Assembly (NCBI RefSeq): GCF_014805525.1
Contig: NZ_JACFSZ010000005.1
Span: 62,001-126,000, forward strand
Direction of reading: 5' to 3'
DNA from: Rhabdothermincola sediminis
Lineage (GTDB): Bacteria > Actinomycetota > Acidimicrobiia > Acidimicrobiales > Acidimicrobilacustridaceae
DNA length: 64,000 bases
A program made the position numbers and the translations under genes. Below are positions 1 through 64,000 of this stretch, in pieces (position 1 is the first letter of the stretch; each line of letters starts with the position of its first letter). The notes below the pieces were generated by a model, which was not told the origin of the DNA, made no database searches, and worked only from the letters and a program-made list of their open reading frames with translations.

Positions 1-1
1 C

Positions 2-553
2 GTGGCCCGCCTCGACGACCTGGCCTACAAGGGCATCGACACCTGCATCGAGGCCACCGAGCGGGCCGCAGCCAGCATCGACGTCGAGCTGCGGCTGATC
101 GGTGACGGTCCGGCACGCCGCCAGCTCGACGCCCTCGTGCAGCAGCGGGGTCTCACCTCGATCGTGCGCTGCCTGGGGCCACTCGACGACGATGCCCTGC
201 GCCGCGAGTACGCGGAGGCCGGAGTGGTCGTGAGCGTCAGCCGGTTCCGTCGCGGCGACCCGCCGCAGGGGGAGGGCTTGGGCATCGTGGCGCTGGAGGC
301 CGGGGCCGCGGGGGTCCCGGCGATCGTCTCCTCCGTGGGAGGGGCGGTCGACACCGTCATCGACGGCACGACTGGGCTGCTGGTCCCGGCTGGTGACGCC
401 GATGCCCTCACCCGGGCCCTCGTCGAGCTGGGTCGGGACCCGACTCGGCGGGCGAGGATGGGCCGGGCGGCGCGAGCCTTCGTGCACGAGGTGCACGGGC
501 GGGATGCGTTCCGAGCCCGGGTCCGCGAGGCGGTGCACGGGGTGGTGGGCTAA
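2..553 (+). CDS. Glycosyltransferase family 4, C-terminal part (partial)
   Basis: This is the C-terminal 183 residues of a GT-B glycosyltransferase; the gene begins upstream of the window, so the GTG at its left edge need not be the true start. The end of a family 4 nucleotide-binding domain is visible: RLIGDGPARR, then the EGLGIVALEAGAAGVPAIVS segment, which holds the EX7E-type donor-binding motif, then GTTGLLVPAGD. It transfers a sugar, presumably to a lipid-linked oligosaccharide in the cytoplasm. The stop codon abuts the start of the following amidotransferase gene, so the two are probably co-transcribed. Donor and acceptor cannot be told from the sequence. Confidence 0.88.
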   Translation: MARLDDLAYKGIDTCIEATERAAASIDVELRLIGDGPARRQLDALVQQRGLTSIVRCLGPLDDDALRREYAEAGVVVSVSRFRRGDPPQGEGLGIVALEAGAAGVPAIVSSVGGAVDTVIDGTTGLLVPAGDADALTRALVELGRDPTRRARMGRAARAFVHEVHGRDAFRARVREAVHGVVG

Positions 554-2359
554 GTGTGCGGCATCGCGGGCGTCCTCGACACCGATGGTCGAGGGGTCGA
601 GCTGGTGGAGCGGATGAACCGCGCCCAGACCCGGCGGGGTCCCGACCACGCCTCGGTGGCACGCGCCGGACCCTTCGTCCTCGGGAACACCCGGCTGGCG
701 ATCAGGGACCTGACGCCGGCGGGGAACCAGCCTTTCACCAGCCCGGACGGCTCGATCACCGCAGTGTTCAACGGCGAGATCTACAACTTCCGCCAGCTGG
801 CCACCGCACACGGCATCGAGCTGCGCTCCGGCTGCGACGGCGAGATCATCCCCGCGCTCTGGGCGCGTGAGGGCCCCGCGTGCCTGGCCCGGTTCCGTGG
901 GATGTTCGCCATCGCACTGGTCGACCAGCGTGCCGGCCGGCTGTTCCTCGCTCGCGATCCGTTCGGCATCAAGCCGCTGCACTGGAGGCGGGAGGGCGCC
1001 ACGGTCGCGTTCGCCTCCGACGTGCGGGTGCTGGAGTCCTTCGGTGCCCCGCCCGACCTCGACCCTGCCGCTCTGTGGTCCTTCCTGCGGTTCGGCAGCA
1101 TCCCTGCTGACCGCTCACCGTTCGTCGGGGTCGAGGCGGTGGCGCCGGGAGCGTGTATCAGTATCGGCGCTGACGCGCAGGTGCGGGACGAGGGGCGAGT
1201 ACCCGCCATGGAGCCATCCCTCGACGGGAGTGGCATCACCGCGGCGCGAGCACTCGGCGAGTCCATCCGATTGCACCTCGAGGCCGATGTCCCGACCGCG
1301 CTGCTCCTCTCCGCCGGTGTCGACTCCTCGCTGCTGGCGGCGGTAGCGGCCCGGCTCGGCCGGCGGCTGCACTGCCTGACCGTGTCCGGCTTGGGGTCTG
1401 CGGACGAGAGCGCGATCGCCCGCGCCACCGCTCAGTACCACGGCCACCGGCACACCACCGTCCGGGCCGAGATCGACGAGGGCACCGTCGACGAGTTCCT
1501 CGCGTCGATGCAGCGACCGAGCATCGATGGGCTGAACACCTTCCTGGTCTGCCGAGCTGTGCGGGGAGCCGGGTACAAGGTCGCCCTGTCGGGGCTCGGC
1601 GCGGACGAGGCGGTGGGCGGCTACCGCCTGGCGGCGTCGTTGCGATGGCTGCCGGCGCTGCGGTCCCTCGACCGGGTGCCCGCTGCTGCGGCCATGCGTG
1701 ACCGGGTCGTGCGGGCGGCGCGGTCGCGTTCGCTGATCGGGGACAAGGCGGTCGGACTGTTGCTGTCGGGTGGGCCGAGGTCCCCGGAAGGGTTGGTGCG
1801 CCTCCAGCGGGAGCTGTTCCCCGTGGCCACCGTGGAGGCCCTCCTCGGGCCGCCGTACGGCGCCGAGGATCTGGACGAGCGCGCGCGAGTGGTCCATTCG
1901 GAGCGGCCGGGACCGCGTGACGGCTACGCGCGGATGGCGGCCGCCGAGCTCACCACCTATCTGCAACCGATGCTGCTCGCTGATGCGGACGCGTTCTCGA
2001 TGGCGTCCTCGGTCGAGCTGCGTGTGCCCTACGTGGATCGGGCGTTCTTCGCGGCGGCCACCCGTGGTCGGCGACCCCTGGGCAAGGGGGTACTGGTCCG
2101 GGAGCTCGGTGACGGCTACCTGCGCCGGCTCGCCCGGCGGCCGAAGTCCGGCTTCTCGCTGCCGATGCGTGGCTGGCTGGAGGACGGGGTCCTCCGCCAG
2201 GTGGTCGCCGACGCCTGCTCGCCCACGGCACCGGTGTGGTCGCACCTCGACCGCCGGATGGGCCTGCCGATCCTGCGGCGGGCCGGGGCCTCGCCGCGCT
2301 GGTCGGAGTCGTGGGCCATCGCGGTGCTCGACGGATGGCTCCGGAGGGGCCGGTCGTGA
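554..2359 (+). CDS. Asparagine synthase-type glutamine amidotransferase (AsnB-like, polysaccharide-associated)
   Basis: A 601-residue class II amidotransferase starting at GTG so that Cys2 becomes the N-terminal nucleophile after removal of Met. The glutaminase domain (about 1-200) shows RRGPDH (28-32 region), NGEIYN (73-78) and the RLAI loop. The synthetase domain carries the ATP pyrophosphatase loop as SAGVDS (253-258) in place of the usual SGGxDS, and a conserved SVELRVPYVD segment near the C-terminus. Members of this family inside sugar clusters transfer ammonia from glutamine to a carboxyl group, for example a uronic acid (family knowledge). Its place between two glycosyltransferases suggests sugar amidation rather than free asparagine synthesis. 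It abuts the gene before it and overlaps the next by four bases. Confidence 0.88.
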   Translation: MCGIAGVLDTDGRGVELVERMNRAQTRRGPDHASVARAGPFVLGNTRLAIRDLTPAGNQPFTSPDGSITAVFNGEIYNFRQLATAHGIELRSGCDGEIIPALWAREGPACLARFRGMFAIALVDQRAGRLFLARDPFGIKPLHWRREGATVAFASDVRVLESFGAPPDLDPAALWSFLRFGSIPADRSPFVGVEAVAPGACISIGADAQVRDEGRVPAMEPSLDGSGITAARALGESIRLHLEADVPTALLLSAGVDSSLLAAVAARLGRRLHCLTVSGLGSADESAIARATAQYHGHRHTTVRAEIDEGTVDEFLASMQRPSIDGLNTFLVCRAVRGAGYKVALSGLGADEAVGGYRLAASLRWLPALRSLDRVPAAAAMRDRVVRAARSRSLIGDKAVGLLLSGGPRSPEGLVRLQRELFPVATVEALLGPPYGAEDLDERARVVHSERPGPRDGYARMAAAELTTYLQPMLLADADAFSMASSVELRVPYVDRAFFAAATRGRRPLGKGVLVRELGDGYLRRLARRPKSGFSLPMRGWLEDGVLRQVVADACSPTAPVWSHLDRRMGLPILRRAGASPRWSESWAIAVLDGWLRRGRS

Positions 2360-3552
2360 GCGATGTCGTGAGCGACGGCACGCCGCTCAGTGGCGGCAGG
2401 GACCTGGAGGTGCACGTGAACGCGGTCGGCGCGGTCATGGGTGGCGCGGCTCGCCATCTCGGCCCCTTCCTCACCGCCCTGGCCGAGCGCCGACCTCGCT
2501 GGGAGCTGGTGGCCTGGGTGTCCCAGGACATCGACGAACTCATCGTCCCGTCCGGCGTGCAGGTCAGGACAGTGCCCCGGGTGGGTCCGGCGCGCCGGGT
2601 GTGGTGGGAGTCCGTCACGTTGCCTCGGGTGCTCCGGGCCGAGGGAGCGGACGTGCTGGTGAACCTGACCAACTCGGGACCACTCCGCCGTTCGGTGCCC
2701 TCGGTGCTCTACCAGCGTAACCCGATCTGGTTCGATCCGACGTGGGTGCGTCGCCACGGCCCCGGCCGTTTCCGCTTCGAGGCCGCCCTCCGCCGGTGGT
2801 TGGCGTACGCGCAGATGAGGGTGGCGTGCGCGGTCGTGGTGCCCAGCCGGGCGATGGCCACGTATCTCGGCTCCTGGCGGGGCATGACCCCGGAGGTGCG
2901 GTCGCGGCTGGTCGCCGTCCCCCACGCGGTCGACCCCGTCGAGTTCCCGTTCGCCGAGCGGGCCTGGCCGCCTGCGCAACCGCTGCGCCTGCTCTCGGTG
3001 AGCCACGGCGCGCCCCACAAGAACCAGGAGCTGCTGCCGGCGCTGCTCCGGGTGCTCGCAGACCGGGGCGTCGACGCCACGCTCGATCTCACCGTGGCCC
3101 CGCAGGACGCGCCGGCCTACGTCGAGCGAGTCCGGCGCCTGGCCGTGGCGTGCGGGGTGGAGGACCGGTTCCGCCTGCTCGGGCGGGTCCGGGAGGTCCG
3201 GGACCTGTACGCCACCGCGGACCTCATGGTGCTGCCGTCGTTCACCGAGTCCTTCGGCTTCCCGGTGGTGGAGGCCATGGCCTCCGGGTTACCGGTGGTC
3301 GCGTCCGCCATCGGCTCCTCGATCGAGCTGCTGGGCGACCACGGTTGGTTCTTCCCGCCGGACGATCTGCAAGCGGCTGCCGATGCGGTGATGGCGGCCC
3401 TCGCAACCCCCCCGGGCCGGATGGCCGCCAGCCTCGAGGCCGCGTCGGGCGTCGCCCGTGGGCTGAGCTGGCGGGCGAATGCCGACGCCCTGGCCGGGAT
3501 CATCGAACGCTGCGCGGCTGGCCGGCGGACTCCTCGGGCTTCTCGGCGCTGA
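2356..3552 (+). CDS. Glycosyltransferase family 4 protein
   Basis: A 398-residue GT-B glycosyltransferase. The GTG start overlaps the TGA of the amidotransferase gene (GTGA), which fixes the start; another in-frame GTG lies 12 bases later. The N-terminal half has the glycine-rich NAVGAVMGGAARH segment. The C-terminal half has HGAPHKNQELLP, PSFTESFGFPVVEAMASG with the EX7E motif, and GLPVVAS. It resembles mannosyl- or rhamnosyltransferases of O-antigen and exopolysaccharide clusters, but the substrate is unknown. Its last 53 bases overlap, on the opposite strand, the end of the polymerase-like gene, so the two transcription units run into each other. Confidence 0.88.
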   Translation: MSDVVSDGTPLSGGRDLEVHVNAVGAVMGGAARHLGPFLTALAERRPRWELVAWVSQDIDELIVPSGVQVRTVPRVGPARRVWWESVTLPRVLRAEGADVLVNLTNSGPLRRSVPSVLYQRNPIWFDPTWVRRHGPGRFRFEAALRRWLAYAQMRVACAVVVPSRAMATYLGSWRGMTPEVRSRLVAVPHAVDPVEFPFAERAWPPAQPLRLLSVSHGAPHKNQELLPALLRVLADRGVDATLDLTVAPQDAPAYVERVRRLAVACGVEDRFRLLGRVREVRDLYATADLMVLPSFTESFGFPVVEAMASGLPVVASAIGSSIELLGDHGWFFPPDDLQAAADAVMAALATPPGRMAASLEAASGVARGLSWRANADALAGIIERCAAGRRTPRASRR

Positions 3553-5083
3553 CCCAGCGCATCAAGGGGTAGAGCAGCAGACCGAAGGGGAGGGAGAGGA
3601 ACAGACTCAACACCCCGGACTCGATCGCCCCCATCACCGAGAAGGCCATCAGCACCCCGGTGAGCAGGACCGGCACCCGCTTGGAGCGCAGCACGAAGCC
3701 GGCGACGGTGAGGTACGCACCCATCACCATCGCCACCGCCAGCATGAACCCTGTGCCCCCGGCGACGTAGGCCTCGGCTGCGGGAGAGGGGTTGACGCTG
3801 GTGATGAAGTCCGACGCGCTGATGAGCTCGTAGCGCCGGCCCACCTCGTTGGCTGCGTTGTACGTCGGTTTGGACGGGTCGAGGAAGCGGGGGATGAGCA
3901 CTCTGGGCAGGTTCTGGTAGGTCGAGTACCCGTAGTAGGGGTAGCGGTCCGGCACCCAGGTGACGAAGTACCCGAGCTGGTCGCTGTAGTTCGCGAAGCG
4001 GTACGCAGAGTTGGCGAGCACGTTCTCGTCTGCTCGGGAGAGGTCCTCGGCCACCAGATCGAGATAGGTGAGGCCGAGCTCGGGTGCGCTGCCGTCGATC
4101 CCCATCGTGTTCCGGGCGGTGCGGAACTCGGTCTTGGAGATGTTGACCAGAACCAGTGCCACCGCACCGAGCAGGAGGAACAACCACGGGATGTACCGGC
4201 GGTAGGCGACGATGAGTACGAGCAGGACGTATGCCGGCAGTGCACTCTCGTAGAGGACCGCGGAACCGAGGCCGCTGATGACGTAGAGGATGGCCGCGAG
4301 CAGTAAGGCTATGCGCTGGAGCGGGGGCAGGATCCCGTCGAGCCAGAAGCGTGCCAGCAACACCCCACCACCGACCCCGGCCAGCTTCACCAGAGTCGTG
4401 AGACTCCCGAACGAGGAGCTGAGGCCGAGGACCTGGATCGCCCCGGAGGTCAGCAGGCTGATGGCGATCAGCACCCAGGCCCGCACCATCGCCGAGCGAG
4501 CCAAGATGGGCCGCTCGGGTGGCGCCTCGCCAGGGACGAGCCGGGCCAGGACCCGTTCCAGCCCGGCGCTGGTCGCGACGAGTACCACCGTGAAGAGGGT
4601 GAGGTAGGCGAAGCCGACGGTTCGTACGGCGACCGTGAAGGTGTCCGCGTAGATCAGAGGAGGCTGCGCGAGCAGCGCGGCGACCAGCAGGTAGACGAGC
4701 TGGACGACGAGGTACAGCTGGACGAGCGGGAAGATCATCGTCCGCTGGAGGCGAAGCAGCCTCAGCCCTGCATAGGTGGCCCCGATGCTGGCGAAGGCCC
4801 AGAGCCGGGTGTCGAGCGGGAAGCCCGGTTCGTTCCGCAGGAGCAGCACCACCGCGACCCCGATGAACAAACCCGCTCCCGCTCGCCGCCAGCCCGGCAG
4901 GCAGAGCAGGGAGATGACCAGCCAGGCCAGCGCGGCGGTTCCCAGGGCGGCTTCGAGCGAGTCGGGTCCGAGCCAGTGCACCAGCCCCGCGGCGGCGATG
5001 ACGAGCAGGTCGTAGGCCGCCCCGACGAGTTGGTTGCCGGCGCTCGGGGCTGCCGCGGGCCTGACCTCGAGGGGGGCGGTCAC
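3500..5083 (-). CDS. O-antigen ligase/polymerase-like polytopic membrane protein
   Basis: A 527-residue integral membrane protein with roughly a dozen hydrophobic helices and a large loop in the second half (with FANYSDQLGYFVTWVPDRYP), the layout of Wzy-type polymerases and WaaL-type ligases. Such proteins act on undecaprenyl-linked repeats at the outer face of the membrane. The GTG start overlaps the stop of the GT2 gene (GTGA); the open frame continues about 600 bases upstream, but that part is Arg/Pro/Gly-rich antisense shadow of the GT2 gene. It is the last gene of the minus-strand operon. Assignment to polymerase or ligase is inference, as no short diagnostic motif is evident. Confidence 0.78.
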   Translation of the reverse strand: MTAPLEVRPAAAPSAGNQLVGAAYDLLVIAAAGLVHWLGPDSLEAALGTAALAWLVISLLCLPGWRRAGAGLFIGVAVVLLLRNEPGFPLDTRLWAFASIGATYAGLRLLRLQRTMIFPLVQLYLVVQLVYLLVAALLAQPPLIYADTFTVAVRTVGFAYLTLFTVVLVATSAGLERVLARLVPGEAPPERPILARSAMVRAWVLIAISLLTSGAIQVLGLSSSFGSLTTLVKLAGVGGGVLLARFWLDGILPPLQRIALLLAAILYVISGLGSAVLYESALPAYVLLVLIVAYRRYIPWLFLLLGAVALVLVNISKTEFRTARNTMGIDGSAPELGLTYLDLVAEDLSRADENVLANSAYRFANYSDQLGYFVTWVPDRYPYYGYSTYQNLPRVLIPRFLDPSKPTYNAANEVGRRYELISASDFITSVNPSPAAEAYVAGGTGFMLAVAMVMGAYLTVAGFVLRSKRVPVLLTGVLMAFSVMGAIESGVLSLFLSLPFGLLLYPLMRWVSAEKPEESAGQPRSVR

Positions 5084-5931
5084 GGTCCGCGCCGCCTCAG
5101 TTCGTCGGCCTTCAGGTCGATGCACAGCTCCTGCCAGGCCTCGAACAGTGCCCGGTCGAACCCGGCCCGGCCGTCGAGGAAGCCCCCGAGCGCGAAGTAG
5201 CTGGTGAGGAAGCGCAGCGCCGGACGGGCCGGCAACCGCTCGTAGACCCGTTGCCGGAGGAATCGCCGGCGAAGCGTCGGGTCGCGCCAGGCACCGAGCA
5301 CGCTGGGTCCGCGGCCCCCTTGCTGGCCGGCCAGCCGGGCCTGCGCTTCGAGGGTGGAGTAGCGGTTGTGCTTGTCGATGTAGGCCGTCCAGGAGTCGAC
5401 GTCGCCGTGCTCCAGCCAGCCGTGCATGCGGCTCACCCGGGCATCCCGGGGGATCACCAGGTGCTCGTTGACCCCGCGGTCCTCGTAGCGGGTGGCACCG
5501 GCCCGCACCAGCCGGGCGAGCCAGATCTCCCCGAAGCCGCCGTGCCGCAGGACCCGCCCGGCGAAGCGCGTACGCCGCCGGACGAGCACCACGTCGGCAG
5601 CACACTGCCGGGGGTCGAACGCCGCCAGCTCCCGATGGAGTTCCCCGCTCAGCCACTCGTCGGCGTCCATGGTGAAGATCCACCGCCCGCCGAAGCGGGA
5701 CGCGATCTCCCCGAGCGCCCAGTTGCGCTGGTCCGCGTACCCGGTGAACGCCCGGCGCACGACCGCTGCCCCCGCGGCCTGGGCGATGGCGCAGGTGCGG
5801 TCCGTGCTCTCGGAGTCGACGACCACCACCCGGTCCACCGCCCCGGTCAGTGATCCGATGGCGCGCCCGATCCGCCGCTCCTCGTTCAAGGTGAGTACGC
5901 AGGCGACGAGGCCGCGGTCGTCACCCGGCAC
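5080..5931 (-). CDS. Glycosyltransferase family 2 protein (WaaE/KdtX-like)
   Basis: A 283-residue GT-A glycosyltransferase. The N-terminus reads LVACVLTLNEERRIGRAIGSL, followed by VVVVDSESTDRT, and the metal-binding DxD motif is DAD at residues 89-91 (FTMDADEW). These match the LgtF/WaaE branch of GT2, which adds glucose or related sugars to surface glycans. The chosen GTG start lies 11 bases inside the end of the preceding oxidoreductase gene. The longer upstream frame is low-complexity Arg/Pro/Ser and is rejected. The stop overlaps the next gene by four bases, so translational coupling in this operon is likely. Confidence 0.85.
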   Translation of the reverse strand: MPGDDRGLVACVLTLNEERRIGRAIGSLTGAVDRVVVVDSESTDRTCAIAQAAGAAVVRRAFTGYADQRNWALGEIASRFGGRWIFTMDADEWLSGELHRELAAFDPRQCAADVVLVRRRTRFAGRVLRHGGFGEIWLARLVRAGATRYEDRGVNEHLVIPRDARVSRMHGWLEHGDVDSWTAYIDKHNRYSTLEAQARLAGQQGGRGPSVLGAWRDPTLRRRFLRQRVYERLPARPALRFLTSYFALGGFLDGRAGFDRALFEAWQELCIDLKADELRRRGP

Positions 5932-8041
5932 GGCTCGCCCCTCCACCCAGGGCTGCGAGCGCATGCAGCGTGGCGCGGGTGGTGGCGATGGCGGCATCCG
6001 ATGCGCTCCGATCGCCGGTCCGCAAGGCCTCGCGCAGGGCGAGCATCTCGGCCTGGTGGCCCTTGTCGCGAGGGCGGATCGCGGTCTCGCGGCCGTCGAG
6101 CACGACCGTGCGGAAATCGACGATGGTCGCCGTGTGACCCCGGCCGAGCACCTCGACCCGCTCCTTCTCGGTGGCGGGATGGCCGTCGCTGGCATAGGTG
6201 ATCGCCCCGGTGGAGCCGTCGGGCCAGCCCAGGGCCACCACCAGGTCCCCGATCGTCGCCAGTTCCTGGCCGTCGCCACCACCGCCGATCGCCGTCACCC
6301 GGCTGGGGGGTGCCCCGACGATCGCGGCGCAGGTGTCCACGAAATGGCAGACCTCGCCCAGGAGGCGGCCACCCTGGCGCCGATCGGCGAGCCAGTGCCC
6401 GGCCGGCAGCGGGCCGGCGTTCACCCGGTAGGTGATGACCAGTGGGCCGCCACCAGCGCCGAGATGTTCGCGGACCATCGCCACCGGTCGCGACCAGCGC
6501 CGGTTGAAGCCCACGAACAGCACCCTGTCGCTCTCGGCCAGCGCGGCCTCGACATCGGCCAGCTCGTCCTCGGTCAGCGCAAGGGGCTTCTCGGTGAACA
6601 CGTGCTTGCCCGCCCGCAGAGCTGCCGCGGTGAGCTGAGCGTGCTGATCGTGAGGGGTGGCCACCACCACCAGGTCCACCGCCGGGTCGTCGATCACCGC
6701 CCCTGCCCCGGACACCGCCTTCTCGAAGCCGCGCCGCGCGCCCAGCTGGACGGCCGAGAGCCCCGATGCGGAGCTGACCGAGACCAGGCGCTCGAAGCCG
6801 GCGGCGAGCAGCGCGGGGACGAGGACCGTGCGGGCGAAGCCGCCCGCGCCGATGAGCCCCACCCCGAGGGTGTCGCCATCGGTGGCTGCCCGCAGGCGGA
6901 TGGGCTGGTCGGGCGAGGGAGCGGCGGGATAGGTGAGCAGCACGCCGACCACCTCGCTCCGGTCGTCCTCGAGCACCTCGTAGGCTTCGTGTGCGCGTTC
7001 GATCGGGAACCGGTGGGTGACCAGATCGGCGACGGCCAGGCGGTCGCTGGCGAGGAGGTCGAGGACCGCTTCCAGGTTGCGGCCCTCGGTCCAGCGGACC
7101 TGGCCGGGGGGGTAATCGACGCCCCAATCCTCATAGGAGCGGTCGTAGCGCCCGGGACCGTAGGACCGAGCGAACCGCACCGTCAGCTCGGCTTCGTAGA
7201 AGGGACGCCGATCGAGCTCGAGGCCTACGTCGCCCACGACCACCACCACGGCCCGGTCACGGCAGCGGGCGGGCACCGCGGCCATCACCGACGGCGAGCC
7301 CGACGCGGCGGCGACCACCACCACGTCAGCACCCCGACCGCGCGACCACTCCCTGACGAGACGGTCGGTGGCCTCCGCTCGCTCCACGTCGGCGGCCGCG
7401 CCAGCCAGGCGCGCCCGGTGCACCGCGCCCGGGTCGAGGTCCACGCCGAACACCTCCGCGCCGGAGGCGATCGCTAGGCGTACCGCGAGCTGGCCGATCA
7501 GCCCGAGCCCGACGACCAGCACCCGGGAGCCGGCATCGACCCCTCCGAGGCGCAGACCGTGCAGCGCGATCGCAGCGACCGTGGTGAAGGCCGCGTCGGT
7601 CGCCGGCACCGGCTCGGGGACCGGCGCGCACAGCAGCCCTGGAACGGCCTGGTACTCGGCGTGGTTGGCGTGGCCTCCCCCGGCGGTGGCCACCAGCATC
7701 CCCGGTGTGATCCCGGCCACGGCGGAGCCGACCTCGACTACCTCACCGGCGGCCGAGTAGCCGAGCGGGACGTCGCCGCCGAGGCGGTCGCGCACCGCCT
7801 GGGCGGCGGCGACGATCCCGTCCGCGCGTGCCTTGCGCAGCACCTGACGCACGAGATCGGGCCGGGCCCGGGCCTTGTCGAGGAGGTTGGAGCGCGCCAG
7901 GCGGGTGACCGCGCGCTCCGTGCCGGCCGACAGCACGCTGGCATGGGTGCGCACCAGCACCTCGGTGGACCCGATGGTGGGCCGGGGCACGTCGACCACC
8001 CGCACCGCGCCACCGGAGATCGGCTGCACCACCTGCTTCAT
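5921..8041 (-). CDS. Bi-domain oxidoreductase: MDR alcohol dehydrogenase-like plus Gfo/Idh/MocA domain
   Basis: A 706-residue fusion. Residues 1-375 are a medium-chain dehydrogenase with a Rossmann motif GLGLIG (178-183). Residues 390-706 are a Gfo/Idh/MocA oxidoreductase with a second nucleotide motif GAGGFA (398-403) and the family EKP motif (484-486). The first domain reads SAGTERAV where zinc enzymes carry their first cysteine ligand, so the catalytic zinc site seems absent. This fusion recurs in capsule and exopolysaccharide clusters, where it probably oxidises and re-reduces a nucleotide sugar (family knowledge plus inference). The ATG start overlaps the stop of the second amidotransferase gene (ATGA). 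Confidence 0.87.
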   Translation of the reverse strand: MKQVVQPISGGAVRVVDVPRPTIGSTEVLVRTHASVLSAGTERAVTRLARSNLLDKARARPDLVRQVLRKARADGIVAAAQAVRDRLGGDVPLGYSAAGEVVEVGSAVAGITPGMLVATAGGGHANHAEYQAVPGLLCAPVPEPVPATDAAFTTVAAIALHGLRLGGVDAGSRVLVVGLGLIGQLAVRLAIASGAEVFGVDLDPGAVHRARLAGAAADVERAEATDRLVREWSRGRGADVVVVAAASGSPSVMAAVPARCRDRAVVVVVGDVGLELDRRPFYEAELTVRFARSYGPGRYDRSYEDWGVDYPPGQVRWTEGRNLEAVLDLLASDRLAVADLVTHRFPIERAHEAYEVLEDDRSEVVGVLLTYPAAPSPDQPIRLRAATDGDTLGVGLIGAGGFARTVLVPALLAAGFERLVSVSSASGLSAVQLGARRGFEKAVSGAGAVIDDPAVDLVVVATPHDQHAQLTAAALRAGKHVFTEKPLALTEDELADVEAALAESDRVLFVGFNRRWSRPVAMVREHLGAGGGPLVITYRVNAGPLPAGHWLADRRQGGRLLGEVCHFVDTCAAIVGAPPSRVTAIGGGGDGQELATIGDLVVALGWPDGSTGAITYASDGHPATEKERVEVLGRGHTATIVDFRTVVLDGRETAIRPRDKGHQAEMLALREALRTGDRSASDAAIATTRATLHALAALGGGASRAG

Positions 8042-9930
8042 CCACGCTCCCCACGGCGGCCGTACGCCTCGAACCAGGCACCGAAGCAGACCAGCGCCCA
8101 CGCGGCCAGGGCCAGGTCCTGGCGCCCGGTCGCGGCATCAGCGTAGATCCGCCGGGCCGCCTGCCTGGTCAGCAGACCGGTGTCGGCCGCCGCCTCCACC
8201 CGCTCCGCCAGCACGGCCCGGGACGGGCCTCGGACCCAGCGACGAACCGGACCGCCGAAGCCGGTCTTCGGGCGGTCGATGACCGAGTCGGGCACCATCC
8301 CCCGGGCGGCCGCGCGGAGGGGCTGCTTGCCGGTGCCTCCGCCGACCAACACGGTCGGGTCCGCCGGCGCCACGAGGGTGACCAGCCGCTCGTCCAGAAG
8401 TGGGACCCGCACCTCGATCCCGGTGGCCATGGCCGCCTTGTCGACGTAGGCCAGGTTGAGGTTCGGGAGGAACTGCGTGCGATCGAAGTGCAGGGCCTCA
8501 CCCAGCTCCGCGCGATCCAAGCGGGGGCTGAGGTCGTCGAGCTCCGCCGTCGCCTGGCTCGCGGCCGCGGGGACCAGAGCGGCCAGCTCGTGATCGGTGA
8601 GCTGGCTCATCATCCGCCAGTAGTGGGGCGGGGAACCGCTGCCGCAGGCTCGGGCCAGCTTCTGGAGGTTGCGGCGGGCGCCGTGGAGCGGGCCGGCCCG
8701 CCCACCAGCGAGCGAGCGGGCACCGGTGGCGAGAGCCCGGCGGGCCGGTGGGGGAAGGGACGCGAGCCGCCGGGCGTGGCGCAGCGCCGCGTGGCGTGGA
8801 TACCCGGCGAAGAGCTCCTCGCCGCCGACCCCGCTCAGCAGCACCTTGTCAGGGCTCGCCCGGCACAGTTGCCACAGAGTGAGTGCAGCCGGGTCAGCGA
8901 CAGGGTCGTCGAAGTGGGGAGCGAGCTGCTCGAGGACGCCGAGCGCTGCCGATGCCTCGCCGTCGACCCCCACTTCCCGCAGATCGAGTGCCGGATCCGC
9001 TCGTGCCACCTGGCGGGCGAATACCAGGTCATCGGGAACCGTTTCGAGCCGCTGGCTGGCCGCGTCGTACCCGGCGGTGAGCCCGATGAGCGGCCCGCTC
9101 CGGTGCTCGAGCACGAGCCGGACCAGGAGGGTCGAGTCGAGACCGCCCGAGAACAGCACCCCGACGTCGACGTCGGCGAGCAGCTGCCGCACGGTGGCCT
9201 CGCGCAGCGCTCGCCGTAAGGGGGCCACCTCGAGCGGTGCAGCAGCCGGCACGGGCATCGTCCAATAGGGACGATCGGTGAGGTGGCCGTTCCGGAAGAC
9301 GAGCGCGTGCCCCGGCTGAAGCTTGCGGATCCCCTCCCACGGCGTGCGGGGATGGGGGATCCACAGGAGGGTGAGGAACTGGGCCAGGGCGACGTGGTCG
9401 AGGGTGGCACCGAGGCCGGGACGGAGCGCGAGCAGGGCCCGCGGTGCGGAGCCGGCGATCAGCTCACCGTCCTGCAGCGCCCAGTAGAGCGGCTTCACCC
9501 CGGTGCGGTCCCGGGCCAGCAGGACCCGGCCCCGGCGCTCGTCCGCCAGAGCGAAGGCGAAGATCCCCTCGATGCGGTCGAGCACCGCGTCGCCCCACTC
9601 GAGCCAGCCCCGCAGCAGGACCTCGGTGTCCGAGCGGGAGCGGAACCGCACCCCTCTCGCTTCCAGCTCACGCCGGAGTGCGGGCGCGTTGTAGAGCTCC
9701 CCGTTGTAGACCAGCGACACCCCCCGTTCCTCGTCGACCATGGGTTGACTGGCAGCTTCGCTCGGGTCGAGGACGGCCAGCCGCCGATGGGCCACCCCGC
9801 CCCGCAAGCCGCCGTGCTCGAAGACCCGCTCACCCGATCCGTCAGGGCCTCTGGTGGCCAACGACGCGCCGGCGCGCGCCAGGTCGGCGTGATGCACCGG
9901 CCCGCCGAACACCCCGACCCAGCCACACAT
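8038..9930 (-). CDS. Asparagine synthase (glutamine-hydrolysing)-type amidotransferase, second copy
   Basis: A 630-residue class II amidotransferase beginning MCGWVGVFGG, with Cys2 as nucleophile. The glutaminase motifs ATRGPDG (25-31), YNGELYN (75-81) and SDTEVLL (100-106) are intact. The synthetase domain has the canonical SGGLDS loop (261-266) and LSGVGGEELFAGYPRH, a signature of the polysaccharide-linked asparagine synthases. Its ATG shares one base with the stop of the epimerase gene (TGATG). The open frame continues far upstream but there translates antisense of that gene. With the copy on the + strand, two divergent amidotransferases sit in one locus. Amidation of a sugar carboxylate is inferred; free asparagine synthesis cannot be excluded. 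Confidence 0.9.
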   Translation of the reverse strand: MCGWVGVFGGPVHHADLARAGASLATRGPDGSGERVFEHGGLRGGVAHRRLAVLDPSEAASQPMVDEERGVSLVYNGELYNAPALRRELEARGVRFRSRSDTEVLLRGWLEWGDAVLDRIEGIFAFALADERRGRVLLARDRTGVKPLYWALQDGELIAGSAPRALLALRPGLGATLDHVALAQFLTLLWIPHPRTPWEGIRKLQPGHALVFRNGHLTDRPYWTMPVPAAAPLEVAPLRRALREATVRQLLADVDVGVLFSGGLDSTLLVRLVLEHRSGPLIGLTAGYDAASQRLETVPDDLVFARQVARADPALDLREVGVDGEASAALGVLEQLAPHFDDPVADPAALTLWQLCRASPDKVLLSGVGGEELFAGYPRHAALRHARRLASLPPPARRALATGARSLAGGRAGPLHGARRNLQKLARACGSGSPPHYWRMMSQLTDHELAALVPAAASQATAELDDLSPRLDRAELGEALHFDRTQFLPNLNLAYVDKAAMATGIEVRVPLLDERLVTLVAPADPTVLVGGGTGKQPLRAAARGMVPDSVIDRPKTGFGGPVRRWVRGPSRAVLAERVEAAADTGLLTRQAARRIYADAATGRQDLALAAWALVCFGAWFEAYGRRGERG

Positions 9931-10820
9931 CAGGGACGTGACCGGCCGGCGGCTGCGATGAGCATCGCTTCCTCGCTGATGCCGGCATCGAACGGTCGGG
10001 GGTTGAAGCCCAGGTCGTGGCGAGCCGCGCTGATGTCGAAGGCCTTGTCCTCCTCGAGGCGCTCGAGCTGCTCGGCCCGTAGCCGCGGGCGGGGGGTGAG
10101 GCGCTCGTAGAGGCGCAGGGCCGCGATCGCGGGCGCGAGGGGGAAGGGGAGCACCCGCGGCCGGCGGTCGGCGGCCCGGTACGCCTGCTCGATCACGTCC
10201 CGTAGGGTCAACGCTCGCGGCCCGGCGAGGTCGTAGATCTTGCCGACGGCCACCGCGCAACCCAGCGCGGTGACGATCGCCGCCGCGAGGTCGTCGACGT
10301 GCACCGGCTGCTGGAGGGCTCGGCCGTGTCCCGGCACCACCACCACTGGCGAGCGTCGTGCCAGCCACAGGAGTCGGGCCATGTTCCGATCGTCCGGGCC
10401 GCCGTAGATCATCGTGGGGCGCACGATGGTCCAGGCCAGCGAGCTGGCTTGGATCACCCGCTCCGCCTCCACCCGGACCTGGCGGGACGGGGCCGGCAGG
10501 CGGGTGAAGATGGAGGTGGTGGACACGAACAGCGCCCGACGCATTCCCGTGTCCTCGGCCGCGGCGACGACGGAGGGGGCGTGCCCGAAGCCGAGCGAAG
10601 CCAGGCTGACGAGCACGTCGGCCGGTGTGCACCGGAACGCCTCGTCGACGCTCGCCGGCCGGTCGAGGTCGCCGTCGATCGCGATGGCACCCAGGGCGGC
10701 GACGGTCCGCGCCGCCTCGAGGCTGCGGGCCAGTGCCCACACCTCGTGCCCGCCAGCCACGAGGAGGGGGATCACGCGGCGACCGAGGAAGCCGGAGCCA
10801 CCCGTCACGAAGATCTGCAT
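9930..10820 (-). CDS. NAD-dependent epimerase/dehydratase (extended SDR)
   Basis: A 296-residue extended short-chain dehydrogenase. It starts with the dinucleotide-binding motif TGGSGFLG (residues 6-13), then DGDLDRPAS and the VSTTSIF strand that precedes the active site. The usual YxxxK dyad is not clearly present: the corresponding region reads VRPTMIYGGPDDRN, typical of atypical NmrA/complex I NDUFA9-like SDRs. The C-terminal half has RALTLRDVIEQAYR as in nucleotide-sugar epimerases. It sits between a glycosyltransferase and an amidotransferase with small gaps, so a nucleotide-sugar or lipid-linked sugar substrate is plausible but unproven. Confidence 0.82.
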   Translation of the reverse strand: MQIFVTGGSGFLGRRVIPLLVAGGHEVWALARSLEAARTVAALGAIAIDGDLDRPASVDEAFRCTPADVLVSLASLGFGHAPSVVAAAEDTGMRRALFVSTTSIFTRLPAPSRQVRVEAERVIQASSLAWTIVRPTMIYGGPDDRNMARLLWLARRSPVVVVPGHGRALQQPVHVDDLAAAIVTALGCAVAVGKIYDLAGPRALTLRDVIEQAYRAADRRPRVLPFPLAPAIAALRLYERLTPRPRLRAEQLERLEEDKAFDISAARHDLGFNPRPFDAGISEEAMLIAAAGRSRP

Positions 10821-10834
10821 AGGGCGGGCAGACG

Positions 10835-12100
10835 TTATCCGGCGGGTGGTGAGCCGACCGCAGGGTGGGCGAGCGAGAGCAGGATGTCGTGGTAGCGCTG
10901 GGCCAGCTGCCGCCGGTCGAAGTGCTCCTCGACGTAGGCGCGGGCCTGCCGGCCCATGGCGGCTCGGCGCCGAGGATCGGACGCGAGGTAGCGCAGCGCG
11001 CGGGCGAGCGCCGCGGGATCGTCGGGATCCACCACGACGGCACCTGCGGCGCAGAGGATCTCACGGGCTTCGCCTCGCACCGCGCCGACCACCGCTTTGC
11101 CCGCGGCGAGGTACTCGAAGATCTTCGAGGGGATGAACGAGGCGAACAGCGGCACGTCGCGCAGCGGGACGACGCAGATGTCGGCGGCGGCGAGCAGGTC
11201 CGGCACCTGCTCGTGGGGCACGCCCGGTGCGAGCAGGAACGAGTCGAGGCGGAGCTCGTCGACCCGCGCCCGCAGCTCGCGCTTGGCCGCGCCCTCGCCG
11301 ACACAGACGAAACGGAGGGGAGCGTCACGCAGGAGCGCCGCCGCCTCCGCGAGCGTGGTCAGGCCGTGGGACAGGCCGTGCGCGCCGGCGTAGAGCACGA
11401 TCACGTCGCCCGGCTCGGCCCCCCACCGGCTGCGGATCCCTGTGGTGCCGGAGTCAGGGTCGGTGGGGTCGCGGGGCCGGAACTCGGCGAGGTCGACGCC
11501 GTTGCGGATCACGTGCACCTTCGACGGGGGGATGCCTCGCCGCACCAGGTCCTGCCGGAAGCCCTCGCTCACCACCACGACCGCGGTCGCGGCTCGATAC
11601 GCCGCCAGCTCGGCGCGCTCGAGCAAGCGGATGAGGGTGGGGTTGGTGAGCACCCCGAGCTCCACGAAGATCGCGGGCCACAGGTCTCGCACCTCGACCA
11701 CGAACGCGGCCCGCTTGATCCGGGCGAGCAGCCAGGCGGCGAAGATCGAGAAGAAGGTCGGCGAGGAGACGACGACCACGTCGGCCGGTCCCGTCACCCG
11801 CCAGCCCAGCAGGACCGAGCTGACCATGAAGCTGAGATGGCCGATGGTCTTGCGCAGGACGCCTTCGTTGGGGGTGGCGTAGAGCCAGGTGCGTACCACG
11901 CGGCAGCCGTCGCGCCGTTCGATCACCCGGAGGCGGTGGCGGTAGCGCGGGGGGACGACCCCGGTGGGGTGGTTCGGCATCCCGGTGAGGACGCACACCT
12001 CGTCGCCGGCTCCCGCCCAGTGTCGGGCCAGCCCGCTCAGCCTGGCCTGCGGCGCGCCGATCTCTGGTGGGAAGTAGTGGCTGACGAGCAGGAGGCGCAC
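10835..12100 (-). CDS. Glycosyltransferase WbuB-like (GT4)
   Basis: A 421-residue GT-B glycosyltransferase starting at GTG (RLLLVSHYFPPEIGAPQ). The N-terminal HYFPPE(I)GA signature, GMPNHPTGVVPPRYR, and the VEVRDLWPAIFVELG stretch are typical of the WbuB/WcaI group, which use UDP-GlcNAc, L-fucosamine or related donors in O-antigen synthesis. The C-terminal donor-binding part includes PSKIFEYLAAGKAVV. The gene begins three bases after the WecA-like gene and is followed after 14 bases by the epimerase gene. The exact donor cannot be read from the sequence. Confidence 0.88.
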   Translation of the reverse strand: MRLLLVSHYFPPEIGAPQARLSGLARHWAGAGDEVCVLTGMPNHPTGVVPPRYRHRLRVIERRDGCRVVRTWLYATPNEGVLRKTIGHLSFMVSSVLLGWRVTGPADVVVVSSPTFFSIFAAWLLARIKRAAFVVEVRDLWPAIFVELGVLTNPTLIRLLERAELAAYRAATAVVVVSEGFRQDLVRRGIPPSKVHVIRNGVDLAEFRPRDPTDPDSGTTGIRSRWGAEPGDVIVLYAGAHGLSHGLTTLAEAAALLRDAPLRFVCVGEGAAKRELRARVDELRLDSFLLAPGVPHEQVPDLLAAADICVVPLRDVPLFASFIPSKIFEYLAAGKAVVGAVRGEAREILCAAGAVVVDPDDPAALARALRYLASDPRRRAAMGRQARAYVEEHFDRRQLAQRYHDILLSLAHPAVGSPPAG

Positions 12101-12103
12101 GAG

Positions 12104-13171
12104 CTAGCTGATGGCGCGGTCGTGGAGGTCGACCTCGATCGGGGTGGGTCGGTGCGGGGCGGTTCGGGTGGGACACAACGAGGGTCGGTCGCCCGGAGTG
12201 CGTCGCGCCAGCAGCGCGGGAAGCGCGAGGTACCCCATGGCGACGGCGCCCATGGCGGCGTCGGCGACCGCGCGGGCCAGCACCGAGGGTCCGAGGCTCA
12301 CCAACCCCAACGCCGCGCAGGTCGCGGAGGCTGCGGTCACCAGCGAGGCAGTGCGCACATGGCCCCAGCCCCGCTCGATCAAGCGCTGGTAGACGTGCTC
12401 GTGGTGCGACTCCCACCAGCGTTCGCGCCGGGCGATGCGCGATCCCAGGGTGAAGGTGGTGTCGGCCAGGTAGATCACCAGCGGGCCGAACGCCGCTTCG
12501 GCAGGCACGTCGCTCACCAGCATCATGAGCACCACGAACGCGGCCCACCCCCCGAGGAAGTAGCTGCCCACGTCACCGAGGAACACCCGCGCCCTAGGGA
12601 AGTTGTAGGGCAGGAAGCCGAGCCCGGCCGCGGCCAGGACCCCCCCGGCCAGGCTCACCAGGGGGAGGTCCTCGATCAGGCCCACGGCGACGAAGGTCGA
12701 TCCGCTCACGAGGGCGGACAACCCCGAGATGCCGTTGATCCCGTCCATGAAGTTGAAGGCGTTGACGTAGCCCATCATCCAGACGACCGCCCCCACGGCG
12801 AGCACCATCCGCAGGCCCCACGGCAGAGACACGTTGTTCAGGAACCAGGGAAGGCAGAGGGCAGCGCCGATCAGCTGCGCGCCCAGTCGCGGGAAGACCT
12901 CGAGGGTTCGCAGGTCGTCGATCAGCCCCACGACGGCCAGGATCGACACCGCGACCAGCATCGTCGTCAGCGACCCGGCGTCACCGCTGTTGCCGATCAC
13001 CATGCCGGCGACCGCGGCGATCGCCACCGCGACGCCCCCGCCTCGCAAGGTCCGATCGACGTGGGAGGACCGTTCGCTGGGCACGTCGTAGGCCTCGATT
13101 CGGCGCAGCAGCACGATCGCGAGGGGGGTGAGCCCGATCGTGAGGGCGAGCGTGAGCACCGCGGGGACCAC
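12104..13171 (-). CDS. MraY/WecA-family polyprenyl-phosphate phosphosugar transferase
   Basis: A 355-residue membrane enzyme of the glycosyltransferase 4 (MraY/WecA/TagO) fold with about ten helices. Conserved cytoplasmic motifs are present: LIDDLRTLE (Asp pair), NAFNFMDGINGI (the NxxNxxDGxxGL motif), FLGDVGSYFLGG, and the His motif SHHEHVYQRL. It transfers a sugar-1-phosphate from a UDP-sugar to undecaprenyl phosphate, which starts repeat-unit assembly. In this locus it probably primes the polysaccharide rather than peptidoglycan, since MraY is normally in the cell wall cluster. Start is uncertain: GTG at 13171 is chosen, GTG at 13159 is possible. The upstream frame is non-membrane, Arg-rich shadow. 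Confidence 0.87.
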   Translation of the reverse strand: MVPAVLTLALTIGLTPLAIVLLRRIEAYDVPSERSSHVDRTLRGGGVAVAIAAVAGMVIGNSGDAGSLTTMLVAVSILAVVGLIDDLRTLEVFPRLGAQLIGAALCLPWFLNNVSLPWGLRMVLAVGAVVWMMGYVNAFNFMDGINGISGLSALVSGSTFVAVGLIEDLPLVSLAGGVLAAAGLGFLPYNFPRARVFLGDVGSYFLGGWAAFVVLMMLVSDVPAEAAFGPLVIYLADTTFTLGSRIARRERWWESHHEHVYQRLIERGWGHVRTASLVTAASATCAALGLVSLGPSVLARAVADAAMGAVAMGYLALPALLARRTPGDRPSLCPTRTAPHRPTPIEVDLHDRAIS

Positions 13172-13209
13172 GGCGGCAGCGTAGTGCTGCGCCGGAACCG
13201 CAGGTGCCC

Positions 13210-14358
13210 TCAGAGACCTAGCGAGCGCCCGATGATCTCCTTCATGATCTCGGTGGTGCCGCCGTAGATCGTCTGGATCCGGGCATCGACGTAGGCGCGC
13301 GCGATGGGGTACTCGAGCATGTAGCCGTAGCCGCCGTGGAGTTGCACGCAGGCGTCCACGACCCGCTTCTGTAGCTCCGTGCACCACCACTTGGCCTCGG
13401 CCGCCTCCTCAGCGGTCAGCTCGCCGGCATCGAGGGCCTCCACGCAGCGGTCCACGAACACCTGGGCGATGTCGATCTCGGTCTTCATCTCGGCCAGGCG
13501 GAAGCGGCTGTTCTGGAACGACCCGATCGGCTGGCCGAACGCTTCCCGCTCCCGTGCGTAGTCGAGGGTCCAGGCCAGCGCCTGCGCTGCCGCGGCCACC
13601 GCCGACATGGCGATCGACAGCCGCTCCTGGGGGAGGTTGTCGACCAGGTGGAGGAAGCCCGCACCTTCCTGGCCGAGCAGGTTGCTGGCCGGCACCTCCA
13701 CATCGGTGAAGAACAGCTCGGCGGTGTCCTGGGCATGGAGGCCCACCTTGTCGAGGTTGCGGCCCCGTTCGAAGCCGGTCATGCCGCGTTCGATCACCAG
13801 CAGGCTCATGCCCTTGTGCCGCTGGGACGGGTCGGTCTTCACCGCGGTGATGACCAGGTCGGCGTTGATGCCGTTGGTGATGAAGGTCTTGGACCCGTTC
13901 ACCACGTAGTGGTCGCCGTCGCGGATGGCCGAGGTCCGCATCGACGCCAGGTCCGAGCCGATGGTGGGCTCGGTCATGGCGATGGCGGTGATCAACGCCC
14001 CCGAGCACATGCCGGGCAGCCACCGGGCTTTCTGCTCGGCCGTCGCCAGCGAGAGGAAGTAGGGCAGGCAGATGTCGTTGTGCAAGGTGATACCGAGACC
14101 GCTGCCGGCGACGCCGGCGCGCTGGATCTCCTCAGCGATGATGAGGTTGTAGCGGAAGTCGTCGACCCCGCCGCCGCCGTACTCCTCTGGTGCGGCCATG
14201 CACAGGAAGCCCGCCTCCCCGGCGGCGAGGAACAGCTCTCGGGGCACGATGCCCTCCTGTTCCCAGGTGAGGTGGTGAGGGGCGATCTCCTTCTCGACGA
14301 AGGATCGGAAGGATCGGCGGAACAGGTCGTGCTCATCGGTGAAGAGGGCGCGGCGCAT
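13210..14358 (-). CDS. Acyl-CoA dehydrogenase (long-chain/LCAD-like subgroup)
   Basis: A 382-residue flavoprotein covering the three acyl-CoA dehydrogenase domains. Visible are AMTEPTIGSDLASM (FAD/substrate-binding middle domain), EREAFGQPIGSFQ, VQLHGGYGYMLEYPIARAYVDARIQTIYGGTTEIMKE at the C-terminus (quoted in parts: LHGGYGYM, IYGGTTEIMK). The Gly in IYGGT, where medium-chain enzymes hold the catalytic Glu, places it with LCAD/isovaleryl types whose base lies in helix G, probably the Glu of LPQERLSIA. It oxidises acyl-CoA esters at C2-C3 and passes electrons to ETF. It lies 38 bases before the WecA-like gene in the same direction; a link to polysaccharide synthesis is not evident. Confidence 0.92.
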   Translation of the reverse strand: MRRALFTDEHDLFRRSFRSFVEKEIAPHHLTWEQEGIVPRELFLAAGEAGFLCMAAPEEYGGGGVDDFRYNLIIAEEIQRAGVAGSGLGITLHNDICLPYFLSLATAEQKARWLPGMCSGALITAIAMTEPTIGSDLASMRTSAIRDGDHYVVNGSKTFITNGINADLVITAVKTDPSQRHKGMSLLVIERGMTGFERGRNLDKVGLHAQDTAELFFTDVEVPASNLLGQEGAGFLHLVDNLPQERLSIAMSAVAAAAQALAWTLDYAREREAFGQPIGSFQNSRFRLAEMKTEIDIAQVFVDRCVEALDAGELTAEEAAEAKWWCTELQKRVVDACVQLHGGYGYMLEYPIARAYVDARIQTIYGGTTEIMKEIIGRSLGL

Positions 14359-14368
14359 CGACCGAAGG

Positions 14369-15211
14369 CTAGGAGCCGGCCGGCTCGAAGGTGACCTCGA
14401 AGACCTTCGGCCAGAGCTTGCCGGTGAGGAGGAACACACCGCGCTCCCGATCGAAGGCGATGCCGTTGAGGACGTCGGCCTGCTGCGCCTCCTCGGAGGT
14501 GAGCAGGCCGGAGGCGTCGATCACGCCGGTGACCCTGCCGGTGGCCAGGTCGATCCGCAGGATCTGGTCGGTCTGGAAGACGTTGGCGTAGACGGTGCCG
14601 TCGACGCACTCCAGCTCGTTGAGCTTCTGGACCGGCTTGCCGTCGTTGGTGACCCGCACCCGATCGAGCAGCTCGAAGCTGTCGGGGTCGCGGATGGCGA
14701 GGGTGCCGGAGCCGTCGCTCATCACCAGGCGTCGGCCGTCGTAGCAGAGGCCCCACCCCTCACCCTCGTAGTCGAAGTCCTCCACCGGTGCCAGGGTGCC
14801 GGCGTCGTAGACGTGAGCCACACCGTCCCGCCAGGTGAGCTGGACCAGGCGGTCGCCCACCCTGGTGAGCCCCTCGGCGAACTGCGAGCGGTCCAGGTCG
14901 CGCCGCTGGAGCACCTCCCCGGATTCGAGCTGTACCCGGCGCAGCGACGAGCGGCCCTCCAGCCCCGTGCTCTCGAAGTACGAGCTCCCGTCCGCCAGCT
15001 CGAGACCCTGGGTGAACGCTCGGGGGTCATGCGGGTACGACTGCTGTACCCGGACGGTGAGCTGTTCGGGCGGACCGTCCGGAGCGGTCGATCTGCCCGG
15101 CGAGCTCGACGGTGACGGCGAGCCGCAGCTCGCAGCGAGGAGCGCGCACGCTCCGACCACGACCGCGGCGAGGATGATCGGGCGGCGGATCGCAGCTCGG
15201 AGGCTCGGCAC
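14369..15211 (-). CDS. Glutaminyl-peptide cyclotransferase, lipoprotein
   Basis: A 280-residue predicted lipoprotein: a basic start, a hydrophobic stretch (residues 10-27) and a lipobox-like AASC, then a Ser/Pro-rich linker. The mature part is a five-bladed propeller-type glutamine cyclotransferase with the family signatures HDPRAFTQGLEL, FESTGLEGRSSLR, LTWRDG, SDGSGTL, LNELECVDG and NGIAFD. The family turns N-terminal glutamine into pyroglutamate, here presumably on exported proteins at the membrane surface. The GTG start is preceded by a possible leaderless promoter (CAAGAT, seven bases upstream). It is the first gene of the long minus-strand operon, ten bases before the acyl-CoA dehydrogenase gene. 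Confidence 0.86.
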   Translation of the reverse strand: MPSLRAAIRRPIILAAVVVGACALLAASCGSPSPSSSPGRSTAPDGPPEQLTVRVQQSYPHDPRAFTQGLELADGSSYFESTGLEGRSSLRRVQLESGEVLQRRDLDRSQFAEGLTRVGDRLVQLTWRDGVAHVYDAGTLAPVEDFDYEGEGWGLCYDGRRLVMSDGSGTLAIRDPDSFELLDRVRVTNDGKPVQKLNELECVDGTVYANVFQTDQILRIDLATGRVTGVIDASGLLTSEEAQQADVLNGIAFDRERGVFLLTGKLWPKVFEVTFEPAGS

Positions 15212-15218
15212 GGCATCG

Positions 15219-15224
15219 ATCTTG
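15219..15224 (-). promoter_or_regulatory. Possible -10 box for the minus-strand operon
   Basis: CAAGAT on the minus strand ends seven bases before the GTG of the glutaminyl cyclotransferase gene. It fits the NANNNT pattern but is weaker than the TANNNT boxes elsewhere; no clear -35 was found. Confidence 0.35.
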
Positions 15225-15286
15225 GCATGCTGCGATCGGCCACCTCGGCCGCGGCCCGGGGGCAGGGCTCGGCGTGGCACGGGGGG

Positions 15287-15292
15287 TAACCT
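15287..15292 (+). promoter_or_regulatory. -10 box (TAACCT) of the GDP-fucose synthase gene
   Basis: TAACCT lies 12 bases before the chosen ATG. An in-frame GTG directly abuts the box and would fall upstream of the expected transcription start, which favours the ATG as the start. Confidence 0.5.
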
Positions 15293-15304
15293 GTGGTCAC
15301 CCTT

Positions 15305-16282
15305 ATGACGACCGACATCCCTCTCGACGCGCCCATCTTCGTGGCTGGTCACGCGGGCCTGGTCGGTTCCGCCATCGTGCGTCGCCTCGAGCACGAAGGG
15401 TTCACGAACATCCTCACCGCGCGGCGTGACCAGCTCGACCTGCGGGATCAGGCGGCCGTGAACTACTGGTTCCGCGCCAATCGCCCGCAGTACGTGTACC
15501 TGGTGGCCGGCACCGTGGGCGGGATCCTCGCGAACTCCACCCGGCCCGCGGAGTTCCTCTACGACAACATGATGATCCACGCCACGGTCGTGCACGCTGC
15601 GTACCTCTTCGGGGTGGAGAAGTTGCTCTACCTCGGCAGCTCGTGCATCTACCCGAGGCTCGCGCCACAGCCGATCACGGAGGACGCGTTGCTCACCGGG
15701 CCACTCGAGCCGACCAACGAGGCGTACGCCCTGGCCAAGATCACCGGCATCAAGCTCTGCGACGCGTACCGCTTCCAGTACGGCTGCAACTTCATCTCGG
15801 CGATGCCCACCAACCTGTACGGCCCCAACGACAACTTCGATCTGGCCTCCAGCCACGTGCTCCCCGCGCTGATCCGCAAGTTCCACGACGCGAAGGAGCG
15901 GGGGGAGACCGCGGTCGAGATCTGGGGAACGGGTACGCCGCGGCGCGAGTTCCTCCACGTCGACGACCTCGCCGATGCCTGCGTGTTCCTGATGAAGTCG
16001 TACGAGGAGCCGGGGCCCATCAACGTCGGCACCGGTGTCGACGTCACCATCCGCGAGCTGGCCGAGATCATCCGGGACATCGTGCACCCGACGGCGGAGC
16101 TCGTCTTCGACACCACCAAGCCCGACGGCATGCCCCGCAAGGTCCTCGACGTGAGCCGCATCAACTCCTTGGGGTGGAGGCCCACCATCGAGCTGCGTGA
16201 CGGCATCGCAGCGACCTACCGGTGGTTCCTCGACCACCAGGGCAGCGGGATCCGAGGGGTGGCTCCCGCTGCCGTCGGCTGA
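15305..16282 (+). CDS. fcl: GDP-L-fucose synthase (GDP-4-keto-6-deoxymannose epimerase/reductase)
   Basis: A 325-residue extended SDR. The dinucleotide motif is GHAGLVGSA (15-23). The catalytic set is Ser112/113 (GSSCIYP), Tyr141 and Lys145 (YALAK). The family hallmarks [22 protein letters not shown] and [13 protein letters not shown] are all present. It converts GDP-4-keto-6-deoxy-D-mannose to GDP-L-fucose, suggesting fucose or a derivative in the surface polysaccharide. The partner GDP-mannose 4,6-dehydratase (gmd) is not in this window. It is transcribed divergently from the polysaccharide operon across a 93-base gap. Confidence 0.95.
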
Positions 16283-16320
16283 TCGCCGGTTCCCGAGGCT
16301 GCGTCGGGTGCGGGGCCGGC

Positions 16321-16326
16321 TAGCCT
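16321..16326 (+). promoter_or_regulatory. -10 box (TAGCCT) of the thiamine operon
   Basis: TAGCCT lies immediately upstream of the TPP riboswitch. A transcript starting about seven bases later would begin just before the 5' strand of the aptamer's first helix. Confidence 0.55.
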
Positions 16327-16330
16327 GTTC

Positions 16331-16433
16331 CCCGAGGAACACGGGAGCCCGGGCACGTCGGGCTGAGAGGGAGGGCAGTTCCCCTCCGACCGTTCGAACC
16401 TGATCCGGGTCATGCCGGCGCAGGGAGGCTCGG
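16331..16433 (+). promoter_or_regulatory. TPP riboswitch (THI element)
   Basis: The conserved thiamine pyrophosphate aptamer is recognisable: GGGAGCCC then GGGCTGAGAGG in the pyrimidine-sensing arm, and CGAACCTGATCCGGGTCATG followed by CCGGCGCAGGGAGG in the pyrophosphate-sensing arm. CCGAG (16332-16336) can close the P1 helix with CTCGG (16429-16433). A near copy of the 5' P1 strand recurs at 16449-16455, eight bases before the ATG, and could compete for CTCGG, giving a plausible translational expression platform. It precedes a thiamine kinase and thiamine transporter operon, matching the expected regulon. Confidence 0.93.
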
Positions 16434-16463
16434 TTCGTCTCGTGTGTTCCCGAGGACCACGCG

Positions 16464-17189
16464 ATGACCATCCGACGAGCCCCACACCCGTCACCTGCGC
16501 CGCCGCCCAGCGGCCCCCTCGCGGTGGTGTTCACCGGAGGTGAGCGACCGTCGCCGGACGCTCTGGACGGTGTGCCGAGGGACGCCTACGTCATCGCCGC
16601 TGACTCGGGTCTCCACCACGCGCTCGACCTCGGCTGGCCGGTGCACGTCGTGGTCGGCGACTTCGACTCGGTCGACGTCGGCCTACTGGCGCGGGCCGAG
16701 TCGCGGGGAGCGGTGGTCGAGCCCCATCCCGAGGCGAAGGATCACACCGACCTCGAGCTCGCGCTCCGGCGGGCGCGGGAGCTCGGGGCCCGCCAGGTGG
16801 TCGTGGTCGGTGGGGGAGGCGGTCGCTTCGATCACCTCCTCGCCAATGCCTTGGTGCTCGCGTCCGCCGAGTTCGCGCCGCTCGAGATCGAAGCCCGCCA
16901 CAGCGGGGCGCGCATCCACGTGGTGCGCAGCTTGGCGCGACTCTCGGGCTCGCCGGGTGAGCTGGTGACGCTGCTGCCCATCGGTGGCCCGGTGCACGGG
17001 GTGACCACGGCGGGTCTGCTGTACCCGCTCGCCTGCGACACCCTGATTCCCGGCACGACCCGGGGCGTCAGCAACGAGTTGCTCGGCGAGCAGGCCACGG
17101 TGGAGGTCGGCAGCGGGGTGCTGATCGCCATCCAGCCCGGTGGTCGGGGCACACACGTCTTCCGACAGCTCACAGGAGGCATCACGTGA
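16464..17189 (+). CDS. thiN: Thiamine diphosphokinase
   Basis: A 241-residue thiamine pyrophosphokinase that transfers pyrophosphate from ATP to thiamine, giving TPP. The catalytic domain shows AADSGLHHA, VGDFDSV (65-71) and KDHTDLELAL, the acidic Mg-ATP site of this family, followed by GGGGGRFDHLLANA. The C-terminal beta-sandwich thiamine-binding domain has VTTAGLLYPL and GVSNEL. The N-terminal 16 residues are Pro-rich and may be non-conserved. The gene follows the TPP riboswitch and overlaps the transporter gene by four bases (GTGA), so imported thiamine is probably activated by the product of the same mRNA. Confidence 0.92.
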   Translation: MTIRRAPHPSPAPPPSGPLAVVFTGGERPSPDALDGVPRDAYVIAADSGLHHALDLGWPVHVVVGDFDSVDVGLLARAESRGAVVEPHPEAKDHTDLELALRRARELGARQVVVVGGGGGRFDHLLANALVLASAEFAPLEIEARHSGARIHVVRSLARLSGSPGELVTLLPIGGPVHGVTTAGLLYPLACDTLIPGTTRGVSNELLGEQATVEVGSGVLIAIQPGGRGTHVFRQLTGGIT

Positions 17190-18295
17190 ACCCAGTGTCC
17201 AGCCCCCGCGCCGCTGCCGATCGCGTGCGGGTGATCGCCGCGCTCGTCGTCCTCGTCGCGCTGATGAGCGCTGCATGCGGGTCGTCCGGTTCCGGCGACG
17301 ACACGTCCGCGCCCGCGACCGGCGCCGGTCGCGGTGGCTCGGTCCGCTTGCTGACCCATGACTCGTTCAGCGTGAGCGACGCGGTGCTCGCCGGGTTCGA
17401 GCAGCGCACCGGCATCAAGGTCGAGGTGGTGCGAGGCGGCGACGCGGTCGAGGTGGTGAACCAGGCCATCCTGGCCAAGCGCAACCCGCAGGGCGACGTG
17501 CTGTTCGGCATCGACAACAACCTGTTGACCCGAGCCTTCGACGAGGGCCTGTTCGAACCGTACGAATCGCCTGCGCTGGCCGGCGTCGATCCCTCCTACG
17601 TCCTCGATCCCCAGCACCGCGTGACCCCGATCGACGTGGGCGACGTGTGCGTGAACTACGACCGGTCGCGCTTGCGAGCCGACGGGCTCCCGGTCCCCGA
17701 CACCTTGGAGGACCTGGCCGACCCCCGCTACCGGGGGATGCTGGTCGTCGAGAACCCCGCCACCTCGAGCCCGGGGCTCGCGTTCCTGCTGGGCACCAGG
17801 GCACGATTCGGGGAGGGTTGGCTCGATTACTGGCGTGCCTTGAAAGACAACGGGGTTACGGTCGCCGACGGCTGGGAACAGGCCTACTACAGCGACTTCT
17901 CGGGCGGCAGCGGGGAAGGAGACCGCCCCTTGGTGGTGAGCTACGCGTCCAGTCCGGCGGCAGAGGTGCCCGACCCGTCGATCAGTGTCGAGGACGCACC
18001 GACCGGGTTCGTGCCGGCGACCTGCTACCGCCAGATCGAGTTCGCCGGGATCCTCGCCGGCGCGGCCAACCCGGACGCGGCCCGCCAGCTCATCGACTTC
18101 CTGCTCTCCGTCCCCTTCCAGGAGGACGTGCCGATGCGCATGTTCGTCTACCCGGTGAACACCGAAGCCGCCCTGCCGGAAACCTTCACCAAGTTCGCGG
18201 CCCTGGCGACGGACCCGCTAGAGCTACCGCCGGCGGAGGTGGCTGCCAATCGTGACCGGTGGATCGAGGAGTGGACGAAGCTCTTCTCCGAGTGA
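17186..18295 (+). CDS. thiB: Thiamine ABC transporter substrate-binding lipoprotein (ThiB-like)
   Basis: A 369-residue periplasmic-type binding protein anchored as a lipoprotein: hydrophobic segment at residues 18-29 and lipobox MSAAC, then a Ser/Gly/Thr linker. The mature region begins RLLTHDSFSVSD, the N-terminal signature of the ThiB/TbpA group, and includes VVRGGDAVEVVNQAI, GDVLFGIDNN and VVSYASSPAAE. It captures thiamine or its phosphates outside the membrane and delivers it to the permease encoded next. The GTG start overlaps the thiamine kinase stop; its own stop overlaps the permease start. Ligand identity rests on family resemblance plus the riboswitch. Confidence 0.92.
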   Translation: MNPVSSPRAAADRVRVIAALVVLVALMSAACGSSGSGDDTSAPATGAGRGGSVRLLTHDSFSVSDAVLAGFEQRTGIKVEVVRGGDAVEVVNQAILAKRNPQGDVLFGIDNNLLTRAFDEGLFEPYESPALAGVDPSYVLDPQHRVTPIDVGDVCVNYDRSRLRADGLPVPDTLEDLADPRYRGMLVVENPATSSPGLAFLLGTRARFGEGWLDYWRALKDNGVTVADGWEQAYYSDFSGGSGEGDRPLVVSYASSPAAEVPDPSISVEDAPTGFVPATCYRQIEFAGILAGAANPDAARQLIDFLLSVPFQEDVPMRMFVYPVNTEAALPETFTKFAALATDPLELPPAEVAANRDRWIEEWTKLFSE

Positions 18296-19926
18296 TCCTC
18301 CGGCGGCTCGGGCGCCTGCTGCTGGTCGGGGTGCCCCTGGCGTTCCTGGCGATCTTCTTCGCCTATCCGGTGGTCGCCATCGTGCTGCGGGGTCTGCGAC
18401 CCGCAGGCCAGTGGGATCTCGGCGTCGTGGGGGAGGTGCTGGGCGAGCCCGCGTTGCGGCGGGTGGTGTGGTTCACCGCCTGGCAGGCGGCGGTCTCGAC
18501 CCTGCTCACCGTTGTCGTGGCCATGCCCGCAGCCTGGTGCTTCGCCCGGCTCGAGTTCCGGGGGAAGCGGCTGCTGTGGGCGGGCCTGATCGTCCCCTTC
18601 GTCCTGCCCACCGTCGTGGTGGGCGCCGCCTTCCTGGGCTTGGTCGGGCCCCGCAGCCCCCTCGGCGTGGACCTGCGAGGGACGGTGTGGGCGATCCTGT
18701 TGGCGCACGTCTTCTTCAACTACGCGGTGGTGGTGCGGACGGTGGGCGGTCTGTGGATGCACCTCGACCCGCACCTCGAGGAAGCTGCCCGGGTGCTCGG
18801 CGCTGGCTGGTGGCAGAGCTTCCGGCGCGTCACCTGGCCACTCCTGCGCCCGGCAGTGGCGGCGGCCGCGTCGATCGTGTTCTTGTTCACCTTCACCAGC
18901 TTCGGGGTGGTGTTGATCCTGGGTGGCCCCAGGTACCGCACGTTGGAGGTCGAGATCTACACCCAGACGGCACGCTTGTTGAACCTCGACACCGCCGCGG
19001 TGCTGGCGCTGGTGCAACTGGTGGCGGTGGTGGCGGTGCTGTTCGTGTACGCCCGGTACCAGGAGCGCCGCTCGGTGAGCCAGCTCCTACGCCCGGCCAC
19101 CGAGACCGCGCGCCCGCTCGCCGGCTGGCGCGACCGGGCGCTGCTCGGCGCCAACCTGGCGGTGATCGCGGTGTTGCTGGTGGCGCCGCTCGCCGTGCTG
19201 GTGGGGCGGTCCCTGTCGACGCCAGGCGGCTGGGGACTCGACGCGTACCGTGCACTCGATACGTCGAGGCGGGGGAGCGTGCTGTTCGTCGCACCCCTGG
19301 AAGCGGTGCGCAACTCCCTGCTCTTCGCCGGGGCGGCCACCCTGATCGCGCTGGTGGTGGGAACCATGGCGGCGTTCGCGATCGCCGGGCGCGATCCGGC
19401 ACGCACGGCCCGCTGGATCGACACCCTCCTCATGATCCCACTGGGCACCTCCGCGGTCACCGTGGGATTCGGGTTCCTCATCGCTCTGGATCGTCCTCCA
19501 CTGGACCTGCGCGACTCGCTCGTGCTGCTGCCCATCGCACACGCCTTGGTGGCGGTACCGTTCGTCATCCGTCTGCTGGTCCCGACGCTGCGTTCGATCG
19601 ACCCGCGGCTACGGGAGGCTGCTGCCGTGCTCGGTGCTCGGCCGGCTCGGGTGTGGCGGGAGGTCGACCTGCCACTCGTGGGAAGGGCGCTGCTCGCGGC
19701 GGCCGGTTTCGCGTTCGCGGTCTCGCTCGGCGAGTTCGGGGCCACCGTGTTTCTCGCTCGCAGCCAGTGGCCGACCCTCCCGATCGCGATCTACCGGTTC
19801 CTCGGCCAGCCGGGCCCGCTCAACTTCGCGCAGGCCGCTGCGCTGTCGACCATCCTGATGGGGCTGACGGTGGCGGTGATGCTCGCCATCGAACGGGTCC
19901 GGGTCGGCCGGATCGGGGAGTTCTGA
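18292..19926 (+). CDS. thiP: Thiamine ABC transporter permease (ThiP-like)
   Basis: A 544-residue permease with two fused BPD_transp_1 halves, about twelve helices. Each half carries an EAA loop for contact with the ATPase: LEEAARVLGAGWWQ in the first and LREAAAVLGARPARVW in the second. The double-length single polypeptide is typical of ThiP. The GTG start at 18292 overlaps the binding-protein stop (GTGA) and is preferred to the in-frame GTG at 18259, which would add 11 residues inside the upstream gene. The stop shares one base with the ATPase start (TGATG). Confidence 0.92.
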   Translation: MILRRLGRLLLVGVPLAFLAIFFAYPVVAIVLRGLRPAGQWDLGVVGEVLGEPALRRVVWFTAWQAAVSTLLTVVVAMPAAWCFARLEFRGKRLLWAGLIVPFVLPTVVVGAAFLGLVGPRSPLGVDLRGTVWAILLAHVFFNYAVVVRTVGGLWMHLDPHLEEAARVLGAGWWQSFRRVTWPLLRPAVAAAASIVFLFTFTSFGVVLILGGPRYRTLEVEIYTQTARLLNLDTAAVLALVQLVAVVAVLFVYARYQERRSVSQLLRPATETARPLAGWRDRALLGANLAVIAVLLVAPLAVLVGRSLSTPGGWGLDAYRALDTSRRGSVLFVAPLEAVRNSLLFAGAATLIALVVGTMAAFAIAGRDPARTARWIDTLLMIPLGTSAVTVGFGFLIALDRPPLDLRDSLVLLPIAHALVAVPFVIRLLVPTLRSIDPRLREAAAVLGARPARVWREVDLPLVGRALLAAAGFAFAVSLGEFGATVFLARSQWPTLPIAIYRFLGQPGPLNFAQAAALSTILMGLTVAVMLAIERVRVGRIGEF

Positions 19927-20948
19927 TGCTGGAGGTCGAGGACCTGGCCGTCACCATCGACGGCCGCCACATCCTTGACGGAGTGTCCGCTACCGTGCCC
20001 CCGGGCGGGGTGCTCGGGGTCCTCGGGCCTTCGGGCAGCGGCAAGACCACGCTGCTGCGGGCCATCGCGGGGCTGCAACCCGTCGAGCGGGGCTCCATCC
20101 GGGTCGATGGACGGGACCTGACACCGCTCCCCACCCACCGGCGGCAGGTGGGACTGATGTTCCAGGACTACGCCTTGTTCCCGCACCTGGACGTGGCCGG
20201 CAACGTGGCCTTCGGTCTGCGGGTGCGCGGTGCCGGGCGGGCCGAGCAGGGAGCGCGGGTCGGCGAGGTGCTCGAGCTGGTCGGGTTGTCCGGCTGCGGG
20301 TCCCGGGCGGTGTCGTCGTTGTCCGGGGGCGAGCGCCAGCGGGTGGCGTTGGCGCGGGCATTGGCCCCCGCTCCCCGAGTGCTGATGCTCGATGAGCCGC
20401 TGGGGGCCCTCGACCGGGCGCTGCGCGAACGGTTGCTGGTCGAGCTCCAGGAACTGTTCGCCAACCTCGAGGTGTCGGTGGTGTACGTCACCCACGACCA
20501 GGACGAAGCGCTCAGCGTGGCGGGGGAGGTGGCCCTGTTGCGCGAGGGGCGGGTGGTGCGGCGCGGCCCGCCCGCCGAGCTGCGGGCTCGTCCGGGTGAC
20601 GCCTGGTCGGCGCGCTTCCTCGGTTTCACGAACGTGTTCGACGTCGAGGTTCGTGACGGCACGGTGCTCTTCGAGGCGGGCGTGCTTGCTCGAGCGGCGA
20701 CCCAGCTCCCTCCTGGTCACGGGTCCGTGCTGGTCCGCCCCCGCGGCGCGCGGCTCGACGCCGCCGGGCAGCTGCGAGGCCGGGTGGACGCGCACCTCTT
20801 CACCGGAGACCAGACCGTGGTCCGGGTGCGGCTGGGGGAGCGCACGACGCTCGACGTGCTCGCCGACGGGGAGGCGGTTCCCGGCGTGGGGACGGAGGTG
20901 GGGGTCACGGTGCTCCCCGGCGCGGTCGAGCCGTTGGAGCGTGGTTGA
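19926..20948 (+). CDS. thiQ: Thiamine ABC transporter ATP-binding protein (ThiQ-like)
   Basis: A 340-residue ABC ATPase that powers the thiamine permease. Walker A is GPSGSGKTT (about 35-43), the Q-loop is FQDYALFPHLDV, the signature is LSGGERQRVALARAL, Walker B is VLMLDEPLGALD, and the H-loop VTHDQDEALS. The C-terminal 110 residues form a TOBE-like beta domain, making it longer than enterobacterial ThiQ and closer to PotA/FbpC-type ATPases. The ATG shares a base with the permease stop. It closes the riboswitch-controlled operon. Confidence 0.92.
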   Translation: MLEVEDLAVTIDGRHILDGVSATVPPGGVLGVLGPSGSGKTTLLRAIAGLQPVERGSIRVDGRDLTPLPTHRRQVGLMFQDYALFPHLDVAGNVAFGLRVRGAGRAEQGARVGEVLELVGLSGCGSRAVSSLSGGERQRVALARALAPAPRVLMLDEPLGALDRALRERLLVELQELFANLEVSVVYVTHDQDEALSVAGEVALLREGRVVRRGPPAELRARPGDAWSARFLGFTNVFDVEVRDGTVLFEAGVLARAATQLPPGHGSVLVRPRGARLDAAGQLRGRVDAHLFTGDQTVVRVRLGERTTLDVLADGEAVPGVGTEVGVTVLPGAVEPLERG

Positions 20949-20987
20949 CCCCGGCTTCGGGCAGCGGGCGCTGCGGTCCCGGGCGGG

Positions 20988-20993
20988 CACAAT
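20988..20993 (+). promoter_or_regulatory. Possible -10 box (CACAAT) of the SRPBCC gene
   Basis: CACAAT ends six bases before the GTG at 21000, the spacing of the leaderless promoters in this window. It supports GTG 21000 over the in-frame ATG at 21006. Confidence 0.4.
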
Positions 20994-20999
20994 GGCGGG

Positions 21000-21452
21000 G
21001 TGGAGATGACCGCATCACTCGAAGCCCCGTGCCCGCCCCGCCGTCTGTTCGCTGCCGTCGAGGACCTGGGTCGCTACCCGGCGTGGCTGTCGATCGTACC
21101 GAAGGCGGAGCCCGCGCCCGCGGCGCCGGGCGATGCCGGTCCCGCGTGGTCGGTGGAGCTGCGAGGCCGGATCGGTCCGCTGGCGCGCTCGAAGCGGCTG
21201 CGGATGGTGCGCACGGTCCACGAAGCGCCCACACGGGTACGGTTCGAGCGCCGGGAGCTCGACGGCCGTCGGCACTCAGCCTGGGTGCTCGAAGCCCGTG
21301 TCGTCGCCGACGGCGGGCTGAGTCGCCTGGAGATGGACCTCCACTACGGCGGATCGTTCGGCGGGTCGGTGCTCGAGCGGCTGCTCAGCGAGGAGATCGA
21401 CGAGAGCCGCCCGCGCCTGCTGGCGCAGCTCGCCGCCGTCGACCCCGCCTGA
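21000..21452 (+). CDS. SRPBCC-family (polyketide cyclase/START-like) protein
   Basis: A 150-residue protein with the SRPBCC helix-grip pattern: EMTASLEAPCPPRRLFAAVEDLGRYPAWL (here shown in part as the start strand and first helix), a central set of strands with RRELDGRRHSAWVLEAR, and a long C-terminal helix (SVLERLLSEEIDESRPRLLAQL). The family binds hydrophobic ligands in a deep pocket; many actinobacterial members are of unknown role. It stands alone, 51 bases after the thiamine operon, with its own probable promoter. Function cannot be assigned more closely. Confidence 0.8.
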   Translation: MEMTASLEAPCPPRRLFAAVEDLGRYPAWLSIVPKAEPAPAAPGDAGPAWSVELRGRIGPLARSKRLRMVRTVHEAPTRVRFERRELDGRRHSAWVLEARVVADGGLSRLEMDLHYGGSFGGSVLERLLSEEIDESRPRLLAQLAAVDPA

Positions 21453-21481
21453 CCGTGCTTGCCCCGCCACCCGGGTCCAAG

Positions 21482-21487
21482 TAGCGT
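21482..21487 (+). promoter_or_regulatory. -10 box (TAGCGT) of the secreted-protein gene
   Basis: TAGCGT lies 64 bases before the ATG, so this transcript has a leader of about 57 bases that includes a strong Shine-Dalgarno site. Confidence 0.45.
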
Positions 21488-21551
21488 GATTCGGACTTCG
21501 TGGGCCCGGCGCGGGCTCATCGACGGGGCTTCTTCCAGGGAGGGACAGATC

Positions 21552-22253
21552 ATGCGTCTTCGTAGATCGTTGGCGGTCGCCGTGGCTGCGGGAGTGCTGG
21601 CAGGCGGTCTGGCAGCCTCACTGCCCGCGTCGGCCGGTGCTGCTGTGACGCCGATCAACGTCAACGGAGTCTGCACCGGCGCGGACGAGGCCAGCCAGAC
21701 CATCCTCAACAACTTCGGTGGGTCGCTGAACGTCCCGTTCCAGGTGACACCGGACGTCCCGGAGAACCTGCCCCCGGGCGACACGGCGACGGTGAGCTTC
21801 ACGTGGGGGCTGAGCCTCACCCAGGAGACCATCGACCTCCTCACCGGTCTCGGCATCACCTCGGTCGATGTCTCGGGGTTGACGCTTCCGGTGATCGCCC
21901 AGGGCTCAGCGAGTTCTCCGAACACCATCGTGGGGAACCCACCCGACGCCACCATCCCCGTCCCACCGCCCAGCCCACCCCAGGTCGGCCCGTTCACCGG
22001 CCAAGTCGAGGGTGGCGAGACCGACATCATCTACACCGTGGGCACCATCACGTTGTCCGTCACGATCGGTGCTCCGCTCAACATCACCCTCAACCTGTCG
22101 TGTGTCGACCCCCAGGCCACCGTGCTCGGCACCACGATCGTCACGGGTGTGACCCCGTCCACCCAGCCGCCACCCACGCTGCCGCCGACCACCACGACGT
22201 CCACCACGGCACAGCAGGCTGCGGCGACGACCAGCCCACGTTTCACCGGCTGA
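21552..22253 (+). CDS. Secreted protein of unknown function
   Basis: A 233-residue exported protein. It has a classical signal peptide (MRLRRSLAVAVAAGVLAG..., cleavage probably near ASAGAA at residues 32-37), a mature beta-rich domain with two cysteines (VCTGAD and LSCVDP), Pro-rich central segment VPPPSPPQ, and a C-terminal Pro/Thr tail (PPTTTTSTT). The ATG follows AGGGAGGGACAG, a good ribosome-binding site. No anchor or LPXTG motif is visible, so it is probably released or loosely wall-bound. I do not recognise the family. A strong hairpin terminator follows the stop, so it is a single-gene unit. Confidence 0.78.
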   Translation: MRLRRSLAVAVAAGVLAGGLAASLPASAGAAVTPINVNGVCTGADEASQTILNNFGGSLNVPFQVTPDVPENLPPGDTATVSFTWGLSLTQETIDLLTGLGITSVDVSGLTLPVIAQGSASSPNTIVGNPPDATIPVPPPSPPQVGPFTGQVEGGETDIIYTVGTITLSVTIGAPLNITLNLSCVDPQATVLGTTIVTGVTPSTQPPPTLPPTTTTSTTAQQAAATTSPRFTG

Positions 22254-22274
22254 CACCGATCCCTTCCGACCACG

Positions 22275-22300
22275 CAGGGCCCCGCTACCGCGGGGCCCTG
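22275..22300 (+). terminator. Hairpin terminator after the secreted-protein gene
   Basis: CAGGGCCCCGC and GCGGGGCCCTG form a perfect 11-bp stem around a TACC loop, 22 bases after the stop codon. No T-tract follows, as is usual in high-GC actinobacteria. Confidence 0.75.
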
Positions 22301-22324
22301 TCGCGTTCCGGAGTCACCCATCAA

Positions 22325-22368
22325 CTGGCAGGTCAAACGCGTGCTTTGGCACGCGTTTGACCTGCCAG
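22325..22368. repeat. Perfect 44-base palindrome, copy 1
   Basis: A 20-base arm (CTGGCAGGTCAAACGCGTGC) is repeated exactly in reverse complement around a TTTG loop. It lies just before the TauE-type permease gene. A related palindrome at 23952-24001 shares 16 of 20 left-arm bases. It could be a member of an extragenic palindromic repeat family or a terminator; two copies alone cannot decide. Confidence 0.85.
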
Positions 22369-22398
22369 AACGCAGGGGGGTCGCCGTTTCGATCCGGG

Positions 22399-23145
22399 AT
22401 GGCTCACGGTGGCACACTCGCAGGCTTGAGCCCGTTCACGCTGCTCGCCGCCGTCTCCGTCATGGCCGCCGGCGCGGCCGTTCAAGGATCGGTGGGATTC
22501 GGTGCCGCGCTGGTCGCGGCGCCCTTGCTCGCCCTGCTCGACCCCACCTTCGTGCCGGCACCGCTCATCCTCGCCGCGCTGGTCCTCAACATCCTCATGC
22601 TCCGGCGGGAACGCGGTAGCCATCACTGGCGCGCGGTGGCCTGGCCCATCGCCGGCCAGATCCCCGGGGCGCTGATGGGCGCCACCGTGCTCGTGCTGGC
22701 CAGCGACGACGGCGCGCTCGGCGTGATCTTCGCCGCCATGATCCTGGCCGCGGTGGCCCTCTCCATCTCGGGCCTACGGGCTGAGCCCACCCCACCGGTG
22801 CTCTTCGCCGCCGGCAGCCTCTCCGGGTTGATGCAGTCGACGGTGGGCGCGGGAGGCCCGCCCATCGCGCTGGCGTTCCAGGGTCGCAGCGGCCCTGACC
22901 TGCGGGCGGCACTCGCCCGCTACTTCACCGTCTCCTGCCTGGTCTCGCTGGGGTTCCTGGCGGCGGTCGGTCAGATCGGCGGCCGGGAGCTCGTGGACGC
23001 AGCCGTCCTGATGCCGGGGGCGGTCACCGGTTTCATCGGGTCCGGATGGGTGTCCCGCCACGTCGACGGGGTCGTGGCTCGTCGGGCGGTGCTCACCCTC
23101 TCGGCCCTCGCCGCCCTCGCGGTCCTGGCCCGGTCGTTGGCATGA
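22399..23145 (+). CDS. TSUP (TauE/SafE) family permease
   Basis: A 248-residue membrane protein with about eight helices of the TSUP family, which exports or imports sulfite, sulfoacetate or other organic anions. The two family repeats show as VQGSVGFGAALVAAPLLALLDP and LMQSTVGAGGPPIALAF, each with the conserved glycine-rich half-helix. ATG 22399 is chosen; the frame extends upstream only into the palindrome. The stop overlaps the start of an ABC ATPase gene (ATGA), an unusual partner for a secondary transporter. Substrate unknown. Confidence 0.87.
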   Translation: MAHGGTLAGLSPFTLLAAVSVMAAGAAVQGSVGFGAALVAAPLLALLDPTFVPAPLILAALVLNILMLRRERGSHHWRAVAWPIAGQIPGALMGATVLVLASDDGALGVIFAAMILAAVALSISGLRAEPTPPVLFAAGSLSGLMQSTVGAGGPPIALAFQGRSGPDLRAALARYFTVSCLVSLGFLAAVGQIGGRELVDAAVLMPGAVTGFIGSGWVSRHVDGVVARRAVLTLSALAALAVLARSLA

Positions 23146-24005
23146 GCGCTCCACGGGCCGGGCAGGATCCGACAGTCGAATTGCGGAGCGTGTCGCTGGT
23201 CCGCGGCGCACAGGTGATCCTCGATGGCGTCGACTGGGTCGTGCAGTCCGGTGAGCGATGGGTGGTGCTCGGCCCGAACGGCTCCGGCAAGACCTCGCTG
23301 CTGCGCATCGCGTCGCTGTGGTTGCATCCCACGAGCGGGCAGGTGCGGGTGTTCGGCCACCAGCTCGGACGGACCGACGTCCGGCGTCTGCGGGGTCGCA
23401 TCGGTGTGGCCAGTGCCGGCTCGGCCGATCAACTGCGCCCGAGCCTCACCGCGCTCGAGGTGGTGATGACCGGGCGGTACGCCGCCCTCGAGCCGTGGTG
23501 GCACACCTACGATGACGCCGACCGGACGCGAGCCGCCGAGCTGCTCGACCGGATGGGGGTGGGCGCGAGGACGGCCCACGGGCTGGGCTCCCTCTCGTCC
23601 GGTGAGCGCCAGCGGGTGCTGCTGGCCCGCGCGCTGATGGCCGAGCCGGATCTGGTCCTGCTCGACGAGCCGACCGCGGGTCTGGACCTGCCGGGTCGGG
23701 AGGAGCTGGTGGCCAGCCTCGATGACCTGGCGGCCGATCCCTCGACGCCGCCGACGGTGCTGGTCACCCACCACGTGGAGGAGATCCCGCCCTGTTTCAC
23801 CCATGCGCTGCTGCTCTCCGCCGGTCGGGTGCAGGCGTGCGGTGCGATCCGGGAGGTGCTCACGGCTGAGGCGCTCTCGGCCTGTATGCGGATGGCGGTG
23901 CAGCTCGACCGTGATCCGACCTCGGGCCGGTTGAGCGCCCGCGCCCGACGCGAACCGGCAGGCAAAGCGCGTGCGGGAGCACGCGCCTCGCCTGCCGGTT
24001 CATGA
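23142..24005 (+). CDS. ABC transporter ATP-binding protein (stand-alone)
   Basis: A 287-residue ABC ATPase with Walker A GPNGSGKTS, a Q-loop region reading VASAGSADQLRPSL, signature LSSGERQRVLLARAL, Walker B LVLLDEPTAGLD and H-loop VTHHVEEIP. It resembles the soluble YlmA/ModF-like subgroup. No ABC membrane subunit is encoded nearby; the ATG overlaps the TSUP permease stop (ATGA). The last 18 residues (from REPAGKARAG onward) are encoded by the second palindrome and are probably an acquired tail. Role unknown: it might act with an unlinked permease or in a non-transport role. Confidence 0.85.
   Translation: MSAPRAGQDPTVELRSVSLVRGAQVILDGVDWVVQSGERWVVLGPNGSGKTSLLRIASLWLHPTSGQVRVFGHQLGRTDVRRLRGRIGVASAGSADQLRPSLTALEVVMTGRYAALEPWWHTYDDADRTRAAELLDRMGVGARTAHGLGSLSSGERQRVLLARALMAEPDLVLLDEPTAGLDLPGREELVASLDDLAADPSTPPTVLVTHHVEEIPPCFTHALLLSAGRVQACGAIREVLTAEALSACMRMAVQLDRDPTSGRLSARARREPAGKARAGARASPAGS
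23952..24001. repeat. Near-perfect 50-base palindrome, copy 2
   Basis: Arms of 23 bases, starting GAACCGGCAGGCAAAGCGCG, pair at 21 of 23 positions around a GGGA loop. The core (CCGGCAGG...GCGTGC) matches copy 1 at 22325-22368. It overlaps the last codons of the ABC ATPase gene and ends two bases before the terminal TGA triplet region. Confidence 0.85.
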
Positions 24006-24017
24006 GTCGGGCGTTGG

Positions 24018-24023
24018 TACGCT
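24018..24023 (+). promoter_or_regulatory. -10 box (TACGCT) of the CNNM/CorC operon
   Basis: TACGCT lies after the palindrome. It is inside the frame that could be translated from the upstream GTG at 23971, which argues that translation starts further downstream. Confidence 0.5.
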
Positions 24024-24057
24024 GGCGGCGACCTGCCCCCGGCCACGGAGTGCACCG

Positions 24058-25383
24058 ATCAACCTCGCGCTCGGCCTGCTGGCCGTCTGCTTGCTGATCG
24101 TCGCCAACGGGGTGTTCGTCGCGGCCGAGTTCGCCCTGGTGGCCGTGGACCGGAGCCGGATCGACCGCCAAGCTGAGGCCGGCAGTCGGCGGGCCCGGTC
24201 GGTGCGGGCCCTGTTGCGGCGGCTGTCGTTCCATCTGGCGGGCGCCCAGCTCGGGATCACGGTGACGTCGCTGGTGATCGGCTTCCTCGCCGAGCCGGTG
24301 CTCGCCGAGGTGCTGCGGCCGGTGCTGGAACCGATCGTGGGCGCCCGAGCGGTCCGCGGGCTGGCCGTCACCGTCGGCTTCGTACTGGCCACCATCGTCC
24401 AGATGATCGTCGGCGAGCTCATGCCGAAGGGTCTCGCCATCGCGCACCCCGAGCGCACCAGCCGGGTGCTCGCACCGTTCCTCACGGCGTACGGCACCGT
24501 GTTCGGACCGCTGATCCGGGCCCTCAACGGGGCGGCCAACTGGACCGTGCGGCGTCTGGGCATGGAGCCCCGTGAGGAGCTCTCGCGGGTCCGCACCCTC
24601 TCGGAGTTCGAGCTGCTGGTGGCGGCGTCCGAGCAGGAGGGCACGCTCGCCGGCTCGGCGTCGACGCTGCTCACCAGGTCGATCCGGTTCGGTCGCAAGA
24701 CCGCGGCCGACGCGCTGGTGCCACGGACCTCGGTGCGGGCCATCCCGCTCGACGGCACGGTCGCGGACCTGGTGGCCGCGTCGGCCGAGACCGGGCATTC
24801 GCGCTTCCCGGTCTACGGCGCGGACCTCGACGACATCCGGGGCGTGGTGCACGTGCGTGCCGCTCACACCGTCCCCCAGTCCCGGCGGGCGACCACGGGC
24901 GTGGGCTCGCTGATGACTGACGTGCTCACCGTGCCGGAGAGCCGGGAGCTCGAGGACGTCCTGTTCGACATGCGCTCCCGCCGCCAGCACCTCGCGGTGG
25001 TGGTCGACGAGTACGGCGGGACGGCAGGGATCATCACCCTCGAGGACATCATCGAGGAGATCGTCGGCGAGATCGACGACGAGTACGACACCGTCACCCC
25101 GCGCCTCACCCGCGTGCGCGGTCCGGGAGAGTGGGTCCTGTCGGGGACGCTGCACCGCGACGAGGTCTACGACGCCACCGGCCTCGAGGTGCCCGAGGGA
25201 AGCTTCGACACGCTCGCCGGCTTCGTGCTCGACCGGTTGGGCCACATCCCCGAGGTGGGCGAGCAGTTGAGCTGGGACGGCTGGACCCTGACCGTCGTGG
25301 CCATGGACCGCCGGCGGATCGCCGAGGTGGCCGTCGTGGGACCCGGCGAGGAACCCCAGCCGGAAGGGCCGGGGAGGCGATGA
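24058..25383 (+). CDS. CNNM/CorC-HlyC family membrane protein with CBS domains (first of pair)
   Basis: A protein of about 441 residues: an N-terminal DUF21/CNNM domain with three to four helices (LALGLLAVCLLIVANGVFVA, then AQLGITVTSLVIGF and VGELMPK), a CBS pair (RFPVYGADLDDIRGVVHV; VVVDEYGGTAGIITLEDIIEEIVGEI, shown in parts), and a C-terminal CorC_HlyC beta domain. Members handle Mg or Co transport or efflux. The start is unusual: the best-placed codon is ATC at 24058, which follows GGAG and matches where homologues begin; the only standard upstream start is GTG 23971 inside the palindrome and before the promoter. Start remains uncertain. It overlaps the next gene by four bases. Confidence 0.85.
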   Translation: MNLALGLLAVCLLIVANGVFVAAEFALVAVDRSRIDRQAEAGSRRARSVRALLRRLSFHLAGAQLGITVTSLVIGFLAEPVLAEVLRPVLEPIVGARAVRGLAVTVGFVLATIVQMIVGELMPKGLAIAHPERTSRVLAPFLTAYGTVFGPLIRALNGAANWTVRRLGMEPREELSRVRTLSEFELLVAASEQEGTLAGSASTLLTRSIRFGRKTAADALVPRTSVRAIPLDGTVADLVAASAETGHSRFPVYGADLDDIRGVVHVRAAHTVPQSRRATTGVGSLMTDVLTVPESRELEDVLFDMRSRRQHLAVVVDEYGGTAGIITLEDIIEEIVGEIDDEYDTVTPRLTRVRGPGEWVLSGTLHRDEVYDATGLEVPEGSFDTLAGFVLDRLGHIPEVGEQLSWDGWTLTVVAMDRRRIAEVAVVGPGEEPQPEGPGRR

Positions 25384-26435
25384 AGGTCTGGCCTTTCGCC
25401 GCGGCGGTGGCCCTGCTGTTCGCCAACGGCTTCTTCGTGGCGGTGGAGTTCGCGGTGGTCGGCTCCCGCCGCACCAAGCTCCAGGAGCTGGCCGCGGCCG
25501 GGGATCGCCGGGCCGAGCGTGCCATGGCGGCGCTCACCGACCTCAACCGGGAGCTCGGCGGCGCCCAGCTCGGCATCACCATGGCGTCGCTCGGGCTCGG
25601 CGTGGTGGCCGAACCAGCGGTGGCCGAGCTGATCACGCCCCTGGTGGAGATCACCGGTGCCTCCGAAGCGCTCGCCCACTCCATCGCCTTGGGGATCGCG
25701 CTGGTGATCGTGGTCTTCTTCCATCTGGTGGTGGGGGAGATGGTGCCGAAGAACGTGGCCATCGTCGATCCCGAGCGCACCTTGCTCCGACTCGCCCCGC
25801 TCGACCGGGCGTACCTGTTCCTGTTCGGTCCGATCGTGGCCGTGCTGACCGCGCTGGCCAATGGCGGCCTGCGCCTGATGGGGGTGCGGACGCGCCGTGA
25901 GCTGGCGGTCGGTCACACCGCCGAGGAGCTGGCACTCATGGTCGCCACCTCACGGGAGGAAGGCGTGATCGAGGACTTCGCCGCCGACCTCATGGCTGGG
26001 GTGCTCGATTTCGGGGGTCGTGACGTCTCGGCGGTGATGGTGCCCCGGGAGCGGATCGCGACGATCTCGATCGGCACCAGCGTGGCCGAGGCCGAGCGGG
26101 TGGTGCTCGAGCGCGGCCACTCACGGTTGCTGGTGACCGGTCGGGACCTCGACGACGTCCGCGGGTTCATCCACGCCAAGGACCTGCTCACCGTGCCGGC
26201 GGAGGCCGCCTCCCGGCCGGTGCCGCTGCGCCTGGTCAGGCGCATGCTCGACGTGCCCTGCGACCGCTCGCTCGAGGACCTCCTCCTCGGGATGCGGCGG
26301 GCCAGGGTCCATGTGGCCGTGGTTCGAGACCCGGATGGTCGCACCGCGGGCCTGGTCACCCTGGAGGACCTCGTCGAGGAGCTGGTGGGCGACATCCTCG
26401 ACGAGTCCGACCGGCCCTCGTCGAAGCGCTCGTGA
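25380..26435 (+). CDS. CNNM/CorC-HlyC family membrane protein with CBS domains (second of pair)
   Basis: A 351-residue paralogue of the preceding protein. It has the DUF21/CNNM membrane domain (FANGFFVAVEFAVVGSRR, AQLGITMASLGLGVVAEP, VVGEMVPKNVAI) and the CBS pair (GHSRLLVTGRDLDDVRGF; AGLVTLEDLVEELVGDI), but stops right after the CBS domains and lacks the C-terminal CorC_HlyC domain of its partner. The ATGA overlap implies coupled translation, and the two may form a heteromer. Possible Mg/Co ion handling is a family-based guess. Confidence 0.87.
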   Translation: MKVWPFAAAVALLFANGFFVAVEFAVVGSRRTKLQELAAAGDRRAERAMAALTDLNRELGGAQLGITMASLGLGVVAEPAVAELITPLVEITGASEALAHSIALGIALVIVVFFHLVVGEMVPKNVAIVDPERTLLRLAPLDRAYLFLFGPIVAVLTALANGGLRLMGVRTRRELAVGHTAEELALMVATSREEGVIEDFAADLMAGVLDFGGRDVSAVMVPRERIATISIGTSVAEAERVVLERGHSRLLVTGRDLDDVRGFIHAKDLLTVPAEAASRPVPLRLVRRMLDVPCDRSLEDLLLGMRRARVHVAVVRDPDGRTAGLVTLEDLVEELVGDILDESDRPSSKRS

Positions 26436-26440
26436 CCTCT

Positions 26441-26460
26441 GGCGGTCCTGCCACACCGCC
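26441..26460 (+). terminator. Weak hairpin after the CNNM pair
   Basis: GGCGGT pairs with ACCGCC across an eight-base loop, five bases after the stop. The stem is short and no T-tract follows, so terminator function is tentative. Confidence 0.3.
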
Positions 26461-26516
26461 CACTCCTGCCACACGTGCAACACGCGCCACCTGGACAACG
26501 TGAGCCACGAGTACGC

Positions 26517-26522
26517 TAGCCT
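26517..26522 (+). promoter_or_regulatory. -10 box (TAGCCT) of the M23 peptidase gene
   Basis: TAGCCT ends eight bases before the GTG start; an overlapping TACGCT begins five bases earlier. No Shine-Dalgarno site fits between box and start. Confidence 0.5.
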
Positions 26523-26530
26523 CGCGCGCC

Positions 26531-27646
26531 GTGCGTGGCGCCGCTTCCGGACCCCTCGCGCTGACCGTCGCGCTCGCCCTGCTGGTCGCGGTGGCCCAGC
26601 CGGCTGGCGCCGAGCAGACGCCTGGGCTCACGGAGGCCCGCCGGCGGGCGACCGAGACCACCCGGCAGCTCGCCCGGATCGAAGCTGAGCTCGGGGAGCT
26701 CGACGCGCAGGTCAGCCGGCTCGAATCCGAGCGGGCGGACGCCGAGAGCCGGCTCGAGGGGCTGCGGGACCGGGTCCGGCACGTCGCCGTGGAGCGGTAC
26801 ACGAGCTCGGGCAGCGATGTCGAGCTGTTGCTGGGAGTGGACATCAACGAGCAGGAGCGCGCCCGGGCCCTGGCCCGGTTCGTGACCCAGAGCGATGTCG
26901 ACGCGATCGACGAGTACCGGGCGACGAAGGCCCGGCTCGAGCGAGCTGCTGCGGAGCTTGCCGCTCGCCAGGAGGATCAGCAGGCCAAGCTGCAGGCGAT
27001 CCGGCACCAGCGCGAGAAGCTCGACCGGGAGCTGGCGGAGCTCGAGCGGCAGGACGCGCAGCGGATCGACGCGGAGCGCCGGGCGGCCGAAGAGGCCGCG
27101 CGGCGAGCCGCCACTGACCGGGCGAGCGGATCCGGAGCGGGACAGTCGACCGCCGTAGGCGGCACCCGAGGTGGCCCCCCCGCCACCAGCGGTACCGGAA
27201 GCAGGCAACCCACAGCCCCGCCACCGACGGTCGCCCCTCCCGCCAGCGGTGGCGGGCTGTGGATCTGCCCGGTGCAGGGTGCACGGACATTCGTCGACTC
27301 CTGGGGTGCCCCGCGGCCCGGTGGGCGGGCACACCAGGGGGTCGACATCATGGCCCCGCGAGGCACCCCGGTGGTGACCCCGGTCAGCGGGATGGTGCAG
27401 CTGAAGACCGGTGGCATCGGAGGGCTCACCTTCCGCCTCCAGGGCGACGACGGCAACTGGTACTACGGCGCCCACCTCGACTCCTACGCCGGGGTCGACG
27501 GCCGGCTCCCCGCGGGAACGGTCGTGGGCTACGTGGGCGATACGGGTGACGCCAAGGGCACCGGCACACACCTGCACTTCGAGATCCACATCGGCGGCTA
27601 CGGCAGACCGGTGAACCCGTATCCCACCGTGGCCAGGTACTGCTGA
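26531..27646 (+). CDS. Secreted M23 family metallopeptidase with coiled coil (EnvC-like)
   Basis: A 371-residue exported protein. A signal peptide (residues 1-27, cleavage near PAGAEQ) is followed by a Glu/Arg-rich coiled coil (33-195), a Gly/Thr/Pro linker (198-240) and an M23 domain. The zinc site is intact: His268 and Asp272 (AHQGVD), His315 (GAHLD) and His347/His349 (THLHFE). It should cleave peptidoglycan cross-links outside the membrane, with the coiled coil for localisation or autoinhibition as in EnvC/NlpD-type proteins; since the metal ligands are present it is likely catalytically active rather than only an activator. Next gene begins two bases after the stop. Confidence 0.9.
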   Translation: MRGAASGPLALTVALALLVAVAQPAGAEQTPGLTEARRRATETTRQLARIEAELGELDAQVSRLESERADAESRLEGLRDRVRHVAVERYTSSGSDVELLLGVDINEQERARALARFVTQSDVDAIDEYRATKARLERAAAELAARQEDQQAKLQAIRHQREKLDRELAELERQDAQRIDAERRAAEEAARRAATDRASGSGAGQSTAVGGTRGGPPATSGTGSRQPTAPPPTVAPPASGGGLWICPVQGARTFVDSWGAPRPGGRAHQGVDIMAPRGTPVVTPVSGMVQLKTGGIGGLTFRLQGDDGNWYYGAHLDSYAGVDGRLPAGTVVGYVGDTGDAKGTGTHLHFEIHIGGYGRPVNPYPTVARYC

Positions 27647-27647
27647 A

Positions 27648-28586
27648 GTGGAGCCGGCCGAGCTGGCGAGCGCGCTCGGCAGCCACTTGGGAGGCGAGGT
27701 GGGCGATCTGCGCCGGCTCTCCGGCGGCGCCTCGCGCGAGACCTTCGGTCTGGAGCTCGACGGCCGGCCGTTGATCCTGCAACGGGTACGACCGGGTCCG
27801 GTCGCCGGGTCGTTCTCCATGGAGGCCGAGGCGGAGCTGCTGGCCGCGGCGGCGCGAGCCGGCGTCCCCGTGGCCAGGGTCATGGCGGCGTCGGATGACC
27901 CGAGCATCCTCGGCGCGCCGTTCATCGTGACGGAACGGCTGGAAGGGGAGACCATCGCCCGGCGGATCCTGCGCGACGACCGCTTCGCCACCGCGCGGGG
28001 GGTCCTCGTCGGCCAGTGCGCGGTGGCGCTGGCTCGCATCCACCGGCTCTCGGCGGACGATGCCTCCGGGCTGCGCGTCCAGGACCAGCTAGGGGAGCTG
28101 CGGCGCCTGGTGGACGCGCTCGGCGGGGCGCACCCCGCGTTCGAGCTGGCATTCCGCTGGTTGGAGGCCAACCGGCCGCCACCGGCCACACCGTCGGTGG
28201 TCCACGGCGACTTCCGGCTCGGCAACCTCCTCGTGGCCCCCGGGGGCTTGGTGGCGGTGCTCGACTGGGAGCTAGCCCACCTCGGCGACCCCCTGGCCGA
28301 CCTCGGGTGGTTCACCATCCGGGCCTGGCGGTTCGGAGGAACCGGGGAGGTCGCCGGCTTGGGCTCGCTCGACGAGCTGCTCGCCGGCTACGAGGCGGCC
28401 GGTGGCCTGCCCGTGGACCGGGAGGCGCTGTACTGGTGGCAGGTCCTCGGCACCTTGCGGTGGGGCGTCATCTGCCTGCTGCAGGCGTCCGCGCACCTGA
28501 GCGGTGCTAGCCGGTCGGTCGAGCTGGCCGCGATCGGGCGGCGGGTCTGTGAGACCGAGTACGACCTGCTGAGGATGCTCCCGTGA
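27648..28586 (+). CDS. Phosphotransferase family protein (APH/ACAD10-11 kinase-like)
   Basis: A 312-residue aminoglycoside phosphotransferase-fold kinase. The nucleotide loop is SGGASRETF (25-33). The catalytic loop is VHGDFRLGNLL with Asp188 as base and Asn193, and Asp206 in VLDWELA binds metal. This subgroup is the one fused to acyl-CoA dehydrogenase in human ACAD10/11, which phosphorylates 4-hydroxyacyl-CoAs during catabolism. The following gene, DUF6285, is its usual partner and overlaps by four bases (GTGA). A role in hydroxyacyl-CoA breakdown is inferred; antibiotic resistance is unlikely. Confidence 0.85.
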   Translation: MEPAELASALGSHLGGEVGDLRRLSGGASRETFGLELDGRPLILQRVRPGPVAGSFSMEAEAELLAAAARAGVPVARVMAASDDPSILGAPFIVTERLEGETIARRILRDDRFATARGVLVGQCAVALARIHRLSADDASGLRVQDQLGELRRLVDALGGAHPAFELAFRWLEANRPPPATPSVVHGDFRLGNLLVAPGGLVAVLDWELAHLGDPLADLGWFTIRAWRFGGTGEVAGLGSLDELLAGYEAAGGLPVDREALYWWQVLGTLRWGVICLLQASAHLSGASRSVELAAIGRRVCETEYDLLRMLP

Positions 28587-28939
28587 GCGCACCCCACGAT
28601 CGGCCCACGGCAGCGGAGTTGGTGGAGGCGGTCCGCGAGCTGCTCGAGCACGACGTGCTCGACCTCACCGAGGGGCGGGTGCGGTTCCACGTGCGGGTGG
28701 CCATGAACGTGTTGAGGATGGTGGAGCGCGAGCTCGCCGAAGGCCCGGCGATGGCCGCGGCCCACGCCCGGCGCCTCGAACAGGTGGGCTTCACGAGTGA
28801 TGCCGAGCTCGCGGCCGCCATCCGGGCCGGTGCCCTCGACCCGCGCTACGACGAGGTCAAGGCGGTGATCTATGGCAGCGTGGTCGACAAGCTGCGAGTG
28901 GCTAACCCCGAGTACCTGGAGCCCGAGGACCGCGGTTGA
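28583..28939 (+). CDS. DUF6285 domain-containing protein
   Basis: A 118-residue, mostly helical, soluble protein. Segments such as ELVEAVRELLEHDV, RVRFHVRVAMNVLRMVEREL and the C-terminal DPRYDEVKAVIYGSVVDKLRVANP match a small domain found beside ACAD11-type kinases. The GTG start overlaps the kinase stop (GTGA). It may be a regulatory or structural subunit of that kinase. No catalytic motif is visible. Confidence 0.8.
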   Translation: MSAPHDRPTAAELVEAVRELLEHDVLDLTEGRVRFHVRVAMNVLRMVERELAEGPAMAAAHARRLEQVGFTSDAELAAAIRAGALDPRYDEVKAVIYGSVVDKLRVANPEYLEPEDRG

Positions 28940-28969
28940 TCGGCCCCCTGGGGGTGTCCGACGGAGGGC

Positions 28970-29737
28970 TCAGGCGCCCGTGGCGTGGTACCCGCCGTCG
29001 ACGTGGAGCATCTCGCCGGTGGTCAGGGGGAACCAGTCCGAGAGGAGCGCTACACACGCTTTCGAGACCGCGTCGGCGTCCTTGACGTTCCAACCCAGAG
29101 GGGCGCGGTCGGCCCACACGTCCTCGAAGGTGGAGAAGCCGGGGATCGAACGGGCGGCGACGGTCTTGATGGGACCGGCAGCGACGAGGTTCACCCGGAT
29201 CCCCTGGGGGCCGAGGTAGCGGGCGAGGTAGCGGGCGGTGGACTCGAGCGCGGCTTTCGCCACTCCCATCCAGTCGTAGGCGGGCCAGGCCACGGTGGCG
29301 TCGAAGTCGAGGGCGACGATCGACCCGCCCGCGCTCATCAGCGGTGCGACCGCGTCGGCGAGCGCCTTCAGGGAGTACGCGGAGACGTTCAGCGCCACAC
29401 CGACGTCCTCCCAGGTGGCGTCGAGGAAGGTGCCGCCCAGGCACACCGGCGGAGCGAAGCCGATGGCGTGCAGTGCGCCGTCGACACGACCCCATCGATC
29501 TGCGAGCTGCTCGCGAAGCTCACCGGGGTGTGAGGCATCGGTGGCGTCGAACTCGAGCACCTCGGGCTCCATCGGCAGTTTCGACGCGGCGCGCCTGGTG
29601 TTCTTCATCACCTTGCCGACACTGGTGAGCAGCAGCTCCGCGCCTTGCTCCTGGGCGAGCTTGGCCACCCCGAACGCCAGTGACGCCTCGGTGAGCACAC
29701 CGGTGACGACGAGACGCTTTCCTTCCAGCAGACCCAT
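28970..29737 (-). CDS. fabI: Enoyl-[acyl-carrier-protein] reductase (NADH), FabI/InhA-like
   Basis: A 255-residue SDR that reduces trans-2-enoyl-ACP in fatty acid elongation. The active-site dyad Tyr154-x6-Lys161 lies in YDWMGVAKAALES, almost as in mycobacterial InhA, and is followed by GPQGIRVNLVAAGPIKTVAAR. The N-terminus GKRLVVTGVLTEASLAFGVA has the FabI-type nucleotide motif. ATG 29737 is chosen because GGAGGT sits just upstream; the longer frame lacks conservation. It is divergent from the F420 reductase gene and convergent with DUF6285. InhA-type enzymes are isoniazid/triclosan targets; sensitivity cannot be inferred here. Confidence 0.92.
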   Translation of the reverse strand: MGLLEGKRLVVTGVLTEASLAFGVAKLAQEQGAELLLTSVGKVMKNTRRAASKLPMEPEVLEFDATDASHPGELREQLADRWGRVDGALHAIGFAPPVCLGGTFLDATWEDVGVALNVSAYSLKALADAVAPLMSAGGSIVALDFDATVAWPAYDWMGVAKAALESTARYLARYLGPQGIRVNLVAAGPIKTVAARSIPGFSTFEDVWADRAPLGWNVKDADAVSKACVALLSDWFPLTTGEMLHVDGGYHATGA

Positions 29738-29834
29738 GGGACCTCCGACCGCGACGGCGGTGGGCACGTTACCGGCCACGGCGGCCATGCCTGATTCGTC
29801 GTCAGGGTTTGGACCGCCGTGTCGGGTCATCGCC

Positions 29835-29840
29835 TAGGGT
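29835..29840 (+). promoter_or_regulatory. -10 box (TAGGGT) of the F420 reductase gene
   Basis: TAGGGT ends six bases before the GTG start, implying a leaderless transcript. Confidence 0.5.
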
Positions 29841-29846
29841 GGCGGT

Positions 29847-30509
29847 GTGCAGATCGGGATTCTTGGTGCAACCGGTCCGGCGGGCAGCGGTCTCGCTGCT
29901 CGCCTGGCATCCGTGGGCTTCGAGGTGGTGGTCGGTTCACGGTCGAAGTACCGGGCCATGGAGGTGCGCGACGGGCTGCTTTCCCGCTGGGAGGGCCGGA
30001 GCCTGGCCATCGACGCGGCCGACAACGAAGGGGCCGCCGCCGCCGAGGTTGTGGTGATCGCCACGCCGTGGGACGCCGCGGCAGCCACCGCCAAGTCGGT
30101 GGCCAGGCAGCTCCAGGGCAAGGTCGTGATCTCGATGGCCAACGCCTTGGCGAAGGTGGGCCACGAGTTCCAACCGCTGGTGCCCCCGCGCGGGTCCGTG
30201 GCCGCGTCGGTGCAGGCGGCCGTGCCGAGGTCGCGGGTCGCCGCGGCCTTGCACCACGTGCCGGCCAAGGAGCTGGGCGACCTCAACGGCGCGGTGGAGA
30301 GCGACGTGCTGGTGTGCTCCGATCATCCGGCAGCCACGGAGACGACCATCGACATCGTCTCGAAGATCCCCGATCTCCGCCCGCTCGACGCCGGCGAGCT
30401 GTCGAACGCGGCGCCGATCGAGGCCTTCGCCGCCGTCCTGCTGCAGCTGAACATCCGCTACAAGACCCGGGCCGCGGTTCGCTTCACCGGCATCAACGTC
30501 GATCACTGA
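29847..30509 (+). CDS. npdG: NADPH-dependent F420 reductase
   Basis: A 220-residue Rossmann protein of the F420H2:NADP oxidoreductase family, moving hydride between coenzyme F420 and NADP. The N-terminus MQIGILGATGPAGSGLAARL contains the dinucleotide fold and is followed by VVVGSRSKYRAME, where the Ser-Arg pair reads the NADP phosphate. Later segments VVVIATPWDAAAATA and HHVPAKELGDL fit the family. The GTG start has a -10 box only six bases upstream. It shows that the organism probably makes F420. It stands alone between fabI and the mshC-like gene. Confidence 0.9.
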   Translation: MQIGILGATGPAGSGLAARLASVGFEVVVGSRSKYRAMEVRDGLLSRWEGRSLAIDAADNEGAAAAEVVVIATPWDAAAATAKSVARQLQGKVVISMANALAKVGHEFQPLVPPRGSVAASVQAAVPRSRVAAALHHVPAKELGDLNGAVESDVLVCSDHPAATETTIDIVSKIPDLRPLDAGELSNAAPIEAFAAVLLQLNIRYKTRAAVRFTGINVDH

Positions 30510-30555
30510 CCGTCGAGCCCGGCGAGGGAGGTCGCCCGGCGCGTCACGGCGCCGG

Positions 30556-30561
30556 TACCCT
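30556..30561 (+). promoter_or_regulatory. -10 box (TACCCT) of the mshC-like gene
   Basis: TACCCT ends seven bases before the ATG, with no room for a Shine-Dalgarno site. Confidence 0.5.
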
Positions 30562-30568
30562 GCCGGCG

Positions 30569-31756
30569 ATGGGATCCGGTGACGGCAGCACCCTGCGCGA
30601 CGAGCCGTGGCGTGACCTGCCGCCCATGCGCTTGTACGACACCGCCCGCCAGGCCATCGTGCCGTTCGAGCCGGGGCGAGTGGTCACGATGTACACCTGC
30701 GGCATCACCCCCTACGACGCGACCCATATCGGTCACGCCGCGACCTACCTCACCTACGACGTGCTGCAACGCCGCCTGCGGGACCGGGGGCACGAGACCC
30801 GCTGCGTGCGCAACGTCACCGACGTCGACGACGACATCCTCCGCAAGGCACGGCAGTTGGGCGTCCATTACCTCGACCTGGCCGCGGCCGAGACCGCCCG
30901 CTTCGACGCCGACATGGAAGCCCTCGACGTGCTGCCGTGTTGGAGCGAGCCTCGGGCCACCTCCGCCATTGCCGACATCCGTGGCTTCATCGGCATGGTC
31001 CTCGACCGGGGCCATGCCTACCAGAGTGGGGGCGCGGTCTACTTCGACGTCAGCTCCTTCGAGCGCTTCGGGCAGATCAGCCACCTGTCCCGGGACGAGA
31101 TGCTCCGGCTGGCCGCGGAGCGCGGGGGGAACCCCGACGACCCGAACAAACGCGACCCGCTCGACTTCGTCCTGTGGCAGCCGTCGGCTGAAGGTGAGCC
31201 CGCGTGGGAGTCGCTGTGGGGCCCTGGCCGTCCGGGATGGCACATCGAGTGCTCGGCGCTCGCGCTGCGCGAGCTCGACACCACGATCGACCTGCACGGC
31301 GGCGGATCGGATCTGATCTTCCCGCACCACGAGTGCGAGGCCGCCCAGTCGGAAGCGGCGACCGGCCAGCGTTTCGTGCGCCACTGGATGCACCAGGCGA
31401 TGGTGCGGATGGGCGGCGAGAAGATGTCGAAGTCGCTCGGGAACCTGGTCTTCGTGAGCGACCTGTTGAAGAGCTTCGACCCCCGCGCCATCCGGTTGGC
31501 CTGCATCCAGCACCATTACCGCCACAGCTGGGAGTGGACCGACGACCTCATGCCCGAGGCCGCCGAGCGCCTGGAGCGCTGGCAGGCGGCGACGGCCGCA
31601 CCGGCCTCGACCGCCAGCGATGACACCCTGTCCGAGGTGCGGGCCGCCCTCGACGACGATCTCGACACCCCCCGGGCGGTGGCCGCCGTGGACGCAGCGG
31701 CCAGCCGGGGAGAGAGCGTGGGGCATGCCTCGGCGCTCCTCGGCGTCGAGCTCTGA
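30569..31756 (+). CDS. mshC: MshC-like cysteine:glucosaminyl inositol ligase (CysS family)
   Basis: A 395-residue class I synthetase fold. The HIGH motif is THIGHA (52-57) within GITPYDATHIGHAATY, and KMSKS is at 285-289. Zinc-site residues are seen as Cys44, Cys228 (HIECSA) and the HHE of FPHHECE. The wording ITPYDATH, and the length of about 395 rather than 460-plus residues without the CysS anticodon-binding tail, favour MshC, which joins cysteine to GlcN-inositol in mycothiol synthesis. A short cysteinyl-tRNA synthetase is the alternative. The ATG follows a -10 box by seven bases. Confidence 0.78.
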   Translation: MGSGDGSTLRDEPWRDLPPMRLYDTARQAIVPFEPGRVVTMYTCGITPYDATHIGHAATYLTYDVLQRRLRDRGHETRCVRNVTDVDDDILRKARQLGVHYLDLAAAETARFDADMEALDVLPCWSEPRATSAIADIRGFIGMVLDRGHAYQSGGAVYFDVSSFERFGQISHLSRDEMLRLAAERGGNPDDPNKRDPLDFVLWQPSAEGEPAWESLWGPGRPGWHIECSALALRELDTTIDLHGGGSDLIFPHHECEAAQSEAATGQRFVRHWMHQAMVRMGGEKMSKSLGNLVFVSDLLKSFDPRAIRLACIQHHYRHSWEWTDDLMPEAAERLERWQAATAAPASTASDDTLSEVRAALDDDLDTPRAVAAVDAAASRGESVGHASALLGVEL

Positions 31757-31809
31757 TCTGAGCGGGACCAGGTTCGGGCTCGGCCGGGGCGTCCCGGCAT
31801 GCGCTGTGG

Positions 31810-31815
31810 GAGAAT
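31810..31815 (+). promoter_or_regulatory. Possible -10 box (GAGAAT) of the acyltransferase gene
   Basis: GAGAAT ends seven bases before the ATG and fits the leaderless spacing although its first base is not T. Confidence 0.4.
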
Positions 31816-31822
31816 CGGCGCC

Positions 31823-32611
31823 ATGGGATCGGAGGTCGGGCAGCTCTATCCGGTGGCGAGAGCGATCCTCCGGCCCTGCTTCCGGTTCCTGTGGCGCATC
31901 GAGGTGGAGGGCCTCGAGCGGGTCCCCGACCGTGGGCCCGCGATCTTCGCCCCCAACCACCTCTCGGTGATCGATCACTTCGTTCTGGGTGCGGTGCTGC
32001 CCCGGCGGATCACCTTCGTCGGCAAGGCCGAGTACCTGGACAGCTGGAAGACGAGGCACCTGTTCCCGGCGCTGGGGATGATCCCGATCGACCGCTCCGG
32101 GGGGTCCGCGGCGGAGGCGGCGCTGGCCGCTGCGGCGAGCGTGCTGGAGCGGGGTGAGTTCTTCGGCATCTACCCGGAGGGCACCCGCTCCCGCGACGGC
32201 AAGCTCCACCGGGGGCACACCGGGGTGGCCCGGCTGGCCCTGCGGACGGGCGCGCCCATCTTCCCGGTGGGCCTCCAGGGCACCGCGGAGGTCCAGCCGC
32301 CGGACGCCCCACTGCCGAAGCCGTTCAAGATGATGCGGGTGCGCATCGGCCGGCCCATCGACGTCAGCCGCTACCGCGACCGGGCTGGCGACCGCCTGTT
32401 GCTGCGCCAGATCACCGACGAGGTCATGTACGAGATCCGCGAGCTGTCAGGTCAGGAGTACGTCGACACCTACGCCACGAAGCACGGCGAGGGCGTGCCG
32501 AGCGAGCCGGGTCGGGTGACCCACCTCTCAGGGAACGGCGTCGGGAGCGGGGAGAGCCTCCAGGTAGGCTCCGCGGTCTATGGCCGACCAGATCACGATC
32601 ACGCTGCCTGA
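31823..32611 (+). CDS. plsC: 1-acylglycerol-3-phosphate O-acyltransferase (PlsC family)
   Basis: A 262-residue membrane-associated acyltransferase that should make phosphatidic acid from lysophosphatidic acid. The catalytic NHxxxxD motif is Asn45-His46...Asp51 (NHLSVIDHF), the glycerophosphate-binding motif is YPEGTRSRDG (117-126), and FPVGLQGTAEV follows. The last 11 codons overlap the start of thrS by 32 bases, and the thrS promoter lies inside this gene. The C-terminal 40 residues look non-conserved. Other acyl acceptors, such as in PIM or complex lipid synthesis, are possible. Confidence 0.87.
   Translation: MGSEVGQLYPVARAILRPCFRFLWRIEVEGLERVPDRGPAIFAPNHLSVIDHFVLGAVLPRRITFVGKAEYLDSWKTRHLFPALGMIPIDRSGGSAAEAALAAAASVLERGEFFGIYPEGTRSRDGKLHRGHTGVARLALRTGAPIFPVGLQGTAEVQPPDAPLPKPFKMMRVRIGRPIDVSRYRDRAGDRLLLRQITDEVMYEIRELSGQEYVDTYATKHGEGVPSEPGRVTHLSGNGVGSGESLQVGSAVYGRPDHDHAA
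32565..32570 (+). promoter_or_regulatory. -10 box (TAGGCT) of thrS
   Basis: TAGGCT lies within the end of the acyltransferase gene and ends nine bases before the thrS ATG. Confidence 0.5.
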
Positions 32612-34532
32612 CGGGACCGCGAAGACGCTCCCGACGGGCTCGACCGCCGGTGACCTCGCGGCGGCGATCGGGCCCCGGCTGGCCAAGGCTGCCGTGATCG
32701 CGAACGTCAACGGGGTGGAGCGGGACCTGGTCTGGCCGCTCGCCGACGGCGACGAGGTGGCCATCATCACCGACACCAGTGAGCGAGGGCTCTACACGAT
32801 CCGCCACTCCACAGCGCACGTGCTGGCGCAGGCCGTGCTGGACCTGTTCCCGGGTGCCACCTTCGCCATCGGCCCACCGGTCGAGAACGGGTTCTACTAC
32901 GACTTCGAGCTGCCCGGCGGGGCCACGTTCACCCCGGAGGACCTGGAGCGCATCGAGGCCCGCATGCGCGAGATCATCGCCGAGGAGCAGCCCTTCATCC
33001 GCGACGAGGTTCCCGAGGAGAAGGCCCTCGAGATCTTCCGCGACCACAAGTACAAGTGCGAGATCATCCGTGGCGCGGCGGAGGACCCGACATCGGTCAC
33101 CGAGCGGGGGCTTGTTCGGACCTACGAGAACCCACCCCGGTTCATCGACCTGTGCCGCGGGCCGCACGTGCCGCACACCGGTCGCCTCGGTCATTTCAAG
33201 CTCATGCGGGTCGCCGGCGCGTACTGGCGCGGCGATGAGCGCAACCCCATGTTGCAGCGCATCTACGGGACCGCATGGGCCACGAAGAAGGATCTCGACG
33301 ACTACCTCACCCGGCTCGCCGAGGCCGAGAAGCGGGATCACCGCAGGCTCGGCGTCGAGCTCGATCTCTTCTCGTTCCCGGAGAACATCGGCTCCGGGCT
33401 GGCGGTGTTCCACCCGAAGGGCGGGGTGGTGCGTCGCATCATGGAGGACTACAGCCGCGCGCGCCATGAGCAGGCCGGCTACGAGTTCGTGTACTCGCCG
33501 CACATCAGCAAGGCCAGCCTCTTCGAGACCTCCGGTCACCTCGAGTGGTACGCCGAGGGCATGTATCCGCCCATGGAGCTCGACGAGGGCACCGAGTACT
33601 ACCTCAAGCCGATGAACTGCCCGTTCCACATCCTCATCTACAAGAGCCGGCTGCGCTCCTACCGTGAGCTGCCGCTGCGGCTCTTCGAGTTCGGGACGGT
33701 GTACCGGTACGAGAAGTCGGGCGTCGTGCACGGGCTGACCCGAGCCCGCGGGTTCGCTCAGGACGACGCCCACATCTTCACGACGAAGGAGCAGATGCCC
33801 GACGAGCTGCGTTCGCTGCTCACGTTCGTCCTGAACCTGCTGCGCGACTACGGCCTCGACGACTTCTACCTCGAGCTCTCGACCCGGCCGGAAGGCAAGG
33901 CGGTGGGCACCGTCGAGGAGTGGGAGGAGGCCACCGAGGCGCTCCGCCAGGCGGCCGAGTCGATGGGGCTCGACCTGGTCCTCGACGAGGGAGGCGGCGC
34001 TTTCTACGCCCCCAAGATCTCCGTGCAGGCGCGCGACGCCATCGGTCGCACCTGGCAGATCTCGACCATCCAGGTCGACTTCATGCTCCCGCAGCGCTTC
34101 GGTCTCGAGTACGTGGGTCCCGACGGGGAGCGCCACCGTCCGATCATGATCCACCGGGCGCTGTTCGGGTCGGTGGAGCGCTTCTTCGCCGTCCTCCTGG
34201 AGCACTACGCCGGCGCGTTCCCCGCCTGGTTGGCGCCGGTGCAGGCCCGGGTGCTGCCGGTGCGTGACGATCACGACGTCTATGCCCATCGACTGGTCGA
34301 CCGGCTGGCGGCCGAGGGCTTCCGTGTCGAGTTCGTCGACGCCACGGAGCCGCTGGGCGGCAGGATCCGCAAGGCGAAGCTCGAGAAGATCCCCTACGTG
34401 CTGGTCGTCGGCGACGACGATGTCGAGCACGGCACGGTGGGCGTGAACCCGCGCGGCGGGGACGTCGAGCGGGGGGTCCCGGTGGATGACTTCATCGAGC
34501 GGCTCGCCGCGGACGTGGTCGGGCACGTCTGA
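32580..34532 (+). CDS. thrS: Threonine--tRNA ligase
   Basis: A 650-residue class II aminoacyl-tRNA synthetase with the full bacterial layout: N-terminal TGS domain (1-62), editing domain with HSTAH and CRGPH metal-like motifs that hydrolyse Ser-tRNA(Thr), catalytic core (MNCPFH zinc ligand, YRYEKSGVVHGLTRARGF motif 2, and motif 3 HRALFGSVERF), and C-terminal anticodon domain (VLPVRDDHDVYAHRL). The ATG start is supported by a -10 box nine bases upstream. The HIT-family gene follows after seven bases, as in mycobacteria. Confidence 0.97.
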   Translation: MADQITITLPDGTAKTLPTGSTAGDLAAAIGPRLAKAAVIANVNGVERDLVWPLADGDEVAIITDTSERGLYTIRHSTAHVLAQAVLDLFPGATFAIGPPVENGFYYDFELPGGATFTPEDLERIEARMREIIAEEQPFIRDEVPEEKALEIFRDHKYKCEIIRGAAEDPTSVTERGLVRTYENPPRFIDLCRGPHVPHTGRLGHFKLMRVAGAYWRGDERNPMLQRIYGTAWATKKDLDDYLTRLAEAEKRDHRRLGVELDLFSFPENIGSGLAVFHPKGGVVRRIMEDYSRARHEQAGYEFVYSPHISKASLFETSGHLEWYAEGMYPPMELDEGTEYYLKPMNCPFHILIYKSRLRSYRELPLRLFEFGTVYRYEKSGVVHGLTRARGFAQDDAHIFTTKEQMPDELRSLLTFVLNLLRDYGLDDFYLELSTRPEGKAVGTVEEWEEATEALRQAAESMGLDLVLDEGGGAFYAPKISVQARDAIGRTWQISTIQVDFMLPQRFGLEYVGPDGERHRPIMIHRALFGSVERFFAVLLEHYAGAFPAWLAPVQARVLPVRDDHDVYAHRLVDRLAAEGFRVEFVDATEPLGGRIRKAKLEKIPYVLVVGDDDVEHGTVGVNPRGGDVERGVPVDDFIERLAADVVGHV

Positions 34533-34539
34533 GCGGCCC

Positions 34540-35070
34540 ATGGGGGGCATCGACCATCTCTGGGCGGGTTGGCGCAGCGCCTACCTCGATGCTGCCACGT
34601 CGGGAGGGCTCGGCGGGGAGCGCACCGGCGGATCTCTGTTCGAGCGCATCCTCCACGGCGGGCAGCCCGACGAGGAGAGCTTCGTCGTCCATCGGGGCGA
34701 GCGGTGCTCCTCGATCCTCAACGCCTACCCCTACACGAGCGGACATCTCCTCGTGCTCCCCAACCGGGCGGTGGCCGAGCTGGAGGAGCTCGACGATCCC
34801 GAGATGCGTGACCTCTGGCTGGAGGTGCGCGACGCGGTGGCGGCGATCAAGCGCGCCTACCGCTGCGACGGGGTCAACATCGGCATGAACCTGGGTCGCG
34901 CTGCCGGTGCCGGGGTGCCCGAGCACCTCCACGTCCATGTGCTGCCCCGCTGGCACGGCGACACGAACTTCATGACCGCGGTCGCGGAGACCCGAGTCAT
35001 GCCCGAGGCCCTGCCGGTGAGTTGGCGGAAGCTGCGTGACGCCTGGCCCACCGCCGCCACCAGATCCTGA
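34540..35070 (+). CDS. HIT family protein (AP4A phosphorylase/hydrolase-like)
   Basis: A 176-residue histidine-triad protein. The catalytic triad is HLHVHVLPRW, preceded by NIGMNLGRAAGAGVPEH, the pattern of actinobacterial HIT proteins encoded after thrS (Rv2613c type), reported to act on diadenosine tetraphosphate. ATG 34540 is chosen; the frame upstream lies inside thrS. It probably cleaves dinucleoside polyphosphates in the cytoplasm; exact chemistry (phosphorolysis or hydrolysis) is not visible. Confidence 0.9.
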   Translation: MGGIDHLWAGWRSAYLDAATSGGLGGERTGGSLFERILHGGQPDEESFVVHRGERCSSILNAYPYTSGHLLVLPNRAVAELEELDDPEMRDLWLEVRDAVAAIKRAYRCDGVNIGMNLGRAAGAGVPEHLHVHVLPRWHGDTNFMTAVAETRVMPEALPVSWRKLRDAWPTAATRS

Positions 35071-35099
35071 GCAGAGGTGCGGCCGCGCAGCCCGGCCGC

Positions 35100-35105
35100 T
35101 ACCGT
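35100..35105 (+). promoter_or_regulatory. -10 box (TACCGT) of the 193-residue membrane protein gene
   Basis: TACCGT ends ten bases before the ATG; spacing again suggests a very short or absent leader. Confidence 0.4.
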
Positions 35106-35115
35106 CGCAGCCGCC

Positions 35116-35697
35116 ATGTCCGACGAGCCCGACCAGCCCGACGAGGCGACACCTGCTCCGCAGCCGCCGGCCGAGCGCGAGCCGTCCCGCACGGAGCCGC
35201 TCTCCGACGCGGACATCCGCGACGCGCTCCCGGCAGATCTCGACGCCTCCGGTTACGTCGGGCCCTACCTGTTCCCGAACAACAACCGGCGCCGCATCCC
35301 CGCCATCCTCTACTGGGTCATCTCCGCGGCCTGCGCCGGCCTGTGGCTCGCCACCCGTGGCGGCGATCCCGTGCTCGTCAACAGTGGCTTCCTGGCTGCA
35401 GCCGTCGGTCTGGCGCTCGCGGGGGTGTACAGCTTCGTCACCGGATGGGATCTCGATGTCGACGAGCGTGATGCCCTGGTGGCGGCAACCCGCCAGGTCG
35501 GGTTCCCGGTCGGTCACGCGTCGGCACAGATGGGTTGGCGGGGTCTGCTCAGCCGGCCCACCTGGCGGATCCTGCTCTATTCGGCCGAGGACCCGCCGGA
35601 GAAGCGGGGGCTCGTGCTGATCGACGGTGTCAACGGCGACGTCGTGGAGTGGTTCGTGGAGGACAACCCCGAGGACTGGAGCGACCTGCGACCCTGA
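35116..35697 (+). CDS. Membrane protein of unknown function (two helices)
   Basis: A 193-residue protein: an acidic Pro-rich N-terminal 45 residues, the motif YVGPYLFPNNNRRRIPA, two membrane helices (ILYWVISAACAGLWLA and FLAAAVGLALAGVYSFVTG), and a soluble C-terminal domain ending in VEWFVEDNPEDWSDL. I do not recognise a family with certainty; similar proteins occur near thrS/pgsA in deep-branching actinobacteria as far as I can judge. It is convergent with the DinB-like gene, six bases away. Confidence 0.7.
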   Translation: MSDEPDQPDEATPAPQPPAEREPSRTEPLSDADIRDALPADLDASGYVGPYLFPNNNRRRIPAILYWVISAACAGLWLATRGGDPVLVNSGFLAAAVGLALAGVYSFVTGWDLDVDERDALVAATRQVGFPVGHASAQMGWRGLLSRPTWRILLYSAEDPPEKRGLVLIDGVNGDVVEWFVEDNPEDWSDLRP

Positions 35698-35703
35698 GCA
35701 GCG

Positions 35704-36210
35704 TCAGCCCCGAACCTCCCGCATGATGCGCTCGACGTCGTCGAGGCCGTCCCGGCCGGCACCCACCGCGTCCCGGGCCACCTCCAGCGCCGTGACCGAT
35801 CCGCCACCCGCCACCCGGGCGGTTCGCTGCCAGGCCTTCGCCGGCAGCGTCGCGGTCCGCTCGGCGAGCGCGTCGGCGGCATCGGCGAGCAGGGTGAGCG
35901 CCTCATCGACCGACCCGGGCGGCTCGGTCTCCCAGTGACGGGACCCGCGCTCGAGCACCGCGGGGTGCAGGACGGGATCGTCGTCGACCGCGATCTGCTG
36001 GAGGGCATGCTCGAGGAGCACGAAGGTGCGCGTGAGGTCGGAGACCACCTGCACCACCGAGCGCCCGTCGCGCCCAGCGCGGTGCGCGATCTCGTCGATG
36101 TCCTCGTCATCGGCGAGGGGCCGGATCAGCGACCGGAACCGCCGCGGGTAGGAACGCAGGGCGGCGACCGCATCCGGAGGGGTGAGGTGGGACAGGTCGA
36201 GTGCGGCCAC
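35704..36210 (-). CDS. DinB-superfamily-like protein
   Basis: A 168-residue helical protein. The N-terminal pattern LTPPDAVAALRSYPRRFRSLIRPL followed by VVSDLTRTFVLLEHALQQIA resembles the four-helix DinB/YfiT fold. The expected metal-binding histidines are not all clear: HRAGRDGRSVVQVVSDL takes the place of the usual HxxE region, so it may lack the metal site. GTG start, four bases after the EF-G2 stop, so probably co-transcribed with it. Function unknown. Confidence 0.65.
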   Translation of the reverse strand: MAALDLSHLTPPDAVAALRSYPRRFRSLIRPLADDEDIDEIAHRAGRDGRSVVQVVSDLTRTFVLLEHALQQIAVDDDPVLHPAVLERGSRHWETEPPGSVDEALTLLADAADALAERTATLPAKAWQRTARVAGGGSVTALEVARDAVGAGRDGLDDVERIMREVRG

Positions 36211-36214
36211 GGGC

Positions 36215-38278
<2,064 letters not shown>

Positions 38279-38293
38279 AGCCTCCCCCTTTCC

Positions 38294-38312
38294 CGGGAGG
38301 CTCGACCTCCCG
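38294..38312 (-). promoter_or_regulatory. Hairpin in the fusA2 leader
   Basis: CGGGAGG and CCTCCCG pair around a five-base loop just upstream of the fusA2 Shine-Dalgarno site. It might affect translation initiation; no known riboswitch or leader family is recognised. Confidence 0.35.
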
Positions 38313-38335
38313 AGTCGCGACCGCTGGTGCGCGGA

Positions 38336-38341
38336 AGCGTA
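38336..38341 (-). promoter_or_regulatory. -10 box (TACGCT) of fusA2
   Basis: TACGCT on the minus strand, within the palindrome AGCGTACGCT (38336-38345). It would start a transcript about 50 bases before the fusA2 GTG. Confidence 0.4.
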
Positions 38342-38402
38342 CGCTGCACTCGGCACGGCTGCTCCGGTGAGCATGAACCCTTCGCACCGGCCGCTCTGCT
38401 GG

Positions 38403-38408
38403 TACCCT
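38403..38408 (+). promoter_or_regulatory. -10 box (TACCCT) of the PIM operon
   Basis: TACCCT lies 35 bases before the pgsA ATG; this transcript has a leader with an AGGAG ribosome-binding site. Confidence 0.5.
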
Positions 38409-38442
38409 GGCCCGAACCCCGTCCCCGGATCAGGAGCACCAC

Positions 38443-39141
38443 ATGCTCGACGGACGTTGGCGGGCCAGCTTCGAGAAGGGTCTGCGACCCGTCGGAGCGA
38501 GCCTGCGTCGAACGGGCGTGACCGCCGATCACCTCACCACCGTCGGCGTGGTGATGAGCGTGGCCGCCGCGGTGGCCATCGGCGCCGGACAGCTCCGGTT
38601 GGGCTTCGCGCTGCTCCTGCTCACCGCGGTGCCCGATGTCCTCGATGGGGCGGTCGCCAAGGCCTCGGGCATGGCATCGCCGAGGGGCGCGTTCTTCGAC
38701 TCCGTCATGGACCGGGTGTCCGACGCCTTTCTGCTCGGTGGCGTGGCCTGGTACCTCGCGGCCACCAGCAGCGGGTACTCGCCGGTCCTTCCCATGGCGG
38801 TCCTGGCCGCGACCATGCTCATCTCCTACGAGCGGGCCAAGGCGGAAGCGCTCGGCTACGACGCCAGGGGCGGGTTGATGGAGCGCGCCGAGCGGCTCGC
38901 GCTGCTGGGCATCGGCTTGCTGTTCGACGCGCTGCTCGTGCCGGTGTTGATCGTGATGCTGGTGCTCACGGTGGTCACCGCCGGGCAGCGGTTCGTGAAG
39001 GTCTGGCGCCAGGCGAGTGCCGATCGGCCGGTCGCGGCACCCACTCGCCGGCGCCGCAGCAGGCGGCGGGTCTCGCGAAGCCGCGCCACCCGGCAGGCAG
39101 CGACGTCCTGGCCGCAGCGGTTCCGCGATCGCCGGGGCTAG
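38443..39141 (+). CDS. pgsA: CDP-alcohol phosphatidyltransferase (phosphatidylinositol phosphate synthase)
   Basis: A 232-residue membrane enzyme with about six helices. The CDP-alcohol phosphotransferase motif reads DVLDGAVAKASG...RGAFFDSVMDRVSD: the four aspartates are present, while the usual Arg after DGxxA is Lys. A basic tail (RRRRSRRRVSRSR) ends the protein. Its place before a PatA-like acyltransferase and pimA matches mycobacterial pgsA1, which joins CDP-diacylglycerol to inositol phosphate. AGGAG lies upstream of the ATG. Phosphatidylglycerophosphate synthase activity is the alternative, but context argues for inositol. Confidence 0.87.
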   Translation: MLDGRWRASFEKGLRPVGASLRRTGVTADHLTTVGVVMSVAAAVAIGAGQLRLGFALLLLTAVPDVLDGAVAKASGMASPRGAFFDSVMDRVSDAFLLGGVAWYLAATSSGYSPVLPMAVLAATMLISYERAKAEALGYDARGGLMERAERLALLGIGLLFDALLVPVLIVMLVLTVVTAGQRFVKVWRQASADRPVAAPTRRRRSRRRVSRSRATRQAATSWPQRFRDRRG

Positions 39142-39162
39142 CGGGCGCCCGCCCACCGGCTC

Positions 39163-40101
39163 GTGAAGGTCGAACCGGTCTCCACCGCGTACAAGGCGGC
39201 GTACCACTTCGTCCGTAGCGTCCCGCGGCCGGTCGCGGATGCCGCCGCCCTGGCCGGCAGCGTCGTCGCCGCCGAGGTCTCGAAAGAGCGGCGTCTGCTC
39301 GTCGAGCGGAACCTGCGCCGGGTGTACGGCGACGATTTCGGGGGGCGGGACCTGCGCCGCTGCGTCGTGGCCACGTTCGCCTCGTACGCCCGTTACTGGG
39401 TGGACTCGTTCCGCCTGCCCGGTGTGTCGCTCGGTACGCTCGACGCCGGCTTCCAGTACCGGGGCTTCGATCACCTCGTGGAAGCTCGCGAGCGGGGCAT
39501 CGGCCCGATCATCGTGCTCCCGCACCTCGGTGGTTGGGAGTGGGCGGGCTTCTGGTTGACCCGGGTGATGGAGATCCCGGTGACGGTGGTGGTCGAGCCG
39601 CTCGAGCCCCGGGAGCTGTTCGATTTCTTCGTCCGGTTCCGCCAGGCGTTGGGGATGAACATCGTCACTCTGGGCCCGGCGGCTGGGGCCGAGGTGCTGC
39701 GGGCCATCAAGGAGCGCCACGTGGTGTGCCTGCTCGCCGATCGCGACATCCACGGCGACGGGGTCGCGGTCGACTTCTTCGGGGAGCGCACCACCCTTCC
39801 CGCCGGTCCCGTGACCCTTGCGCTGCGCACCGGCGCGCCGCTGCACCCCACCGCCGTCTACTTCGCCGGCCACCGCCACGTCGGGGTCGTCCGTCCTGCC
39901 CTGCCCTTGGAGCGGCAGGGCCGCTTCCGAGCGGACGTGGTCCGGGGGACGCAGCGGCTGGCCCGCGAGCTGGAAGACCTGATCCGGGTCGCTCCGGAGC
40001 AGTGGCACCTCCAGCAGCCCAACTGGCCGAGCGATCACGAAGCCCTCGAAGCCATCGGAAAGTCTGCCGCCCGGCCGGGCAGGTCGGTCCCACATTGGTG
40101 A
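39163..40101 (+). CDS. Phosphatidylinositol mannoside acyltransferase (PatA/HtrB-like)
   Basis: A 312-residue acyltransferase of the lipid A biosynthesis (LpxL/HtrB) fold. The catalytic HX4E motif is His121...Glu126 (PHLGGWEW), and LADRDIHGDGVAVDFFGE and TLPAGPVTLALRTGAPL are further signatures of the actinobacterial branch. In mycobacteria the equivalent enzyme (Rv2611c) acylates the mannose of phosphatidylinositol mannosides at the cytoplasmic face. GTG start, 21 bases after pgsA; the pimA gene follows after 31 bases with its own promoter. Confidence 0.9.
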   Translation: MKVEPVSTAYKAAYHFVRSVPRPVADAAALAGSVVAAEVSKERRLLVERNLRRVYGDDFGGRDLRRCVVATFASYARYWVDSFRLPGVSLGTLDAGFQYRGFDHLVEARERGIGPIIVLPHLGGWEWAGFWLTRVMEIPVTVVVEPLEPRELFDFFVRFRQALGMNIVTLGPAAGAEVLRAIKERHVVCLLADRDIHGDGVAVDFFGERTTLPAGPVTLALRTGAPLHPTAVYFAGHRHVGVVRPALPLERQGRFRADVVRGTQRLARELEDLIRVAPEQWHLQQPNWPSDHEALEAIGKSAARPGRSVPHW

Positions 40102-40119
40102 CCGGCCGCGATCTGCCCG

Positions 40120-40125
40120 TAGCGT
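40120..40125 (+). promoter_or_regulatory. -10 box (TAGCGT) of pimA
   Basis: TAGCGT ends seven bases before the pimA ATG. A TTGGTG at 40095-40100, 19 bases upstream, could be a weak -35. Confidence 0.5.
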
Positions 40126-40132
40126 GACGTCG

Positions 40133-41218
40133 ATGCGTATCGGCGTCATCTGCCCGTACAGCCTCACCGTCCCGGGTGGGGTGCAAGGCCAGGTGCTCGG
40201 GCTCGCACGCGCCTTGCGGCAGATGGGGCACGACACACGGGTGCTGGGCCCCTGCGACGGGCCGCCGCCGGACGGTGGCGTGACCCCGCTCGGCAACAGC
40301 CTGCCCACGGCGGCGAACGGTTCCATCGCTCCGATCGCCCCTGACGTCCCGGCGCAGCTCCGCACCATCCGGGCGCTGCGGGACGAAGCGTTCGACATCG
40401 TCCACCTGCACGAGCCGCTCTGCCCGGGCCCCACCCAGACCGCGCTGCTGTTCAAGTCGCAGCCCCTGGTGGGCACGTTCCACGCCGCTGGTGGGTCCGC
40501 GGCGTACCGGTGGCTGAACCCGCTGGTGCGCTGGGGTGCCAACAAGCTCGATCACCGCTGCGCGGTCTCCGAGGACGCGAAGCGCATGGCCTTCGACGCC
40601 CTGGGCGGGGAGTACGAGCTGGTGTTCAACGGGGTCGAGGTCGACAGCTTCGCCAAGGCGGAGCCCTGGCCCACTGACGCCCCCACCATCTTCTTCGTCG
40701 GGCGCCACGAGCCCCGTAAGGGGTTGGCCGTCCTGCTCGAAGCGATGGCGGAGCTCCCCGCGACCGTGCGGCTGTGGGTCGGCAGCGACGGCCCCGAGAC
40801 GGCAGAGCTCAAGGCCCGCTCGGCGGGCGATCCGCGCATCGAGTGGCTGGGACGTATCTCGGATCACGAGAAGGCTCGGCGGATGCGAGCGGCCGACGTG
40901 TTCTGCGCGCCGTCTCTGCGAGGCGAGTCCTTCGGTGTGGTCCTCCTCGAAGCGATGGCCGCGCAGACCCCCGTCGTGGCCAGCGACCTGCCGGGCTACG
41001 CCAACGTCGCCCGCAAGGGTCGGGACGCGCTGCTGGTCCCGCCCGGCGAGGCTTCCGCGCTGGCCGCCGCGCTGCGCCGCATCCTCTCGGACCGGGAGTT
41101 GGCCGAGGAGCTCGTGGCCTCCGGCGAGCGCCGGGCGTCGGAGTTCTCCATGGACCACCTGGCCGAGGTCTACCTGGCGCTGTACACGAAGGTGCTCGAG
41201 CGTGCCGGCATGGCGTGA
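40133..41218 (+). CDS. pimA: Phosphatidylinositol alpha-mannosyltransferase PimA-like
   Basis: A 361-residue GT4 enzyme. The N-terminus RIGVICPYSLTVPGGVQGQV with the conserved PGGVQ loop is the PimA signature, and HLHEPLCPG follows. The C-terminal domain has FVGRHEPRKGL and ESFGVVLLEAMAA with the EX7E motif. It transfers mannose from GDP-mannose to phosphatidylinositol in the inner leaflet, the first step of PIM synthesis. It follows the PatA-like gene; ATG chosen because a TAGCGT box lies seven bases upstream, which excludes the ATG nine bases earlier. Confidence 0.92.
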   Translation: MRIGVICPYSLTVPGGVQGQVLGLARALRQMGHDTRVLGPCDGPPPDGGVTPLGNSLPTAANGSIAPIAPDVPAQLRTIRALRDEAFDIVHLHEPLCPGPTQTALLFKSQPLVGTFHAAGGSAAYRWLNPLVRWGANKLDHRCAVSEDAKRMAFDALGGEYELVFNGVEVDSFAKAEPWPTDAPTIFFVGRHEPRKGLAVLLEAMAELPATVRLWVGSDGPETAELKARSAGDPRIEWLGRISDHEKARRMRAADVFCAPSLRGESFGVVLLEAMAAQTPVVASDLPGYANVARKGRDALLVPPGEASALAAALRRILSDRELAEELVASGERRASEFSMDHLAEVYLALYTKVLERAGMA

Positions 41219-41230
41219 GCGACCCCTCGG

Positions 41231-41236
41231 TATGAT
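41231..41236 (+). promoter_or_regulatory. -10 box (TATGAT) of lemA
   Basis: TATGAT, the closest match to the bacterial consensus in this window, ends six bases before the lemA ATG. Confidence 0.55.
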
Positions 41237-41242
41237 GATCGG

Positions 41243-41794
41243 ATGCTGATCGCACTGATCCTGCTCGGGATCGTCGTGCTGCTGGTGATCATCGTGATCG
41301 CCCTCTACAACAGCCTCGTGCGGCTCCGTAACCGCATCGATGCCGCGTGGGCGCAGATCGACGTACAGCTCAAGCGGCGCTACGACCTCATCCCGAACCT
41401 CGTCGAGACGGTGAAGGGCTACGCCGCTCACGAGCGAGAGACGCTCGAGAAGGTCACCCAGGCTCGGAACATGGCCGTCGCGGCGGAGGGGCCGCACCAG
41501 CAGGCCGAGGCCGAGAACGTGCTCACCGGCGCCCTCAAGTCGTTGTTCGCGGTCTCCGAGGCCTACCCGGACCTGAAGGCGAACCAGAACTTCCTGGCGC
41601 TGCAGGAGGAGCTGACCGGCACGGAGGGGCGCATCGCGTACGCCCGGCAGTACTACAACGACCAGGTCTACAAGTACAACACCAAGATCCAGACCTTCCC
41701 GGCTCTGCTGATCGCAGGCCCCTTCCGCTTCACCGAGCGCGAGTTCTTCGAGGCAGACGACGAGTCGCGGGGTCCGGTCAGCGTCTCGTTCTGA
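41243..41794 (+). CDS. lemA: LemA family protein
   Basis: A 183-residue protein with one N-terminal membrane helix (residues 2-22) and an antiparallel helical domain outside. LRNRIDAAWAQIDVQLKRRYDLIPNLV (shown in part as AWAQIDVQLKRRYDLIPNLV) is the family's hallmark, followed by YNDQVYKYNTKIQTFP. Function is poorly known; LemA genes are commonly paired with htpX-type proteases, as here, suggesting a part in membrane protein quality control. Preceded by its own leaderless-type promoter. Confidence 0.92.
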   Translation: MLIALILLGIVVLLVIIVIALYNSLVRLRNRIDAAWAQIDVQLKRRYDLIPNLVETVKGYAAHERETLEKVTQARNMAVAAEGPHQQAEAENVLTGALKSLFAVSEAYPDLKANQNFLALQEELTGTEGRIAYARQYYNDQVYKYNTKIQTFPALLIAGPFRFTEREFFEADDESRGPVSVSF

Positions 41795-41806
41795 TCGGGG
41801 GCTCCG

Positions 41807-42706
41807 CTGTACGAACAGGTCAAGCAGAACAAGCGCCGGTCCGCGGCGCTGATCCTGATCTTCGTGCTCCTGCTCACCGCGGTGGGGGCGGTGTTCATGT
41901 GGTTGTTCCAGTTCGGCTGGGCCGGCATCGCCATCGCGCTCGGGGTGGCGATCGCCATGGCGGTGGGCTCCTACTGGAACTCGGACAAGGTGGCGCTCGC
42001 GGTCACCCGTGCCCGGCCCGCGGATCCCGAGACGTACGCGCGCCTGCACAACCTCGTCGAAGGTCTCTGCATCGCCACAGGCCTGCCCAAGCCGCGCTTG
42101 TACGTGATCGACGATCCTGCGCCGAACGCCTTCGCGACCGGGCGCGACCCCAAGCACGCCGCGATCGCGGTCACTTCGGGTCTGCTCGAGAAGATGAACC
42201 GCATCGAGCTCGAGGGGGTCCTGGCTCACGAGCTGAGCCACATCAAGAACTACGACATCCTCGTCTCAACCCTCGCGGTCATCATGGTGGGCGCCATCGC
42301 GTTGATCTCGGACCTGGGCATCCGCTTCTTCGTGTTCGGGGGACGCCGCAACGACCATCAGGGCAGTGCGGGAGGCCTGATCGCGCTGATCTCACTGGTG
42401 TTCATCGCTCTGGCGCCACTCGCTGCCACACTCATGCAGTTCGCGGTGAGCCGCCGGCGCGAGTCGCTCGCCGACATGTCCGCGGTCGAGATCACCCGCT
42501 ATCCACCGGGGCTGATCGCGGCGCTCGAGAAGCTCCGTGACGACCACACGGTGGTGCGGGAGAACAACCGGGCCACCGCCCATCTCTGGATCGAGGAACC
42601 GATGCCGCAGTACGAGGGCGAGAACCGGCGCAAGCACCGGTGGTCTCACCTGTTCGACACCCATCCTCCCATCGAGGAGCGGATCGCCGCGCTGCGGGAG
42701 CTGTGA
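41807..42706 (+). CDS. htpX: Zinc metalloprotease HtpX-like (M48)
   Basis: A membrane protease of about 299 residues with N-terminal helices (ALILIFVLLLTAVGAVFMWL and AGIAIALGVAIAMAVGSYW), zinc motif HELSH (141-145) and downstream ESLADMSAVE carrying the third ligand Glu. It degrades misfolded membrane proteins. The start is odd: no ATG, GTG or TTG lies between the lemA stop and the first helix. The conserved N-terminus (YEQVKQNKRRS) is open from CTG at 41807, nine bases after a GGGGG run, so CTG initiation is proposed. The first standard start, GTG 41864, would cut into the first helix. Confidence 0.85.
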   Translation: MYEQVKQNKRRSAALILIFVLLLTAVGAVFMWLFQFGWAGIAIALGVAIAMAVGSYWNSDKVALAVTRARPADPETYARLHNLVEGLCIATGLPKPRLYVIDDPAPNAFATGRDPKHAAIAVTSGLLEKMNRIELEGVLAHELSHIKNYDILVSTLAVIMVGAIALISDLGIRFFVFGGRRNDHQGSAGGLIALISLVFIALAPLAATLMQFAVSRRRESLADMSAVEITRYPPGLIAALEKLRDDHTVVRENNRATAHLWIEEPMPQYEGENRRKHRWSHLFDTHPPIEERIAALREL

Positions 42707-43785
42707 GCGCGACCTCAGGTCGCCGCCGGGCCGTGCTCGCCGGCGGTGGGAGCCTGGCCGGTGGGCTCCTGGCGGCGGCGGTCTTCCTGCTTGCCGCCCG
42801 TGGCGGCGAACAGGTCGAGCAGGCCGGCCCGGGGGCACCGGTGGCCGAGACCACCACCACCGTGCCGGCACCAGCGCCGCTGGCCCCGCTGACGGGGCTC
42901 CCAGCCGACCCAGCTGCCCTCGAGCGGGTGGCGCTGGTGGTCAAGATCGACAACGCGGAGGGGCTGGCCCGCCCGCAGGCCGGTATCAACCAAGCCGATG
43001 TGGTGATCGAGGAGAAGGTCGAGGGCAACATCTCGCGCTTCGTCGCCGTCTTCCACTCCACCGACGCGCCGCTGGTGGGTCCGGTCCGCTCGGCCCGCAC
43101 CACCGACCTTTCACTGATCGACGCGCTCGATCGCCCGCTCTTCGCCTATTCGGGAGCCAACCGGATCTTCCTGGAATTGGTACGAGCGGCCCCCTTAGTC
43201 GATGTCGGCTTCGATGCGGCGCCGTCCGACTACGAACGGCTCCCCGGCCGCAAGGCACCGAACAACCTGTTCACTTCCACGCCCGCGCTGTGGGCCCGGG
43301 CACCCGCCGGCGGCTCACCGCCCGCCCCGTTCGCGTCGTTCGCCGCGCCGGGCTCGCGAGCCGTGCCGCCGGCCGGGGCCCTCCCGGCCGCCACCGGGGG
43401 GTTCTCGTTCGGGGCCACCGGGACCAGGATCGAGTACCGCTGGGACCCGAGCCGGCGGGGCTGGCTCCGCTGGCAGAACGGGACGGAGCACGTCGACACC
43501 GACGGCTCCCAGGTCGCGCCGGCGAACGTGATCGTCCAGTTCGTGCGCTACGTGGACTCGGGGGCACGCGACTCGGCGGGCAACCCCGTGCCGGAGGCCG
43601 AGACGACGGGGGAGGGGGACGCGCTGGTGTTCACCGAGGGAGCGGTGATCGCCGGGACGTGGTCCCGACCCGATCCCACCCGGATGGCGGCGTACCAGGA
43701 TGCCGCCGGCCAGCCCGTGACGCTGACCGCCGGCCGCACGTGGGTGGCGCTGGTGCCGGTGGGCACGAACGTCGACGTCGGCTGA
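42703..43785 (+). CDS. DUF3048 domain-containing exported protein (first of two)
   Basis: A 360-residue protein with an N-terminal membrane segment (residues 9-27, RRAVLAGGGSLAGGLLAAAVF) and a Thr/Pro linker, then the DUF3048 (YerB-like) domain. Conserved pieces include LTGLPAD, VVKIDNAEGLARPQAGINQADVV (shown in part as KIDNAEGLARPQAGINQADV), GPVRSARTTDL and the C-terminal PANVIVQFV and ALVFTEGAVIAGTW. The GTG start overlaps the htpX stop (GTGA). Bacillus YerB is a lipoprotein of unclear function; a wall or envelope role is likely from location only. Confidence 0.85.
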   Translation: MSATSGRRRAVLAGGGSLAGGLLAAAVFLLAARGGEQVEQAGPGAPVAETTTTVPAPAPLAPLTGLPADPAALERVALVVKIDNAEGLARPQAGINQADVVIEEKVEGNISRFVAVFHSTDAPLVGPVRSARTTDLSLIDALDRPLFAYSGANRIFLELVRAAPLVDVGFDAAPSDYERLPGRKAPNNLFTSTPALWARAPAGGSPPAPFASFAAPGSRAVPPAGALPAATGGFSFGATGTRIEYRWDPSRRGWLRWQNGTEHVDTDGSQVAPANVIVQFVRYVDSGARDSAGNPVPEAETTGEGDALVFTEGAVIAGTWSRPDPTRMAAYQDAAGQPVTLTAGRTWVALVPVGTNVDVG

Positions 43786-43813
43786 GCCGGTTGGGGCTGG
43801 GCCCTTTGGCTCA
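43783..43813 (+). terminator. Possible terminator after the first DUF3048 gene
   Basis: TGAGCC (overlapping the stop codon) pairs with GGCTCA, followed by TTTCTC. A second short hairpin (43853-43869, 7-bp stem) lies further on. The rest of the 249-base gap holds the promoter of the next gene and nothing else I can identify. Confidence 0.45.
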
Positions 43814-43973
43814 TTTCTCGCGATCGGTGCTGTCGATGGCACCACACGTGGCGCGCGGCTCCGCCGCGCAGGGCGCTATACGGGCCAGAGTCGTTGACCG
43901 ACCGTGCGGTTCGGCACCGAGTGCGTTCGACCGACCCGTCTGAGGGATCCACCACCGCGACTCGCGAGCTTCC

Positions 43974-43979
43974 TACAGT
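43974..43979 (+). promoter_or_regulatory. Possible -10 box (TACAGT) of the second DUF3048 gene
   Basis: TACAGT lies 55 bases before the chosen GTG, which has a GGAGGT ribosome-binding site. Confidence 0.4.
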
Positions 43980-44034
43980 GCAGGCCCGGGTGGAGACCTG
44001 GGTCCCGGCCCGCCGGGTCATGACGGAGGTTCAC

Positions 44035-45162
44035 GTGCGTCGACGCTCTCGGCTTCTCGCCCCGCTCCCGGGCGCTGCTCTGATCGCCTCGCTCGCCCTG
44101 CTCAGCACCTCGTGTGGCGATGGCACCAAGCCGGTGGAGGCTGCTGCTCCCCCCTCGTCGGCTGCGCCGGCCACCAACAGCCCGACCACCTCGACAGCTC
44201 CGGCCCCGACCTACCCGCTCACGGGCCTGCCGATCGACGATCCGGCCGCGGCGGGCCGGCCGGTGGTGGTGGTGAAGATGGACAACAGCCCCGATGCCCG
44301 CCCGCAGGACGGCATCAACGAGGCCGACGTGGTCTACGAGCTGCTCGTCGAAGGGATCACCCGCTACGCGCTCGTGTACCACTCGCAGCTTCCCGACCGG
44401 GTCGGGCCGGTCCGCTCCGGTCGGAGCTCCGACCCACCGCTGCTGGCCAACCTGAACCGGCCGTTGATCGCCTGGTCAGGTGGGAACCCCGGGGTGACGG
44501 CCGAGATCCTCGGGGCGGCGCACAACGGGTTCCTCGTCGACGCCGGCTACAACGCGTTCCCCGGCGACTACTGGCGCGACGGCGCTCGCCGGGCGCCGCA
44601 CAACCTCTACACGGCCCTCGGCCCGCTCCGCGACCACGCAGCGCCGGAGGGAGCCACGGCGCCGCCCCCCCTTTTCGAGTACGCGACGCCCGGTGAGGTC
44701 TCGACCCAGGGGGTCGAGGCGGCAGGGGCGGTGATCGACTTCGGCCTGAGCGTGCGGGCGGAGTACGTGTGGGACGCGGAGCGCAGCGGCTGGGACCGCT
44801 TCCAGATCGACGAGCGCCACCCCCGGCCCGAGAGCGCCACCGTGGACGGCGCTGGCGTCCAGGTGTCGCCCCCCAACGTCGTCATCCTGTTCCTCGACTA
44901 CGGGACCAGCCCGGCGGACGCTCGCTCGCCGATGGCGGTGAGCACCGGGAGCGGGCAGGCCTTGGTACTCACCCGCGGGAGGGTGATCAGCGGGACCTGG
45001 GAGCGGCCCACACCGCTGGACCGCTGGACGCTGCGAGATGACGCGGGCAATCCCATCAAGCTTGCCCCCGGGCGCACCTGGGTGGCACTCCCGCGTACCG
45101 GCGCCCCGGTGCTCCCGCTCGACGCGTCGACCGCCGCCGAGCTGCTCATGTATCGCCGCTGA
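44035..45162 (+). CDS. DUF3048 domain-containing lipoprotein (second of two)
   Basis: A 375-residue paralogue of the preceding protein, made as a lipoprotein: basic start, hydrophobic segment (9-22) and lipobox LSTSC, then an Ala/Ser/Thr/Pro linker. The DUF3048 domain shows LTGLPIDD, VVKMDNSPDARPQDGINEAD, GPVRSGRSSDP and ALVLTRGRVISGTW. GTG 44035 is preferred because GGAGGT lies four bases upstream and the signal begins there; ATG 44020 is the alternative. The pair probably acts at the cell surface; chemistry unknown. Confidence 0.86.
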   Translation: MRRRSRLLAPLPGAALIASLALLSTSCGDGTKPVEAAAPPSSAAPATNSPTTSTAPAPTYPLTGLPIDDPAAAGRPVVVVKMDNSPDARPQDGINEADVVYELLVEGITRYALVYHSQLPDRVGPVRSGRSSDPPLLANLNRPLIAWSGGNPGVTAEILGAAHNGFLVDAGYNAFPGDYWRDGARRAPHNLYTALGPLRDHAAPEGATAPPPLFEYATPGEVSTQGVEAAGAVIDFGLSVRAEYVWDAERSGWDRFQIDERHPRPESATVDGAGVQVSPPNVVILFLDYGTSPADARSPMAVSTGSGQALVLTRGRVISGTWERPTPLDRWTLRDDAGNPIKLAPGRTWVALPRTGAPVLPLDASTAAELLMYRR

Positions 45163-45208
45163 CCTGGTGCGACCGGCAATCACTGCCGGGAGCCGTGCCC
45201 GTCGGCCG

Positions 45209-45214
45209 TAGACT
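45209..45214 (+). promoter_or_regulatory. -10 box (TAGACT) of pdxS
   Basis: TAGACT ends six bases before the pdxS ATG, implying a leaderless transcript. Confidence 0.55.
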
Positions 45215-45220
45215 GGCGGC

Positions 45221-46129
45221 ATGGCAGACCACACCACCGACCCGGCCTCCGGGCGCGAGACCGGCACCATGCTGGTCAAGCGAGGCTTGGCCGAGATGCT
45301 CAAGGGCGGCGTCATCATGGACGTCGTCGATCCCGACCAGGCGAGGATCGCCGAGGACGCGGGCGCGGTGGCGGTCATGGCCCTCGAGCGGGTACCGGCC
45401 GACATCAGGCGAGACGGCGGGGTGGCGCGCATGAGCGACCCCGAGATGATCGAGGGCATCAAGGCCGCCGTGACCATCCCGGTCATGGCCAAGGCCCGGA
45501 TCGGCCACTTCGTGGAGGCCCAGATCCTGCAGGCGCTCGGGGTCGACTACGTCGACGAGAGCGAGGTCCTCACGCCTGCCGACGAGGCGCACCACATCGA
45601 CAAGTGGGCCTTCACCGTGCCCTTCGTGTGTGGGGCCACCAACCTGGGCGAGGCGCTCCGGCGCATCGGTGAGGGTGCAGCCATGATCCGTTCGAAGGGA
45701 GAGGCAGGCACGGGCAACATCGTCGAGGCCGTCCGACACCTGCGCTCGATCCTCGGCGACATCCGGCGCCTGACGCAGGCCGATGCCGCCGAGGTCTTCG
45801 ACTGGGCGAAGCGGCTGCAGGCTCCCTTGCCTCTCGTGCAGGAGGTGGCGGGGACGGGCCGCCTACCCGTCCCGCTGTTCTGCGCGGGGGGCATCGCCAC
45901 CCCTGCCGACGCCGCGCTGGTCATGCAGCTCGGCGCCGAGGCGGTCTTCGTCGGCTCGGGGATCTTCAAGTCGAGCGAGCCCGCTCGCCGGGCCCGGGCC
46001 ATCGTGGAGGCCACGACGAACTACCGCGACCCCGAGATCCTGGCGAAGGTGAGCCGCGGTCTGGGTGAGGCCATGCCGGGCCTCGAGATCGGCGGCCTCG
46101 ACACGAAGCTGGCTGAGCGGGGCTGGTGA
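45221..46129 (+). CDS. pdxS: Pyridoxal 5'-phosphate synthase lyase subunit PdxS
   Basis: A 302-residue TIM-barrel synthase that builds pyridoxal phosphate from ribose 5-phosphate, glyceraldehyde 3-phosphate and ammonia. Lys91 ([10 protein letters not shown]) is the Schiff-base lysine for the pentose and Asp34 (VIMDVV) the conserved acid; the second lysine lies in [12 protein letters not shown]. It works as a dodecamer with PdxT, whose gene follows after a short gap. Both genes are the DXP-independent vitamin B6 route. Confidence 0.97.
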
Positions 46130-46172
46130 TCTCGCCACGAGCGTGGCTCGTGACTCCGGCGGTGCCGTGGCG

Positions 46173-46769
46173 GTGAAGGTCGGTGTGCTCGCGTTGCAGG
46201 GTGCCTTCGCCCTGCACACCCGCGCGCTCGAGCGACTCGGTGTCGCGGCCATCGAGGTCCGCACGCAGGAGGATCTCGTTGGGGTCGACGCACTGGTCAT
46301 CCCGGGAGGGGAGTCCACCGCGATCTCCAAGCTCCTGGAGGCCAACCACCTGTTCGACGCGATCGCGTCGCGGCTTGCGGGTGGGATGCCGGCTCTGGGA
46401 ACCTGCGCCGGCATGATCCTCCTGGCCAACGACGTGCTCGACGGTCGGGCAGACCAGCGGTCGTTCGGGGCGCTCGACATCGCGGTCAGGCGCAACGCGT
46501 TCGGCCGCCAGGTCGACTCCTTCGAAGCCGAGGTGCACGTCGCCGCCATCGGTGACCAGCCCTTCCACGGGGTCTTCATCCGAGCTCCATACGTCGAGTG
46601 GTCGGGTCCGGGGGTCGAGGTGCTCGGCGTCATCGACGGTCGGCCGGTGGTGTGCCGGCAGGGTCCCGTGCTCGCCACCGCGTTCCACCCCGAGCTCTCG
46701 GACGATCTGCGCATCCACGAGCTGTTCCTGTCCGGATCGCACGCCGTGACGGACACACCGGAGAGGTAG
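46173..46769 (+). CDS. pdxT: Pyridoxal 5'-phosphate synthase glutaminase subunit PdxT
   Basis: A 198-residue class I glutamine amidotransferase. The nucleophile is Cys78 in GTCAGMILLA, with His and Glu of the triad in AFHPELS near the end, and PGGEST (44-49) forming the oxyanion-side loop. It hydrolyses glutamine and channels ammonia to PdxS. The start is taken at GTG giving MKVGVLALQGAF, as in homologues; in-frame GTGs at 46143 and 46167 are possible. The yebC gene follows six bases later. Confidence 0.94.
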   Translation: MKVGVLALQGAFALHTRALERLGVAAIEVRTQEDLVGVDALVIPGGESTAISKLLEANHLFDAIASRLAGGMPALGTCAGMILLANDVLDGRADQRSFGALDIAVRRNAFGRQVDSFEAEVHVAAIGDQPFHGVFIRAPYVEWSGPGVEVLGVIDGRPVVCRQGPVLATAFHPELSDDLRIHELFLSGSHAVTDTPER

Positions 46770-46775
46770 AGGCGA

Positions 46776-47531
46776 ATGTCGGGTCATTCCAAGTGGGCCA
46801 CGATCAAGCACAAGAAGGGCGCGCAGGACAAGGCGCGCGGGAAGCTTTTCGCCAAGTTGATCCGGCAGGTCGAGGTGGCAGCACGCGAGGGGGGTGGCGA
46901 CCCCGATGCCAACCCGACGCTGCGCACCATGTACCAGAAGGCCCGTGACAACTCCGTCCCCCTCGACACCATCGAGCGGGCCATCAAGCGCGGCACCGGT
47001 GAGCTCGAAGGCGTCACCTACGAGTCGATCACCTACGAGGGCTACGCGCCCAATGGCGTGGCCGTGCTCATCGACGTGCTCACCGACAACCGCAACCGGA
47101 CCGGGTCGGAGATCCGATCGCTGCTCAAGAAGAACGGTGGCTCCATCGCGGAGCCGGGTTCGGTGGCATGGCAGTTCGAACGCAAGGGCGTGGTGATCGT
47201 GCCGAAGTCCGTGGAGGAGGACGACATCATGCTCGCCGCGCTCGACGCCGGCATCGAGGACCTCACCGACGAGGGAGACACCTGGCGGGTCACCTGCGCA
47301 CCGGGCGATCTCCCCGCGGTGCGCGCCGCGCTCGAAGCCGAGGGGATCGCGTTCGAGTCGGCGGACACCACGATGCTGCCGACCACCACCGTCCCGATCG
47401 AGACCACCGAAGCGGCCAAGGCGGTGTTGCGGGTCATGGACGCGCTCGAGGACAACGACGACGTGCAGGACGTCTACGCGAACTTCGACATCCCTGACGA
47501 GATCCTCTCCGGGATGTCGGTGGAAGCCTGA
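46776..47531 (+). CDS. yebC: YebC/PmpR family transcriptional or translational regulator
   Basis: A 251-residue three-domain protein with the highly conserved start SGHSKWATIKHKKGAQDKAR, followed by LIRQVEVAAREGGGDP and RNRTGSEIRSLLKKNGG. YebC proteins bind DNA near regulated genes, and recent work on the family links them to translation of proline-rich stretches. Its position between pdxT and ruvCAB is the usual actinobacterial and wider bacterial neighbourhood. AGAGGCGA before the ATG is a weak ribosome-binding site. Confidence 0.95.
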   Translation: MSGHSKWATIKHKKGAQDKARGKLFAKLIRQVEVAAREGGGDPDANPTLRTMYQKARDNSVPLDTIERAIKRGTGELEGVTYESITYEGYAPNGVAVLIDVLTDNRNRTGSEIRSLLKKNGGSIAEPGSVAWQFERKGVVIVPKSVEEDDIMLAALDAGIEDLTDEGDTWRVTCAPGDLPAVRAALEAEGIAFESADTTMLPTTTVPIETTEAAKAVLRVMDALEDNDDVQDVYANFDIPDEILSGMSVEA

Positions 47532-47533
47532 CC

Positions 47534-48010
47534 GTGCCCCTGGGCATCGGCGAGCCCGCACCGGACTTCACGCTGCCCGGCACCGACGGCACGGCCGCGG
47601 GGAGGCGGTCGTACTCGCTCTCGGAGCTCCACGGTCAGCCCGTGGTGCTGGTGTTCTACCCGGCTGACCGCTCGCCGGTGTGCACCGTCCAGCTCGCGAC
47701 GTACAGCGCGGACATCGGCCGGTTCGCCACCCTGGGCGCCGCGGTGCTGGCGATCAGCCCCCAGTCGGTCGACGAGCACGAGGCCTTCGCTGCGGCGGAA
47801 GGGGGGTTCGCGTTCCCGCTCCTGTCCGACGAGGACAAGGCGGTCGGCCGTGCCTACGGGATCCTCGGCCCGCTCGGCTTCTACCGCCGCTCCGTGTTCG
47901 TGATCGACGGCGACGGCGTGGTCCGTTGGGCGCACCGGTCGCCCTCGGGCCTGACGTTCCGCTCGGTCGACGAGCTGGTCGACGTCCTGGGCTCCCTCCC
48001 CGCCACCTGA
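47534..48010 (+). CDS. Peroxiredoxin (BCP/AhpC-TSA family, 1-Cys)
   Basis: A 158-residue thioredoxin-fold peroxidase. The peroxidatic cysteine is Cys50 in YPADRSPVC, within the PxxxS/TxxC pattern. It is the only cysteine in the protein, so no resolving cysteine is available and reduction must use an external thiol. It removes hydrogen peroxide or organic peroxides in the cytoplasm. GTG start two bases after the yebC stop, so probably in the same operon as pdxST-yebC. Confidence 0.9.
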   Translation: MPLGIGEPAPDFTLPGTDGTAAGRRSYSLSELHGQPVVLVFYPADRSPVCTVQLATYSADIGRFATLGAAVLAISPQSVDEHEAFAAAEGGFAFPLLSDEDKAVGRAYGILGPLGFYRRSVFVIDGDGVVRWAHRSPSGLTFRSVDELVDVLGSLPAT

Positions 48011-48094
48011 CCCGAGCCCGGGGTCGCGGCCTGCTCCCCGCGCTCCGGAAGGTCTCGGTGGTCGGCCGCTCCGCCGGCGGGCCGAATCGGGGCC

Positions 48095-48925
48095 CTACTG
48101 CTCGTTCGCCACGCCGAGCAGGCGGGCTCGGGTGAGCGATCGGAAGCCGGTGGCGAGGCTGGTCAGGGCGATGGCCCAGGCGATGACCCCGATGGTCAGC
48201 GAAAGCACCGGTGTCCCGGAGCCCAGCAGCGCACCGGTGGACTGCCCGTAGGCGATGAGGATGAGCGGCAGGGTCACCAGCCCGGATGCCTGCTGTGCCG
48301 CGGCAGTGCTCTTGACCCGTGCGGACAGTCGCAGCACCAGCGAGAGCGCCAAGGCGAGGAACGGGGGCAGCACCCAGATGATCAGCAGCCACCACGACGG
48401 GGTCGGGAAGAACCAGCCGCCGACGTCCGGGCCCACGATGGTGTTCACCAGCAGCGAGTAGACCCCGAAGCCCACGACGGTGGTCACGTAGCCGGGTATC
48501 AGGCTGGCGAGGAGCTTGCCGAGGTAGATCTCGCGGACGTCCGCCGGGGAGTGGGCCAGGAACTCCCCGGTGCCGCGCTCGCGCTCGCCCACGATCGTGG
48601 AGGCGCCCACCGCGGTGGAGATGGTGAGGGGTACCACCACCGCTATGGGGGCGAACAGGTACACCGCCAGCACGTAGGACACCTGGGTCTGTGCCGGTGC
48701 TTGCGGCACCGCGTCCTGCGCGGACTTCGGGAGCATCTCGAGCGCCTGGGACACCTGCTGGACGGCGTCGACGTTCCCGAGGTTGTTGATGATCGAGAGC
48801 ATCAACGCCGGCACGCCGACGAAGAAGAACCCGCCGAGCAGCACCATCGGGATCCAGAAGTCCTTCGACTGGACGAGCTGCTTCAGGTCCGTGCGCATGA
48901 CCGTGAACATCCGCTGGGTGTTCAC
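48095..48925 (-). CDS. ABC-2 type transporter permease
   Basis: A 276-residue membrane protein with six helices and a long extracellular loop between the first two (residues 45-85), the NatB/ABC-2 layout. STIVGERERGTGEFLAHSP is the conserved cytoplasmic segment that contacts the ATPase. It forms an exporter with the ATPase encoded before it (GTGA overlap). NatAB-type systems extrude sodium or export drugs or peptides; the substrate here is unknown. Transcribed against the flanking housekeeping genes. Confidence 0.88.
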   Translation of the reverse strand: MNTQRMFTVMRTDLKQLVQSKDFWIPMVLLGGFFFVGVPALMLSIINNLGNVDAVQQVSQALEMLPKSAQDAVPQAPAQTQVSYVLAVYLFAPIAVVVPLTISTAVGASTIVGERERGTGEFLAHSPADVREIYLGKLLASLIPGYVTTVVGFGVYSLLVNTIVGPDVGGWFFPTPSWWLLIIWVLPPFLALALSLVLRLSARVKSTAAAQQASGLVTLPLILIAYGQSTGALLGSGTPVLSLTIGVIAWAIALTSLATGFRSLTRARLLGVANEQ

Positions 48926-49935
48926 GGCTGGACTCCCACGGCCTGTGCCCGGCGTTCGGCTCGTACCGCGAAGTAGAGGTCCTCGAGGGTGGGCTGGTGC
49001 GGCTCGACCCGGGTGAGCCGCACCCCTTCCGCCGCCAGCCGGGAGATCAGGTCAGGCACCCGTCGGAGATCGTCGAGCTGCAGCTCGACCCGTGGGCCTC
49101 TCGCGGTCTCGACGTGCTGGAGGGAGAGGACTCCCTCCCAGTTGCGGGCCCGGTCGAGCATCGAGGGATCCTCCGCGTCGAGGTGGACGGTGTCGTGGGG
49201 CCAGTAGCGGCGGGTCAGCTCCTCCTGGGTCCCGGTGAGCAGATCGCTGCCGTTCTCGAGGACCACGATCTGGTCGGCGAGGCCCTCCGCCTCGATCAGC
49301 AGGTGGGTGCACATGATCACCGTGCGCCCGTCGGAGGTCATCTCCCGGATGAGCTCGAGCACCGCGTGGGAGGACTCCGGATCCAGCCCCGACGTCGGTT
49401 CGTCGAAGAGCAGCAGCTCGGGATCGTGCAGCACCGAGCGGGCCAATGCCAGGCGGGTCTTCATCCCCGTCGAGTAGCCGCCCACCTGTTGGTCGAGCGC
49501 CTCGAGGATCCCGAACCGTGCCGCCGCCTCCCGGATGGGGCCGACCGCGTTGCGGCCGAGGCCGTAGAGCTCCGCCGCGTACTGGAGGTTGTCCCATCCC
49601 GACAGGCGGTCGTAGAGGGCGGGTTTCGCCGACACCACCCCGCATCGCCGGCGCACCTCCTCACCGAGGACGTTCGGGTCCGCCCCGAAGGTGCGCACGT
49701 AGCCCCGGTCGGCGTTCAGCGCGCCGGTGACGATGCGGATGGCGGTGGTCTTGCCGGCACCGTTCGGACCCAGCAGCACCGTGATGCGGCCGCGGGGGAC
49801 GAGGAGGTTGAGATCGGACAGCGCGGGGACCCGTCCGAACCGGCGGGTCACGTTGCGCACCTCGACGACCAGGTCCGGGTCCAGGACGGAGGCGCCGATC
49901 CCCGGCGAGGGCGCGGGTTCGGTCGTGGTGGTCAC
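48922..49935 (-). CDS. ABC transporter ATP-binding protein (NatA/CcmA-like)
   Basis: A 337-residue ABC ATPase with Walker A GPNGAGKTT, signature YSTGMKTRLALARSV, Walker B LLLFDEPTSGLDPES and H-loop CTHLLIEAE. The C-terminal 110 residues after VVLENGSDLL form the extra domain common in ABC-2 exporters. GTG start; no convincing promoter was seen in the 138-base gap before ruvC, though it must hold divergent start signals. Pairs with the overlapping permease. Confidence 0.9.
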   Translation of the reverse strand: MTTTTEPAPSPGIGASVLDPDLVVEVRNVTRRFGRVPALSDLNLLVPRGRITVLLGPNGAGKTTAIRIVTGALNADRGYVRTFGADPNVLGEEVRRRCGVVSAKPALYDRLSGWDNLQYAAELYGLGRNAVGPIREAAARFGILEALDQQVGGYSTGMKTRLALARSVLHDPELLLFDEPTSGLDPESSHAVLELIREMTSDGRTVIMCTHLLIEAEGLADQIVVLENGSDLLTGTQEELTRRYWPHDTVHLDAEDPSMLDRARNWEGVLSLQHVETARGPRVELQLDDLRRVPDLISRLAAEGVRLTRVEPHQPTLEDLYFAVRAERRAQAVGVQP

Positions 49936-50060
49936 AAGGATTCATCGGCAGCAGCCTCAGCTCCTGTAGCACCCAGCGGGCGCGAGCCCTCCGGCTGGCG
50001 GGGTGTGCTGGCAGCGGAGGCTCTGGCGGGACGGTCCACCCATGGGCGGTCCCCGGCCGC

Positions 50061-50066
50061 TAGCGT
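50061..50066 (+). promoter_or_regulatory. -10 box (TAGCGT) of ruvCAB
   Basis: TAGCGT ends seven bases before the ruvC GTG. Confidence 0.5.
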
Positions 50067-50073
50067 CGTACAG

Positions 50074-50580
50074 GTGTTCGTCCTCGGCATCGACCCCGGT
50101 GTGTCCCGGTGCGGCTACGCGGTCATCGAGGAAGGCGGGAGAGGTGGTGGCCGCGCCGTGGCAATCGGGGTACTCACCACGCCGGCGAGTTCGCCGATCC
50201 ATCACCGACTGGCGGAGCTCCAGCGGGAGCTCCGGGCCCTGCTGGCGGAGTTCCGGCCGGCGGCGGTCGCCGTGGAGCGGGTCCTGTTCTCCATCAACGT
50301 CCGCACGGCGATGGCCGTCGGACAGGCGAGCGGACTGGCCATGGCCGAGGCCGCGGCCGCGGGCTGTGAGGTGGCGCAGTACTCGCCCAACGAGGTCAAG
50401 CAAGCCGTCGCGGGCTATGGCGGCGCGACCAAGGCACAGGTGCAGCGCATGGTGCAGACCCTCCTCGATCTGCCCGCCGTCCCGCACCCACCGGATGCTG
50501 CCGACGCCGCGGCGGTGGCGCTGTGCCACCTCGCGATGGCGCCACTGCACGCGGCCACAGCCAGGGGGGTCAGGCCGTGA
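50074..50580 (+). CDS. ruvC: Crossover junction endodeoxyribonuclease RuvC
   Basis: A 168-residue Holliday junction resolvase. The four catalytic acids are in place: Asp7 (LGIDPG), Glu68 (AVERV), Asp141 and Asp144 (PPDAADAAA). It cuts four-way junctions as a dimer after RuvAB branch migration. GTG start with a -10 box seven bases upstream; its stop overlaps ruvA (GTGA). The order ruvC-ruvA-ruvB is the standard actinobacterial one. Confidence 0.97.
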   Translation: MFVLGIDPGVSRCGYAVIEEGGRGGGRAVAIGVLTTPASSPIHHRLAELQRELRALLAEFRPAAVAVERVLFSINVRTAMAVGQASGLAMAEAAAAGCEVAQYSPNEVKQAVAGYGGATKAQVQRMVQTLLDLPAVPHPPDAADAAAVALCHLAMAPLHAATARGVRP

Positions 50581-51188
50581 TCGGCTCGCTGCGGGGCACG
50601 CTGGTCGAGCGGGCTGGCGACGGTGAGCTGCTCGTCGAGGTGGCCGGCGTCGGCTACCGGGTGACGGTCACCCCCACCACGGTGGTGGAGGCGGGCGAGC
50701 CGGGCGACGAGGTGTTCCTCTACGTCCACCACCACCGCCGCGACGACGTCGAGACCCTCTACGGGTTCCTGTCCCGCGAGGAGCGAGCGTGCTTCGAGGC
50801 GCTGATCGGCGCCCACGGGGTAGGCCCGGCGCTGGGCCTCGCCATCCTCGCCGTCCACTCGCCGCCGGCGCTGCAGCGGGTGCTGGCCGACGACGACCTG
50901 GCCGCGCTCTGCCTCGTGCCGGGCATCGGCAAGAAGACCGCGGCCCGCCTGCTGGTCGAGCTCAAGTCACGCCTCGACGTGCCGGGCCTCGAGACCGCGG
51001 CGACGGCTTCGTCGGATGCGGGCGGGGGTGGCCGGGCCGCGCGGTCCGCCCGTGCCGATGTCCGCGACGCGCTCGCGAACCTCGGCTACGCGCCCGACGA
51101 GGTGGTCGACGTGGTACGTGAGCTGCCCGACGACGGCGATCCCGCCGAGCTGCTGAAGGTGGCGCTGCAACGGCTGGCGGTGGGTTGA
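50577..51188 (+). CDS. ruvA: Holliday junction branch migration protein RuvA
   Basis: A 203-residue junction-binding protein. The N-terminal OB domain ([21 protein letters not shown]) is followed by two helix-hairpin-helix motifs ([14 protein letters not shown] and [16 protein letters not shown]) and, after a Gly/Ala linker, the C-terminal RuvB-binding domain ([18 protein letters not shown]). It holds the junction as a tetramer and loads RuvB. GTG start overlaps the ruvC stop. Confidence 0.97.
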
Positions 51189-51201
51189 TCCGGAGGGTGC
51201 G

Positions 51202-52257
<1,056 letters not shown>

Positions 52258-52282
52258 GACCGGCAGCCGGCGCCGAGGGTCG

Positions 52283-52288
52283 TAGCCT
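52283..52288 (+). promoter_or_regulatory. -10 box (TAGCCT) of queA
   Basis: TAGCCT ends eight bases before the queA GTG. Confidence 0.5.
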
Positions 52289-52296
52289 GGCCGCCG

Positions 52297-53337
52297 GTGG
52301 ACAGCACAGCGTTCGACTACGAGCTCCCGACTGAGCGCATCGCCCAGGAGCCGCTGGCGGTGCGCGACGCGGCCCGGCTGCTGGTCGATCGCGGTCCCGG
52401 GACCGAGCCGGCCGACCGCACGGTGCGCGACCTGCCGTCGCTGCTCGAGCCCGGGGATCTGGTGGTGGTCAACCGCACCCGCGTCCTCCCGGCGCGGCTG
52501 CGCCTGCGGCGCCGCAGCGGCGGGGCGGCCGAGGTGCTGCTGCTGGAGGAACAGGCCGACGGCACGTGGCGAGCCCTGGTGCGGCCAAGCCGCAAGCTCC
52601 GGGTGGGCGAGTGGTTGACGAGCGACGACGGGTCGCTGCAGGTGGAGCTGGGCGACGACCACGGTGAGGGCCTGCGCACCGTGCACCTGGCGGCCTCCGG
52701 CGGCCGGTCGGTGCTGGACACCCTGGACGCGGTGGGCGAGGTGCCCCTCCCGCCCTACATCCACCGCCCCCTCGCGGATCCCGAGCGGTACCAGACCATC
52801 TTCTCGGCGGGAGGCGGCTCGCTCGGCGAGTCCGTGGCCGCGCCCACCGCAGGCCTCCACCTCACCGAGCGGGTGCTCGACGAGCTGTCACGGCGCGGCA
52901 TCCAGGTGGTGTCGCTCGAGCTCGCGGTGGGGATCGGCACCTTCCGGCCCCTCAGCGCGGGCAAGGTCGAGGACCACGTCATGCACGCGGAGCACTACCG
53001 CATACCCGAGGCCACCTGGGCCCGACTGGAGCGGGCCTCGCGGGTGGTGGCCATCGGCACCACCACCGTGCGGGCGCTGGAGAGCGCGGCGGTGACCGGC
53101 CAGCTCGAAGGGCGCACCGAGCTGTTCATCCACGGTGACTACCCGTTCGCGGTCGTGGATCGGCTGATGACCAACTTCCACCAGCCGCGGTCGTCCCTGC
53201 TGGTGATGATCGACGCCTTCGTCGGCTCACGCTGGCGGGCGCTGTACGACCACGCCCTCGGCCACGGCTATCGATTCCTCTCCTTCGGCGACGCCATGCT
53301 CCTCACCCGCCACGACCGCTGGGTCCCGGGGGCATGA
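52297..53337 (+). CDS. queA: S-adenosylmethionine:tRNA ribosyltransferase-isomerase
   Basis: A 346-residue enzyme that moves the ribosyl part of SAM onto preQ1 in tRNA, giving epoxyqueuosine. Family signatures include FDYELPTERIAQEP, DLVVVNRTRVLPARL, VAAPTAGLHLTE and TNFHQPRSSLLVMIDAFVG (in parts). The GTG start lies eight bases after a -10 box. It overlaps tgt by four bases (ATGA), so two queuosine steps are coupled. The genes for preQ1 synthesis are not in this window. Confidence 0.96.
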   Translation: MDSTAFDYELPTERIAQEPLAVRDAARLLVDRGPGTEPADRTVRDLPSLLEPGDLVVVNRTRVLPARLRLRRRSGGAAEVLLLEEQADGTWRALVRPSRKLRVGEWLTSDDGSLQVELGDDHGEGLRTVHLAASGGRSVLDTLDAVGEVPLPPYIHRPLADPERYQTIFSAGGGSLGESVAAPTAGLHLTERVLDELSRRGIQVVSLELAVGIGTFRPLSAGKVEDHVMHAEHYRIPEATWARLERASRVVAIGTTTVRALESAAVTGQLEGRTELFIHGDYPFAVVDRLMTNFHQPRSSLLVMIDAFVGSRWRALYDHALGHGYRFLSFGDAMLLTRHDRWVPGA

Positions 53338-54440
53338 CGGAGCTCATCGTCGAGGCCACCGACGGCCCGGCGCGCACCGGGTGGGTGGCGACGTCGCGGG
53401 GCCGCTTCCGGACGCCGTGCTTCATGCCGGTGGGCACCCGAGGAGCGGTCCGCACGCTCGCCGCGACCGACCTCGAAGGGCTCGGTACGCAGGTGATGCT
53501 CGCCAACACCTACCACCTCATGCTCCGCCCCGGCGCCGCCGTGGTCGCCGAGCTCGGCGGCATCCACGGCTTCGCCGCCTGGCCGGGCCACGTGCTCACC
53601 GACTCCGGCGGCTACCAGGTGTTCTCCCTCGGGCCGAAGGTGGACGAGGGCGGGGTGACGTTCCGCTCCACTTACGACGGCAGTACCCACCGGCTGACCC
53701 CTGAAGGCGCAGTGCGGATCCAGCAGCAGCTCGGAGCGGACATCCAGATGGTGCTCGACGTCTGCCCGCCGCTGCCCTCCCCACCCGAGGTGCTGCGCGT
53801 GGCCGTCGATCGCACCACGGCGTGGGCTGTCCGGGCCAAAGCCGCGTTCGCGCCGTTCCGTGAGTGCGGCTCGCCCCAGGCGCTGTTCGGCATCGTCCAG
53901 GGAGGGGTCGATCCCGCGCTGCGCAAGGAGAGCGCGATCCGCACCGTCGAGGTCGGCTTCGACGGCTACGGGATCGGCGGGCTGTCGGTGGGGGAGAGCC
54001 GGGCGGAGATGCTCGAGGCGCTCGAGGCCACGTTGACGCACCTGCCCATGGGGCAGGTGCGCTACCTGATGGGCGTGGGTGACCCGCTGGGCATGATCGA
54101 GGCCATCCGTCTCGGTGTCGACCTCTTCGACTGCGTGCTGCCCACCCGGCTGGCCCGGCACGGATCGGTCCTCACCTGGACCGGTCGGATGAACCTGCGC
54201 AACGAGCGCTACGCCCGCGACCCGGCCCCGCTCGACCCTGAGTGCGGGTGCGAGGTCTGTGCCCGCTATTCGCGCGCCTACCTCCGGCACCTGCTGCGGG
54301 TCCAGGAGCCCACCGCCCCCCGGTTGCTCACCATCCACAACCTGTCGTGGACCTTTGCGCTGATCGACGAGTGTCGCCGAGCCATCGCCATGGGCACCCT
54401 CGAGGCGCTTCGCGACCGGGTCGCCGACCACTGGGGGTGA
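53334..54440 (+). CDS. tgt: tRNA-guanine(34) transglycosylase
   Basis: A 368-residue TIM-barrel enzyme that exchanges guanine 34 for preQ1 in tRNAs with GUN anticodons. Asp90 (LTDSGGYQVFSL) is the general acid; GIVQGG and GIGGLSVGE line the base pocket; the nucleophile Asp lies in VDLFDCVLPTR; the zinc site is DPECGCEVC with the following His in LLTIHN. The ATG overlaps the queA stop. Confidence 0.97.
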   Translation: MTELIVEATDGPARTGWVATSRGRFRTPCFMPVGTRGAVRTLAATDLEGLGTQVMLANTYHLMLRPGAAVVAELGGIHGFAAWPGHVLTDSGGYQVFSLGPKVDEGGVTFRSTYDGSTHRLTPEGAVRIQQQLGADIQMVLDVCPPLPSPPEVLRVAVDRTTAWAVRAKAAFAPFRECGSPQALFGIVQGGVDPALRKESAIRTVEVGFDGYGIGGLSVGESRAEMLEALEATLTHLPMGQVRYLMGVGDPLGMIEAIRLGVDLFDCVLPTRLARHGSVLTWTGRMNLRNERYARDPAPLDPECGCEVCARYSRAYLRHLLRVQEPTAPRLLTIHNLSWTFALIDECRRAIAMGTLEALRDRVADHWG

Positions 54441-54490
54441 TCGAGGAGCCCGGGGGACGGGGCCGAAGTGGCCTGCAGGACGGGCTGGGC

Positions 54491-54496
54491 TAACCT
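54491..54496 (+). promoter_or_regulatory. -10 box (TAACCT) of yajC-secDF
   Basis: TAACCT lies 37 bases before the yajC ATG, leaving a leader of about 30 bases. Confidence 0.5.
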
Positions 54497-54533
54497 GCTC
54501 CACGCCCGAGTTCGCCCATCCCCCCGGATCCTC

Positions 54534-54863
54534 ATGGCCACCATCATCTTCCTGGTCCTCTTCATCTTGATGTGGGCGGTGCTGATCGTTCCCCGCCAAC
54601 GCGAGTTGAAGCGCCACCAGGCGCTGATGACCCAGCTCGCCGAGGGGGACGAGGTGATGCTGGGATCGGGCGTGTACGGCACCATCACCGACCTCGAGGA
54701 CGACCTCGCCCGGCTCGAGGTCGCCCCCGGGGTGGAGATCAAGGTGGCCAAGCGTGCGATCGCGGCGAAGGTCGAGGGTTTCGGTGAGCTGGCTGCCGCC
54801 GACGAGGCGCAGTTCGACATGACCGACGACCCCGTCAAGCGCAACGACTCCACGGGACGGTAG
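54534..54863 (+). CDS. yajC: Preprotein translocase subunit YajC
   Basis: A 109-residue protein with one N-terminal membrane helix (residues 2-18) and the conserved cytoplasmic domain RQRELKRHQALMTQLAEGDEV (in part), GSGVYGTITDLEDD and VEIKVAKRAIAAKV. It joins SecDF to the SecYEG channel. ATG chosen to begin directly before the helix. The secD gene starts four bases after the stop, so the three genes form one unit. Confidence 0.94.
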   Translation: MATIIFLVLFILMWAVLIVPRQRELKRHQALMTQLAEGDEVMLGSGVYGTITDLEDDLARLEVAPGVEIKVAKRAIAAKVEGFGELAAADEAQFDMTDDPVKRNDSTGR

Positions 54864-54867
54864 CCCC

Positions 54868-56703
54868 GTGCGGCGCCGGCGTGGTCTCGCCTCCCTCATC
54901 GTGTTCGTGGCCGTGGCGCTCGGCGCGCTCGGCTACACGCTCGCGGTCGGCAACAGCCCCCTGCTCGGTCTGGACCTGCAAGGCGGGGTGTCGGTCGTGC
55001 TCCAGCCGAAGGAGCAAGTCGACAGCGACGCCCTGGACCAGACCATCAAGGTGATCCGCCAGCGGGTCGATGCCCTCGGCGTCGCCGAGCCGGAGATCAC
55101 CCGCCAGGGCAACACCGTCCTGGTCCAGATCCCCGGGGTCAAGGACAAGGACCGGGCGATCGAGCTCGTGGGACAGACCGCCGAGCTGCGGTTCCGGCCG
55201 GTCCTTGCCCAGTACGCCCCGACCCCACCGGCGAGCGAGGACGGCGGTACGGTGCCATCCGACTCGACCGTCCCGACCGACTCCACCACCACCACTCCGG
55301 CCGATCCGGGCTCCGCCGGCCAGCAGGGCGACGGATCCTCAGGGTCGTCTGATCAGCCGGCCACCACCGACTCGTCGGTCAGCGCGCCCGCGCCGAGCTC
55401 GACCGAGGCCGGCCTCGGCGTCCGCGGCGCCGCGCCGGGCGAGCAGGCGTTCGGGCGCCAACCTGGCGACGGGCTCACCGACACCGGTGTGCCGACCGAC
55501 TCCAGCCCGAGCACCGTGGTGGGCGACGGAGCGGTGGCCACCGACGGTTCCGGCACGGTCAGCACTGGCGAGGCCGGTGCCACGTCCGCGCCCGGGCTGC
55601 CCTCCCTGCCTCCCGACGTCTGCCGCACCGGGGTACCGAGCGACCAGGACCTGCCCGATCAGCAGGTCGTGCTCCCGCAGTGCGATCCCCGCACGGGCGA
55701 GCTGGTGGCGGTGTACCTGCTCGGCCCCACCCTCCTCACCGGCGACGCGCTGGAGACGGCCCGGGCCACCCTCAGCTCGCAGGGCAAGTGGGTGGTCAAC
55801 CCGGTGTTCAAGCCGGGCGCCGATGGCATCGACAAGTTCAACGCCGCGGCCAGCCAGTGCTACAGCGGCGGCACCACCTGCCCAGCTCAGGGCGGGGGCA
55901 AGGGCCGGTTGGCGATCGTGCTGGACGGGCGGGTGGTGTCCGCTCCCTCGATCAACGAGCCCTCGTTCAGCCGCGACCAGATCGAGATCTCGGGGGACTT
56001 CAACGAGCGCACCGCCCGGGACCTGGCCACGGTGCTCAAGTACGGCGCGCTACCCGTCGAGCTGGAGCGCCAGCAGGTCCAGATCGTCTCCGCCACCCTC
56101 GGCCGAGACGCCCTCACCGCCGGGCTGTGGGCAGGCCTGGTCGGGTTCGCCCTGGTCACCCTCTACATGGTGGCGTCCTATCGGCTGCTCGGCGTGCTGG
56201 CGATCGTCAAGCTCAGCCTGGAGGCCGCGTTGCTGTGGTCGATCATCTCCTACCTCGGGGAGAACAACGGGTTGGCGCTGACCTTGGCCGGCGTCACCGG
56301 CCTGATCGTCTCCATCGGCATCTCGGTCGACTCGAACGTCGTCTACTACGAGCACATGAAGGAAGACGTCCGCCACGGGCGCACCGTGCGCTCGGCGACC
56401 GACAAGTCTTTCGTCTCCGCGTGGAGCACGATCGTCAAGGCCGACGTCTCCTCGCTGATCGCCGCAGGGCTGCTCTGGTGGCTCACCGTGGGGCCGGTAC
56501 GGGGCTTCGCCTTCTACCTGGGACTCTCCACCCTGCTCGACCTGATCGCGTCCTACTTCTACATGCGCCCCGCGGTCGGCTACGTCACCCGTAGCGGCGT
56601 GGCTGCCCGCAAGCCACGCTGGTTCGGTCTCCCGGCGCCGGAGGCCGAGCCGGGCGCGACCCCCGCCGTGCCACCGCGGGAGAAGGCGACGGTGGGGACA
56701 TGA
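54868..56703 (+). CDS. secD: Protein translocase subunit SecD
   Basis: A 611-residue membrane protein that with SecF uses the proton gradient to pull exported proteins across. A first helix (8-27) precedes LGLDLQGGVSVVLQP and the P1 periplasmic domain. Residues about 118-248 are a long Ser/Thr/Pro/Gly-rich insertion of low complexity. The second half has five further helices with SIGISVDSNVVYYEHMKED (in part), including the conserved Asp for proton transfer. GTG start. The stop overlaps secF (ATGA). Confidence 0.95.
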   Translation: MRRRRGLASLIVFVAVALGALGYTLAVGNSPLLGLDLQGGVSVVLQPKEQVDSDALDQTIKVIRQRVDALGVAEPEITRQGNTVLVQIPGVKDKDRAIELVGQTAELRFRPVLAQYAPTPPASEDGGTVPSDSTVPTDSTTTTPADPGSAGQQGDGSSGSSDQPATTDSSVSAPAPSSTEAGLGVRGAAPGEQAFGRQPGDGLTDTGVPTDSSPSTVVGDGAVATDGSGTVSTGEAGATSAPGLPSLPPDVCRTGVPSDQDLPDQQVVLPQCDPRTGELVAVYLLGPTLLTGDALETARATLSSQGKWVVNPVFKPGADGIDKFNAAASQCYSGGTTCPAQGGGKGRLAIVLDGRVVSAPSINEPSFSRDQIEISGDFNERTARDLATVLKYGALPVELERQQVQIVSATLGRDALTAGLWAGLVGFALVTLYMVASYRLLGVLAIVKLSLEAALLWSIISYLGENNGLALTLAGVTGLIVSIGISVDSNVVYYEHMKEDVRHGRTVRSATDKSFVSAWSTIVKADVSSLIAAGLLWWLTVGPVRGFAFYLGLSTLLDLIASYFYMRPAVGYVTRSGVAARKPRWFGLPAPEAEPGATPAVPPREKATVGT

Positions 56704-57821
56704 GCGGCGCCGGAGGTGGCCTCGCTCGCCTCATGCGGGGGGAGACCCAGATCGACTTCCGGCGGTGGTGGGCTCGCGGCCTGGTGTTCTCCGCGGTTCT
56801 GCTGGTGGCCAGCCTCGGCTCCCTGCTCACCCGTGGGCTGAACCTGGGCATCGACTTCAAGGGTGGGGTGTCGTTCGAGCTGCCCGCCCCCGGGGTGTCG
56901 GTGGCCGCGGCCAGGGACGCGCTGGACGGCGTCGGGCAGGCAGGGGCCAAGATCCAGGTCGTCGGGGACGGAACGCTGCGGGTGCAGGGGCCGACGGAGT
57001 CGCCGGAGAAGTCCGCCGAGACCCGGCAGGTCCTCGCGGACCTCGCCGGGGTGAACCCGAGCGAGGTGAACGTCAGCGAGGTCGGCCCCTCGTGGGGGGA
57101 CGAGATCACCCGGTCCGCGATGCGGGCGCTGGTGATCTTCCTGGTCGCGATCCTCGTCTACCTGTCGCTGCGGTTGGAGTGGCCGATGGCGCTGGGAGCG
57201 CTGGCCGCGGTGACCCACGACGTGCTGGTGAGCGTCGGGGTGTATTCGATCTTCCAGTTCGAGCTCACCCCGGCAACGGTGATCGCTTTCCTGACCATCC
57301 TCGGCTACTCGATCTACGACACCATCGTCGTTTTCGACAAGGTGAAGGAGAACGAGGGTCGCGTCGGCCTGTCGGGGCGGATGACCTACACGGAGATGGT
57401 CAGCCTCTCCATGAACCAGGTCATGCCTCGTTCGCTGAACACGACCATCACCTCGATCATGCCGGTGATCTCGATCCTGGTGGTGGGTGCCTGGTGGCTA
57501 GGCGCGGTGACCCTGCAGGAGTTCGGTCTGGCGCTGTTCGTGGGGCTGCTGGCCGGTGCTTACTCGTCGATCTTCGTCGCCGCGCCCACACTGGTGGCCA
57601 TCAAGGAGCGCCAGCAGCGGTACCGCTCGATCCGCGAGCGGGTGCTCGCCAGCCGGGCGTCCTCCCGGAGCCCCGTCGAGGGGGAGCCGCCAGCCGCGCC
57701 GGAGGCGGCGTCCACCGCGACCCGCGCACCGTCTTCGCCCGGCCGTCCTGCCGGGGCCAGCGCGGTCACCTACAGCGGTGCGATCCCACCCCGGCCTCGC
57801 AAGAAGGGCAAGCGTCGCTGA
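56700..57821 (+). CDS. secF: Protein translocase subunit SecF
   Basis: A 373-residue partner of SecD with six helices. LNLGIDFKGGVSFEL is the conserved periplasmic start, and TILGYSIYDTIVVFDKVKEN and MNQVMPRSLNTTITS are conserved in the membrane half. A basic Pro/Ala-rich tail (from residue 315) ends RPRKKGKRR. In mycobacteria an adenine phosphoribosyltransferase gene sits between secF and relA; here it is absent and relA follows after 132 bases. Confidence 0.95.
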   Translation: MSGAGGGLARLMRGETQIDFRRWWARGLVFSAVLLVASLGSLLTRGLNLGIDFKGGVSFELPAPGVSVAAARDALDGVGQAGAKIQVVGDGTLRVQGPTESPEKSAETRQVLADLAGVNPSEVNVSEVGPSWGDEITRSAMRALVIFLVAILVYLSLRLEWPMALGALAAVTHDVLVSVGVYSIFQFELTPATVIAFLTILGYSIYDTIVVFDKVKENEGRVGLSGRMTYTEMVSLSMNQVMPRSLNTTITSIMPVISILVVGAWWLGAVTLQEFGLALFVGLLAGAYSSIFVAAPTLVAIKERQQRYRSIRERVLASRASSRSPVEGEPPAAPEAASTATRAPSSPGRPAGASAVTYSGAIPPRPRKKGKRR

Positions 57822-57953
57822 GCAGCGGCGGCCTGGTCGACCGCGTCGGTGCGACCCTGGCCGGAGACCGGCGGAGCGGGTCTGCGGTGCCGGGGGCTTC
57901 GGGCCCTACCATGGTGTTGGTAGCGCTGGTACGCAGGAGGAGGTAGCGCGCGA

Positions 57954-60176
57954 GTGGCCACCGTCGATCGGGTGCTCCCGTGGCGCCGCCACAGCGCGCC
58001 CCCGTCGGAGGAGGTCGCCCCGCTCGTCGCCGCCTACCGCGAGCACCACCCCCGGGCCTCCACCGCGACCATCGCCCGGGCCTACGAGGCGGCCGCGGCA
58101 GCGCACCGTGGCCAGACCCGCAAGTCGGGCGAGCCGTACGTCACCCACCCGGTGGCGGTGGCCAAGATCGTCGCCGAGTTGGGCCTCGACGACGTGACGA
58201 TCGCCGCTGCGCTGCTCCACGACGCGGTCGAGGACACGGGCATGACCCTCGCCGCGATCGAGTCCGACTTCGGCGAGGAAGTGGCCGCCATCGTCGACGG
58301 GGTCACCAAGCTGGACCGCATCAAGTTCGACTCGAAGGAGGCCCAGCAGGCCGCCACGATGCGCAAGATGCTCGTGGCGATGGCCAAGGACCTCCGGGTC
58401 CTGATCATCAAGCTCGCCGACCGCCTGCACAACATGCGCACCATCGCGGCCATGCCGGCGTGGAAGCAGGAACGCACCGCACAGGAGACGCTCGACATCT
58501 ACGCCCCGCTCGCGCACCGGCTCGGGATGCAGGACATGAAGCAGCAGCTCGAGGACCTGGCCTTCGCCGCCCTGCACCCGAAGCGCTATGCCGAGATCGA
58601 CCACATGGTCGCCACTCGCACCCCTGAGCGGGAGATCTACCTGTTCCAGGTCGTGGACGAGGTGCGGGAGCGGTTGAAGGAGCTGCGCATCACCGCCGAG
58701 GTGACCGGCAGGCCGAAGCACTACTGGTCGATCTACGAGAAGATGGTTGTGAAGGGCAAGGAGTTCGACGACATCTTCGACCTGGTCGGCATACGGGTGC
58801 TGGTCGACACGGTGAAGGACTGTTACGCCGCGCTGGGTTCGATCCACGCGACGTGGAAACCGGTGCAGGGCCGGTTCAAGGACTACATCGCCATGCCCAA
58901 GTTCAACCTCTACCAGTCGTTGCACACGACGGTCGTCGGTCCGCAGGGCAAGCCGCTCGAGGTGCAGATCCGCACCAGGGAGATGCACAGCCGGGCCGAG
59001 TACGGGGTGGCGGCTCACTGGAACTACAAGGACAACCACGCCTCGACCGCGGACCTGGCCTGGCTGAACCGGATCGTCGACTGGCAGCGCGAAACCGAAG
59101 ATCCGGGCGAGTTCATGGCCAACCTGAAGGTCGACCTCGAGCAGGACGAGGTGTTCGTCTTCACCCCGAAGGGCCGGGTGATCACGCTGCCCAAGGGGGC
59201 CACCCCGGTGGATTTCGCGTACGCCATCCACACCGAGGTCGGTCACAGTTGCATCGGCGCCCGCGTCAACGGCCGGCTCTCACCCCTCGACTCGGAGCTG
59301 CAGTCCGGCGACACGGTGGAGATCTTCACCTCCAAGGTCGAGGGTGCAGGCCCGTCGCGCGACTGGCTGAAGTTCGTCGCCACCCACCGGGCGGCGAACA
59401 AGATCCGCCAGTGGTACTCGCGTGAGCGCCGCGAGGATGCCATCGAGAGCGGCCACGAGGATCTGATCCGCGCCATGCGCCGGGAGGGGCTGCCGGTGCA
59501 GAAGATCCTCCAGTCCAGGGTGCTCGACGAGGTGGCTGCCTCGTTGAACTACGCGGATCTCTCCGCGCTGAAGGCCGCCATCGGCGAGAACCACGTCTCG
59601 GCCAAGTCGGTGGCCGAGCGGGTGCGGAGGCTCCTACAGGATGTCGACCCGACCCGCGAGGAGCAGCTGCCGGTCACCGTGCGCGAGTCTCGGCGGCGAC
59701 GCAGCACCGGAGTTCGTTCGGGCGTGCACGTGGAGGGCCTCGACGACCTCATGGTAAGGCTGTCGCGCTGCTGTACACCTGTGCCGGGCGACGAGATCAT
59801 GGGGTTCGTCACCCGCGGTCGGGGCGTGTCGGTGCACCGCACCGACTGTGCCAACGCCATCTCGCTCTCGATGGGCCAGGCGGACCGACTGATCGACGTC
59901 GAGTGGGACAACGAGACGGCAGGCACGTTCGTGGCTTCGATCGAGGTGAAGGCGCTCGATCGCTCTCGGCTGCTCCGGGACGTGAGCGCCGCGCTGGCCG
60001 ACCACCACGTGAACATCATCGCCTGCAACACGGTCACCGGCTCGGACCGCATCTCGAAGATGCGGTTCGACTTCGAGCTGGCCGACCCGTCGCACCTCGA
60101 CTCGTTGATCAGCTCGATCAAGCAGATCGACAGCATCTACGACGCCTACCGCGTGCTGCCCGGCAAGGGCGCGTAG
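57954..60176 (+). CDS. relA: Bifunctional (p)ppGpp synthetase/hydrolase RelA/SpoT
   Basis: A 740-residue Rsh protein. The hydrolase HD domain is intact (His89-Asp90 in LLHDAVEDTG, and HNMRTI), the synthetase domain has GRPKHYWSIYEKM and RTREMHSRAEYGVAAHW, then TGS (VFTPKGRVITLPKGATPVDFAY in part), a zinc-finger region with RCCTPVPGD, and a C-terminal ACT domain. It makes and degrades the stringent alarmone. GTG start preceded by GGAGGAGG about ten bases upstream, the strongest ribosome-binding site in the area, so its mRNA has a leader. Confidence 0.97.
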   Translation: MATVDRVLPWRRHSAPPSEEVAPLVAAYREHHPRASTATIARAYEAAAAAHRGQTRKSGEPYVTHPVAVAKIVAELGLDDVTIAAALLHDAVEDTGMTLAAIESDFGEEVAAIVDGVTKLDRIKFDSKEAQQAATMRKMLVAMAKDLRVLIIKLADRLHNMRTIAAMPAWKQERTAQETLDIYAPLAHRLGMQDMKQQLEDLAFAALHPKRYAEIDHMVATRTPEREIYLFQVVDEVRERLKELRITAEVTGRPKHYWSIYEKMVVKGKEFDDIFDLVGIRVLVDTVKDCYAALGSIHATWKPVQGRFKDYIAMPKFNLYQSLHTTVVGPQGKPLEVQIRTREMHSRAEYGVAAHWNYKDNHASTADLAWLNRIVDWQRETEDPGEFMANLKVDLEQDEVFVFTPKGRVITLPKGATPVDFAYAIHTEVGHSCIGARVNGRLSPLDSELQSGDTVEIFTSKVEGAGPSRDWLKFVATHRAANKIRQWYSRERREDAIESGHEDLIRAMRREGLPVQKILQSRVLDEVAASLNYADLSALKAAIGENHVSAKSVAERVRRLLQDVDPTREEQLPVTVRESRRRRSTGVRSGVHVEGLDDLMVRLSRCCTPVPGDEIMGFVTRGRGVSVHRTDCANAISLSMGQADRLIDVEWDNETAGTFVASIEVKALDRSRLLRDVSAALADHHVNIIACNTVTGSDRISKMRFDFELADPSHLDSLISSIKQIDSIYDAYRVLPGKGA

Positions 60177-60208
60177 CGCACGAGCCGGCACCGGTCACCG
60201 GAGAGGGC

Positions 60209-60214
60209 TACCGT
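60209..60214 (+). promoter_or_regulatory. -10 box (TACCGT) of the 91-residue membrane protein gene
   Basis: TACCGT ends six bases before the ATG. Confidence 0.45.
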
Positions 60215-60220
60215 GACCCC

Positions 60221-60496
60221 ATGTGCTGCGTCGTGCTCGTGCTGCTCGCGGGCGCGCCGCGGATCGGCCTGTTCCTGCTCTGGCTGTTCACCGACCGCCT
60301 GGCGCTCGCGTTCGACAGCTGGGTACTACCCGTCCTGGGCTTCTTCCTGCTGCCGTGGACTACGGCGTTCTACGTCTTGGCCTACGCCCCGTTGCGGGGC
60401 GTTGAGGGCATCGGGTGGCTGTTCGTGCTCTTCGGGTTCCTGCTCGACATCGGCTCGTACTCCGGAGGTGCCCGCAGCCGGCAGGAACGGGTGTGA
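60221..60496 (+). CDS. Small membrane protein of unknown function
   Basis: A 91-residue protein with probably three hydrophobic helices (residues 2-24, 32-54 and 63-78) and a basic tail. The motif GIGWLFVLFGFLLDIGSY is notable. No known family is recognised with certainty; similar small proteins occur in high-GC actinobacteria. The ATG lies six bases after a -10 box, which supports this short gene although a longer frame overlaps relA. It sits alone between relA and hisS. Confidence 0.7.
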   Translation: MCCVVLVLLAGAPRIGLFLLWLFTDRLALAFDSWVLPVLGFFLLPWTTAFYVLAYAPLRGVEGIGWLFVLFGFLLDIGSYSGGARSRQERV

Positions 60497-60531
60497 CCGC
60501 GACGGGTTTCGGGGTGTTGGGCGGCCGTCGG

Positions 60532-60537
60532 TAACCT
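60532..60537 (+). promoter_or_regulatory. -10 box (TAACCT) of hisS
   Basis: TAACCT ends six bases before the hisS GTG. Confidence 0.5.
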
Positions 60538-60543
60538 GCCCGG

Positions 60544-61839
60544 GTGACCGAGAGCGCGAGCGGTGAGACCGAGCAGGCAGCCCTTCACGGCAGCCCGTTC
60601 AAGGCGCCCACCGGCACTCGCGACGTCCTCCCGCCGGAGTCGGGGCGGTGGGTGGCGTTCGTGTCCCTGTTCGCCGAGCACGCGACTCGCGCCGGCTACG
60701 GCCTCATCCACAGCCCGATGTTCGAGGAGATCGGCGTCTTCCGGCGGATGGGTGAGGGCACTGACGTGGTCCGCAAGGAGATGTACGACTTCCTCGACAA
60801 GGGCAACCGGCACCTGGCCCTCCGGCCCGAGGGCACGGCATCGGTGGTGCGGGCGTTCGTGCAGCACCGCCCACCCACACCGTGGAAGACCTGGTATGCG
60901 ACGCCCAGCTTCCGCTACGAGCGCCCCCAGGCCGGCCGGTATCGCCAGCATCACCAGGTGGGCGTCGAGGCGATCGGCTCGGCCGATCCCGATCTCGACG
61001 TGGAGGTCATCGCGCTGCTGTCGGACTTCTACGTCGCGCTGGGCCTGCGGCAGGTGGAGCTGGTCATCAACTCGATGGGGACGCCCGCCGACCGCCGGGC
61101 GTACGTCGAGCGGCTCCGCAGCTTCCTCGTGGACCGGCTCGGCGAGCTGGCCCCGGAGGATCGGGAGAAGGTCGAGGCCCATCCGATGCGGGTGCTCGAC
61201 AGCAAGCGGGCTCAGACCGTGGCTGCGGTAGCCGACGCGCCGAGCATCCTCGACGGCCTCTCGGACGAGGCGGTCGCCCACTTCGACCGGGTCCGGTCCG
61301 GCCTCGACAGCATCGGGATCGGGTACCGGGTCGAGCCCCGACTCGTACGGGGACTCGACTACTACACCCACACCACCTTCGAGTTTCGCAGCGGCGCGCT
61401 CGACGCGGCGCAGAACACCATCGGCGGTGGCGGCCGCTACGACGGGTTGGTGGAGGCACTGGGAGGCCCACCCACGCCGGGTATCGGGTTCGGGTCGGGC
61501 ATCGAGCGGGTGTTGCTGACCTGCGACGCGGAGGGCGTCTTCGACGTGCCCCCCGCCGGGATCGACGTGTTCGTGGTCGACGTGGCCGGTGGCGAGCACG
61601 CCCGGGCCATCACCCTTGAGTTGCGCCGCGCCGGCATCCGCGCCGACCGGGGCTTCGATCGCCGCTCGATGAAGTCACAGATGAAATCTGCCGACCGCTC
61701 GGGTGCGGTCTGGGCGGTCATCATCGGCGACGATGAGGCAGCCACCGGCACGGTGATCCTACGAGACCTCCGCGGCGAGCACGGTCAGGAGCGGTTGGCC
61801 CGCACCGAGCTGCTCGATCGCCTCCACAAGCTGCTCTGA
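60544..61839 (+). CDS. hisS: Histidine--tRNA ligase
   Basis: A 431-residue class II synthetase. APTGTRDVLPPE is the N-terminal signature, motif 2 is WYATPSFRYERPQAGRYRQHHQ (in part), the histidine-binding motif appears as LVRGLDYYTHTTFEF, and GGGGRYDGL with GFGSGIERVLL form motif 3. The C-terminal anticodon domain starts at GIDVFVVDVAG. GTG start six bases after a -10 box; aspS follows 28 bases later, probably on the same transcript. Confidence 0.96.
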   Translation: MTESASGETEQAALHGSPFKAPTGTRDVLPPESGRWVAFVSLFAEHATRAGYGLIHSPMFEEIGVFRRMGEGTDVVRKEMYDFLDKGNRHLALRPEGTASVVRAFVQHRPPTPWKTWYATPSFRYERPQAGRYRQHHQVGVEAIGSADPDLDVEVIALLSDFYVALGLRQVELVINSMGTPADRRAYVERLRSFLVDRLGELAPEDREKVEAHPMRVLDSKRAQTVAAVADAPSILDGLSDEAVAHFDRVRSGLDSIGIGYRVEPRLVRGLDYYTHTTFEFRSGALDAAQNTIGGGGRYDGLVEALGGPPTPGIGFGSGIERVLLTCDAEGVFDVPPAGIDVFVVDVAGGEHARAITLELRRAGIRADRGFDRRSMKSQMKSADRSGAVWAVIIGDDEAATGTVILRDLRGEHGQERLARTELLDRLHKLL

Positions 61840-61867
61840 GCCTCGACGACCGAAGCGGGAGAGATCG

Positions 61868-63619
61868 GTGACCCACGTCGATTCCATGCGGACGGACTAC
61901 TGCGGCCAGCTCGGGCCGGCCGATGTGGGGCGGGCTGTCGCGGTCTGCGGCTGGGTAGCCCGCCGGCGGGAACACGGCGAGCATCTGGCCTTCGTGGACC
62001 TGCGGGACCACACCGGTGTCGTACAGTGTGTCGTCGACGGGGCCCACGACCTGCGATCGGAGTACGTCGTGCGGGTGACCGGGCTGGTGCGGTCCCGTCC
62101 CGAGGGCACCGAGAACGCCAACCTGGCCACGGGCGCGATCGAGATCGGCGACTGCCACGTGGAGGTGCTCAACCCGGCGGAGCCGCCGCCGTTCCCGCTC
62201 GACGAGCGGGGTGAGGTCGACGAGGTCCTGCGCCTACGGCACCGGTACCTCGACCTGCGTACCGACCGCATGCAGCGCAACCTGCGGATCCGGGCCCGGG
62301 TCAACAGTGCGCTGCGCCAGGCCATGGAACGGCAGGGTTTCGTGGAGATCGAGACCCCGATGCTCATCGCCTCCACGCCGGAGGGGGCACGGGACTTCGT
62401 CGTGCCTTCACGGCTCTCCCCGGGCAGCTTCTACGCCCTCCCGCAGAGCCCCCAGCTGTTCAAGCAGCTCTGCATGGTCGGGGGGGTGGACCGCTACTAC
62501 CAGATCGCCCGCTGCCTGCGCGACGAGGATCTCCGGGCTGACCGGCAGTTCGAGTTCATGCAGCTCGATGCCGAGGCCAGCTTCGTCTCCCAGGAGGAGG
62601 TCCTCGAGTTCATCTCCGAGGCGGTGTCCGAGGCAGTGGAAGCGGTCACCGGGACCCGCCCCGCGCCCTTCCCGCGCATCAGCTGGCACGAGGCGATGGA
62701 GCGGTTCGGTTCCGACAAGCCCGACGTGCGCTTCGGCATGGAGCTGGTCGAGCTCACCGAGGTCTTCGCCGGCACGGCGTTCAACGCCTTCCGAGCCGAC
62801 TGCGTGAAGGGCATTCGGGTCGAGGGTGGCGCGTCGCGGACCCGTAAGCAGCTCGACGAGTTGACTGAGCAGGCCAAGCGCTGGGGAGCGAAGGGCCTGG
62901 TGTGGATGAAGGTCGAGGACGACCGTTCGCTCACCTCGCCCGTGGCCAAGTTCCTGAGCGAGGCTGAGCTGCAAGCGCTCGTAGAGCGCTTCGACCCCTC
63001 ACCCGGGGACCTGCTCCTGCTGGTCGCCGACGAGCGGGCGGCGGTCCAGCGCGTCCTCGGCCTGCTCCGGCTCGAGCTCGGCCGTCCACCCGTGGACGAG
63101 GGCGGCCTCAACTTCCTGTGGGTGGTCGACTTCCCGCTGTTCGAAGGCCTCGACGAGCACGGCAGGCCGATCCCCGCTCACCATCCCTTCACCATGCCGC
63201 ATCCGGACGACCTGGCTTTGCTGGACGAGGACGACCCGGCCCGGCTGCTCGCGGTGCGGTCCCAGGCGTACGACCTGGTGCTCAACGGATGGGAGCTCGG
63301 CTCGGGCAGCGTCCGGATCCACCGTGCGGACGTGCAGCGCACGGTCTTCTCCCTCCTCGGCATCGACGACGCCGAGGCCACCCGGCGATTCGGGTTCTTG
63401 CTGGACGCGTTCCGATTCGGCGCTCCGCCCCATGCCGGGTTCGCCTTCGGCATCGACCGGCTGGTAGCGCTGCTCGCCGGCGAGGAGAACATCCGGGAGG
63501 TGATCGCCTTCCCCAAGACCCAGTCGGGAGTCGACCCCCTCACCGGTGCGCCATCGGCGATCGACCCGGCGCAGCTCGAGGAGCTGGGTCTGCGGCTGCT
63601 GCCCCGGAAGGTGACCTGA
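61868..63619 (+). CDS. aspS: Aspartate--tRNA(Asp/Asn) ligase
   Basis: A 583-residue bacterial-type AspRS: N-terminal OB anticodon-binding domain (CGWVARRREHGEHLAFVDLRD in part), catalytic core with PQSPQLFKQLCMVGG and RCLRDEDLRADRQFEF (motif 2), the bacteria-specific GAD insertion (about 290-420), and motif 3 GFAFGIDRLVALLAG followed by REVIAFPKT. GTG 61868 is chosen after GGGAGAG; ATG 61886 is possible. Discriminating or non-discriminating behaviour cannot be judged without checking for gatCAB elsewhere. Confidence 0.96.
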   Translation: MTHVDSMRTDYCGQLGPADVGRAVAVCGWVARRREHGEHLAFVDLRDHTGVVQCVVDGAHDLRSEYVVRVTGLVRSRPEGTENANLATGAIEIGDCHVEVLNPAEPPPFPLDERGEVDEVLRLRHRYLDLRTDRMQRNLRIRARVNSALRQAMERQGFVEIETPMLIASTPEGARDFVVPSRLSPGSFYALPQSPQLFKQLCMVGGVDRYYQIARCLRDEDLRADRQFEFMQLDAEASFVSQEEVLEFISEAVSEAVEAVTGTRPAPFPRISWHEAMERFGSDKPDVRFGMELVELTEVFAGTAFNAFRADCVKGIRVEGGASRTRKQLDELTEQAKRWGAKGLVWMKVEDDRSLTSPVAKFLSEAELQALVERFDPSPGDLLLLVADERAAVQRVLGLLRLELGRPPVDEGGLNFLWVVDFPLFEGLDEHGRPIPAHHPFTMPHPDDLALLDEDDPARLLAVRSQAYDLVLNGWELGSGSVRIHRADVQRTVFSLLGIDDAEATRRFGFLLDAFRFGAPPHAGFAFGIDRLVALLAGEENIREVIAFPKTQSGVDPLTGAPSAIDPAQLEELGLRLLPRKVT

Positions 63620-63624
63620 GCTTC

Positions 63625-63999
63625 TCAGGTGGCGAGGGTCACGACCACGCTCCCCGCGGGCGCGGTCGGGAAGGCGCTGAGGTCGGTGTGAATGGTCACG
63701 GTGACCGCGGCGCCGGGTTTGGTGGCCACAGCCTGGTTGTCGGCGACGGAGCGGAGGCTGAAGCCCAGTCGTTCCAGCTCGTCCGCCAGCGCGCCGCCCA
63801 CTCGCTCCGCGGTGGCGGTGGTGGTGGAGAAAACGACCCGGTGAGGGTCGACCGCTGGCGATGAGCCGACGAGGGGAGCCAGGTCGCAGGGCATCTGGAT
63901 GCCCCGCACGGCTTCCGCGACCGTGATCGAGGCGCCCGTGGCTGCTGCGGGCTCGTCGACGGTGGCATCGGTCGAGGGTGCGAAGAGTCCGCTCCGGCC
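63625..63999 (-). CDS. Hypothetical protein, C-terminal part (partial)
   Basis: The frame is open from the right edge of the window to a TGA at 63627-63625, giving at least 124 residues; the start lies outside. It has a Gly/Ala/Thr-rich stretch, then PCDLAPLVGSSPAVDPHRVVFS, ALADELERLGFSLRSVADN and the ending GSVVVTLAT. It looks like an alternating helix-strand soluble domain that could be exported. No family is recognised. It is convergent with aspS, five bases away. Confidence 0.6.
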   Translation of the reverse strand, partial: GRSGLFAPSTDATVDEPAAATGASITVAEAVRGIQMPCDLAPLVGSSPAVDPHRVVFSTTTATAERVGGALADELERLGFSLRSVADNQAVATKPGAAVTVTIHTDLSAFPTAPAGSVVVTLAT

Positions 64000-64000
64000 G

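Follow-up and report, generated by a model that had tools for sequence, protein, structure and literature searches.

The two palindromes of the window—the whole stretch of 64,000 nt analysed here (G000:C5:62001-126000), from a Rhabdothermincola sediminis assembly of 3,293,621 bases (3.29 Mb) in 49 contigs—are probably copies of a hairpin element that is REPIN-like, non-autonomous and specific to its lineage. The original prediction's observation of two related palindromes is confirmed, and its reading of them as a mobile palindromic repeat family is largely right. Copy 1, at 22325-22368, is indeed perfect, with 20-bp arms on either side of a 4-nt loop, and copy 2, at 23952-24001, has 23-nt arms that are complementary at 21/23 positions (91%), also around a 4-nt loop. 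Their left arms agree at 16/20 positions, and three of the four differences between them are compensated, in line with the claim that substitutions are largely paired. While these coordinates stand, the true unit is longer than was first proposed, 52 nt in each case (Table 1). Folding of windows around copies 1 and 2 gave z values of -9.7 and -7.8, equalled by none of 200 dinucleotide shuffles, and in the window (G+C 71%, non-coding share about 6.7%) they are the only matches to the family pattern at 0 mismatches. Neither palindrome has an Rfam match at gathering score; the sole match in the window is a TPP riboswitch (16331-16443), upstream of the gene at 16524-17189. A shorter perfect hairpin, AGGGCCCCGC-TACC-GCGGGGCCCT, is present at 22276-22302, about 20 nt upstream of copy 1, and is placed 3' of a predicted secreted-protein gene.

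Table 1. Coordinates, in the window, of the two hairpin copies and the genes around them
Feature	Position	Strand	Remarks
Copy 1, 52-nt hairpin repeat	22321..22372	.	G000:C5:84321-84372; 68.3 bits
Copy 1, perfect 20-bp arms	22325-22344 / 22349-22368		loop TTTG
TauE/SafE-type permease gene, between the copies	22426..23145	+	Pfam TauE; start codon uncertain
ABC ATPase gene	23142..24005	+	Pfam ABC_tran; C-terminal tail EPAGKARAGARASPAGS encoded by copy 2
Copy 2, 52-nt hairpin repeat	23951..24002	.	G000:C5:85951-86002; 59.3 bits
Copy 2, arms	23952-23974 / 23979-24001		loop GGGA; last 17 codons of the ATPase frame
CNNM/CorC-type gene, downstream	23971..25383	+	ORF start given; start codon uncertain

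The 52-nt unit in this genome and across the order

The family is dispersed through the genome, with 57 strong copies in 35 clusters. A covariance model (R1) scores all 57 at 46 bits or more, and a gap separates them from two weak copies of at most 31.5 bits (C1:41870 and C1:51919) and one chance-level match. Further copies, on which the original prediction depended, are also abundant in a genome-wide pattern search, in which a 40-nt pattern allowing up to three mismatches has 55 matches per strand and a reversed control pattern has none. The unit consists of a 24-bp stem and a 4-nt loop, and its ends are mostly CGTTCT/CGAACT. In alignment A1 (57 own copies, 52 gapless columns, from 32 stretches around copies) the consensus is CG(TTC or AAC)Y-GGCA(T or G)G-TCAAAC-GCGTGC-NNNN, followed by the complement, and the inner GCGTGC-N4-GCACGC is nearly invariant. 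Pairing drops sharply to background at pair 25, both in these copies and in 76 copies from relatives. Within a copy the arms vary in concert: 24/50 distinct own copies have perfect 18-bp inner arms, whereas 5,000 shuffles of right arms among copies gave 7.5 on average and 17 at most. For covariation within the own copies this test is clearer than a column-shuffle control, which gave a modest result (covariation score reached by 12/500 shuffles, percent paired by 29/500). Inner arms are perfect in 13/19 single copies versus 12/38 array members, and all four pairs of the end block form in 11/19 own singles and 40/72 relatives' singles versus 4/38 own array members. A free orientation of the end block was rejected, the block being mostly paired in single copies.

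The geometry of this hairpin recurs in the order with other stems. The own-type pattern has no convincing family in 147 relatives, all of other genera (three have one chance-like place each), and R1 has matches in 5/60 other genomes. A second model, R2, was built from alignment A2, which comprises 21 diverse rows; a false palindrome in L067 was dropped, and an L115 copy that cannot be aligned at 52 nt and several near-duplicates were omitted. With the best 19 scored candidates per genome, R2 has matches at E <= 1e-4 in 19/298 genomes of the order (own included), from 17/172 genera. Where sequences were inspected, in the own and 12 other genomes, the 24-4-24 layout and GTTC/GAAC-type ends recur, and the stems change by genus (GGTCCCCCGATCGCGCGC in G103, TGCATGGTTTCGGCGTGC in G006, GACAGGCGAAACGTGCGC in G090); the G003 hairpins are a weaker case. 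Among the 114 own ends, GTTC accounts for 37, GAAC for 33 and CAAC for 25, and none has GTAG or GTGG; GTAG is found at some relatives' ends (G006 4/20, G090 6/24, G037 1/22). In A2, 93.7% of cells are paired, versus merely 26-37% when the structure is slid along the alignment, and covariation is 0.628 versus 0.183 in shuffles (0/500), figures that are not independent proof because the rows were chosen by models that reward pairing, so that near-perfect stems in relatives are partly selected for. A phage source and spread beyond the relatives were considered and rejected: the core has no exact match in viral_contigs, and in genome_contigs it is matched exactly in 10 records, once in each, with at most 12/18 arm positions paired, which is regarded as chance. 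Separately, a second palindrome family with the core GAGTACATG, arms of about 20-22 bp and the 3-nt loop ATT was seen at L120:1364, L164:488 (G050) and L155:1533 (G103), in the same two genomes, G050 and G103. By eye, each arm of the G242 hairpins (L205, L206) also contains a small REP-like palindrome, GTTCTGG-CA-CCAGAAC.

Placement beside genes and at orthologous junctions

Genes were called with a simple codon-usage caller purpose-written for the analysis. On these calls, 34/35 own clusters lie outside genes, three of them overlapping a predicted gene end, in contrast to a non-coding share of about 7% in the window; copy 2 is the single cluster inside a reading frame. Apart from copy 2, the gaps are convergent in 13 cases, tandem in 15 and divergent in 6, and convergent gaps are enriched (13/35 with a hairpin vs 10/105 without, chi-square p = 0.0007, the 105 hairpin-free gaps being drawn from two slightly overlapping sources, the own loci and the window). 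For the 80 clusters of relatives the count is 31 convergent, 30 tandem, 9 divergent, 7 in predicted frames and 3 undetermined. In own and relatives' clusters taken together, hairpins lie a median of 16 nt from gene 3' ends (n = 134) and 68 nt from gene 5' ends (n = 76). The 69 genes flanking own copies have mainly metabolic or housekeeping Pfam matches, with one Mutator transposase (among 75 of 95 matched families).

Intrinsic terminators are stable hairpins just after stop codons, with a T tract following the stem. The present hairpins are likewise stable and lie shortly 3' of stop codons; unlike terminators, they have no T tract, form a conserved sequence family and occupy divergent gaps too. 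It is nevertheless conceivable, if unlikely, that they work as RNA elements at 3' ends under selection, either as terminators (factor-dependent or U-less) or as stabilisers of the mRNA, and owe their similarity to duplication and gene conversion rather than transposition. The median of 16 nt after stop codons, the excess of convergent gaps and the very stable stems are what such elements would display, but 6/35 own clusters are in divergent gaps, 80/114 ends carry no T or one T within the 10 nt on either side, and a terminator scan called neither window copy. Moreover, the conservation of GCGTGC and GGCA exceeds what termination requires, and the strong hairpin ahead of copy 1 could already terminate transcription there. 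As an alternative to insertion bias, the hairpins could be kept in these positions by selection for some role at the 3' ends of genes.

The permease and the ATPase were originally thought to be flanked exactly by the two palindromes. Copy 2, however, is part of the ATPase gene, with the stop codon directly after it. In those relatives in which the ATPase end can be read, the stop lies where the own copy 2 starts or slightly beyond it; for example, the protein ends in DRWTARSRS in G009 and in GRLSARARR plus EPAGKARAGARASPAGS in the own genome. This end position suggests that copy 2 supplanted the old stop codon and, judged from the sequences, it appears to have added a 17-residue tail to the ATPase, in which case a repeat is seen rewriting the C terminus of a protein. 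The proposal that the palindromes mark the boundary of a cassette is not borne out. The ATPase is followed directly by the CNNM gene in 12/21 relatives, and a TauE gene is beside it at 0/11 relative loci checked. Copies 1 and 2 therefore delimit no co-moving unit, and a TauE-ATPase cassette was rejected on the neighbours of the relatives' ATPase genes.

Two orthologous junctions, at which the empty sites compared belong to other genera or families, illustrate how sporadic the hairpins are. At junction 1, own L058 and G050 have hairpins with different stems at the meeting point of one shared pair of orthologous genes (identities of 77% and 65%), and R2, applied to 30 loci from 28 genomes, picks up a hairpin there in G050 alone besides L058. 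A separate scan of this junction identified in G043 a hairpin with a longer loop and GTTCTGG ends, short hairpins in G305 and G002, and, where a truncated match begins at two G004 loci, a perfect palindrome that resembles an assembly artefact; no hairpin comparable to those of L058, G050 and G043 was found at the other loci among the 30. In eight same-family genomes, those with both genes close together, 12-69 nt separate the protein matches, vs 154 nt in the own genome and 118 nt in G050. At junction 2, the ATPase, 22 loci have R2 hairpins only in the own genome (copies 1 and 2) and in G006, and G014, which is congeneric with G006, has none at this locus; in G006 a gene other than CNNM comes after the ATPase, and the junction is thus shared on its ATPase side only. 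A further candidate, a conserved position behind the L117/L159/L184 gene, was discarded because this gene is one of a large set of paralogues and the closer homologue in G050 is elsewhere. Such presence and absence at orthologous junctions, as read from genome comparison, would fit the mobility envisaged by the original prediction, and the fact that most of the relatives' junctions have no hairpin counts against 3'-end RNA elements under selection.

Known repeat systems and the search for an enzyme

The literature drawn on (PMC3116915, PMC3733652, PMC3686654 and PMC12306157, each in selected passages) offers REPINs and REPs as the closest comparisons. REPINs, as the passages of PMC3116915 describe them, are inverted REP doublets moved by RAYTs in Pseudomonas fluorescens SBW25. 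The repeat described here is, like them, a multi-copy, mainly extragenic consensus palindrome that forms inverted doublets folding as long hairpins with compensatory changes, has tandem clusters that take in flanking sequence, and is lineage specific in sequence. Unlike the REPINs in those passages, it comes without a RAYT (Y1) that could be found and without a 5' GTAG/GTGG, and it has a very short loop and one rigid length of 52 nt. Neither these tetranucleotides nor CGTC, the other 5' tag of REPs, characterise the own ends. With the GTAG and CGTC REPs, as presented in parts of PMC3733652, it shares palindromes located between convergent and unidirectional genes, some of them intragenic, and with the CGTC REPs also the lack of a dedicated transposase. 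The differences are that those REPs have an unpaired tag and stems of 6-13 bp in the GTAG and 8-9 bp in the CGTC group, whereas here the end block, GTTC/GAAC, forms all its pairs in over half of single copies. For Actinomycetota, the passages of PMC12306157 give REP counts for Acidimicrobium ferrooxidans and no sequences, and within the terms used we found no description of this repeat in the open-licence literature. It is REPIN-like by distribution and has an architecture common across the order, yet with the RAYT and the GTAG tag missing it cannot be classed as a REPIN proper.

A REP-type (Y1) transposase had been expected to accompany the palindromes, but it was sought in the own genome and not found. 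PF01797 (Y1_Tnp, the RAYT/IS200 domain) has no match there, whereas 5/14 control genomes, including E. coli, are positive, and with no Y1 gene found in the genome there is none for the repeat to flank. Across 61 genomes (own and 60 relatives), Y1_Tnp is present in five, none of which has the hairpin by R1, and is absent from all nine that bear hairpins by R1 or R2 (own included), in a set that omitted the hairpin-bearing G090, G103, G219, G242 and G305. Half-arm matches listed for the 49 contigs of the own genome all fall in hairpin copies save isolated ones, and among them there is no full-length parent and no arm pair flanking a transposase.

MITEs are non-autonomous inverted-repeat elements of intergenic DNA, a description that applies to this repeat as well. 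Unlike them, it has only 4 nt of internal sequence, no convincing target-site duplication, and no parent insertion sequence among the half-arm matches listed. We consider it quite improbable that the copies are classical MITEs, that is, terminal inverted repeats of a DDE-type insertion sequence, empty inside and moved by its transposase. A structure made of inverted repeats only would agree with this, as would one Mutator-type transposase gene (PF00872, L062:3271-3888, truncated where contig C4 of the own genome ends) at a distance of about 225 nt from a hairpin. However, no full-length parent is among the half-arm matches, and direct repeats of at least 4 nt beside the 52-mer occur in 0/19 own singles (0.12 expected) and 3/76 relatives' singles (0.45 expected), which is neither a convincing nor a consistent target-site duplication. 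The Mutator transposase, one gene by one copy, is treated as a coincidence and not as the mobiliser.

Arrays and a possible mode of spread

Arrays of two to four copies form 16 own clusters, to which the L065 pair with its truncated second copy can be added. The period in these 17 arrays is 62 bp in seven and 63 bp in two, the others being 73, 75, 75, 82, 83, 84, 95 and 110 bp; a spacer of 10-11 nt is therefore recurrent. Two 62-bp pairs with a different stem sequence are also found in another genus, in G006 (L124:2939-3052 and L104:1346-1459). Spacers vary from array to array, and arrays of at least three copies reuse one identical or near-identical spacer, so that these are not the unique spacers of CRISPR type. 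In L053 and L064 the spacer is the sequence right of the last copy, which, with the repeated spacers of the longer arrays, points to local duplication of the hairpin together with adjoining DNA; in the other two-copy arrays the spacer is unlike the flanks. The recurrent 62/63-bp spacing and the near-invariant GCGTGC-N4-GCACGC would both suit dyad-symmetric binding sites of a DNA-binding protein, whether a nucleoid organiser or a regulator. We nonetheless regard such sites as very improbable, because the stem is replaced wholesale across genera with its pairing kept, the placement is near gene 3' ends, and spacings other than 62/63 have no significant helical phasing. In a Rayleigh test over the 17 arrays the signal comes from the 62/63 class (remainder n = 8, p = 0.09), and 10.5 is no special period, so helical phasing was rejected.

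For the element that we favour, a REPIN-like hairpin dispersed in a non-autonomous manner, the following route can be imagined. Single-stranded DNA, for instance on the lagging strand, would fold into the hairpin, and an enzyme acting in trans would recognise its fixed geometry and GTTC/GAAC-type ends and copy or move the unit; recognition of geometry would leave the stem free to drift as long as its arms stay complementary. Insertions would survive chiefly right after stop codons, where harm is least, and arrays would grow through local duplication of the hairpin and its neighbouring spacer. With no Y1 (RAYT/IS200) detectable in the own genome, the enzyme might be of another nuclease class or might have been lost. 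A bolder version, which we put forward tentatively and with considerable doubt, is that there is an order-wide class of rigid 52-nt hairpins whose stems are replaced by genus while geometry and ends are kept, dispersed by a non-Y1 enzyme that may also set the 62/63-bp period, and thus a new hairpin-copying system. How REP-like repeats disperse when no RAYT accompanies them is a question that the literature leaves open, as for the CGTC REPs (PMC3733652, in the parts drawn on). The order offers a clean case of it, with a fixed geometry, many stem families, no Y1 found in the hairpin genomes tested, and filled and empty orthologous sites, and the distribution of the hairpins could allow a co-occurrence search for the missing enzyme. 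Finally, at L067:1940-3232 (own C7), the four-copy array lies behind a stretch that, by eye, resembles a degraded oxidoreductase gene.
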